Source: a virus | Strand: one strand, 5' to 3' | DNA: 32,798 nucleotides | IMG/VR virus record: IMGVR_UViG_3300029309_000174 | Coordinates: 1-32,798 of that record | In this document: piece after piece, positions 1 to 32,798 of the stretch | How the letters are laid out: the number at the start of each line of letters is the position of its first letter | How positions within the stretch are numbered: position 1 is the first letter of the stretch | Made by a program: the position numbers and the translations under genes | Notes under the pieces: model-generated | Database searches by the model: none | What the model was told of the DNA's origin: nothing | Seen by the model: only the letters and a program-made list of their open reading frames with translations

Positions 1-165
1 TGGGCAGAGGATGGTCTTGCTCTAGCGATTGGTAAAGATGTAATGGCAAGAATAGATGAGCGTTCAGACAAAGGTTACGCAACGCAAGTCTACTATTGCA
101 TGAGCATCGGTTCCACTCGTATGGAAGAAGAAAAAGTTGTCCAGATTGACTGTGACGAATCAGCG
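1..165. repeat. Terminal direct repeat (circular-genome overlap), left copy
   Basis: Bases 1-165 repeat at 32634-32798. The only difference is position 66 (a) against 32699 (c). Both lie in the third base of a serine codon (TCA/TCC), so the change is silent. The repeat sits inside the capsid gene, so it is most simply an assembly overlap of a circular or terminally redundant genome rather than a functional long terminal repeat. Joining the ends gives about 32,633 bp. The single mismatch suggests two strain variants in the source population, or a sequencing error. Confidence 0.93.
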
Positions 166-168
166 TAA
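1..168 (+). CDS. Major capsid protein, C-terminal part (gene split by the window ends)
   Basis: The frame is open from base 1 and ends with TAA at 166-168. It encodes the last 55 residues of the capsid protein whose N-terminal 232 residues are encoded at 31938-32633. The overlap encodes identical residues at both window ends, which fixes the join. The full protein is 287 aa. The decoration-protein gene follows 13 bases later with a GGAG ribosome site between them. See the entry at 31938 for the function. Confidence 0.9.
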   Translation, partial: WAEDGLALAIGKDVMARIDERSDKGYATQVYYCMSIGSTRMEEEKVVQIDCDESA

Positions 169-181
169 GGAGTGGTAAATT

Positions 182-664
182 ATGACTACGAAAAATTCAG
201 ACCTTGTAGCTAATTTTGAAGCCTCTCCTCAAGTTGCCAACGACAGCCAAGAGTTACACGGTGTTTTGCGTGTTGCTCAAGGTACGATTGCGTTAGCGGC
301 TGGTGATAGCACTGACAATGATATTGTCATGCTGGCTCCAATACCAAGTAATGCCTCTGTTACAGCCATTCAGGTTGCGGCAGATGCGTTAGGCGGTAGC
401 TGCACATTCAATGTTGGCATCTATCAGACAGACGGAACTGTTGTGGATGAAGACTTTTTTGCAACCTCGGTTGCAGATGGAACTACAGCCGTTGCCGACT
501 TGAGAACTGAGGCAGCAGACATCAACACGATTGGTGCAAAACTCTTCACAAATGCAGGAGAGTCATCCGATCCAGGTGGATATTACTACATAGCCGCAAC
601 ATTCAATGCCACTGGTGGCACTGGCGGTGATATGTCGTTCATTATTCACTACGTTGTAAACTAA
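182..664 (+). CDS. Putative capsid decoration/stabilisation protein (160 aa)
   Basis: This 160-aa protein follows the major capsid gene directly, with a GGAG site just upstream. It is rich in Ala, Thr, Gly and Asp, has almost no basic residues and shows the alternating hydrophobic pattern of a beta-sandwich. In BPP-1-type podophages the gene at this position encodes a small jelly-roll cement protein (Bbp16) that binds the outside of the capsid. The function here is inferred from position, size and composition; I see no diagnostic motif. A hairpin terminator follows at 671-690, which would favour high transcription of capsid plus decoration over the tail genes. Alternative: a head-closure protein. 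Confidence 0.6.
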   Translation: MTTKNSDLVANFEASPQVANDSQELHGVLRVAQGTIALAAGDSTDNDIVMLAPIPSNASVTAIQVAADALGGSCTFNVGIYQTDGTVVDEDFFATSVADGTTAVADLRTEAADINTIGAKLFTNAGESSDPGGYYYIAATFNATGGTGGDMSFIIHYVVN

Positions 665-670
665 AATTAG

Positions 671-690
671 AGGGGGCGTTATCGCCCCTT
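671..690 (+). terminator. Hairpin terminator after the capsid genes
   Basis: A perfect stem GGGGCG/CGCCCC (73-78 with 83-88 of the 600s) closes a TTAT loop and is extended by G-T and A-T pairs. It is followed by the pyrimidine tract TTCTTCTCC. The tract is not pure T, so partial read-through into the tail genes is likely. T7-like phages use a leaky terminator in the same place after the capsid gene. Confidence 0.7.
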
Positions 691-709
691 CTTCTCCAAG
701 GAGTGTTTG

Positions 710-1306
710 ATGCCCTCAGTTGTTGATATATGTAATCAGGCTATGGATTTGTTGGGGGCTGCAACTATTACAGACCTAACGCAAAACTCAAAAGAAGCCC
801 GACTGTGTAACAGAAACTTTGGGCCTGTTAGAGATTCGGTTCTACGCGCACACCCTTGGAACATAGCTATATTTAGACAAGAATTAGCAAAAGACTCAGC
901 CGCTCCTGCTTTTGGCTTTTCCTCACAATTCACATTACCCACAGACCCTTTTTGTCTGCGTGTTATTTCGTTTTGGAATAGTAATGTAAATAATGATCTC
1001 GCTGCTTACGACAGTAATGTTATGTTTAAAGTTGAAGGCAGAAAGGTTCTTAGCAACGAAGACACTTGCAACATTGTTTACATTGGCAGAGAAGAAGACA
1101 CAGAACAATATGATGCGCTTCTCTCAAGCACCATAGCACACCGTCTGGCATCAGATGTTGGATACGCGATCACTGGCAGTAACTCTATAGCGCAACAAAT
1201 GTTTAGTCTTTACGAGCAAAGGCTGAAAGAAGCCAAAGGCGTTGACAGTATGGAAGGATTCCCAGAGCAACCACAGGCAGACGATTTCACAAACATTAGG
1301 TTGTAA
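710..1306 (+). CDS. Tail tubular protein A (T7 gp11-like)
   Basis: This 198-aa protein fits the gatekeeper/tail tubular protein A family, which forms the ring between portal and nozzle in podoviruses. The N-terminus (VVDICNQAMDLLGAATI) is the usual opening of this family, followed by the typical R-x-x-HPWN segment near residue 47. Size matches T7 gp11 (about 196 aa). I chose the ATG at 710 because AAGGAG lies six bases upstream; a TTG at 707 is possible. The next gene, tail tubular protein B, starts two bases after the stop, as in T7. Confidence 0.88.
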   Translation: MPSVVDICNQAMDLLGAATITDLTQNSKEARLCNRNFGPVRDSVLRAHPWNIAIFRQELAKDSAAPAFGFSSQFTLPTDPFCLRVISFWNSNVNNDLAAYDSNVMFKVEGRKVLSNEDTCNIVYIGREEDTEQYDALLSSTIAHRLASDVGYAITGSNSIAQQMFSLYEQRLKEAKGVDSMEGFPEQPQADDFTNIRL

Positions 1307-1308
1307 GC

Positions 1309-4044
1309 ATGGCAAGAATATCCAGCATTATTACAAACTTTCGGGCTGGTGCTATCTCGCCTCGTCTTGAAGGGCGTATTGATTTAGAAAAATACAACCA
1401 AGCTGCAAAAACATTGCAGAATATGATTGTGTTCCCTCAAGGTGGCATAACAAGAAGACCTGGAACTACATTTGCTGGTGCGTCAAAAGACGGCGGCAAA
1501 GTTAGACTTATTAACTTTGAATTTTCTGATGAACAGGCTTATGTGCTTGAGTTTGGCACAAACTATATAAGAGTTTATAGAGATGGCGGTATTGTAACAA
1601 ATGCCACAAAAACAATAACAGGGATCACAGCGGCAAATCCTGCTGTTGTTACCGCAAGCTCACATGGTTTTAACAATGGTGATAGAGTTTTTATCACAGG
1701 TGTCGTAGGCATGACACAAGTAAATAATTTAGAATTTACGGTTGCTGGTAAAACCACAAACACATTTCAGTTATCTGGTGTTAACAGCACAAGTTTTGAT
1801 TCCTACTCAAGCGGCGGCACAGCGGCAACTATTGTAGAGATAACAACAACTTATTCTGCAACTGAAATATTTGAGCTTAATTTTGCTCAGTCAGCAGATA
1901 CATTGTTTTTAGCTCACAAAAGTCACGAGCCAGCAAAATTAGTGAGAACTGTTGCTCATACTGGCTGGACATTATCAGATATTGATTTTGTCGATGGCCC
2001 ATATCTTGATGAAAATATTACAACTACGACATTATTTTCTTCTGCAAACACAGGATCAGTAACAATCACTGCATCAGCAAGCTTATTTGCAAGCACAGAT
2101 GTTGGAAGATTGATACGGTTTCGAGAGGTTATCGAAGCAGAGCATGACGCTTGGGCGGCTAGTACAACTTACGCACAGAATGATTTGGTTCGTCACGGCA
2201 ATAATGTTTACAAAAAAACTGATTCTGGATCAGATGCAAGTGGGTCAACACCGCCTGTCCACACTACGGGATCAAAAACCTACGGAGCTATAACGTGGGA
2301 GTTTCAGCACAATGGATTTGGTCATGTGAAAATAACTGGTTTTACGAGTGCTACGGAAGTTACCGCAACTTTTAAAAATACAGCAGGGGTTTTGCCAGCA
2401 AGTGTAGTTGGGAGCGGCACACCGACAACATTGTGGTCATTAGGCAGTTTTAGCGCGACAACAGGCTTTCCAAAGGCGTTGGGCTTCTACGAGGAGCGTT
2501 TGTACTTTGCTGGCACTACAGACCAGCCACAGACCATATTTGGGTCAGTATCGGCTGATTTTGAGAACCATACTCCTGGAACGTTAGATGACAGTGCAGT
2601 AAACTTTACGATAGCATCCGATCAGGTAAACGTCATAAAACATCTTTTGCCAGCAAGGTTTTTACAAGTTCTAACTACAAGTGCAGAGTTTACGCTATCT
2701 GGTGGCACAGGATCAACGCCAGTATCGCCAACAAACGTAAACGTGTTGCGTGAAACTACGTTTGGCACTTCAGATATAAGACCGTTGAGGGCTGGAAACA
2801 GCACGATCTTGCTTCAAAAAGGGCAGGAGAAAGTAAAAGAAATAACATTTGATTTAGACACAGATGGCTTGCTTGGTATTGATTTGAGTATTTTAGCGGA
2901 TCACTTGCCTAGAGGCGGCTTAACAGACATGGTATGGCAGCAAGAGCCAGAGCTAATTGTCTGGTTCGTTCACGATGATGGTAGATTGATTGGCCTTACA
3001 TACGACAGAGCCAACGGTGCGGTAGGGTGGCATGAACACCCAATCAGCGGCACAAGCGCACACGCTACGATAACGGTTAGTGATTTTGCAAACATAGCTG
3101 TGGGAACAACATTAGTATTAACGAAAAGCGATGGCACTACTGTTACATTTACATCAGAGGCTGCTGGCAGTTCTGCGCCATCGTCAACACTTGGGTTTAG
3201 GCCAAATACAAACAATGACACAACAGCAGATAATATTTTTACTGCAATCAATGCTCATGCAGATTTTACAGTTGAAAACCCAGCCGCAAGTGTAGTCACA
3301 ATAAAAGAATCTGCGCCTACCCCTAGCGGATTGTTGTCAATCAAAAGCTCCGACACAACAAGACTAACCACAACAAATCAGGCAAGAGCTATTGTTGAAA
3401 GCATTACAGCTATTCCAAGCGGCGCAGAAGATCAGGTCTATTTGTCTGTAAGGCGTGAAATCAACGGAAGCACTGTAAGACACATTGCTTTCATCAACAC
3501 AATATTTTTTAATGATGAGGTGACAGACGCATTTTTCGTAGACAATGGGCTGACGTATAGTGGTGCATCAACAACAACAATATCTGGTCTAAATCACCTA
3601 GAAGGTGAGATTGTATCAATATTAGCAGATGGCTCAACCCACCCAGATAAAACAGTTTCTAATGGCAAGGTCACATTAGAAAGAGACACAACAAAGGCAC
3701 ACATAGGATTTGGGTACAAGTCGTTTGTTGAAACATTAAGACTTGAGGGTGGTGCAGAGGATGGTATATCTCAGGGCAAAATAAAAAGGATACATGGTGT
3801 AACTGCTAGGTTCTTAAATACGGTTGGCGCAGAGATAGGGCCAGATACGAGTAATTTAGATAGACTGCCATTTAGAGACAGTAGTATGGCTATGGATGAG
3901 GCTGTGCCTTTGTTCACAGGCGATAAAGAGGTTTCGTTTCCATCAGGATATGACAATGACGCACAAATTGTGATACAACAGTCTCAGCCATTGCCTATGA
4001 CAATATTGGCTATAATGAGAAGGTCAAATACATTCGATGCTTAG
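1309..4044 (+). CDS. Tail tubular protein B / nozzle (T7 gp12-like)
   Basis: This 911-aa protein opens with a segment typical of podovirus nozzle proteins (NFRAGAISPRLEGR), then QNMIVFPQGGITRRPGT. It forms the tip of the tail tube through which DNA leaves. A central region (about residues 395-560) carries the conserved FYEERLYFAG and GLTDMVWQQEP segments. There are Thr/Ser/Gly-rich beta inserts at about 100-180 and 580-690, which probably make the protein longer than T7 gp12 (794 aa). It sits directly behind tail tubular protein A and overlaps the next gene by 8 bases. Confidence 0.88.
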   Translation: MARISSIITNFRAGAISPRLEGRIDLEKYNQAAKTLQNMIVFPQGGITRRPGTTFAGASKDGGKVRLINFEFSDEQAYVLEFGTNYIRVYRDGGIVTNATKTITGITAANPAVVTASSHGFNNGDRVFITGVVGMTQVNNLEFTVAGKTTNTFQLSGVNSTSFDSYSSGGTAATIVEITTTYSATEIFELNFAQSADTLFLAHKSHEPAKLVRTVAHTGWTLSDIDFVDGPYLDENITTTTLFSSANTGSVTITASASLFASTDVGRLIRFREVIEAEHDAWAASTTYAQNDLVRHGNNVYKKTDSGSDASGSTPPVHTTGSKTYGAITWEFQHNGFGHVKITGFTSATEVTATFKNTAGVLPASVVGSGTPTTLWSLGSFSATTGFPKALGFYEERLYFAGTTDQPQTIFGSVSADFENHTPGTLDDSAVNFTIASDQVNVIKHLLPARFLQVLTTSAEFTLSGGTGSTPVSPTNVNVLRETTFGTSDIRPLRAGNSTILLQKGQEKVKEITFDLDTDGLLGIDLSILADHLPRGGLTDMVWQQEPELIVWFVHDDGRLIGLTYDRANGAVGWHEHPISGTSAHATITVSDFANIAVGTTLVLTKSDGTTVTFTSEAAGSSAPSSTLGFRPNTNNDTTADNIFTAINAHADFTVENPAASVVTIKESAPTPSGLLSIKSSDTTRLTTTNQARAIVESITAIPSGAEDQVYLSVRREINGSTVRHIAFINTIFFNDEVTDAFFVDNGLTYSGASTTTISGLNHLEGEIVSILADGSTHPDKTVSNGKVTLERDTTKAHIGFGYKSFVETLRLEGGAEDGISQGKIKRIHGVTARFLNTVGAEIGPDTSNLDRLPFRDSSMAMDEAVPLFTGDKEVSFPSGYDNDAQIVIQQSQPLPMTILAIMRRSNTFDA

Positions 4045-4459
4045 TATTGAGAAAATGACTCGGTTTCATATAGATAAAATAAAAACGCCATTTGAGATTC
4101 GACAGTCATACAAAGATGTTTTTATCAATGATACTAACTCCCCATCTTATGCTGGGGTTGTAAATAATGAGGTTGTGGCTGTAGGTGGCGCAAGCGTTAT
4201 GTGGGATGGCGTTGGCGAGGCTTGGTACATGGTAAGTCAAGAGGGTTTATTAAGACCTTACATGATAGCAAAATATGCAGGAATAATGTTAGATCACATA
4301 CAAGAGGATTTTCATTTACACAGATTGCAAGCAAGCGTTAGGGGGCAAGACAAGATTGCAAATAGATTTGTAAAATGGCTTGGCTTCAAGGAAGAGGGTG
4401 TTATGGAGCGATACGGCCCCAATAAAGCAGACTACATAAGATATGCGAGGTTGGTGTAA
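4037..4459 (+). CDS. GNAT-fold protein at the T7 gp13 position
   Basis: This 140-aa protein is the size of T7 gp13 and occupies its exact syntenic place, between nozzle and gp14-like protein. The C-terminal half has an acetyltransferase-like pattern: LLRPYMIAKYAG helix, HLHRLQASV strand, then ANRFVKWLGFKEEGVMERYGP, the usual end of GNAT enzymes. Phage proteins of this class (DUF2833) are annotated either as virion assembly factors or as acetyltransferases. Whether it still binds acetyl-CoA cannot be told from sequence. The stop TAA shares a base with the ATG of the next gene. Confidence 0.75.
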   Translation: MLSIEKMTRFHIDKIKTPFEIRQSYKDVFINDTNSPSYAGVVNNEVVAVGGASVMWDGVGEAWYMVSQEGLLRPYMIAKYAGIMLDHIQEDFHLHRLQASVRGQDKIANRFVKWLGFKEEGVMERYGPNKADYIRYARLV

Positions 4460-4926
4460 TGGATCCATTTACAGCAGCGGCAGTAGCAGCGTCAGCAACC
4501 TCAACAGTCATGGGTTTCACGGGCGGCAAAGGGGCGGCAAAGTCAGCAGCGGCAATTGGCGAATATAACGCTAAACTTGCAGAGCAAGAAAAAATACTTT
4601 TGCGAAGAAAAAAAGTAGCAGAAGAAGCTAGTTTGCGTGAAAATAACGCTAGAGTTATGGCAACTCAAAATGTTGCAACAGCGGCATCAGGGATACAAAT
4701 GTCAGGAAGCCCATATTTGGCTGCTGCTGACGCTTTTTTCAACACAGAAATGGATGCTTTAAATATACAGTATGCTGCTGACATTGAAGATTTTGCAAAA
4801 ACTAATGAAGCAAACTTAGCAAGGGCAGAAGGAAGGGCTAAACAAAAAGCACTTCAGACTCAAGCGTATCAAACTTTGCTTTCTGGCGGTTCAAAAACAT
4901 TCCAGCAATACAAAATGTTAAGTTGA
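4459..4926 (+). CDS. Internal virion protein (T7 gp14-like position)
   Basis: This 155-aa protein has an Ala/Thr/Ser-rich N-terminus (DPFTAAAVAASATSTVMGF) that could insert in a membrane. A long Ala-, Glu-, Lys- and Gln-rich helical region follows (about 25-140). The motif ATAASGIQMSGSP near residue 75 is common in podovirus internal proteins at this location. T7 gp14 is an ejected protein thought to form the outer-membrane part of the DNA translocation channel. That role is inferred from gene order and composition. Confidence 0.72.
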   Translation: MDPFTAAAVAASATSTVMGFTGGKGAAKSAAAIGEYNAKLAEQEKILLRRKKVAEEASLRENNARVMATQNVATAASGIQMSGSPYLAAADAFFNTEMDALNIQYAADIEDFAKTNEANLARAEGRAKQKALQTQAYQTLLSGGSKTFQQYKMLS

Positions 4927-4934
4927 GGTAGCAG

Positions 4935-6830
4935 ATGGTGAAAATACCTACAGTTGAAAGACAAGTTCAGTTATCCGCTGGCTCACTAGGCCCAAGAGCA
5001 AACACTGGTGCGTTTACGGCTCCAGGAAGGGCTGCTGCAAATTTTGCTGAAACTGCAAGTGATGTTGTGACAAACTTTGCAAAAATGGAAGCAGAAGAAG
5101 AAGACAACAGAATTAAAAGAGAAGAATATGGCAATGCTTTTGACTTAGCAACGGAACACGTTTTTGCTGATAAATCAACTAACACTACAGACGCAAAAAA
5201 AAGTTTTGATGCTTTTGAAAAAAAGTTGATGGCAGATATTGATAAAAAGGGATACAGCAAAAGACGGTCAAATTTAGTCAAGGGTCATATGTTTAAGATG
5301 TTAGCGCAACAAAAATTTAATGCAAAAAACGAAGCATTTAAAAGAGGTCATTTTGCATCAGGTGTTGCTGCATCTTCAGACGTTTCTAAAATTATAGAAC
5401 AAATAAAAACATTTCCTGTTGGCAGCACTACGCGTGACTTTTTGGAATCAGAGGCGAGGCGTATGGTAGAAATAGACGAGACAAAAGGTTATTCGTCTAG
5501 TGCCTATAATTACGACTCCTCAAATCTTACAAAGACGTTAGATGATTTGAAATCAGATTCAATTAGAAGCAATCTTCAAAATGAAATAAGAGCTGCTTCT
5601 AGTCCAGAACAGTTGAGTGAAATTGAAAGTAAAATTAAGAATAATCCTGATTTAGAAGCCCCAGAAGAAAGTGTTCTATTTAGTCAAATTGATGGGCAAA
5701 AAACAAAAATTAAATCTAATCTTATAGCAACTGCTGCAAATCATATAGATGTTCAAAACATTGGTGAGAATGATTTTTCAACGATTGAGGCAGCACAAGC
5801 AAAATTTGAAAAAGCTAAAAACGGAGACTTTGGAAATAATACGGAAGCTCAAGCTATTTGGAATTCATCAGATGAGGCAACAAGAGCAACTATTGTTGAA
5901 AGAATGCAAGAAAATGTGCGCGATGCTGAGAGAAAAATTACTTTTATAAATGCCAGTAATGATAAAAAACGACAAATTAAAAATGACGAAATTTATACAG
6001 ATATTAAAGAAGAATTAAGAAAACCAGACCCTGATCCTAATATGATTCAAAAAATAAATGAAGCAGACTTTAAGGGGGTTGATGGGGAGAGTTTTAGAAG
6101 CCAATTGCTTGATTTAGCCGGAAGGCGTGCGCGAGGTGAAATAATTAGTGATTCTGCCCCAATTATATACAGAGATATTGACCAAGGTATTAAAACAAAA
6201 AGAATTAATAGTGTTACACAAAAATTTACATTGCCATCTGAGGTTGGGAAAGAGGGGTTTGCAAACAGAGTAAGTTTTACAGAAGGTAAAAGTATTCTTG
6301 ACAGACAAGGGGTTACAATTAGCGATCAAAACGCAGATGATTTTGAAAAAGACATTAGAACTTTTCAAAACGCAGCCACGTCTGTTGAGCAAGCTAAAAG
6401 GGCAAAAGATTTAGCGCGATTTAAAGTTTTTTTAGACCTTAACAAACAGCTAGTTTTAGGCAACAAAGCATATGTAAATTTTGATCCCACAGGTGACACA
6501 AGGTTTTACGATTTTACTCAACAGATGAGAATTAGATTTATTGAAGGTTTAGAAAAAGGAATTAGTGTAGATTCGCTTTTAAATCCAAGAGATAAAAATA
6601 ACTACATTCTTAAAGATGATGACTATTATGCTATTACTATAGAGCAACAATTAAACAACATAGCATCAGGTTTTGAAGATGCAGAGTCTCCAACTTTAGA
6701 TGATTTAAGACCACCTCAAAGATTGCCAGGGGAAACGCCAGCGCAATATTATGAATCAGACAGATACAAGTTATATGTAACAAGTGGTAAACAAAAGTTG
6801 TTTGAACAGATGATGCTTGAGGCTGATTAA
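4935..6830 (+). CDS. Internal virion / ejection protein (T7 gp15-like position)
   Basis: This 631-aa protein is strongly helical and charged throughout, without signal peptide or TM segment. The N-terminus (ERQVQLSAGSLGPR) is a frequent opening for podovirus gp15-type proteins. Size and position between gp14-like and gp16-like genes support an ejected core protein. I see no catalytic motif. The gene is distinctly AT-rich compared with its neighbours. Starts with ATG eight bases after the previous stop. Confidence 0.7.
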   Translation: MVKIPTVERQVQLSAGSLGPRANTGAFTAPGRAAANFAETASDVVTNFAKMEAEEEDNRIKREEYGNAFDLATEHVFADKSTNTTDAKKSFDAFEKKLMADIDKKGYSKRRSNLVKGHMFKMLAQQKFNAKNEAFKRGHFASGVAASSDVSKIIEQIKTFPVGSTTRDFLESEARRMVEIDETKGYSSSAYNYDSSNLTKTLDDLKSDSIRSNLQNEIRAASSPEQLSEIESKIKNNPDLEAPEESVLFSQIDGQKTKIKSNLIATAANHIDVQNIGENDFSTIEAAQAKFEKAKNGDFGNNTEAQAIWNSSDEATRATIVERMQENVRDAERKITFINASNDKKRQIKNDEIYTDIKEELRKPDPDPNMIQKINEADFKGVDGESFRSQLLDLAGRRARGEIISDSAPIIYRDIDQGIKTKRINSVTQKFTLPSEVGKEGFANRVSFTEGKSILDRQGVTISDQNADDFEKDIRTFQNAATSVEQAKRAKDLARFKVFLDLNKQLVLGNKAYVNFDPTGDTRFYDFTQQMRIRFIEGLEKGISVDSLLNPRDKNNYILKDDDYYAITIEQQLNNIASGFEDAESPTLDDLRPPQRLPGETPAQYYESDRYKLYVTSGKQKLFEQMMLEAD

Positions 6831-6831
6831 A

Positions 6832-9800
6832 ATGTCTGAATTTGGCTCAACTATTGAAACTCTTAAGGCTGCTGGATTTAGCGAAGAAGAGATAAATCAA
6901 CATACTAAAAATAGTGTTTCTGAGTTAGTGGCTGCTGGCTTTGATAATGATGAAATCAATGATTACGTCGGAATTACAAGGAATGATAAGCCAAGTTTAA
7001 TACAGCCCATTCAAGAATATTGGCAAAGCATTAGTGAAGAAACTAGAACACATTTCAACAAAGATACTTTAGAGGCTGAAATTGAAGTTATGGGCGTACC
7101 GCTAGAAACACTTGAGGAAGCAGGAGAAAAAGTAAAACAAGACGTACAAAAAGTTAAGAAATGGGCAGTAGGCAGTGACGCTGAGTTTGGAGAATACTGG
7201 GCCAGAGGCATTGGTAAGTCAAATATAAACCTAGCATTGCAGTACCATGCTGGCGTAAATATTCCGACTGCTGCATCAGCAGAAGACGCTCTTATGCCAG
7301 AGCCAGAAGATACTGGACACATAGAAAGGTGGTGGGAAAGCATTTCAGCAATTGGGGCTGACTTGCCTAGTTTTTTGGCTGGTGGTTTTGTAGGCAACAG
7401 ACTTAGTGGGGGTAATCCTTATGCTACTGGATTTGCTGCTGGATTTACTAATGACTCCATCAAAACAATGTATATAGAAGCGTTGCAAAAAGGCGAGGTA
7501 AAAAATTTTAAGGAGTGGTGGGGAATATTTGTAGATCATGGTTTTAAAGAAGGTGTAAAATCAGGAGTCACTTTGGGAACTGCTATGGGATTGCCAAAAA
7601 CGCTTGGTGTTAAAAACTCCATTATTGGCAATTATGCGACTCAATATGTTGCTTTCACAGGAATGGGTGCTTTGCTTGAAGGCAAAATGCCAACTTCTGA
7701 TGAGCTTATAAATACCGCGCTTGTGCTTGGAACTTTTGCTGGTGTTGAAGGTGCTGTTAAGGGAAGGGAGATGGTTCTTAAACGCAGCAAGGAAAGCAAC
7801 AAGACACCATCAGAAGTTGTAGCAGAAGTTATTTCAGACCCGCGAAAAATGGAAGATGTTGCAAGCACAAACATAAAAGAATTTAGAGATAAGACAGAAC
7901 CGATAGAAGCCATGGAACCATTTGTTGAGGCATCTGCCCCAAAGGTTCCCGAACCCAAAAGACCAGAAGCTATAGAGCCTACAAAACCAGAGCCTGTTGC
8001 AGAGCCTGTAGCACCAGAGGTGCTTTCTGATGCGGTCAACGCCATTAACAGCCGAGTTCAAGTTGAGCCGCCTAGCACAGGGTATTTTGGTGGCAAGTTA
8101 AAAGATTTTAGGAGTCAGTTTGTAACTCAATATATAGACAAACTACACCCTATCTTAAACGCAGTAAGAAGATTTGAAGAGGCTGGCGGTAAATTTGACA
8201 GTGCTATGAACCCATATCTATCGGCAAGAATACAGCCGGGAATGATTGGCAGAGGGATGCACGCAATTCGCTTTGGCACTCTTGATTTTAAAACATTGAA
8301 AACAAATGGGAAATCGCTAAAAGAAGTTTTTGATCCAATTAAAAACACAAAGGATATTGCGGAGTTAAGAAGTTTTTTAGTTGCAAAACGCGCTTTGGAA
8401 CTTGAAAGCCAAGGCAGAAAACATGGCATACCTTTGCCAGAGTCGCGCACTGTTGTTACAGAACTTCAAGGCAAGTATGGGGGCATAGCCAAAGAAGTCG
8501 TTGAGTTACAAACAAGGATAGTGGACTACATGGTTGACAGCGGCGTTATAAGCAGAAAAGACGCCAACCTCATGCTTGAAGCCAACAAAGACTATGTTCC
8601 ATTCTACAGGGTTTTAGAAGAGCCGCTTGTCAAAGGCAGCAATGAATTTGGCAGATCTGTAAAAAATCCATACAGACGGCTAGTTGGGTCTGAGCGTCAG
8701 ATTTTAGATCCAATACAAAGCATCTATGGGAATGTTATTCATCACATGACCATAGCTGAAAGAAACAAGTCATTTGTTGATTTTATTGAGATGGTTGAGC
8801 AAAGACCAGAAATTTTCCCAGAAATCTCAAAAGTGCTGGGAAGAGTGAAAACAACAAAAGTAGAAGCCAAAGAAATGGCAGAGGCTTTTGATTCTCCTAT
8901 CAGGCCAGAGTTTGCCGAAGGCATCACGGTATTTAGGCGTGAGCATGGAATAGTAAATGATAGACAGATAGCCATTTACAGGAATGGCAAAAGAGAGGTG
9001 TGGGAAGTAGGGCCAGAATTAGCACAGGCATTTAAGAACACCAACAGATACGAGGCAGGTCTAATTGTAAAGTTTTTGTCTGTGCCATCAAGGTTGTTAA
9101 GGGCTGGTGCAACTTTAGCCCCAGATTTTATGCTGCGTAACTTTAACAGAGACACGGTAACATCTGCAATTATGTCGGACAAAGGTTTCATACCGTTTGT
9201 TCATTCAACGCAAGGGTTTTGGCACATGCTGAAATCTGACAAGTTGTACCAAGAATGGACAAAATCAGGTGCAATGCAATCCATGATGATAAGTATGGAC
9301 AGGACTTATCTACAAAAGAATGTAAAAGATTTTTTGATCGGCGGTAAGGTTCGCAACCAAATAAGCAATCCACTGGAAATGTTGCGTATAACAGCAGAGT
9401 TATTTGAAAGCACTTCAAGAATTGGTAACTACAAACTGTCTCACAAGCATCTAAGCAGACGTAACGAACAATTTTCTGACAGAGATATTATAGAGCGTTC
9501 TGGTTTTGAAAGCCGTGATTTAACTATTGATTTTGCTAAAATTGGCACGAAAGTTCAAATGATAAATCAAATATCCGCTTTTTTTAACGCACGTTTGCAA
9601 GGATACGCACGACTATATCAGGCATTTAAGGAAAAGCCAGCATACACAAGTTACCAAATATTTAAGTATATCACCTTGCCCAGTATTGGCCTCTGGTATG
9701 TCAACCATGATGACCCTCGTTATCAACAACTTCCAGCTTGGCAAAAAGATTTGTTTTGGATTGTTATTACGCCAGAAATGGGCATAGGTGACTCTATGGT

Positions 9801-10650
9801 AGAAGATGACAACGATTATACAATTTACAGAATACCAAAGCCATTTGAGCCAGGCTTAATATTTGGCACACTTCCAGAAAGGGCATTAGATTGGGCTTAC
9901 AACGAAAGGGGTGAGGAACTTATAAAGTTTGTTAAAGAACTTTTCACAAGCAATTTATCTGGGCTTGCGCCTGTGCCTGATTTTGCAAAGCCGCTTGTAG
10001 AATCTTTCTCAAACAAAAACTTATTTAACAACCTTCCAATAATACCTTATGGCACAGAGAAAATGTTGCCTCAATATGCGTACAATGAATACACAAGTGA
10101 AACAGCAAAACTTCTGGGCAAAACAATATCAGAATTAACTGGTGGATATATGGGAAGACCAGCAAAAATAGATCAACTCATAGCAAATTGGTCAGGCACT
10201 TTAGGTAGATATGCGGTGCAAGTTGCTGATAAGGCATTAATTGGAACTGGTGTTGTAAAATCACCAGAACAGCCTCTTAAAATGTTTGAGGATTTACCTG
10301 TTATCAAGGCGTTTACAATACGAAACCCTACTGGATCATCTGAGTTTATACAACGATTTTACCTTAAATATCGAAAAGCAGAAGGTTTGGTACTTACATT
10401 AAAAAAACTTCAACGTGAACAACGTCAAAACGATGTAAAAGAATTGTTGGCTACATCTGATTTAGACCTCCTTCAACTTTTAGCTGCTGGTGAAGCTATG
10501 AAAAATACAAGACAATTAATAAGAACAATTCATCTAAATCCAAAAATAAACAAAGTTGAAAAACGACAACTTATAGATCAAGCATATAACACCATGATAC
10601 AGATAGCTAAATATTCATTAGATAACTACTTTGACAAAGGTGAGAATTAA
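6832..10650 (+). CDS. Large internal/ejection protein (T7 gp16-like position) with LPD38-like region
   Basis: This 1272-aa protein is the largest in the genome. I start it at the ATG at 6832, two bases after the upstream stop and with GAGG about nine bases upstream. The N-terminus holds two copies of a short helical repeat, LKAAGFSEEEIN and LVAAGFDNDEIN (about residues 8-45). Residues about 355-410 form a Pro/Glu/Lys-rich linker. The region from about 750 to 900 (SRLLRAGATLAPDFMLRNFNRD and on) resembles the LPD38 domain of large phage polyvalent proteins. No lysozyme or transglycosylase motif is visible, unlike T7 gp16. The probable role is in the inner core, entering the cell with the DNA. 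Confidence 0.75.
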   Translation: MSEFGSTIETLKAAGFSEEEINQHTKNSVSELVAAGFDNDEINDYVGITRNDKPSLIQPIQEYWQSISEETRTHFNKDTLEAEIEVMGVPLETLEEAGEKVKQDVQKVKKWAVGSDAEFGEYWARGIGKSNINLALQYHAGVNIPTAASAEDALMPEPEDTGHIERWWESISAIGADLPSFLAGGFVGNRLSGGNPYATGFAAGFTNDSIKTMYIEALQKGEVKNFKEWWGIFVDHGFKEGVKSGVTLGTAMGLPKTLGVKNSIIGNYATQYVAFTGMGALLEGKMPTSDELINTALVLGTFAGVEGAVKGREMVLKRSKESNKTPSEVVAEVISDPRKMEDVASTNIKEFRDKTEPIEAMEPFVEASAPKVPEPKRPEAIEPTKPEPVAEPVAPEVLSDAVNAINSRVQVEPPSTGYFGGKLKDFRSQFVTQYIDKLHPILNAVRRFEEAGGKFDSAMNPYLSARIQPGMIGRGMHAIRFGTLDFKTLKTNGKSLKEVFDPIKNTKDIAELRSFLVAKRALELESQGRKHGIPLPESRTVVTELQGKYGGIAKEVVELQTRIVDYMVDSGVISRKDANLMLEANKDYVPFYRVLEEPLVKGSNEFGRSVKNPYRRLVGSERQILDPIQSIYGNVIHHMTIAERNKSFVDFIEMVEQRPEIFPEISKVLGRVKTTKVEAKEMAEAFDSPIRPEFAEGITVFRREHGIVNDRQIAIYRNGKREVWEVGPELAQAFKNTNRYEAGLIVKFLSVPSRLLRAGATLAPDFMLRNFNRDTVTSAIMSDKGFIPFVHSTQGFWHMLKSDKLYQEWTKSGAMQSMMISMDRTYLQKNVKDFLIGGKVRNQISNPLEMLRITAELFESTSRIGNYKLSHKHLSRRNEQFSDRDIIERSGFESRDLTIDFAKIGTKVQMINQISAFFNARLQGYARLYQAFKEKPAYTSYQIFKYITLPSIGLWYVNHDDPRYQQLPAWQKDLFWIVITPEMGIGDSMVEDDNDYTIYRIPKPFEPGLIFGTLPERALDWAYNERGEELIKFVKELFTSNLSGLAPVPDFAKPLVESFSNKNLFNNLPIIPYGTEKMLPQYAYNEYTSETAKLLGKTISELTGGYMGRPAKIDQLIANWSGTLGRYAVQVADKALIGTGVVKSPEQPLKMFEDLPVIKAFTIRNPTGSSEFIQRFYLKYRKAEGLVLTLKKLQREQRQNDVKELLATSDLDLLQLLAAGEAMKNTRQLIRTIHLNPKINKVEKRQLIDQAYNTMIQIAKYSLDNYFDKGEN

Positions 10651-10704
10651 CAAGTCTTTTATAAAGGCATAAAATGCTGTATAAGCACTGTTGGAGATTG
10701 AAAA

Positions 10705-13203
10705 ATGACAGTTAGTAGCGCAACCACCAGAAACAGTTACAGTGGCAACGCCAGTAACGACACGTTTGCCTATGGTTTTAAGATATTTGACGATGATGAT
10801 ATCACAGTCATTATTCGTACAGATTCTACTGGTGCGGAAACTGTCAAAACAAAAACAACTCATTACACTGTTACAAATGTGGGAAACTCAAGTGGTGGTA
10901 ATGTTGTTTTTACATCAGGCAATATACCAGCAAGCGGTGAGACAGTTGTTTTGTTACGCACAACAGCAAGAACGCAGCTAACAGACTATGTTGCAAATGA
11001 CCCATTCCCAGCAGAGACGCATGAAAACGCCCTTGATAAACTGACATTTATCGTACAAGAGCTTGAAGAAGAGATAGGGCGATCTTTAAAAGTATCAAAG
11101 ACCAACATAATTGCGACATCTGAGTTTACTACGTCTGCCGCTGACAGAGCGAACAAGCTTCTTAGTTTTGACGGTAGTGGCGATTTAACGGTCACTGAGG
11201 GCAAGGTAGATACTGTTACGGCATCTGTGTCGGCTGTATCTGCTGGCGGCTCTCCTACGGCTTCTGCAACCTACACAGCTAGTTCTGGTGCGCTTGCCTT
11301 GGCGTTTGGTCTAGTTACTGGAAACACTGGCGCAACTGGCTCGACAGGTTCTGCCGGTGCTGCTGGCAAAAACACTGGTCTTGCTATGACATTTAGTAAT
11401 AGCACGTCAGATGCAGACCCAGGTGCAGGAAAAGTTGCTTTTAACAATGGCACTGTAAGTTCAGTTACAGAAATTTATTTTGATGATGTTGATGATAACA
11501 GCGCAACAGTAAGTTCATTTATACAAAGCTGGGATGATGTAACTAACACGACTGCACGTGGTATCTTGTTGATTGTTAAAGAAACTGATCCAAGCGTCTA
11601 TGGTTTGTTCAAGGTTAGCGGTGCCGTTACAAACGCTTCTGGATATTCAAAAGTGCCAGTAACCCATGTTGTGTCGAATGGTTCTTTTAGTAACACTGAT
11701 GGAATACAAGTATCATTTGCATATTCTGGTGCTGATGGGTCTGCTGGTTCAGCAGCGTCTATCGCTGTAGGTTCTGTTACTGCAAACACTTTGTCAGCCG
11801 GTTCATCTGCAACTGCTGCTGTTGCCAATGCTGGCAGTTCTTCAGCCGGTCAATTTAATTTTACATTTGGTATTCCTACGGGAGCTACTGGGGCAACCGG
11901 CCCACAAGGTCCACAAGGGCCATCTGGCTCGGGGGCTGGTGACCTTCTTGCATCTAATAATCTTAGTGATCTTGCAAATGCTGGCACAGCTCGAACCAAT
12001 CTCGGCCTCGGCACTATAGCAACTCAGGCTAACAACTCGGTCAACATAGATGGCGGTGCTATTGATGCTGTTACAATTGGAACAAACAGTGCAGTAACAG
12101 ACCTTCGGGTTGATAACCTCAAGTTAGATGGCAACGCTCTTACATCAACCAACACCAATGGCACGATAGACCTTACAGCCAATGGTACTGGAAATGTCGT
12201 TGTCAAAGGCAACACCAATCCTGGCACCGTAGTATTCAACTGCGAGAGCAACAGTCATGGTCAAACAGTCAAAGCACAACCACATTCTGCTAGTGTCACA
12301 AACACATTAACACTGCCGCCCGGCGGCGATGGTGAGCTGGTCAGCACAGTAGCAACGCAGACGCTGACAAACAAAACACTAACCTCACCTTCATTTAGCG
12401 GTGATGTTTCTATGCCAAGTGATTTAACCGTAGATACAACCACACTGCACGTTGATAGTTCAAATAATAGAGTTGGGATTGGTACAGCTTCCCCATCACA
12501 ACTTTTATCCATTGTTGATAGTGGCAGTGCGCGAATGGAAATAATTTCTGGTACTTCTGGCACATCAATTATTGACATGGGCGATACGGCTGATTCTGAC
12601 ATAGCTGGTATTCGGTATTCTCATGCTGATAATGATATGACATTTCGTGCGAATAATGATGTTCGTATGACGATTGATTCTAGTGGTGCTTTGTTAGTTC
12701 ACACTTCTAGCAGGACAGGAACTTCTAATTTTGTTGTTGAAGCAGATACATCTTCTGAAAATCCAATGTCGGTCGTTAACACGAGGTCGAGTGCGTCAAC
12801 AGACTATCACATTCTCATGTATCGTGCTGGGAATATTGTAGGCTCTGTTCAGACAAGTTTATCAGCCACGTCATTTCTCACCTCGTCTGACTACAGATTA
12901 AAAGAAAATGTGTCTTACACTTGGGATGCTACTGCTCGCCTTAAACAGCTCAAGCCAGCTAGGTTCAACTTTATTGCTGACGCAGATACCACAGTGGATG
13001 GGTTTCTAGCACACGAAGTTCAAACCATTGTTCCAGAAGCTGTTAGTGGCACTAAAGATGCAACTGAAAAATATACTGACGATGATGGAAAAGAGCAAAC
13101 GAGGATTATTCCTCAAGGTATAGACCAAGCAAAACTTGTGCCTCTGCTTGTAAAAACTATTCAAGAATTAGAAGCGCGTATTACTGCTCTTGAGGCCGGT
13201 TGA
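10705..13203 (+). CDS. Tail fibre/spike with collagen-like repeats and S74 chaperone
   Basis: 832 aa. The N-terminal 130 residues (from VSSATTRNSYSGN through ETHENALDKL) are the usual podovirus fibre-to-tail attachment domain. Gly-x-y collagen-like stretches follow at about 210-222 and 393-408, then the common fibre module SNNLSDLANAGTARTNLG and beta-helical repeats. The C-terminus from about residue 724 is a peptidase S74 intramolecular chaperone: SSDYRLKENV, FLAHEVQ, then a coiled coil (LVKTIQELEARITALEAG). In this family the chaperone trimerises the fibre and cuts itself off at the Ser in SSDYR. It is the likely receptor-binding protein. Confidence 0.93.
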   Translation: MTVSSATTRNSYSGNASNDTFAYGFKIFDDDDITVIIRTDSTGAETVKTKTTHYTVTNVGNSSGGNVVFTSGNIPASGETVVLLRTTARTQLTDYVANDPFPAETHENALDKLTFIVQELEEEIGRSLKVSKTNIIATSEFTTSAADRANKLLSFDGSGDLTVTEGKVDTVTASVSAVSAGGSPTASATYTASSGALALAFGLVTGNTGATGSTGSAGAAGKNTGLAMTFSNSTSDADPGAGKVAFNNGTVSSVTEIYFDDVDDNSATVSSFIQSWDDVTNTTARGILLIVKETDPSVYGLFKVSGAVTNASGYSKVPVTHVVSNGSFSNTDGIQVSFAYSGADGSAGSAASIAVGSVTANTLSAGSSATAAVANAGSSSAGQFNFTFGIPTGATGATGPQGPQGPSGSGAGDLLASNNLSDLANAGTARTNLGLGTIATQANNSVNIDGGAIDAVTIGTNSAVTDLRVDNLKLDGNALTSTNTNGTIDLTANGTGNVVVKGNTNPGTVVFNCESNSHGQTVKAQPHSASVTNTLTLPPGGDGELVSTVATQTLTNKTLTSPSFSGDVSMPSDLTVDTTTLHVDSSNNRVGIGTASPSQLLSIVDSGSARMEIISGTSGTSIIDMGDTADSDIAGIRYSHADNDMTFRANNDVRMTIDSSGALLVHTSSRTGTSNFVVEADTSSENPMSVVNTRSSASTDYHILMYRAGNIVGSVQTSLSATSFLTSSDYRLKENVSYTWDATARLKQLKPARFNFIADADTTVDGFLAHEVQTIVPEAVSGTKDATEKYTDDDGKEQTRIIPQGIDQAKLVPLLVKTIQELEARITALEAG

Positions 13204-13382
13204 TGAATAGAGCCAGACGCATGTTTAAAAAATTCAAAAAATGGTTTCATAAAATAGGGAGGCTTTTTATGCCGACGTTATACGACTTAAACCCAAAGCT
13301 GCGGCCCAAGGCAAAGGAGAAGGTTGAGCCTACGGTTGCCGTGAAGAAAAAGGGTCGTCCGAAGAAGACTGCCAAAAAATAG
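13203..13382 (+). CDS. Small Lys/Arg-rich protein (59 aa)
   Basis: The ATG at 13203 overlaps the fibre stop codon (TGATG). The product is strongly basic: N-terminal RRMFKKFKKWFHK amphipathic segment and C-terminal KKKGRPKKTAKK. An internal ATG at 13269 has a much better ribosome site (AGGGAGG, six bases away), so a 37-aa short form may be the main or a second product. Unknown function. The basic tail would allow DNA or membrane-lipid binding. Confidence 0.65.
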   Translation: MNRARRMFKKFKKWFHKIGRLFMPTLYDLNPKLRPKAKEKVEPTVAVKKKGRPKKTAKK

Positions 13383-13955
13383 ATGGAACCAATTACCACG
13401 GCAATCGCTGCGGTAACTGCGGCCTCAAACGCAATCGGTTTCATCAAAGCCAGAATAAATGACGTTCAATCGGTGGCTGAAATCGGGGATCAGATAAGCA
13501 CCCTCTTCTCCGCACAACAGAAACTAAACGAGGAGCGAAATAAACAAGCCGGAGTTGGCACAGACATAGGCATCCGTAGTTCAATTGACGCTGTATTAGA
13601 GGCGAAGCGTTTAAACGAGCAAATGCAAGAGATCGCCACCATGATAAATATGCGCTGGCCGAAACCGGCAGACCAGCCGAGTACCTGGCAGGAGATACTT
13701 AACCATCATAATCAGAAACTCAGGGAACAGAAGGAAGCGAAAAAGAAAGCACAAGTTGAAGCGGCCCGACGGCAACAAGAAGTGGCAGAGACAATTAAAA
13801 GTTGTGCGATCATCTTCTGTGTACTCCTCGTAGCTGTGTTTTTCTTTGTCGTCATGTTTATGACTATAGCTCGTGGCATCAATGGAGATGGCTATGATTA
13901 CAGTAGAACAGTTCTTGAAATGGAAAGTTCTGCCAAGGTTTATGATGCTGGCTAG
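13383..13955 (+). CDS. Coiled-coil protein with C-terminal membrane segment (190 aa)
   Basis: Begins right after the preceding TAG. Residues about 1-125 are helical and charged (AQQKLNEERNK, KLREQKEAKKKAQVEAARRQQ). One strong TM helix follows at about 140-163 (CAIIFCVLLVAVFFFVVMFM), with a short tail outside. Codon use is slightly more GC-rich than in neighbouring genes. Its position among holin and lysozyme genes suggests a lysis-accessory or spanin-like inner-membrane protein, but no family is recognised with certainty. Confidence 0.7.
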   Translation: MEPITTAIAAVTAASNAIGFIKARINDVQSVAEIGDQISTLFSAQQKLNEERNKQAGVGTDIGIRSSIDAVLEAKRLNEQMQEIATMINMRWPKPADQPSTWQEILNHHNQKLREQKEAKKKAQVEAARRQQEVAETIKSCAIIFCVLLVAVFFFVVMFMTIARGINGDGYDYSRTVLEMESSAKVYDAG

Positions 13956-14100
13956 CACGGTTATGTCATGGCGTTGTGCCGAATGGTTTATGTCTCTTGA
14001 TGATCCGACAGCATCACAGTCAGCTTTTGTTAGTGTTGTGATGGGCGTGATGACGGGCGTGTTTGGGATTTGGATGGGTCACGAACACAAAAAGGATTAG
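13894..14100 (+). CDS. Small membrane protein, holin-like candidate (68 aa)
   Basis: Two hydrophobic helices flank a polar turn: VLPRFMMLASTVMSW near the N-terminus and AFVSVVMGVMTGVFGIWMG near the C-terminus, ending in the charged HEHKKD. I chose the third in-frame ATG (13894) because GGAG lies six bases upstream; earlier starts at 13873 (GTG), 13882 and 13888 would add a few residues. It overlaps the end of the coiled-coil gene by 62 bases. Two TM segments and a charged end fit a class II holin, but a clearer holin lies downstream. Confidence 0.65.
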   Translation: MITVEQFLKWKVLPRFMMLASTVMSWRCAEWFMSLDDPTASQSAFVSVVMGVMTGVFGIWMGHEHKKD

Positions 14101-14102
14101 GC

Positions 14103-14315
14103 ATGACTGATGAAAAGAAAAAGCCAATATCTGTAACATTAGGTGAAAATAGTTTTGAACTGGTGTTGCGAATATTGGGCAATGAGTTTGTAGCTATTAA
14201 GATTGGCTCAACTAACTTTTCAGGCAAGCTAATTGCTGGCGGTGTTTTGCTTTTGTTTTTCACGTTTATGCTCATGGAGGTGTTTGGCCTGTCTCGTGTA
14301 ATGGGTGTTGAGTGA
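14103..14315 (+). CDS. Single-TM small protein (70 aa)
   Basis: Starts at the ATG two bases after the previous stop; longer in-frame starts would lie inside the previous gene. The N-terminal half is polar (MTDEKKKPISVTLGENSFEL). One TM helix lies at about 44-61 (LIAGGVLLLFFTFMLM). Function unknown; it is part of the membrane/lysis cassette. Confidence 0.65.
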   Translation: MTDEKKKPISVTLGENSFELVLRILGNEFVAIKIGSTNFSGKLIAGGVLLLFFTFMLMEVFGLSRVMGVE

Positions 14316-14377
14316 TGCTTTACCTTTTACCACCTCTATGGCTTTTTTCGTTCTTTTGCGGATTTTTATTTGGGTAG
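14315..14377 (+). CDS. Possible 20-aa hydrophobic peptide
   Basis: An ATG overlaps the previous stop (TGATG) and reads 20 codons to TAG at 14375: MLYLLPPLWLFSFFCGFLFG. It is almost entirely hydrophobic, with two prolines and no charged residue. The next gene starts within four bases. Coupled start and lack of spacer favour translation. It is short enough to be chance, so this is tentative. Confidence 0.4.
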   Translation: MLYLLPPLWLFSFFCGFLFG

Positions 14378-14380
14378 ATG

Positions 14381-14785
14381 ATGGCAACCAAGCTCAATGA
14401 AAACACTGAACTGGCTATGCCAATCAGGAATTTGATTGGGCTGGTTACTGCCGCGACGGTAGGAACTTGGGCTTATTTTTCACTGGTCGAGCGTCTTAAT
14501 TCTATCGACAACAAAATAATTTTGATGGAAGCCGATCTCGGTCAGAACACAGAGTTCAGAATCAAGTGGCCTCGCGGCGAGATGGGCAGCCTTCCAGCGG
14601 ATAACGAACAGTTTATGCTCATTGAGCATCTGGCTGATCAACTTGCAAAGCTGCAAGATCAGGCCGACTCTGGAAAACTACCACACGATCAACAGCAAGC
14701 ACTGACACTATCGTTTCTTTCAAAGAGGATCAGCAACATTGAGGAACAGATAGAAAAGCTGAGGAACGGACGCGATGGTGACTGA
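14381..14785 (+). CDS. Membrane-anchored coiled-coil protein (134 aa)
   Basis: A TM helix at about 17-36 (RNLIGLVTAATVGTWAYFSL) is followed by a long soluble part ending in a coiled coil (LSFLSKRISNIEEQIEKL). Proteins with the same MATKLNENTELAMPIRNL opening are familiar from marine phages, where they are unnamed. The layout (N-terminal anchor, periplasmic helix) resembles an i-spanin such as Rz, but no partner lipoprotein is evident. ATG at 14378 is an alternative start. Overlaps the next gene by 11 bases. Confidence 0.72.
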   Translation: MATKLNENTELAMPIRNLIGLVTAATVGTWAYFSLVERLNSIDNKIILMEADLGQNTEFRIKWPRGEMGSLPADNEQFMLIEHLADQLAKLQDQADSGKLPHDQQQALTLSFLSKRISNIEEQIEKLRNGRDGD

Positions 14786-14993
14786 GACAATCACATTGAT
14801 CTTGTATATGTCCGGCTCTGTCGCGGAGCATACGGCGTTTGAACAGATCAGCAAATGTCTCAAAGCAAAGCGTACGATTGAGCGTAATCTCTATAAGAAA
14901 AGTCAGTCCGTCAGGTACTCATGCGAGAACAAAACTGTTGTCATTGAGAAGAATGATGATGGTTCAAACTATATTGTTAGGATAATAGAATGA
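14775..14993 (+). CDS. Small secreted-like protein (72 aa), unknown
   Basis: A hydrophobic start (TETITLILYMSGSVAEH) could be a signal peptide. It is followed by a polar body with two cysteines (SKCLKA, YSCENK) that could form a disulphide. It overlaps the previous gene by 11 bases and the next by an ATGA junction. It is similar in layout to the following gene and may form a pair with it. No family recognised. Confidence 0.6.
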   Translation: MVTETITLILYMSGSVAEHTAFEQISKCLKAKRTIERNLYKKSQSVRYSCENKTVVIEKNDDGSNYIVRIIE

Positions 14994-15211
14994 TTGAAAC
15001 ATTTGTTTTGGTTATTACTATGTGGGGCAATGATGGAAACGACTGGCATTACATTGGCAATCAAATTGTTTTGCAACAAGCCATGACTGAAGAACAATGT
15101 TTATATCTTGTTGATGAAACTATGTGGAAAGCAACATATGATAATGAATATTACCAGTTAAAAGCGCATTGTTTTCCAACAGACTGCGCTGGAAAGGATG
15201 AGTGCAAATGA
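14990..15211 (+). CDS. Small secreted-like protein (73 aa), unknown
   Basis: Opens with MIETFVLVITMWGNDG, a short hydrophobic stretch, then a polar domain with four cysteines (EQCLY, AHCFPTDC, DEC). Its start and stop both overlap neighbours by ATGA. The Cys pattern suggests an exported, disulphide-bonded product. It sits just ahead of the holin, so a lysis-accessory role is plausible but unproven. Confidence 0.6.
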   Translation: MIETFVLVITMWGNDGNDWHYIGNQIVLQQAMTEEQCLYLVDETMWKATYDNEYYQLKAHCFPTDCAGKDECK

Positions 15212-15603
15212 TCCAAGCATTGATTGGCCCAGTATCAGGTCTTCTTGACAAGTTTATTGAGGACAAAGACCAGAAGGCAAAGCTAGCACACGAAATTGCT
15301 ACCATGAGTGAGAAACACGCACAGGAAGCTTTACTTGCTCAGTTGGAAATAAATAAAGCAGAGGCGGCTAGCGGTTCTATTTTCAAAGGGGGATGGCGTC
15401 CTGCTGTGGGCTGGGTGTGCGCTTTTGCTTTTGCGTACCATTTTATAATTAAAGACTTAATTATATTTGGAGCATCATTCGCTGGGTATGAATTACCAGA
15501 GTTGCCTGAGTTTGATATGGGTACGTTGCTTACAGTTCTCGGCGGTATGCTTGGGATTGGTGGACTCAGGACATACGAAAAGCAGAGGGGTTTGACCAAA
15601 TGA
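15208..15603 (+). CDS. Holin, 3-TM GTA-release type
   Basis: 131 aa, started at the ATG overlapping the previous stop (a GTG two codons upstream is possible). An amphipathic N-terminal helix (FIEDKDQKAKLAHEIATMS) leads into GSIFKGGWRPAVGWVCAFAFAY, the signature of the three-TM holin family that releases gene transfer agents in alphaproteobacteria. Two more hydrophobic stretches follow (DLIIFGASFAG; TLLTVLGGMLGIGGL), then the basic tail YEKQRGLTK. It makes inner-membrane holes for the lysozyme encoded about 700 bases downstream. Confidence 0.88.
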   Translation: MIQALIGPVSGLLDKFIEDKDQKAKLAHEIATMSEKHAQEALLAQLEINKAEAASGSIFKGGWRPAVGWVCAFAFAYHFIIKDLIIFGASFAGYELPELPEFDMGTLLTVLGGMLGIGGLRTYEKQRGLTK

Positions 15604-15734
15604 GTTTGTACAGAAACATCCATGCTAAACGCAAAAGAATAAAGGCTGGCAGTGGCGAGAAGATGCGTAAGCCTGGTCAAAAGGGTGCGCCAACTAAAAA
15701 GAATTTTAAGCAAGCCAAGAGGAAAAAACGATGA
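15600..15734 (+). CDS. Tiny Lys/Arg-rich protein (44 aa)
   Basis: Starts at an ATGA overlap with the holin stop and ends at an ATGA overlap with the next gene. It begins MSLYRNIHAKRKRIKAGSGE and is rich in Lys and Arg, with a single acidic residue. Peptides with this opening are frequent in marine phages and have no assigned role. It is first in the basic-protein cluster. Confidence 0.75.
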   Translation: MSLYRNIHAKRKRIKAGSGEKMRKPGQKGAPTKKNFKQAKRKKR

Positions 15735-15913
15735 AACGTAAGTTTGCAAAGGTTCCTAAAACAAAAGGCGGTGTACCAAAGAAGTATGTGCGTGGGGCAA
15801 AAAACCCTAAGAAACGAGAGGCAGAGATTAAGCGCACTGCCAAACTATATAGACAAGGCAGGCTCACACCAGCTATGATGGATAGGATTAGCAAGCAGAG
15901 GAGTCGCGGATAA
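15731..15913 (+). CDS. Tiny Lys-rich protein, DUF5872-like (60 aa)
   Basis: Contains the block GVPKKYVRGAKNPKKREAEI followed by TAKLYRQGRLTPAMMDRISKQ, a pattern I associate with DUF5872-type small proteins of marine phages and other aquatic viruses. It is strongly basic and predicted helical. Translationally coupled on both sides. Function unknown. Confidence 0.72.
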   Translation: MKRKFAKVPKTKGGVPKKYVRGAKNPKKREAEIKRTAKLYRQGRLTPAMMDRISKQRSRG

Positions 15914-16161
15914 TGTCAAGGTTTGCAAGCATTTCAGGTGCATCACGCTATTCCAAAACAACTCTTAATAAGGTCTATAAACGTGGGCTGGGTGCTTACT
16001 ATTCATCAGGGTCTAGACCAAAAGTATCAGCACATCAGTGGGCTATGGGTAGGGTAAAGTCTTTTGTTTCTGGCAAGGGTGGTGCAAGAAAAGCTGATTC
16101 GGATTTGTTGCGCGGAGGTAGCAAGGAGAAGAAAACAACTGCAAAGAGAAGGAAAAAGTAA
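15913..16161 (+). CDS. Small basic protein, DUF5824-like (82 aa)
   Basis: Shows the motifs YKRGLGAYYSSGSRPKVSAH and GRVKSFVSGKGGARKADSDL, then a polybasic tail KKTTAKRRKK. The pattern is familiar from aquatic-virus small proteins (DUF5824 from memory, not verified). The ATG shares its first base with the previous stop. Function unknown. Confidence 0.72.
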   Translation: MSRFASISGASRYSKTTLNKVYKRGLGAYYSSGSRPKVSAHQWAMGRVKSFVSGKGGARKADSDLLRGGSKEKKTTAKRRKK

Positions 16162-16337
16162 TGGCTAAAGGCGTAAAGCATTATTTTAGAGATGGAACTT
16201 TGCATAAAGGCGGCACACACAAGATGCCCAACGGTCAGTTACATTCTGGTAAATCACATGGCAAGACATCCAAGCGTTTGTTTCATTTCAAAAACTTGTC
16301 TAAAACTGCACAAGCAAAAGCAAAGAAAAGCAGATGA
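16161..16337 (+). CDS. Tiny His/Lys-rich protein (58 aa)
   Basis: TAATG overlap upstream and ATGA overlap with the lysozyme downstream. The sequence is MAKGVKHYFRDGTLHKGGTH, then MPNGQLHSGKSHGKTSKRLF. It contains six histidines plus many lysines. The DGTLHKGGTHKMPNGQLHSG section looks like two imperfect copies of a (D/N)G-x-LHxG unit. Its His content is unlike the other basic peptides and could allow metal or DNA binding. Confidence 0.75.
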   Translation: MAKGVKHYFRDGTLHKGGTHKMPNGQLHSGKSHGKTSKRLFHFKNLSKTAQAKAKKSR

Positions 16338-16783
16338 ACAAAGATAGACTCAGAGAAGAGATAGCCGAGGATGAGGGCTGTAAGTACGAGGTGTATTTAG
16401 ATCACCTTGGCTTGCCTACTTGCGGCATTGGTCATTTGATTACCGAAAATGATGAAGAGCATGGCAAACCTGTTGGAACAACAGTTGAGCAAGAGCGTGT
16501 TAAAAAATTGTTTGCACTGGATATGTCTGTGACAATAGATGAGTGCAAAGTATTGTACCCTGACTTTGACGATCTGCCAGAAGAATGTCAGCACATTATA
16601 GCTAATATGATGTTCAACATGGGCAGACCAAGACTCAGCAAGTTCAAAGGCATGAAAGCTGGAGTTGACGCAAGGGATTGGGACAAGGCGGCAGATGAAA
16701 TGGTAGACTCGCGGTGGTACACTCAGGTTCCCAACAGGGCTAGACGTTTAGTAGATCGGATGAGAGCATTGGCAGATGGCTAA
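16334..16783 (+). CDS. Endolysin, T4-type lysozyme (GH24)
   Basis: 149 aa. It cuts the glycan strands of peptidoglycan to release progeny. The T4 lysozyme catalytic triad is visible in its normal spacing: E14 (AEDEG), D23 (VYLDHLG) and T29 (LPTCGIGHL). A later conserved segment MMFNMGRPRLSKF matches the family's second half, as does ADEMVDSRWYTQVPNRARR. There is no signal peptide, so export depends on the holin. Length is close to the family's usual 150-165 aa. Confidence 0.95.
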   Translation: MNKDRLREEIAEDEGCKYEVYLDHLGLPTCGIGHLITENDEEHGKPVGTTVEQERVKKLFALDMSVTIDECKVLYPDFDDLPEECQHIIANMMFNMGRPRLSKFKGMKAGVDARDWDKAADEMVDSRWYTQVPNRARRLVDRMRALADG

Positions 16784-17084
16784 GACACCAGCATGGCAAC
16801 GAAAAGCTGGCAAGAACCCCAAGGGTGGCTTGAACGCTAGGGGTCGTGCGTCTGCTAGGCGGCAGGGCATGAATCTAAAGGCACCTGTTAAAAAAGGTGA
16901 CAACCCTAGAAGGGCTAGTTTCCTAGCTCGTATGGGAAACATGAGGGGGCCAGAGTATAAAAATGGGAAACCTACTAGGTTACTCCTGTCTCTCAGGGCA
17001 TGGGGTGCAAGCAGCAAGGCTGATGCAAAGTCGAAGGCGACTGCAATATCAAAGCGCAACAAAGCAAAGAAGAGGAAAGCATAA
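16776..17084 (+). CDS. Basic marine-phage protein, DUF6321-like (102 aa)
   Basis: Shows a highly characteristic string of motifs: AWQRKAGKNPKGGLNARGRA, NLKAPVKKGDNPRRASFLAR, MGNMRGPEYKNGKPTRLLLS and AWGASSKADAKSKATAISKR. These correspond to the small protein family DUF6321 (from memory) of marine phages. The conserved Gly/Asn/Pro segments suggest a folded protein and not just a polycation. It overlaps the lysozyme by 8 bases. Function unknown. Confidence 0.82.
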   Translation: MAKTPAWQRKAGKNPKGGLNARGRASARRQGMNLKAPVKKGDNPRRASFLARMGNMRGPEYKNGKPTRLLLSLRAWGASSKADAKSKATAISKRNKAKKRKA

Positions 17085-17206
17085 TGTCAGGTATGAAGAA
17101 GAAGGGCATGAAGAAGAACGGCAACGGTATGCTGACAGCCAAGCAAAAGACTTTGCCGCCAGCACTGCAAAAGAAAATCATGGCATCTAAGAAGAGGAAG
17201 AAATAA
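17084..17206 (+). CDS. Tiny Lys-rich peptide (40 aa)
   Basis: TAATG overlaps on both sides. The peptide starts MSGMKKKGMKKNGNGMLTAK and ends MASKKRKK. It has no acidic residue and six methionines. Too short for family assignment. Confidence 0.65.
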   Translation: MSGMKKKGMKKNGNGMLTAKQKTLPPALQKKIMASKKRKK

Positions 17207-17316
17207 TGTACGGTAAAAAATCAGGTGGCGGCATGAAGTCTGCCAAAATGAAGAAACAAGCAGCAACAGCTATCAGCATGAAGAAAGCTGGGAAGAAGCC
17301 TAAGAAGAAGCGTTAG
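17206..17316 (+). CDS. Tiny Lys-rich peptide (36 aa), last gene of the late block
   Basis: Begins on the last base of the previous stop. The sequence contains GGGMKSAKMKKQAATAISMK and ends KKPKKKR, with about fifteen Lys/Arg and no Asp/Glu. Its TAG stop (17314-17316) overlaps the TAA stop of the opposite-strand gene. No terminator hairpin is visible at this convergent junction. Confidence 0.65.
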   Translation: MYGKKSGGGMKSAKMKKQAATAISMKKAGKKPKKKR

Positions 17317-17570
17317 TACAAAGGCTCTCCACCGTTTGATATGTAGTGAGCCAAGCACTCAATAACGTGTGGCTCACTCGCATACCAACCTTTCTCTTCT
17401 CCTTTGAGGGGTATGATATACTTTGCCCTGTGCGGCTCGTAACCATGTTCTTTAAGTATTCTACACAAACCCCAGCCCTCAAGTATCAGGGCTTCGTAGT
17501 AGTCAGGTGCTACCAGCCTCGCTTCCTCTATCGGAACTTTGTCTTTTAACTGAACAACCGTTTGTGCCAT
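17313..17570 (-). CDS. Hypothetical protein (85 aa)
   Basis: Last gene of the minus-strand recombination operon. AGGGGAG lies about eleven bases upstream of its ATG. The product (KVPIEEARLVAPDYYEALIL, then GWGLCRILKEHGYEPH) is a small soluble acidic protein with mixed helix pattern. No family recognised. It overlaps the upstream gene by 68 bases. Confidence 0.6.
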   Translation of the reverse strand: MAQTVVQLKDKVPIEEARLVAPDYYEALILEGWGLCRILKEHGYEPHRAKYIIPLKGEEKGWYASEPHVIECLAHYISNGGEPLY

Positions 17571-17712
17571 GACACAACAACTCCCCTAATCCATTTATAA
17601 TCCAGTACCCACTCTCTAAAGACATTTCTTTGTTGCACATTTCGCAATAAACGCTAAATCGCTCTACAAAGGCCGTAGGGTGGGGTCTGGATTTTTTACG
17701 CCTTACTCCCAA
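17503..17712 (-). CDS. Small putative zinc-binding protein (69 aa)
   Basis: Reads from a TTG that overlaps the end of the upstream gene. The central region holds CEMC and, eighteen residues on, CHGTNGC, which could bind one zinc ion. The N-terminus is basic (RRKKSRPHP). The long overlap with the next gene (68 bases) and TTG start lower confidence, but the Cys pattern argues for a real product. Confidence 0.5.
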   Translation of the reverse strand: MGVRRKKSRPHPTAFVERFSVYCEMCNKEMSLESGYWIINGLGELLCHGTNGCSVKRQSSDRGSEAGST

Positions 17713-18113
17713 GGCATCTTCTCTTGAGCCTGTTGTGGGGCTTCCTGATGGCCTTCTGGGTAGTGTTTATTCTCTACCGCTTGGGCTAGTGGCTTCAACC
17801 CCTCTTGTTTTACGCCATCTGTAATAGAGTCAGAATAGTTTTTGGGTACTCTTTGTCGGACGGTGAAGCTACAAGTTCCGTCATCGTTTATGAAAACAGA
17901 ACCAGAGTAAGTGTTGTCTGAAGAAAGAGACACAAGATCAACTCGCTCTTTTAGTTTTGGGTTATACAGCCTCATGTTGCCATTGCTGTAATCAGGCTGA
18001 CCATCCTTGTTCTTATCGTTTTGCCAAAGTTTAATTGATAAAACTGGAACCAACTCAAAATCTTTATCTGGACTTTGCAGTTCACCATTATATTTCCACG
18101 GTTCTCTAGGCAT
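17703..18113 (-). CDS. Possible SSB-like protein of the recombination operon (136 aa)
   Basis: A beta-rich N-terminal part (FELVPVLSIKLWQNDKNKDG; DLVSLSSDNTYSGSVFINDD) is followed by a flexible Gln/Glu/Pro-rich tail ending EKMPWE. An OB-like core with a disordered C-terminal tail and an aromatic residue at the end recalls single-strand DNA-binding proteins, which commonly sit next to Erf-type annealases. The tail lacks the classic DDDIPF, so the assignment is a guess from context. It starts one base after the annealase stop. Confidence 0.5.
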   Translation of the reverse strand: MPREPWKYNGELQSPDKDFELVPVLSIKLWQNDKNKDGQPDYSNGNMRLYNPKLKERVDLVSLSSDNTYSGSVFINDDGTCSFTVRQRVPKNYSDSITDGVKQEGLKPLAQAVENKHYPEGHQEAPQQAQEKMPWE

Positions 18114-18114
18114 T

Positions 18115-18768
18115 TTACACTCCTAATCTTTTCTGTGCAGCTTGAAGGCAAGGTGCTATTTTAGTTTTGTAAGTTTCAGTTTCTAAAAACTTTTGTATTT
18201 GTGAGCCAAAGTGACCACTCCTTGTGTAGTCAAGGTATTGTTTTTGGGTTTTCATGTTTTCTCTGGCGGTCTTCATGGCAACCTCACGCCAGAAATCCCT
18301 AGCTTCCTGTTCCAAAGGATCAAAACCGCTATCGTCTGCACCATTGTTCTCAGCTTTGATTTCTGCTTTCGCCTCAGTTTTACGTTGAACGGCATCGATT
18401 TCATTGGCAGAAGCATACTCGCCCCCAGCTAAACCTATAGATGCTAACGCTCTGCCCACCGCGCTTGTCTCACAATTCTCCAATGCTGACGTAGTGTTGA
18501 CATGGCCTTGGCCTCTTATTTCTTCTGCCATACCAGACCCTATCTGAACACCATCAGAATTTGTCAGTGTAGCTTTGATGACAACCCTGTGTCCATCATC
18601 AACAAGAACATTAGTATCCACGCCATAATCTAAACCGTGAAAACGTCTGAACGCTTCCATGCGGTGTACGACTTGAGTGTATTTTTTACCGCCTCTTTGA
18701 TTAACGCCATGAGATTTATTCAACTCATTGACGAAACCCATGGTGCTTGAAAAGCTATTTTCCCCCAT
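18115..18768 (-). CDS. Erf/Sak-like single-strand annealing protein
   Basis: 217 aa. The core motif region NTTSALENCETSAVGRALAS followed by IGLAGGEYASANEIDAVQRK (about residues 92-132) is typical of Erf/Sak-type phage annealases, which pair homologous single strands after exonuclease resection. The preceding strands (TDGHRVVIKATLTNSDG-like hairpins; GHVNTTSA) fit the same fold. The C-terminal 80 residues are charged and helical. The exonuclease is upstream in the same operon, forming a lambda Red-like pair, probably used for genome circularisation or replication by recombination. Confidence 0.75.
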   Translation of the reverse strand: MGENSFSSTMGFVNELNKSHGVNQRGGKKYTQVVHRMEAFRRFHGLDYGVDTNVLVDDGHRVVIKATLTNSDGVQIGSGMAEEIRGQGHVNTTSALENCETSAVGRALASIGLAGGEYASANEIDAVQRKTEAKAEIKAENNGADDSGFDPLEQEARDFWREVAMKTARENMKTQKQYLDYTRSGHFGSQIQKFLETETYKTKIAPCLQAAQKRLGV

Positions 18769-18901
18769 CTTTTTCCTCCATCAAGTCTGCGATTAGCTTC
18801 ATAGCCGTAGTAAAAGCAACCATTTGCTCTAGCACTTTTGCCTCTAACTCATCGACTTTCATTTGCATCATATCAATGCGCTGTTGTGTTTCTTCATCCA
18901 T
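18755..18901 (-). CDS. Short coiled-coil peptide (48 aa)
   Basis: The ATG lies within the last bases of the upstream gene (ATGGATGA overlap). The frame is open much further upstream, but that part is out-of-frame shadow of the upstream gene. The product MDEETQQRIDMMQMKVDELE continues as one heptad-repeat helix ending MEEKDGGK. It overlaps the annealase start by 14 bases, so it may be a dimeric partner of that protein. Confidence 0.65.
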   Translation of the reverse strand: MDEETQQRIDMMQMKVDELEAKVLEQMVAFTTAMKLIADLMEEKDGGK

Positions 18902-19259
18902 TTTCTTTTGCCTTTTGTTTAGCCAGCATTGCAACGTTAGCTGTATATTGATCAACAAACATTTGAGTAACTCTTTCGGTTTTATGCGCAGCCGGTGCAG
19001 AATCTTCTGTTGGGAAATCATCCAAACCAAAGTGAATACCATGATCATCTGCAACAGCTTTCAGCCTTGCCATAAGCAAGCAGCTTCTTGACCAGCCAAG
19101 CAACTCATCAATATTTATATCATCTGTAAAAGACTCTGTGTCTTCCCAAAAATGATGTCTGCTCCACTGTGTCAACAAACAGAACTCTTGCTTAGTGAGC
19201 TTGAGAGTTATCATTTGATTTGCGTTTGATTTGTTTTTTACGCCTTTTGGTCTACCCAT
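18894..19259 (-). CDS. Hypothetical protein with basic N-terminus (121 aa)
   Basis: Starts at ATG 19259, preceded by GAGGAAGAGG. The N-terminus MGRPKGVKNKSNAN is an AT-hook-like basic segment used by many phage DNA-binding proteins. The middle (LTKQEFCLLTQWSRHHF) is helical, and the C-terminal half is acidic. Probable DNA-associated protein of the recombination operon; no named family. Confidence 0.65.
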   Translation of the reverse strand: MGRPKGVKNKSNANQMITLKLTKQEFCLLTQWSRHHFWEDTESFTDDINIDELLGWSRSCLLMARLKAVADDHGIHFGLDDFPTEDSAPAAHKTERVTQMFVDQYTANVAMLAKQKAKENG

Positions 19260-19608
19260 CCTCTTCCTCCACATAAAATTCTGTTGCCCACATCACCAAC
19301 TGACCACGGCCTGACTTGCCCTTACGCTTGCGGTCATCAACCTTCACCAGCCCTTTTTCTTTTAACTGCTTGTATCTAGCGGTTACTGTGCTGTAGCCGT
19401 GATGCGATAGCTTTGCTAAAACCTGATCGGATATACAACCATCTGAACCAAAGTCTTGTATGGCCTCAAGAACGACTTGCTCCATGTGGCTTGTGTCAAC
19501 GCTCTCAGCAGCCTCATGACTTGTCGCTGGATCGTCTCGCCTGACCAACTTGTGCGGCGGTGTATAGAATAAATCAAACATATCATCTGAGTCTTGTATC
19601 GTAATCAT
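19252..19608 (-). CDS. Winged-helix DNA-binding protein (118 aa)
   Basis: I start at ATG 19608, which forms an ATGA overlap with the exonuclease stop and has GGGAG upstream; longer starts would run through the exonuclease gene. The segment RRDDPATSHEAAESVD is typical of phage winged-helix proteins. A helix-turn-helix follows (DGCISDQVLAKLSHHGYSTV) and a wing (KGLVKVDDRKRKGKSGRGQL). It may regulate the operon or act as a replication accessory; the target is unknown. Confidence 0.75.
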   Translation of the reverse strand: MITIQDSDDMFDLFYTPPHKLVRRDDPATSHEAAESVDTSHMEQVVLEAIQDFGSDGCISDQVLAKLSHHGYSTVTARYKQLKEKGLVKVDDRKRKGKSGRGQLVMWATEFYVEEEDG

Positions 19609-20498
19609 TTCCATGCTCCCTTTGCTAGTGCTAGTATGTCTGGCCCATGTCTTCTTTCTATTTCCATGAAATCTGGCTGAACCAAACCAAATAACGTGTT
19701 CCAATTTCCATTAGCTGCTTTGAATAGGTTTTCTGTAATAACCCAACTGCGAACAACATCCTTGTAAGTTTCTGCAAGATTATCTTCTGTAAGAGCCTCA
19801 CAGTTTGTTTCATCCCAGATATGGAACCCTGATGCAGTGACATGAAGAAGCGATGGCTTTTCGCCTGTGGCTTTGTAATAGACAGACTGTTGCCAGATGT
19901 TCTGCCATGTGGGTTGAACGTCTGGTTTAGGAACACGCCATGTTCTTGTGCCATCTTTTTTGAGGGGATTTCTTTGTGGTAGTTTGCATTTCAAGTCTGC
20001 TTGAAAGTTGCCACCGTAATAGTCACGGAAAAGCATAATCGGAACTTCAACCCTTGGATCGTGATGCCAAGTCTTATGCTCACCGTTCAACTGATTGATG
20101 CCGTTGCGATTGCTCCACTCTTTTACAGCAGCAACAGCGTTGCCAAGCATATCTGACAAGTAATCTCTAAATGCTTCATAGTCTTCTTGATCCTTGCCAT
20201 CATCGAAAGAACGAGGGGTATATTCATCATACAAAGACATCATGTGCCTCGTTGCCTCTGCAACGTCCATGCCCTCTTGTTGCCCCTTCTCTGGATCAAA
20301 GTTATGCAATCCTAGTATGCAGTCACTTCCCTCTTGGACAATGGAGCCTGTTACCATTCTCGCTGAACCTGGGAACTGCATATTGTGATTGTGACGTAAG
20401 AAATATTTAAGAACCAAAAGGTATTTCTCTTCTGTTCCTGACGATGCTGATAGATGGGTCAGGCCCATCTCTTTAAACCTAGCTGGTATATTTTGCAT
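19605..20498 (-). CDS. PD-(D/E)XK exonuclease (RecB/Cas4-like)
   Basis: 297 aa, first gene of the operon. Visible nuclease features are the helix motif GSIVQEG (residues 51-57), the acidic stretch around 150, and NFQADLKCK (164-172), where D168 and K170/K172 match the D...(E/D)xK catalytic pattern. Many phage enzymes of this class have the same LKCK variation. Paired with the Erf/Sak-like gene, it would resect double-strand ends 5' to 3'. Transcribed from the promoter region at 20532-20559. Confidence 0.75.
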   Translation of the reverse strand: MQNIPARFKEMGLTHLSASSGTEEKYLLVLKYFLRHNHNMQFPGSARMVTGSIVQEGSDCILGLHNFDPEKGQQEGMDVAEATRHMMSLYDEYTPRSFDDGKDQEDYEAFRDYLSDMLGNAVAAVKEWSNRNGINQLNGEHKTWHHDPRVEVPIMLFRDYYGGNFQADLKCKLPQRNPLKKDGTRTWRVPKPDVQPTWQNIWQQSVYYKATGEKPSLLHVTASGFHIWDETNCEALTEDNLAETYKDVVRSWVITENLFKAANGNWNTLFGLVQPDFMEIERRHGPDILALAKGAWK

Positions 20499-20508
20499 AT
20501 TATTTACC

Positions 20509-20559
20509 TTGACTGTTTTGCTATGGTTGATAGAGTAACAGAATGTTACAATCAGTCAA
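20509..20559. promoter_or_regulatory. Divergent control region with operator dyad
   Basis: Between the exonuclease (minus) and the Cro-like gene (plus). On the minus strand, -35 TTGACT (20559-20554) and -10 TACTCT (20537-20532) are 16 bases apart. The perfect dyad GTAACA-gaa-TGTTAC (20535-20549) fills the spacer and touches the -10. A second inverted repeat, TTGACTG (20509-20515) with CAGTCAA (20553-20559), surrounds it. The likely binder is the HTH protein encoded at 20581. A plus-strand promoter is probable but its -10 is unclear. Confidence 0.65.
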
Positions 20560-20580
20560 CAGTAAAGTTTGGTTTATGTT

Positions 20581-20790
20581 ATGACATTGAAAGAATATCT
20601 TAAAATCAACAAGATAACGCAAAGCAAGTTTGCTAGACGTTGTGGGATCACTAGATCAGCAGTGTCTCATTTTGTAGCAAACAGACGCTATCCAAGTCCA
20701 GAGGTTTTGCGTAGGATTATTTTAGCATCAAACGGTGAGGTAAAGCCCAATGACTTTTTTACAGAAGCCATGTCGAAAGTGTCGAGGTAA
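20581..20790 (+). CDS. Cro/CI-family HTH repressor (69 aa)
   Basis: Single helix-turn-helix domain: LKINKITQSKFARRCGITRS, then AVSHFVANRRYPSPEVLRRI. It has no cleavage or dimerisation domain beyond a short tail, so it resembles Cro rather than CI. I start at ATG 20581; a TTG four codons earlier is possible. It lies 31 bases from the GTAACA dyad and probably controls both divergent operons. The 3' end overlaps the next gene by 41 bases. Confidence 0.85.
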   Translation: MTLKEYLKINKITQSKFARRCGITRSAVSHFVANRRYPSPEVLRRIILASNGEVKPNDFFTEAMSKVSR

Positions 20791-21022
20791 AGGCTTTCGG
20801 TATGTCAGAGATTATTTTGACCCAAGTGAAGTTGTGCCAGAAGACTGCGAGCATTGTGATGGCACTGGCGAGGTTTCTACTGACATTCAAGTAGGTGATG
20901 GTTTGTTTGCAAGGCGGTTAGCGAATGGTAACTGCGTAAGGTGCGATACCTTTCTTGATGGTGCTTTGGAATGTAAAGTTTGTCATTTAGTTTACGGGGA
21001 TAATCATGGGCAGAAAAGATAA
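20750..21022 (+). CDS. CxxCxGxG zinc-finger protein (90 aa)
   Basis: Two DnaJ-type zinc motifs are visible, CRKCRGKG (8-15) and CEHCDGTG (33-40), followed by another Cys pair set (NCVRC, ECKVC) towards the C-terminus. It therefore could hold two zinc sites. GAGG lies nine bases ahead of the ATG. Phages often carry such proteins next to DNA-modification or replication genes, with unknown roles. Confidence 0.72.
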   Translation: MTFLQKPCRKCRGKGFRYVRDYFDPSEVVPEDCEHCDGTGEVSTDIQVGDGLFARRLANGNCVRCDTFLDGALECKVCHLVYGDNHGQKR

Positions 21023-21173
21023 TTATAAAGTGCCTACAATTGAGGAAATCAAAGAGGCTTTAAAGGTTCCACATATAAGTATACATTTTGATAATCTTGG
21101 TCGTGTCATACGCAAAAAAAACCCAGCCAAAAGCGTTTTGAAACAGAAACAAAATGACCCTAAAAATTCTTGA
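21006..21173 (+). CDS. Hypothetical protein (55 aa)
   Basis: GGGGA lies five bases before the ATG. The product begins MGRKDNYKVPTIEEIKEALK and ends in a Lys/Asn-rich tail; the centre (ISIHFDNLGRVIRKKN) looks like a short beta hairpin. It overlaps its upstream neighbour by 17 bases and the methyltransferase by 20. Small basic partner of unknown function. Confidence 0.6.
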   Translation: MGRKDNYKVPTIEEIKEALKVPHISIHFDNLGRVIRKKNPAKSVLKQKQNDPKNS

Positions 21174-22023
21174 TTTATTCTCTGGTATTGGCGGTTTTAG
21201 TTATGCGGCTGAACGCTTGGTTGGCGGTTTTGAAACTGTAGCGTTTTGCGAGATTGACCCATACTGTCAGAAGGTATTGAAGAGGCATTGGCCTGATGTG
21301 CCTGTGCATAATGATGTAAGGAGACTAGCAGATGAGGCAGATGGATATAGAGGATTGGTTGATGTCGTCTGTGGCGGATACCCCTGCCAAGGATTTAGTC
21401 TTGCAGGAAGCAGAAAAGGACAGGAAGATGACCGTCACCTCTGGCCTGAGATGTTACGAATTATCCAAGCTGCAAGGCCAAGATTCGTTATTGGAGAGAA
21501 TGTTGCTGGTCACATCACCTTGGGCCTCGACACTGTGCTATCTGACCTGGCGGCAGAGGACTACACCGCAAGGGCGTTTGTTATTCCAGCTTGTGCCAAA
21601 GATGCGAAACACAGGAGAGATAGAGTCTGGATTGTGGCGCACACCAGCAGCGGCGAATGGGAGTCAAGGGCCAAAAAGCAAGGATCATTACGAGAAGTGC
21701 CTAAAAACAGGCGAGAGCATGATTACTTTGGTAGATCAAGTAAAGCACACGCCGAAGTTTTTTCCAACACCACAGGCCAGCGACAACAGAGACAGAGGAA
21801 ATTTGAGCGGTCCAGTAGTCAAGAGAAGGAAACAGAAAGGCAAGCAGATAATGCTTTCACAATCGGTGAGCCACACATCTGGGCAACTGAATCCAACATT
21901 TGTAGAACACTTGATGGGGTTTCCAATCGGATGGACAGAATTAAATCATTAGGAAATAGCGTTTTGCCACAAGTAGTAGCAGAGATATTCATAGCAATAA
22001 AGGCGATGGCAAATGACAGATAG
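21154..22023 (+). CDS. C5-cytosine DNA methyltransferase
   Basis: 289 aa with all main motifs in order: I DLFSGIGGFS (7-16), IV GGYPCQGFS with catalytic C78, VI ENV (115-117), VIII RRDRVWIVA (154-162), a variable target-recognition region, and X LGNSVLPQ (266-273). It transfers a methyl group from S-adenosylmethionine to C5 of cytosine, probably protecting phage DNA from host restriction. No matching restriction enzyme is evident, though a PD-(D/E)XK nuclease follows. From about 21332 to 21952 a second reading frame is also open and looks protein-like (see next entry). Confidence 0.93.
   Translation: MTLKILDLFSGIGGFSYAAERLVGGFETVAFCEIDPYCQKVLKRHWPDVPVHNDVRRLADEADGYRGLVDVVCGGYPCQGFSLAGSRKGQEDDRHLWPEMLRIIQAARPRFVIGENVAGHITLGLDTVLSDLAAEDYTARAFVIPACAKDAKHRRDRVWIVAHTSSGEWESRAKKQGSLREVPKNRREHDYFGRSSKAHAEVFSNTTGQRQQRQRKFERSSSQEKETERQADNAFTIGEPHIWATESNICRTLDGVSNRMDRIKSLGNSVLPQVVAEIFIAIKAMANDR
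21332..21952 (+). CDS. Overlapping 206-aa frame inside the methyltransferase gene
   Basis: This frame is shifted by +1 and lies wholly inside the methyltransferase gene. It contains strings known from free-standing phage proteins: CYLTWRQRTTPQGRLLFQLV, SGLWRTPAAANGS, FFPTPQASDNRDRGNLSGPV, and an end SGQLNPTFVEHLMGFPIGWT. Sequences of the FPTPxASDxRDRG and LNPxxVExLMGFPxGWT kind are commonly annotated as phage methyltransferase-associated proteins. The match means both frames may be coding. It could also be a purely mirrored pattern imposed by the conserved methyltransferase codons. The ribosome site is weak. Confidence 0.5.
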   Translation: MRQMDIEDWLMSSVADTPAKDLVLQEAEKDRKMTVTSGLRCYELSKLQGQDSLLERMLLVTSPWASTLCYLTWRQRTTPQGRLLFQLVPKMRNTGEIESGLWRTPAAANGSQGPKSKDHYEKCLKTGESMITLVDQVKHTPKFFPTPQASDNRDRGNLSGPVVKRRKQKGKQIMLSQSVSHTSGQLNPTFVEHLMGFPIGWTELNH

Positions 22024-22417
22024 CAGACAGAAAGGTGCAGCGTTTGAGCGTCAGATTGTAAACTATATCAAAGACCACCTTGGCGAGTCATTGCCTGAGT
22101 TACCAAAGCGCAACCTCTCTCAATACCAAGTGAAAGGTGAGGCTGACATTGTAATCCCAGGCTGGTCTATTGAGTGTAAGGCTTGGGCCTCTGGTGGCAG
22201 CTACAAGCAAGCTTGGTGGGAACAGGCTTGCGAGGCATCAGGCGATAGGTTCCCAGTGCTGATATACAAGTTTAACAACAGGCCAATCCGCTGCGTAATA
22301 CAACTGATGGCAGTGTGCCGTTCTTTCTCTTATGACCCACGACTTGTTGCAGAAATGTCACTATCAACTTGGATTCAAGTGGTGAGGGAATCTTATGGGG
22401 TTGACAAGAAAAATTGA
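22013..22417 (+). CDS. PD-(D/E)XK endonuclease, resolvase-like (134 aa)
   Basis: The N-terminal RQKGAAFERQIVNYIKDHLG supplies the first acidic residue (E13-region). Then GEADIVIPGWSIECKAWASG gives D and the E-x-K pair of the catalytic centre. The layout and length resemble Holliday-junction-resolvase-like phage nucleases. It overlaps the methyltransferase by 11 bases. It may resolve recombination intermediates made by the exonuclease/annealase pair. A role as a restriction partner for the methyltransferase is less likely at this size. Confidence 0.8.
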   Translation: MTDSRQKGAAFERQIVNYIKDHLGESLPELPKRNLSQYQVKGEADIVIPGWSIECKAWASGGSYKQAWWEQACEASGDRFPVLIYKFNNRPIRCVIQLMAVCRSFSYDPRLVAEMSLSTWIQVVRESYGVDKKN

Positions 22418-22508
22418 GTCGATAAAATCGAGCTTGCTCGTTTAACACTAGTCTAGTCTTTAACTAGCTTCGGCTCAAAACTAGAAAAGAATTGATATAT
22501 AAAAAAAG

Positions 22509-22542
22509 AAAACTAGCCCAGCTTATAGACTAGGCTAGTTTT
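22509..22542. terminator. Bidirectional Rho-independent terminator
   Basis: A perfect 10-bp stem AAAACTAGCC (22509-22518) with GGCTAGTTTT (22533-22542) and a 14-base loop. T-rich tails follow on both strands: TTTTTG on plus, and TTTTCTTTTTTT on minus. It ends the plus-strand methyltransferase operon and the minus-strand accessory operon. The surrounding 22440-22590 is unusually dense in CTAG tetramers. The stretch 22418-22562 has no gene. Confidence 0.88.
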
Positions 22543-22562
22543 TGTTGTACAACTAGCTTGTG

Positions 22563-22772
22563 CTACCCTCTCTCTTTTGCTAGTTCAATATCTTTTTCTA
22601 AGATGACCTTTCTCTTTAAGCAGTTATGTAGAAGCCTGATTGAGTCTGGTATTGGTTTCTCGCCAGCCTCGTAATAACCTATTGTTCTGAGGCAAACGCC
22701 TAGCCTCGTAGCCATGTCAGTTTGACTAAGGCCAAGTTGTAATCTTTCTAACTTGAAAGTTTTTGAATCCAT
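22563..22772 (-). CDS. XRE-family HTH regulator (69 aa)
   Basis: Residues 8-40 form a clear helix-turn-helix (RLQLGLSQTDMATRLGVCLR, then TIGYYEAGEKPIPDSI). The remainder is a short helical tail, so it is a compact Cro-like regulator. AAAGGA lies eight bases before the ATG. Its last codons lie inside a copy of the CTAGCAAAAGAGAGAGGG element. It is the last gene of the minus operon and a candidate binder of the operator dyads near 26013-26029 or 22789-22812. Confidence 0.82.
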   Translation of the reverse strand: MDSKTFKLERLQLGLSQTDMATRLGVCLRTIGYYEAGEKPIPDSIRLLHNCLKRKVILEKDIELAKERG

Positions 22773-22788
22773 GTTATAATCCTTTCTA

Positions 22789-22812
22789 TTCCTATTAGGG
22801 GTTTTTTAGGAA
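22789..22812 (-). promoter_or_regulatory. Inverted repeat upstream of the HTH gene
   Basis: TTCCTA (22789-22794) and TAGGAA (22807-22812) face each other across 12 bases, and CCTATTAGG (22791-22799) is itself nearly palindromic. It lies 17-40 bases upstream of the HTH start codon, where an autoregulatory operator would be expected. No convincing -35/-10 pair was found. Confidence 0.35.
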
Positions 22813-22848
22813 CGCACCTTTCATGTTTTGCTAGTGTGAAAGTGAGAG

Positions 22849-22873
22849 CCGCCATAGCGCAATGCTTTGGCGG
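22849..22873. other. Intergenic RNA hairpin
   Basis: CCGCCA (22849-22854) pairs with TGGCGG (22868-22873), with an inner AGC/GCT stem and a five-base loop. On the plus strand the stem is followed by TTTCTCTTTT, like a terminator; on the minus strand, the direction of the genes, the tail CTCTCACTTTC is weaker. It lies just below the stop of the 87-aa gene, so it may partly end or stabilise that mRNA. Confidence 0.5.
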
Positions 22874-22881
22874 TTTCTCTT

Positions 22882-23145
22882 TTAGTTTTCCATTTCAACA
22901 AAATCATAATTCATCCATAAGTCTTCCATCTCATCTTCAGTTATTGGGTGCATATCTTTTGGTTTGTCTGTATCCCAGCCCAAAATGACAAAGGTAAACT
23001 TTTTCATTGTCCAAGCTTTTTTGTGATATGTGTTTTCTGCTGGCACTTCTTCCCAGCCATAACAATATCGATCAACAATCTTAATGTATTCCCATCCTAA
23101 ATTTGTTTGAGACTTGTCTCTTAATTTGAATATTGCGTTAATCAT
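22882..23145 (-). CDS. Hypothetical protein (87 aa)
   Basis: I start at ATG 23145, where AGAGAGGG lies seven bases upstream; an open frame continues to 23244 but runs over the previous gene. The product holds QTNLGWEYIKIVDRYCYGWE and a C-terminus rich in Asp/Glu (EDEMEDLWMNYDFVEMEN). Acidic, soluble, no family recognised. Confidence 0.65.
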   Translation of the reverse strand: MINAIFKLRDKSQTNLGWEYIKIVDRYCYGWEEVPAENTYHKKAWTMKKFTFVILGWDTDKPKDMHPITEDEMEDLWMNYDFVEMEN

Positions 23146-23162
23146 TGTTTTGCCCTCTCTCT

Positions 23163-23480
23163 TTACGCAGCACTTCTGCTTTCCATGTATTGCTTCCAAT
23201 CCATTGAGCAAGCCACAACCCATTCTTCGCCTACTAAATCCCAAAGCAATGCGGCACTTTCTCTTTCACTGATAACTTTGTAAGCTATCAAGGCAGAAAC
23301 TTGGCTATCATAGAAAAACATAGTGCCCTCGTTAGTAGATGCCGTTGCTGTTGGTCTATCTGGCAACATTCTTATATTACTTTTGTAATGTTCAAACCTT
23401 TCTCTCTGTTCATTATAAAAGTTTTGGCAAGCCGTGTTTGACATAAACAAAACGTCATCAATATCAAATTCTATTACCAT
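23163..23480 (-). CDS. Hypothetical protein (105 aa)
   Basis: Preceded by AAAGGG at normal spacing. The N-terminus VIEFDIDDVLFMSNTACQNF contains a DIDDV string recalling the start of HAD-type phosphatases (DxDxV), but the later HAD motifs are absent. The C-terminal half (SERESAALLWDLVGEEWVVA) is helical. Function unknown. Confidence 0.65.
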   Translation of the reverse strand: MVIEFDIDDVLFMSNTACQNFYNEQRERFEHYKSNIRMLPDRPTATASTNEGTMFFYDSQVSALIAYKVISERESAALLWDLVGEEWVVACSMDWKQYMESRSAA

Positions 23481-23502
23481 TGTTTTATCCCTTTCTCTTT
23501 TG

Positions 23503-23961
23503 CTAGCTAACTTGAGTTACGCGACAATGTGCTGCCGCTGTTACGTTAATGATTAGTATGTATTCGCCTTGCTCGTTTCTCTTGTAAGACAAGGCTAATA
23601 GATCACCACTTTGCGCTTGCTTCTTAATGCCTGATAGACTAACTCGCCTATCTGAACGCATCCTAGTGCGATAAAAATTTACATTGCATGGCGTTCCATC
23701 GTCATATTCGCCTTGTATCGTCACTTTATCGCCATTGGTCATTGTTTCCATATCAACGCCAAGCAATAGCGCAAGCCTTCGGATGCTGGCATTTGCATCA
23801 ATGATATGTTTGTTAATCATGGTGTAAGTTAGACGTAACGTGCCAATATCAGGCGATAGGCTTTGTATTATCCTATCTTCCTTACGCTTTGTAGCTTCTT
23901 CATTTGATATAAACCTACTGATAAGTTTATTAGATAACGAGTGATTTACTTTCTTAGACAT
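23503..23961 (-). CDS. Hypothetical protein (152 aa)
   Basis: Ribosome site GAGAGAGGG, nine bases from the ATG. Residues about 1-70 are helical and basic; 80-150 are beta-rich (GDKVTIQGEYDDGTPCNVNF; NEQGEYILIINVTAAAHC). Its stop codon is the TAG of a junction element. The basic helix plus beta-domain layout suggests nucleic-acid binding, but no family is recognised. Confidence 0.65.
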   Translation of the reverse strand: MSKKVNHSLSNKLISRFISNEEATKRKEDRIIQSLSPDIGTLRLTYTMINKHIIDANASIRRLALLLGVDMETMTNGDKVTIQGEYDDGTPCNVNFYRTRMRSDRRVSLSGIKKQAQSGDLLALSYKRNEQGEYILIINVTAAAHCRVTQVS

Positions 23962-23981
23962 GATTTGCCCTCTCTCTTTTG

Positions 23982-24224
23982 CTAGTTAAGTTTAAAATGG
24001 TTTTCATCTAATGATATTGTCATTACATACCCACGCGCATCACGCAGCCCTACCTCAAAAATAAACTCTCCGTTTCTCTGCAAGTCATCGTCTAAGCTTG
24101 CGCAACGATTTATTTCTGACGCTATGCCGTTAGCCCATAAGTCAAAAACCCGTGGGTTATAATCTTGGTTTTCATCAATCCATTTTTGGATGTGATAAAT
24201 TCCGTTTTGATTTACTGTATACAT
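23982..24224 (-). CDS. Hypothetical protein (80 aa)
   Basis: Begins YTVNQNGIYHIQKWIDENQD and ends in beta strands (NGEFIFEVGLRDARGYVMTI). AGAGAGG lies about nine bases upstream. Small, acidic, soluble; its stop is again the TAG of a junction element. No family recognised. Confidence 0.65.
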   Translation of the reverse strand: MYTVNQNGIYHIQKWIDENQDYNPRVFDLWANGIASEINRCASLDDDLQRNGEFIFEVGLRDARGYVMTISLDENHFKLN

Positions 24225-24273
24225 TTCTCTGTTACCTCTCTGCTAGTGTTATGCCATTGCTGGCGATTTAAAG

Positions 24274-24303
24274 CCCACTGACAGGCCTTTGCCCGTCAAT
24301 GGG
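24274..24303 (-). other. Strong 13-bp intergenic hairpin
   Basis: On the minus strand CCCATTGACGGGC pairs along its whole length with GCCTGTCAGTGGG (two G-U pairs), with a four-base AAAG loop. It lies 12 bases below the stop of the 47-aa membrane peptide. No U-run follows (CTTTAAAT), so a Rho-independent terminator is unlikely. It could be a 3'-end-protecting or RNase-processing hairpin. Confidence 0.7.
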
Positions 24304-24314
24304 TAGTCGTTAGC

Positions 24315-24458
24315 CTATTTCGCAAAGTGAGCCATTACAGCGTACCAAGTGTAGCTTTGGCTGCTTTCGATTCCAAACAACCACAACCAATCTATGAAAC
24401 CCATTATTATTAAGATTGTGATTATCATATAAAAACCGTTTAAAAGTTTCTCAGCCAT
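24315..24458 (-). CDS. Small membrane protein (47 aa)
   Basis: The ATG overlaps the upstream stop (TGATG). The sequence MAEKLLNGFYMIITILIIMG continues FIDWLWLFGIESSQ and ends MAHFAK. One TM helix spans about residues 8-30, rich in Ile, Leu and Trp. It is translationally coupled to the 73-aa gene. Together they form the unit between the ribozyme and the 13-bp hairpin. Confidence 0.65.
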   Translation of the reverse strand: MAEKLLNGFYMIITILIIMGFIDWLWLFGIESSQSYTWYAVMAHFAK

Positions 24459-24679
24459 CAAACTATCTCTTGTATTGCTTGCTTGATTCCGGTGCGGTTA
24501 TAGATTGCACCATCCGGCGTTTTGTCACCTTCCAATTGCGTGACAAGAGCCTTCAATCCACGCACATAACCCAAACTTTTGACGGTATCTCTTGCCATGT
24601 TGTAAAGGTATTCATCGTTATTTATCCAAAGCGATACGTTCCAAGCGTTCCAACTTGTGTAACCATTATATTTTGCCAT
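24458..24679 (-). CDS. Small conserved phage protein, DUF7249-like (73 aa)
   Basis: The N-terminal pattern YNGYTSWNAWNVSLWINNDE followed by LYNMA matches a small protein seen widely in phages and bacteria (W-x-x-NV-x-LWI-x-NDE; DUF7249 from memory). Its function is unknown. AAAGGG lies nine bases upstream. It is the first gene downstream of the hammerhead cleavage site, so its mRNA would begin with 5'-OH at 24740. Confidence 0.72.
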   Translation of the reverse strand: MAKYNGYTSWNAWNVSLWINNDEYLYNMARDTVKSLGYVRGLKALVTQLEGDKTPDGAIYNRTGIKQAIQEIV

Positions 24680-24712
24680 TGTCTTATATTCCCTTTGCTA
24701 GTGTTAGCTGAT

Positions 24713-24766
24713 GGCCTCATCAGTAGCGAAACAATCGCTAGACGCGGCTTGCACCGCGTTTCGGCC
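24713..24766 (-). ncRNA. Type II hammerhead ribozyme
   Basis: Read on the minus strand from 24766 down. Stem II 3' strand GGCC (24766-24763); GAAA core (24762-24759, the last A pairing in stem III); stem III ACGCGG (24759-24754), loop TGCAAG, CCGCGT (24747-24742); cleavage base C17 (24741); stem I TAGCGA (24740-24735), loop TTGTT, TCGCTA (24729-24724); core CTGATGA (24723-24717); stem II 5' strand GGCC (24716-24713). All invariant core positions are present: CUGAUGA, GAAA, A15.1-U16.1, G10.1-C11.1 and C17. Stem II is the open end, which defines type II. Predicted cut between 24741 and 24740. It begins three bases after the 263-aa stop codon. Confidence 0.93.
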
Positions 24767-24769
24767 TGT

Positions 24770-25561
24770 TTAGAAGTCGTTGAATTGATCGCCAGCTATA
24801 GGCTTGCCAGCGGCAAGCTTGGCAAATTGAATAAACATATCGTCATCAGCTAGGCTGCCATCATTATCAGTCCATTCGCCGCCGCCACGATGATCCAAGG
24901 TTATAAAATCCTGATGCGGCTGGCCTGTGAATATATCAGGCGTTTCGCCGTCAATGTCAGGGTTTCTGATGCCAAACCCGCAATCATCTAAAACAACCGC
25001 GTAATGCTCGCAATGATCGGCCATTTTAAAAAGCTTTGCATCAGTATAACCGCCGCGAACATCCGCGCCGCCGTGAATTTGGATCAGAACATATTGTTCG
25101 CCGTTGTCGTTTTCTAAATCAGTACCCTGCAAAACTTGGCTAAACTGATTATCCCAATTATAAGTGTTCCATGTTCTGCGTTCATTTTCTGAGTTGTTCA
25201 AAAAACCATTAACGGCAAGCCATTGATGCTGTCTGTTGCTTGTTCCATAAAATTCGCCATCCCAATCATCACAAGGCATTGCGTTAAATTCGCGGCATAA
25301 TTCATCCTGTTCTATGATCCCGCTTGTTAGCTTGTGAAATACTGAAACGCTCAACTCAGGTTCCGCGCTGATGATTTCGCCTTTGTCATTTTCCCGCGTG
25401 TAAAAGTTAAGCGTTGCGGGTGGCTCATTCCTAAAATCATCAATGGTCAAGCCTTGGTTACGTTGCCAGTTGCGTCCATTATCGCCGCCGCTGTCCAGCA
25501 TATGTGTGCCAGTGTTATCGGTTAACATTTCAAAAATTACTTGTTCGGTTGATTTGTTCAT
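24770..25561 (-). CDS. Conserved phage protein of unknown function (263 aa)
   Basis: The N-terminal block FEMLTDNTGTHMLDSGGDNG then RNWQRNQGLTIDDF is a pattern known from many phage proteins without an assigned role. The body is acidic and rich in Asp, Gly, Asn and Trp, with beta pattern (EQYVLIQIHGGADVRGGYTD). GC-richer codons (GCG, GCC, CCG) than the small genes around it hint at separate acquisition. AAAGGA precedes the ATG. The hammerhead starts right below its stop, so its mRNA would end in the stem III hairpin. Confidence 0.75.
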   Translation of the reverse strand: MNKSTEQVIFEMLTDNTGTHMLDSGGDNGRNWQRNQGLTIDDFRNEPPATLNFYTRENDKGEIISAEPELSVSVFHKLTSGIIEQDELCREFNAMPCDDWDGEFYGTSNRQHQWLAVNGFLNNSENERRTWNTYNWDNQFSQVLQGTDLENDNGEQYVLIQIHGGADVRGGYTDAKLFKMADHCEHYAVVLDDCGFGIRNPDIDGETPDIFTGQPHQDFITLDHRGGGEWTDNDGSLADDDMFIQFAKLAAGKPIAGDQFNDF

Positions 25562-25588
25562 TGTCCATATTCCTTTTTGCTAGTGTGA

Positions 25589-25759
25589 TTATTTGGCGCA
25601 AATCATAGGCCACCAAAACAAAACAGTTCCGGCAATGCCAAGAGTTGCAGGGATATAAAGGCCTTCAACATGATGAAAGCCTGAGACTGCAAGGCCAAGG
25701 CTGGCAAGTTGCAAAGCTATGCCAAGAACCATTGCAAAGATTGTTGTTGAGTCATTCAT
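25589..25759 (-). CDS. Two-TM small membrane protein (56 aa)
   Basis: The ATG follows the upstream TAG by two bases, with GGGGG upstream. The sequence is MNDSTTIFAMVLGIALQLAS, then LGLAVSGFHHVEGLYIPATL, then GIAGTVLFWWPMICAK. Two hydrophobic helices (about 7-26 and 35-53) are joined by a His-containing turn. Coupled to the 71-aa gene. Function unknown; superinfection exclusion or holin-type roles are possible. Confidence 0.7.
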   Translation of the reverse strand: MNDSTTIFAMVLGIALQLASLGLAVSGFHHVEGLYIPATLGIAGTVLFWWPMICAK

Positions 25760-25761
25760 AA

Positions 25762-25977
25762 CTAAGCCCCCAACGCGGCTAAAAGCATTTCATACTTGCC
25801 GACTATATTATTATATCCAAGTTCATTGCAGCGTTTGATCTTGGCTTTGATCACGTTAATGATGCCATGCTTTGCAATATCAGTATTTGTTGCGACTACA
25901 TAAGCGAATGGAACGCCCTTTAGCTTTACAGTCGTTATATGGCTTGATTGCTTTACTGTGATTGTTGGTTTTGTCAT
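25762..25977 (-). CDS. Hypothetical protein, first gene of the accessory operon (71 aa)
   Basis: GAAGGG lies nine bases before the ATG. The product starts MTKPTITVKQSSHITTVKLK, continues GVPFAYVVATNTDIAK and ends in a helix; it is basic, with a beta-beta-alpha look. It is the first gene after the tandem promoters at 26011-26128. No family recognised. Confidence 0.65.
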   Translation of the reverse strand: MTKPTITVKQSSHITTVKLKGVPFAYVVATNTDIAKHGIINVIKAKIKRCNELGYNNIVGKYEMLLAALGA

Positions 25978-26010
25978 TGTTTTAACCCTTCGTTTGTTTT
26001 GCTAATGCTC

Positions 26011-26038
26011 AGTATGCATAGCGTGCATATAGTGTCAA
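26011..26038 (-). promoter_or_regulatory. Sigma70-type promoter P1 with operator in the spacer
   Basis: On the minus strand: -35 TTGACA (26038-26033, consensus), 16-base spacer, -10 CATACT (26016-26011). The palindrome TATGCA-tagcg-TGCATA (26013-26029) covers the spacer and -10, so a bound repressor would block RNA polymerase. It lies about 34 bases upstream of the first accessory-operon gene. Confidence 0.65.
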
Positions 26039-26096
26039 CAAAAAAAGACAATGAGTCTAAAAAAAATAAACTGGGGCTGAGAGCAGCATATATATA

Positions 26097-26128
26097 AGTA
26101 TAGGCATAGCGTGCAGATTTACTGTCAA
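26097..26128 (-). promoter_or_regulatory. Second promoter-like element P2 with the same operator core
   Basis: On the minus strand: consensus -35 TTGACA (26128-26123) and TATACT (26102-26097), but the spacer is 20 bases, longer than ideal. The 12-base core TGCACGCTATGC (26115-26104) is identical to that in P1 and at a similar distance from the -35. This is either a second regulated start or an auxiliary operator. Confidence 0.45.
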
Positions 26129-26383
26129 CTAAATATATGTTACTAGTCTAGAAGTAGACAAGTAAAAGAGATAGGCAAGGTAGCTTGATTTGTTTTGTTT
26201 GCTTAGGTTTGTGGTGTGTGGATTGTTTTATCTAACAGGCAAAGCAAAGACGGTACGCGATCAACTAGTAAAGCTGTGCAAAGCTAAGCAGGGGAGGGCT
26301 TTGCAAAGGTTGGCACACCCGACACGCGCTGCCTCGTTATATATATGTTAAATAGTCCTTTCCAACACACAGTCGGAGTTAGC

Positions 26384-26761
26384 ATGGCTAGGTTTACAAG
26401 GTTTAAGAAAGAGGGTTTGGCAAGTTTACTAGGCGATGGTTATAGCTTGGTAGAGGCTTGTAGAGAGGTTGGTATTAGCCGTAGTGCTGTTTATAAGGTT
26501 ATGAAGCAGGATGAGGCTTTTGAGAGTTCTATTAGGGAGGCACAGCGTCAGAGTGCTGAGAAGGCGTTAGAGGAGTTGGATCAGTTATATAGTGATGCTC
26601 TTCATAAGCGTAAGGACTATGACCCGAATGTATTGAGGGATTATGGTACTCATGTCAGGTGGAAGGTTAGTAAGATACTGCCAGAGCGGTTTGGGGAGCA
26701 AAAGTCTAGGGCTGGTGTTGAGGTTACTGACGGTGCAGTAAAGATACTGTGGGAAAGTTGA
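26384..26761 (+). CDS. terS: Terminase small subunit
   Basis: 125 aa from the ATG at 26384, which has CGGAG six bases upstream; the open frame reaches back to 26345, but that start lacks a ribosome site. N-terminal helix-turn-helix: SLLGDGYSLVEACREVGISR then SAVYKVMKQDEAF. A long helical oligomerisation region follows (EAQRQSAEKALEELDQL), and the end VTDGAVKILWES is typical of small terminases. It binds phage DNA and loads the large subunit, encoded six bases downstream. Confidence 0.88.
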   Translation: MARFTRFKKEGLASLLGDGYSLVEACREVGISRSAVYKVMKQDEAFESSIREAQRQSAEKALEELDQLYSDALHKRKDYDPNVLRDYGTHVRWKVSKILPERFGEQKSRAGVEVTDGAVKILWES

Positions 26762-26767
26762 TAATCT

Positions 26768-28057
26768 GTGAAACAGGTACGCATTCCTTATAAGCCAAGA
26801 GACTTGCAAGCAGAAATGCATCAGGGCGTAAAGCGTTGGAATGTGCTTGTGATGCACAGACGCTTTGGTAAGACAGTCTGGGCTGTAAATCATTTAATCA
26901 AACATTGTCTAGTTTGTGAACTGCCAAGGCCAAGAGTGGCGTTTGTAGCTCCTACTTTTACACAAGCCAAGCGTATTGCGTGGGATTATGTGAAGTATTA
27001 TGCATCTGTGATACCTGGTGTGAACTTTAATGAAACTGAGTTAAGAGTTGATTTCCCTAATGGCGGTAGGCTAATGCTGCTGTCTGCTGAGAACCCTGAT
27101 AGCTTGCGTGGTATTTATCTTGACCTGTGTGTCTTTGATGAGTTCGGGATGCAAAACCCAAGGGTATGGGGGGAGGTTGTAAGACCAGCACTGTCCGACA
27201 GAGAGGGTGCGGCTGTATTTCTAGGTACACCAGCAGGACATAATCATTTTTATGATTTACTGGACAATGCCAAGGTTGAGACAGAGAATGGATCAGATCA
27301 GTGGTACTGGAAGGTTGTAAAGGCATCTGAAAGCGGTCTTGTAAAAGATGAGGAGCTTGAGGCTGCTAAAAAGCAAATGACCCCAGAACAGTATGAACAG
27401 GAATATGAGTGTTCGTTTACAGCGGCAATCATAGGGGCTTATTATGGAAAGTTGTTATCTGATGCTGATGATGACGGAAGGATTACTAGAGTTCCTTATG
27501 ACCCAGCTTATCCTGTGCATACCGCATGGGATTTGGGTATAAACGACTCAACAGCAATTTGGTTTGCACAGATATTTAGGAGTGGAGCGGTAAATGTCAT
27601 TGACTACTATGAAAGCAGCGGTGTTGGGTTGGATCACTACGCTGAAGTCTTACGTCAAAAAGATTATCACTGGGGAGACCACCTCGCCCCCCACGACATC
27701 GAAGTCAGGGAACTCGGGTCGGGCAAAAGCCGCCTCGAAACGGCGTTCACGCTCGGCATCAGGTTCAAAGTCATCCCGAAAATGAAAGTAGCTGATGGCA
27801 TCAATGCTGCCAGAGTGCTAATGCCTAAATGCCATTTTGATAAGGATAAGTGCGCTGAAGGCATAGAAATGCTAAAACAATACAGACAGGAATGGGATGA
27901 TCGTAGAAAAATGTTTAGAGATCATCCAAGGCATGACTTCACGTCTCATGCTGCGGATGCGTTTAGGTATCTGGCTGTTGGGTTGGAGAATAGACAAAGT
28001 TATACTAGACCCCCTCAAAAGGTCGCGGTTAATGAGTATAATCCGTTTACGTTATGA
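26768..28057 (+). CDS. terL: Terminase large subunit
   Basis: 429 aa from a GTG start. The ATPase domain has Walker A HRRFGKT (30-36), a following APTFTQAKRI block (61-70) and Walker B LDLCVFDEFG (118-127, with the catalytic E125). A coupling motif lies at FLGTPAG (151-157). The nuclease domain shows the acidic AWDLGINDSTA (253-263), LAPHD (306-310) and DFTSHAADAFRY (390-401). It packages DNA into the prohead and cuts it. Bases 27671-27780 are about 62% GC, with mostly C/G-ending codons, against about 40-45% on each side, suggesting a recombinant patch. Confidence 0.95.
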   Translation: MKQVRIPYKPRDLQAEMHQGVKRWNVLVMHRRFGKTVWAVNHLIKHCLVCELPRPRVAFVAPTFTQAKRIAWDYVKYYASVIPGVNFNETELRVDFPNGGRLMLLSAENPDSLRGIYLDLCVFDEFGMQNPRVWGEVVRPALSDREGAAVFLGTPAGHNHFYDLLDNAKVETENGSDQWYWKVVKASESGLVKDEELEAAKKQMTPEQYEQEYECSFTAAIIGAYYGKLLSDADDDGRITRVPYDPAYPVHTAWDLGINDSTAIWFAQIFRSGAVNVIDYYESSGVGLDHYAEVLRQKDYHWGDHLAPHDIEVRELGSGKSRLETAFTLGIRFKVIPKMKVADGINAARVLMPKCHFDKDKCAEGIEMLKQYRQEWDDRRKMFRDHPRHDFTSHAADAFRYLAVGLENRQSYTRPPQKVAVNEYNPFTL

Positions 28058-28467
28058 AACCCTCGCAAGAAGATTTCGACGATATAAAATATTTATTATC
28101 GGAAAGTGACTATCATTTTGATTGGGAAGAGCAGGAGCTAAACGATTATGTAAGAGTACCTATTGAGCTTAATCAGTTTTTTGTAATTAGGGATGAGGGG
28201 CGTTTGCCATTATCTTTTGCGACATGGGCATATCCAAGCGCAGACCATGTAGTAAAATACCTAGAAGAAAAAAAATTTATGAAAGAGGGTTACGACGGGG
28301 GTGGATTAGAACCGTGGTTAATTGATTTTATAGCAATAGGCGGCAAGAGAAATATAGCCTTTGCTTTTCGTAAATTAAAATCTGTGCTATCTATGAGAGG
28401 TCATAATAGTGCATATTGGTTTAGAACTGAAACAAACAAACTTGGTTTTCATAAATGGCAGGTGTGA
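28054..28467 (+). CDS. HlyC-like lysine acyltransferase (137 aa)
   Basis: This aligns by eye along its length with RTX-toxin-activating acyltransferases. Counterparts of the HlyC catalytic His23 and Asp92 fall at H21 (ESDYHFDW) and D91 (EPWLIDFIAIGG). The segment NQFFVIRDEGRLPLSFATWA matches the family core (NQYxLLxR...P.xxxSWA), and FAFRKLK the C-terminal part. HlyC moves fatty acyl chains from acyl carrier protein to lysines of pro-toxins. Its ATG overlaps the terL stop by 4 bases, and portal genes follow. No RTX protein is present in the genome, so the phage or host target is unknown. Confidence 0.82.
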   Translation: MKPSQEDFDDIKYLLSESDYHFDWEEQELNDYVRVPIELNQFFVIRDEGRLPLSFATWAYPSADHVVKYLEEKKFMKEGYDGGGLEPWLIDFIAIGGKRNIAFAFRKLKSVLSMRGHNSAYWFRTETNKLGFHKWQV

Positions 28468-28468
28468 T

Positions 28469-28825
28469 ATGGGCGGTGTAAGTAAAGCGTTTAGAAGAGT
28501 TACACGGGGACTTAGAAAAGGTCTTGGTGAGGTTTTTGAAGAAGTTGTAGAAAAACCTGTTAAGAAAGTTGCTACCGAAAAATTTGACACTGTAGCTGGC
28601 GTGAACAAGCAAGAACGAAGAGCAATCTTGTATGGTGAGACGCCAGACTCCCCAGAGGTAACGCCAGAGGTAACACCAGAGGTAGTGCCAGATGATGAGA
28701 CGTTAATTGAATCAAGAGGCAGAGGCACAAGGCGAACAAAGCGCACAGGTGCGGCAGGAACTATTATGGAAGAGTATGGAGCGTTAAACATTTCTCCTAA
28801 ATCAAAATCAATAGAAAGGGCGTAA
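28469..28825 (+). CDS. Hypothetical protein with Pro/Glu repeat (118 aa)
   Basis: I start at ATG 28469, one base after the upstream stop, with AGG upstream. An amphipathic basic N-terminus (GGVSKAFRRVTRGLRKGLGE) leads to a short tandem repeat PEVTPEVTPEV near residue 64, then a basic segment RGRGTRRTKRTGAAG. Genes of this kind lie between terL and portal in many podophages. Function unknown; a virion or assembly accessory is likely. Confidence 0.65.
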   Translation: MGGVSKAFRRVTRGLRKGLGEVFEEVVEKPVKKVATEKFDTVAGVNKQERRAILYGETPDSPEVTPEVTPEVVPDDETLIESRGRGTRRTKRTGAAGTIMEEYGALNISPKSKSIERA

Positions 28826-28826
28826 G

Positions 28827-29045
28827 ATGGGATTTTTAAAGCCAAAAGTCATCGTGCCGCCGCCTCCACCGCCGCTGCCAGAAGTAACAAAGATAGATCA
28901 ACAACGTGCGTCTGCTTTAGCGCAAGAAGCCATGACAGAAGAAAGAAAACAAAGGCGAGGCAGAGGATCAACTGTTGTTGCTGGGTCTGGTGCGCTTGGC
29001 GGTCAGGCACAGGAATCAGGTGGCAAACCAACTTTATTGGGGTAA
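28827..29045 (+). CDS. Small proline-rich phage protein (72 aa)
   Basis: The N-terminus carries a run of six prolines (VIVPPPPPPLPE), followed by a helical region and the conserved RGRGSTVVAGSGALGG, ending in TLLG. Short proteins of this design regularly precede the portal gene in marine and other podophages. The role is unknown. It starts one base after the upstream stop. Confidence 0.7.
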   Translation: MGFLKPKVIVPPPPPPLPEVTKIDQQRASALAQEAMTEERKQRRGRGSTVVAGSGALGGQAQESGGKPTLLG

Positions 29046-29048
29046 ATC

Positions 29049-30635
29049 ATGTATTCATCAAAAGATTTGATAGACCGTTTCAAGCATTATGAAGGCCAAC
29101 GGTATTACTGGGATACCCATTATCAAGACCTTGCTGATTATATGCTGCCAAGAAAGGCAGACATTGTAAGGCAACGCTCCAAAGGCGAAAAGCGAATGGA
29201 GTTGATTTTCGATGGCACAGCACTGCAAGCTGTTGATTTACTTGCATCTTCTTTACATGGTATGCTCACAAGCGGCGCATCAGCCTGGTTTCACCTAACG
29301 CTAAAGGATGAAGAGCTTGGCCGTGATGAAGAGGTGCAGCGTTGGCTAGAAGATACAAGCCAGCGCATGATGAGAGCTTTTAACGTATCAAACTTTGAAA
29401 CTGAAATACATGAGATGTACGTTGATCTCGTTGTGTTTGGCACAGGCTGTATGTTTGTGGAGATGGACGAAGAGAGTTTGCGTTTTAGCACAAGACACAT
29501 ATCAGAGTTTTACATAGCTGAAGATCAGTTTGGTTTAGTCGATACAGTATTCCGCAAATATAAAATACCAGCAAGGCAAGCTGTGCAAAGGTTTGGCATA
29601 GAAAGCGTTGGTGACTTTATTGCGAAAAAATTTGAGAAAAGACCAGATGAGGAAGTTGAAATACTGCACGTTGTTGTTCCAAGAGAGGAGCGTGACGTAA
29701 CAAAAATTGACAATAAGAATATGCCGTTTGCATCTTTATACATAGATATGGAAACAAAGCAGACCATGACAGAAAGTGGTTTTGAAGAGTTTCCATACGT
29801 TGTGCCTCGGTTTCTCAAGGCAACAGGGGAAATCATGGGGCGGTCACCAGCTATGGTGGCGTTGCCTGATGTTAAGATGTTGAATCTTATGTCAAAAACC
29901 ATTATACAAGCTGCACAGAAACAAATAGACCCACCTCTACTTGTTCCTGATGACGGATTTCTCCTCCCTGTCCGTACCCAGCCTGGTGGCCTCAATTTTT
30001 TTAGGAGTGGAACAAGAGATACAATTACGCCACTTAACACAGGCGCAAACATTCCAATTGGTTTGAACATGGAAGAACAGCGCAGAACAGCTATTAGGTC
30101 AGCGTTTTTTGTAGATCAGTTGCTTTCTGGTGGTGCGCCAAACATGACAGCAACAGAGGTAATGCAAAGGTCAGAGGAGCGGTTTAGAGTTATTGGGCCA
30201 GTGTTATCTAGGTTGCAAAATGAAATGCTACGTCCATTGATTGATAGAGTGTTTGCTTTGATGCTTAGAAAAGAATTACTTGAGTCTGCCCCAGAGATAT
30301 TGCAAGGCAAAGAGATTGATATTGAATATGTATCACCACTGGCTCGCGCACAGAAATCCAGCAGTCTTAATGGCACAATGAAGGCGTTGGAGATATTACT
30401 GCCGTTAGCGCAAGCAATACCAGTAGCCGATCATTTAAACCCAGATGGTCTGGTTAATCATGTGATGGAAAGCCTTGGTGTTCCAAAGAAAGTAGTCAAG
30501 CCGCAAGATCAGGTTGATGCAGAAAGAGAACAGAAAGCCATAGCGCAACAGGAGCAAATGGAGCGTCAGCAAGAACAGGAAGACGTTATGACAGTGGCCC
30601 AAGGCGCACAGGCAGTTAGGATGCTTGGAAATTGA
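29049..30635 (+). CDS. Portal (head-tail connector) protein, podovirus type
   Basis: 528 aa, close to T7 gp8 (536 aa). Conserved segments are YWDTHYQDLADYMLPRKADI near 20-40, DLLASSLHGMLTSGASAWFH (about 63-82) and DLVVFGTGCMFVEMDEE, plus the middle ATGEIMGRSPAMVALPDVK. The C-terminal 40 residues are Gln/Glu-rich. Twelve copies form the DNA entry ring that binds terminase and the tail tube. A GC-rich codon patch lies at 29961-29990, in a gene otherwise AT-rich. Confidence 0.93.
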   Translation: MYSSKDLIDRFKHYEGQRYYWDTHYQDLADYMLPRKADIVRQRSKGEKRMELIFDGTALQAVDLLASSLHGMLTSGASAWFHLTLKDEELGRDEEVQRWLEDTSQRMMRAFNVSNFETEIHEMYVDLVVFGTGCMFVEMDEESLRFSTRHISEFYIAEDQFGLVDTVFRKYKIPARQAVQRFGIESVGDFIAKKFEKRPDEEVEILHVVVPREERDVTKIDNKNMPFASLYIDMETKQTMTESGFEEFPYVVPRFLKATGEIMGRSPAMVALPDVKMLNLMSKTIIQAAQKQIDPPLLVPDDGFLLPVRTQPGGLNFFRSGTRDTITPLNTGANIPIGLNMEEQRRTAIRSAFFVDQLLSGGAPNMTATEVMQRSEERFRVIGPVLSRLQNEMLRPLIDRVFALMLRKELLESAPEILQGKEIDIEYVSPLARAQKSSSLNGTMKALEILLPLAQAIPVADHLNPDGLVNHVMESLGVPKKVVKPQDQVDAEREQKAIAQQEQMERQQEQEDVMTVAQGAQAVRMLGN

Positions 30636-30841
30636 CAGACCCAAACCAATTAAAAAAACTTAAAACTATGTACACCGATATATTTGCGCATCCATCAGGC
30701 AAAAAGGTATTAAGTGATCTTGAGGCAAGATGTAATTGGAGAACCTCAAGCTATGTAGCTGGCGATGCCAACGCTACAGCTTTTGAAGAAGGGAAGAGGG
30801 CAGTAATACTGCATATTTATAACATGATGAAAGAGGAGTAA
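30632..30841 (+). CDS. Bbp19-like small protein (69 aa)
   Basis: Starts with a TTG overlapping the portal stop (TTGA); AGGA lies upstream. The sequence MYTDIFAHPSGKKVLSDLEA, then TAFEEGKRAVILHIYNMM fits the Bbp19 family found between portal and scaffold in BPP-1-type phages (family pattern from memory). The role is unknown, probably head assembly. Confidence 0.72.
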   Translation: MTDPNQLKKLKTMYTDIFAHPSGKKVLSDLEARCNWRTSSYVAGDANATAFEEGKRAVILHIYNMMKEE

Positions 30842-30844
30842 AAT

Positions 30845-31684
30845 ATGTCAGAACAGGTTGCCGAACAGGTAGCCCAGCCAGAAACAGCAGCAGAGATTCA
30901 AACTCCTGCTGAGATTGCTTCTGGTGGGTCTGGTGACGGTTTCTTGGAAATGATACCAGAAGATTTAAGGGAGCATCCAAGTTTATCACCAATCAAAGAC
31001 GTTCCAAATTTGGTACGTTCATATGTCAACGCACAAAGGCTCATAGGGGCTGACAAAGTGCCGTTACCAGAAAACCCTAGCGATGAGGACTTAGACAGGA
31101 TAGCAGACCGTCTAGGGCGTCCAGAAACACCGCAAGGGTATGAGATAACGGTTGATGGAAACATCGTAACAGAAAAGGTGGCTACAGAGTTTTCAGATAT
31201 AGCTCATCAACTGCGCATGACACCAAAGCAAGTTGCTGGTGTTTTGGATTATTATAAGACAACAACTGATGCCGCAATCAACGAAAACTCACAAACATTT
31301 GAACAAGAAAAGCAACAGGGAGAAGCTACCTTACGTCAGGAGTGGGGGTTAGCCTACGATGAAAAGGTTGATAGAGCTTCAAACGTAGCAAAGCAATTTG
31401 CTGGGGCAGAGGTGTTTGATTTGCCTTTGTCTGATGGCACAAAGCTTGGCAATCACCCAGAGTTCATAAAAGCGTTTGATGCAATAGCTGAGTTCCAGAA
31501 GAAAGCTACAAGTGAAGATACTGTGTCAGAAAATACATCAAGAAATGTTATGACACCGAAAGATGCACAAGCTGAGATTGATTCAATTTTGTCAAATCCT
31601 GATTATCAAGATCGTAAAAACCCACAAAAACGTCAGAGGTTAGTGCAAAGAATGACCGAATTGATGGAGATGGTTCATGGATGA
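30845..31684 (+). CDS. Capsid scaffolding protein (T7 gp9-like)
   Basis: 279 aa, strongly acidic with an Ala/Glu/Gln/Pro-rich disordered N-terminus (EQVAEQVAQPETAAEIQTPA). The conserved part follows: GDGFLEMIPEDLREHPSLSP, VRSYVNAQRLIGADKV, and RPETPQGYEI. The C-terminal helix (NPQKRQRLVQRMTELMEMV) is basic and would bind the capsid protein. It guides prohead assembly and is then lost. Size and location just before the capsid gene match T7 gp9 (about 307 aa). Confidence 0.88.
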   Translation: MSEQVAEQVAQPETAAEIQTPAEIASGGSGDGFLEMIPEDLREHPSLSPIKDVPNLVRSYVNAQRLIGADKVPLPENPSDEDLDRIADRLGRPETPQGYEITVDGNIVTEKVATEFSDIAHQLRMTPKQVAGVLDYYKTTTDAAINENSQTFEQEKQQGEATLRQEWGLAYDEKVDRASNVAKQFAGAEVFDLPLSDGTKLGNHPEFIKAFDAIAEFQKKATSEDTVSENTSRNVMTPKDAQAEIDSILSNPDYQDRKNPQKRQRLVQRMTELMEMVHG

Positions 31685-31865
31685 TGAATTATCCCCATTG
31701 GCAATTCGATTAGAATGCCTTAGAATGGCGGTTGAGTTTGGAACCCAGCGTGATGTTCTTGATCCAGTTAAGCTGGCAGATAAATATCACGATTGGGTTA
31801 CAGAGGGTAGCGGCGTAAGCCGTCCTAAAGACAACCGGAAAGACGGTAGCCGCAAGAGGGCTTAA
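31677..31865 (+). CDS. Small protein between scaffold and capsid (62 aa)
   Basis: Overlaps the scaffold end by 8 bases. The product LSPLAIRLECLRMAVEFGTQ, then DPVKLADKYHDWVT is helical, with a basic tail DNRKDGSRKRA. I recall similar short proteins at this place in other podophages, unnamed. Between its stop and the capsid ATG lie 72 bases with no clear promoter. Confidence 0.65.
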   Translation: MDDELSPLAIRLECLRMAVEFGTQRDVLDPVKLADKYHDWVTEGSGVSRPKDNRKDGSRKRA

Positions 31866-31937
31866 AATTCTAGGAGTGTCCGTGTTGTCGGGTAGCAGTC
31901 TGCAAGTCAAATGTCATTTTGGTAAAAGGAGACAGCG

Positions 31938-32798
31938 ATGTCTATTGAAGTAACCACGGCATTTGTCCAGCAATATTCTGCAAACGTGCAGATGTTATCA
32001 CAGCAGAAGGGTTCTCTTTTGCGTGATGCTGTGCGTACAGAAAGTATGACTGGCAAAAATGCCTTTTTTGACCAAGTGGGGAAGGCTACTGCGCAAAAGC
32101 GTACAACCCGACACGCTGACACACCACAAATAGATACACCCCATGCAAGGCGTCGGGTAACTCTTGTGGACTATGAGTATGCTGATCTTATTGATGAGCA
32201 GGATAAAGTGAGAATGCTTATTGATCCAACCTCTGCCTATGCTCAAGCAGCCGCTTTTGCATTGGGTCGCGCGATGGACGATGAGATTATCTCAGCAGCA
32301 TTAGGCACAGCATTTACTGGTGAGACAGGCAGCACATCAACTGCGCTTCCTGCTGGTCAGCAAATTGCGAATGGTGGTGCAGATTTGACTGTTGCAAAAC
32401 TAAGGACTGCTAAAAAGACCTTAGACCTTGCGTCAGTTGATCCGTCAATACCGCGCTATATTGCTGTAGGGCCAGATCAGATTGAAGCATTGCTTGGTGA
32501 TACAAACGTAACATCAAGTGATTTCAATACGGTAAAGGCTCTAGTGCAGGGTGAAGTTAATCAGTTCATGGGATTTAACTTCATAACTACAAACCGTCTG
32601 TCAAAAGCTGGCAACATCCGTTCATGTTTTGCATGGGCAGAGGATGGTCTTGCTCTAGCGATTGGTAAAGATGTAATGGCAAGAATAGATGAGCGTTCCG
32701 ACAAAGGTTACGCAACGCAAGTCTACTATTGCATGAGCATCGGTTCCACTCGTATGGAAGAAGAAAAAGTTGTCCAGATTGACTGTGACGAATCAGCG
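31938..32798 (+). CDS. Major capsid protein (N-terminal and central part; only the stop codon is missing)
   Basis: 287 codons run to the window end; the stop TAA is at 166-168 after joining the ends. AAAAGGAG lies six bases before the ATG. The protein is an HK97-fold capsid subunit of the short type found in BPP-1-like podophages. It has RDAVRTESMTGKNAFFDQVG near the N-terminus, the conserved LVDYEYADLIDEQDKVRML block, ALGRAMDDEIISAALG, and the C-terminal FNFITTNRLSKAGNIRSCFA. No separate decoration domain is present, consistent with a separate decoration protein downstream. Confidence 0.92.
   Translation, partial: MSIEVTTAFVQQYSANVQMLSQQKGSLLRDAVRTESMTGKNAFFDQVGKATAQKRTTRHADTPQIDTPHARRRVTLVDYEYADLIDEQDKVRMLIDPTSAYAQAAAFALGRAMDDEIISAALGTAFTGETGSTSTALPAGQQIANGGADLTVAKLRTAKKTLDLASVDPSIPRYIAVGPDQIEALLGDTNVTSSDFNTVKALVQGEVNQFMGFNFITTNRLSKAGNIRSCFAWAEDGLALAIGKDVMARIDERSDKGYATQVYYCMSIGSTRMEEEKVVQIDCDESA
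32634..32798. repeat. Terminal direct repeat, right copy
   Basis: Matches 1-165 with one substitution (32699 c for 66 a). See the left copy for interpretation. Confidence 0.93.

Follow-up and report, generated by a model that had tools for sequence, protein, structure and literature searches.

A type II hammerhead ribozyme at a marine phage gene junction and a candidate alternative hairpin built from its catalytic strand

The roles of prokaryotic hammerhead ribozymes, bacterial and phage alike, were described as an open question in a 2017 review (PMC6155905). A hammerhead lying between two phage accessory genes puts that question in a concrete form: does it only divide one mRNA into two, or does its sequence also determine what happens to the pieces? 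We addressed this for a ribozyme on the minus strand of a virus record of 32,798 bases (hereafter the window), the large terminase of which is closest to those of pelagiphages such as HTVC010P (~51% identity). The source of the ribozyme is a marine phage.

A complete hammerhead at a stop codon

Read 5' to 3', the minus strand from 24766 to 24713 is GGCC GAAA CGCGGUGCAAGCCGCG UC^ UAGCGAUUGUUUCGCUA CUGAUGA GGCC, with every core nucleotide intact (Table 1). The CUGANGA and GAAA core elements and the UH cleavage context of type II hammerheads are all present, and of the three helices only stem II is open, stems I and III being closed. Stem II has 4 bp, stem III has 6 bp plus the A15.1-U16.1 pair, and stem I has 6 bp, as judged from the sequence. 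Nothing in this anatomy contradicts the initial annotation, which had described a complete type II hammerhead with stems of 4, 6 and 6 bp cutting at 24741/24740; C17 is indeed base 24741.

Table 1. Coordinates of the hammerhead, its alternative hairpin and the flanking genes in the window
Feature	Position	Strand	Basis or remarks
Upstream gene, 263 aa	24770..25561	-	phrog_11344
Type II hammerhead ribozyme	24713..24766	-	5' GGCC 24766-24763 to 3' GGCC 24716-24713; sequence, RF02276, structure matcher, relatives
Stem II, 5' strand GGCC	24763..24766	-	Partner 24716-24713; compensatory variants in relatives
Core GAAA (G12 A13 A14 A15.1)	24759..24762	-	Sequence
Stem III hairpin CGCGGUGCAAGCCGCG, 6 bp	24743..24758	-	On the upstream (5') product after the cut
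Predicted cleavage site, C17 (24741) / 24740	24740..24741	-	Hammerhead consensus
Stem I hairpin UAGCGAUUGUUUCGCUA, 6 bp	24724..24740	-	Leading element of the downstream (3') product
Core CUGAUGA	24717..24723	-	N7 = U at 24719; sequence
Stem II, 3' strand GGCC	24713..24716	-	Final C (24713) doubles as base 1 of the alternative pairing strand
Alternative hairpin CUGAUG (24723-24718)-AGGC-CAUCAG (24713-24708)	24708..24723	-	MFE fold, N7-tail covariation, double change in homologues
Leader (AC)ACUAGCAAAGGG with ribosome-binding site	24680..24703	-	After the ribozyme, before the AUG at 24679; recurs before several operon genes and in relatives
Downstream gene, 73 aa	24458..24679	-	DUF7249 / phrog_871

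No match was returned when the whole window was searched with Rfam at gathering thresholds. In E-value mode on 301 bp, the RF02276 (Hammerhead_II) model aligned to 24766-24702 on the minus strand, scoring 30.0 bits where the cut-off is 37 (E 2.2e-4), so the covariance check proposed in the annotation fell short on score while yielding the sole meaningful match in that segment. The gathering score is a detection cut-off and not a biochemical definition. Relatives with the same 4-bp stem II design reach 38.6-40 bits, but just 4 matches in 15 loci pass, which indicates that the model under-scores this group. A structure matcher covering types I, II and III, and accepting perfect core bases only, found no structure-complete hammerhead in the window other than this ribozyme; it returned none in 60 Markov-simulated windows, even with looser stems.

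An IMG/VR pattern scan for hammerheads with a GGCC stem II, followed by scans in which the core bases or the stem II sequence differed, gathered at least 528 distinct type II hammerheads in all; bacterial and archaeal genomes supplied 30 stretches. Hundreds of near and distant relatives differ in the sequences of stems I and III and keep the pairing, and stem II carries compensatory variants (GGCC/GGCC, GGUC/GACC, GGAC/GUCC, GACC/GGUC, GAAC/GUUC and others). Because the stems vary yet stay paired, a chance origin is excluded despite the sub-threshold score. More generally, that score might be taken to mean that the motif is inactive, either decayed or fortuitous. We consider this most improbable given the complete core, the empty simulations and the retention of the hammerhead in near relatives (L011, L044, L054, L060, L070). 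At the level of sequence, a complete type II hammerhead in the window is confirmed.

The ribozyme points the same way as both neighbouring genes; it adjoins the stop codon that ends the 263-aa gene and precedes the ribosome-binding site of the 73-aa gene. The UAA stop occupies 24772-24770, and stem II begins after three further bases (ACA), as had been annotated. Family matches of the flanking genes are limited to DUF7249/phrog_871 and phrog_11344, neither of which gives a function. Among the matches listed, a stop codon is present upstream for 249 of the 263 relatives examined for context, usually a few bases from stem II or overlapping it (medians for the groups, 1 base within stem II and 2 bases from it), and a start codon with a Shine-Dalgarno-like motif follows within 150 bases in 213 of them (group medians 24 and 30 bases downstream). 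The suggested role as an intercistronic mRNA cutter would fit this arrangement, which is common to most of these relatives. The tightness of the placement, singled out in the initial annotation as notable, is already-known biology: intercistronic placement is the norm among phage type II hammerheads, and Perreault et al. 2011 (PMC3088659) reported type II hammerheads flanking prophage genes and clustering around single ones. The placement is therefore not the notable part of this locus.

A second pairing partner for the catalytic strand

Behind the catalytic strand CUGAUGA comes GGCCAUCAG, which enables CUGAUG to pair with CAUCAG. The C of the latter strand doubles as the final base of stem II, with AUCAG immediately behind it. 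The resulting hairpin and the hammerhead fold are mutually exclusive, and the hairpin lies wholly within the downstream product. In the minimum free energy fold of the window region, three consecutive hairpins replace the hammerhead. The annotation had proposed that the new RNA ends are shielded by the stem III and stem I hairpins; this is reasonable as far as it goes, and incomplete, since the CUGAUG/CAUCAG pairing was overlooked.

Since N7 is the freely variable base of CUGANGA, it provides a covariation test for this pairing. In a first set, among the matches listed, U7 members had 22 CAUCAG and no CGUCAG tails, and C7 members had 40 CGUCAG and no CAUCAG tails. A confirmatory scan left N7, the tail base and two stem II positions free and was pooled with the other scans. 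The 131 C-N-UCAG tails among the matches listed comprise 75 U/A, 53 C/G and 2 U-G combinations of N7 and tail base, one mismatch and no C/A; pairing is Watson-Crick in 128, and U-G still pairs in RNA. Two loci in which the same pattern occurs by chance, outside any hammerhead (L346 and L361), do not follow the rule. We clustered loci by the similarity of their flanking DNA, and the hairpin occurs in 35 of 160 clusters (Fisher p ~5e-9 with each version counted once per cluster, some shared descent remaining across clusters). Several clusters contain both the U/A and the C/G version, and the double change separates close homologues (L111/L169, L057/L225, L087/L186 and window-type/L209).

CTGATG-N4-CATCAG is also palindromic as DNA, and the dyad might instead be a protein-binding site, or a product of descent alone, with no RNA structure involved. 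A dimer site would often mix its arms, however, and mixed arms were found in only 3 of the 131 tails, two of them the U-G combination that RNA allows; moreover, the presence of U7/A and C7/G among homologous loci implies that the double change arose repeatedly. We regard this explanation as very unlikely.

The hairpin is kept across at least eight stem II sequences, which indicates that both folds are maintained together. Among the matches listed, its estimated frequency with GGCC stems is ~21% for U7 and ~45% for C7 members, and with GGAC stems 17%, a set partly made up of loci chosen in the first place because they carry the tail; it occurs in none of 25 A7/G7 members. A control scan for weak, 2-bp stem II members produced five stretches only, too few for a hairpin frequency. 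Because the majority of relatives do without the hairpin, it is not required for hammerhead function generally. Tails in other registers or with wobble pairs (UUCGUC in L181, L191, L233 and L249; GUUAG in L198 and L289) were kept out of these counts. The first four (CTTCGTCTGAGAG) allow core pairing in another register, GACGA with UCGUC, and are possibly a second form of the alternative hairpin.

The published type II consensus, as given by Perreault et al. (PMC3088659), often combines a short stem II with a pseudoknot between loop I and the 3' tail, a feature that is common and not universal. We rejected this pseudoknot as the cause of the conserved tail: N7 predicts the tail base, and loop I-tail complementarity in the 4-bp stem II group is near the shuffled level for members with the hairpin (0.27 versus 0.20 shuffled) and at that level for those without (0.13 versus 0.15). 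Loop I of the window ribozyme, UUGUU, could pair with AACA of the leader. The recurrent loop I motif GU-N-A-N-GC hints at a classic loop contact in place of the published pseudoknot.

The alternative core-strand hairpin, which on sequence evidence is conserved and covaries in the window and many relatives, is the candidate novel part of this locus. It is not mentioned in the passages of Perreault et al. (PMC3088659) that we searched, and our literature search found no description of it; most subscription journals and preprints lay outside the scope of that search, so the novelty is provisional.

A leader of the form (AAC)ACTAGCAAA-AGG recurs shortly 5' of many start codons in the accessory operon and resembles a phage start-associated sequence. 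Copies lie on the minus strand of the window at 25584, 24702, 23986, 22835, 22584 and 19629, and others are present in related phages (L120, L140, L206, L209 and L136), with at least eight copies in L120, L140 and L209. The minus-strand region at 23986 has a single leader and no ribozyme; at the homologous junctions of two related phages (L140:1142-1219 and L206:2813-2890), a type II hammerhead with the core-strand hairpin lies between two copies of the leader (AACTAGCAAAAGAGA). This suggests gain or loss of the hammerhead via recombination at leader repeats. Elsewhere in L140 (310-440), it is a type I hammerhead, not type II, that stands ahead of the homologue of the 73-aa gene, and this type I ribozyme recurs in L206 (1430-1570) in front of another gene; Rfam does not list this type I hammerhead at E 0.05. 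Ribozyme and leader together look like a cassette boundary.

Predicted folding before and after the proposed cut

We hypothesize, with a probability of roughly 0.52, that the polycistronic mRNA cleaves itself and that the downstream 5' end then refolds into a lock, which would release the products and prevent re-ligation. The hammerhead, positioned where one accessory gene stops and just before the leader of its neighbour, would cut the polycistronic phage mRNA, folding and acting during or soon after transcription with the aid of stem I loop contacts. The cut would part the stem III hairpin, on the upstream product, from the stem I hairpin, on the downstream product, leaving the two joined by the 4-bp stem II alone, with the CUGANGA strand on the downstream side. 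That strand could then refold into the alternative hairpin beside the stem I hairpin. By breaking stem II, this refolding would free the upstream mRNA, make cleavage irreversible and block re-ligation, and the downstream mRNA would begin with a 5'-OH under two adjacent hairpins.

Predicted energetics of the 3' product are in keeping with such a lock. Among members with the hairpin, the predicted pairing of the catalytic strand on this product is 0.98, versus 0.33 with shuffled tails. The window hairpin contributes about -4.4 kcal/mol, and the predicted association of the products is ~1250-fold weaker.

The hairpin may also act before cleavage, because for 62 of 71 members the calculated energies of the uncut RNA predict that the alternative fold prevails over stem II; the calculation covers secondary structure, to which the tertiary (stem I) contacts favouring the hammerhead would be added. 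These energies make a pre-cleavage switch or attenuator the main rival. Here the hairpin would compete with the ribozyme in the intact transcript, either to set the fraction that is cut or to await a trigger, which might be temperature, Mg2+, a protein, or ribosomes that terminate at the stop codon bordering stem II. Two further points speak for this: the hairpin uses the catalytic strand itself and not independent downstream bases, and in most members the stop codon adjoins or overlaps stem II, where a terminating ribosome would cover the 5' strand. Against it, tertiary contacts favour the hammerhead, the tail emerges only after the complete ribozyme sequence, and no ligand-binding element or extra conserved domain was seen. 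We judge this reading possible and clearly less probable than the post-cleavage lock. A broader version, in which natural two-state RNAs are widespread among phage type II hammerheads, cutting is regulated and the maintained hairpin keeps the ribozyme off until or unless it is triggered, for example by a ribosome terminating at the adjoining stop codon, is more doubtful still.

In simulations of the growing window transcript, stem II is predicted to dominate until the final tail bases emerge, whereupon the hairpin wins at first; in longer transcripts, the predicted balance between the two swings back and forth with the position of the 3' end. Directly 5' of stem II, members with a 4-bp stem II have a near-invariant A (125 of 125 with the hairpin and ~98% of those without, among the matches listed). 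It is kept whether or not it is part of a stop codon, and likely makes a tertiary contact.

Finally, the tail hairpin might merely stabilise the downstream mRNA or expose its ribosome site, with core bases used for economy and no part in release or switching. Its position shortly before the Shine-Dalgarno sequence agrees with this, and the hairpin that follows the ribozyme in RiboJ has been proposed to do likewise. A free-standing hairpin would suffice for that purpose, yet in 35 contexts the pairing strand stands directly behind stem II and is matched to the catalytic strand, and we therefore think this explanation improbable.

Significance and comparison with known systems

A conserved fold that is incompatible with the active fold, and that lies wholly on the downstream product, offers a direct handle on the role of these hammerheads. 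The hairpin implies one of two outcomes: cleavage under control, or a one-way cut by which the mRNA acquires a reset 5' end. The compensatory pairs L111/L169 and L057/L225 are native sequences suited to testing, and the design could serve as a template for RNA insulators that shed their leader. When cultured carriers of the hairpin were sought, no match to the window ribozyme, L111 or L087 turned up in the phage collection, and a Streptomyces phage match was rejected as a carrier, as it belongs to a different type II subgroup. The cultured Streptomyces phage Janus (L391; NC_054660, reverse complement of 46689-49710) encodes six type II hammerheads within 3 kb, four of them above the Rfam cut-off and none annotated in the record's table, and is a convenient laboratory system.

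The window ribozyme resembles the published type II hammerheads (RF02276; PMC3088659) in stem order, core, UC^ site and intergenic location in phages or prophages, and multiple copies around single genes occur in both the published set and our related loci. The 4-bp stem II group differs in that, in a subset, the tail is predicted to pair with the catalytic strand instead. Prophage clusters such as that at the ardA locus of Agrobacterium tumefaciens are likewise intercistronic; according to Perreault et al. 2011 (PMC3088659), they cleave polycistronic RNA in vitro and show activity in E. coli. The window ribozyme, in contrast to these clusters, is single-copy, although arrays are common among related loci, with up to eight copies at one of them (L002). 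The nearest functional analogue is RiboJ, which consists of the sTRSV hammerhead and a 23-nt hairpin, and in which the 5' hairpin left by cleavage is linked to more mRNA and protein (PMC6206723). In both cases cleavage would leave a 5' hairpin before the ribosome-binding site, but in RiboJ, a synthetic construct, the hairpin is an element of its own, whereas that of the window takes one arm from the catalytic strand and is incompatible with the active fold.
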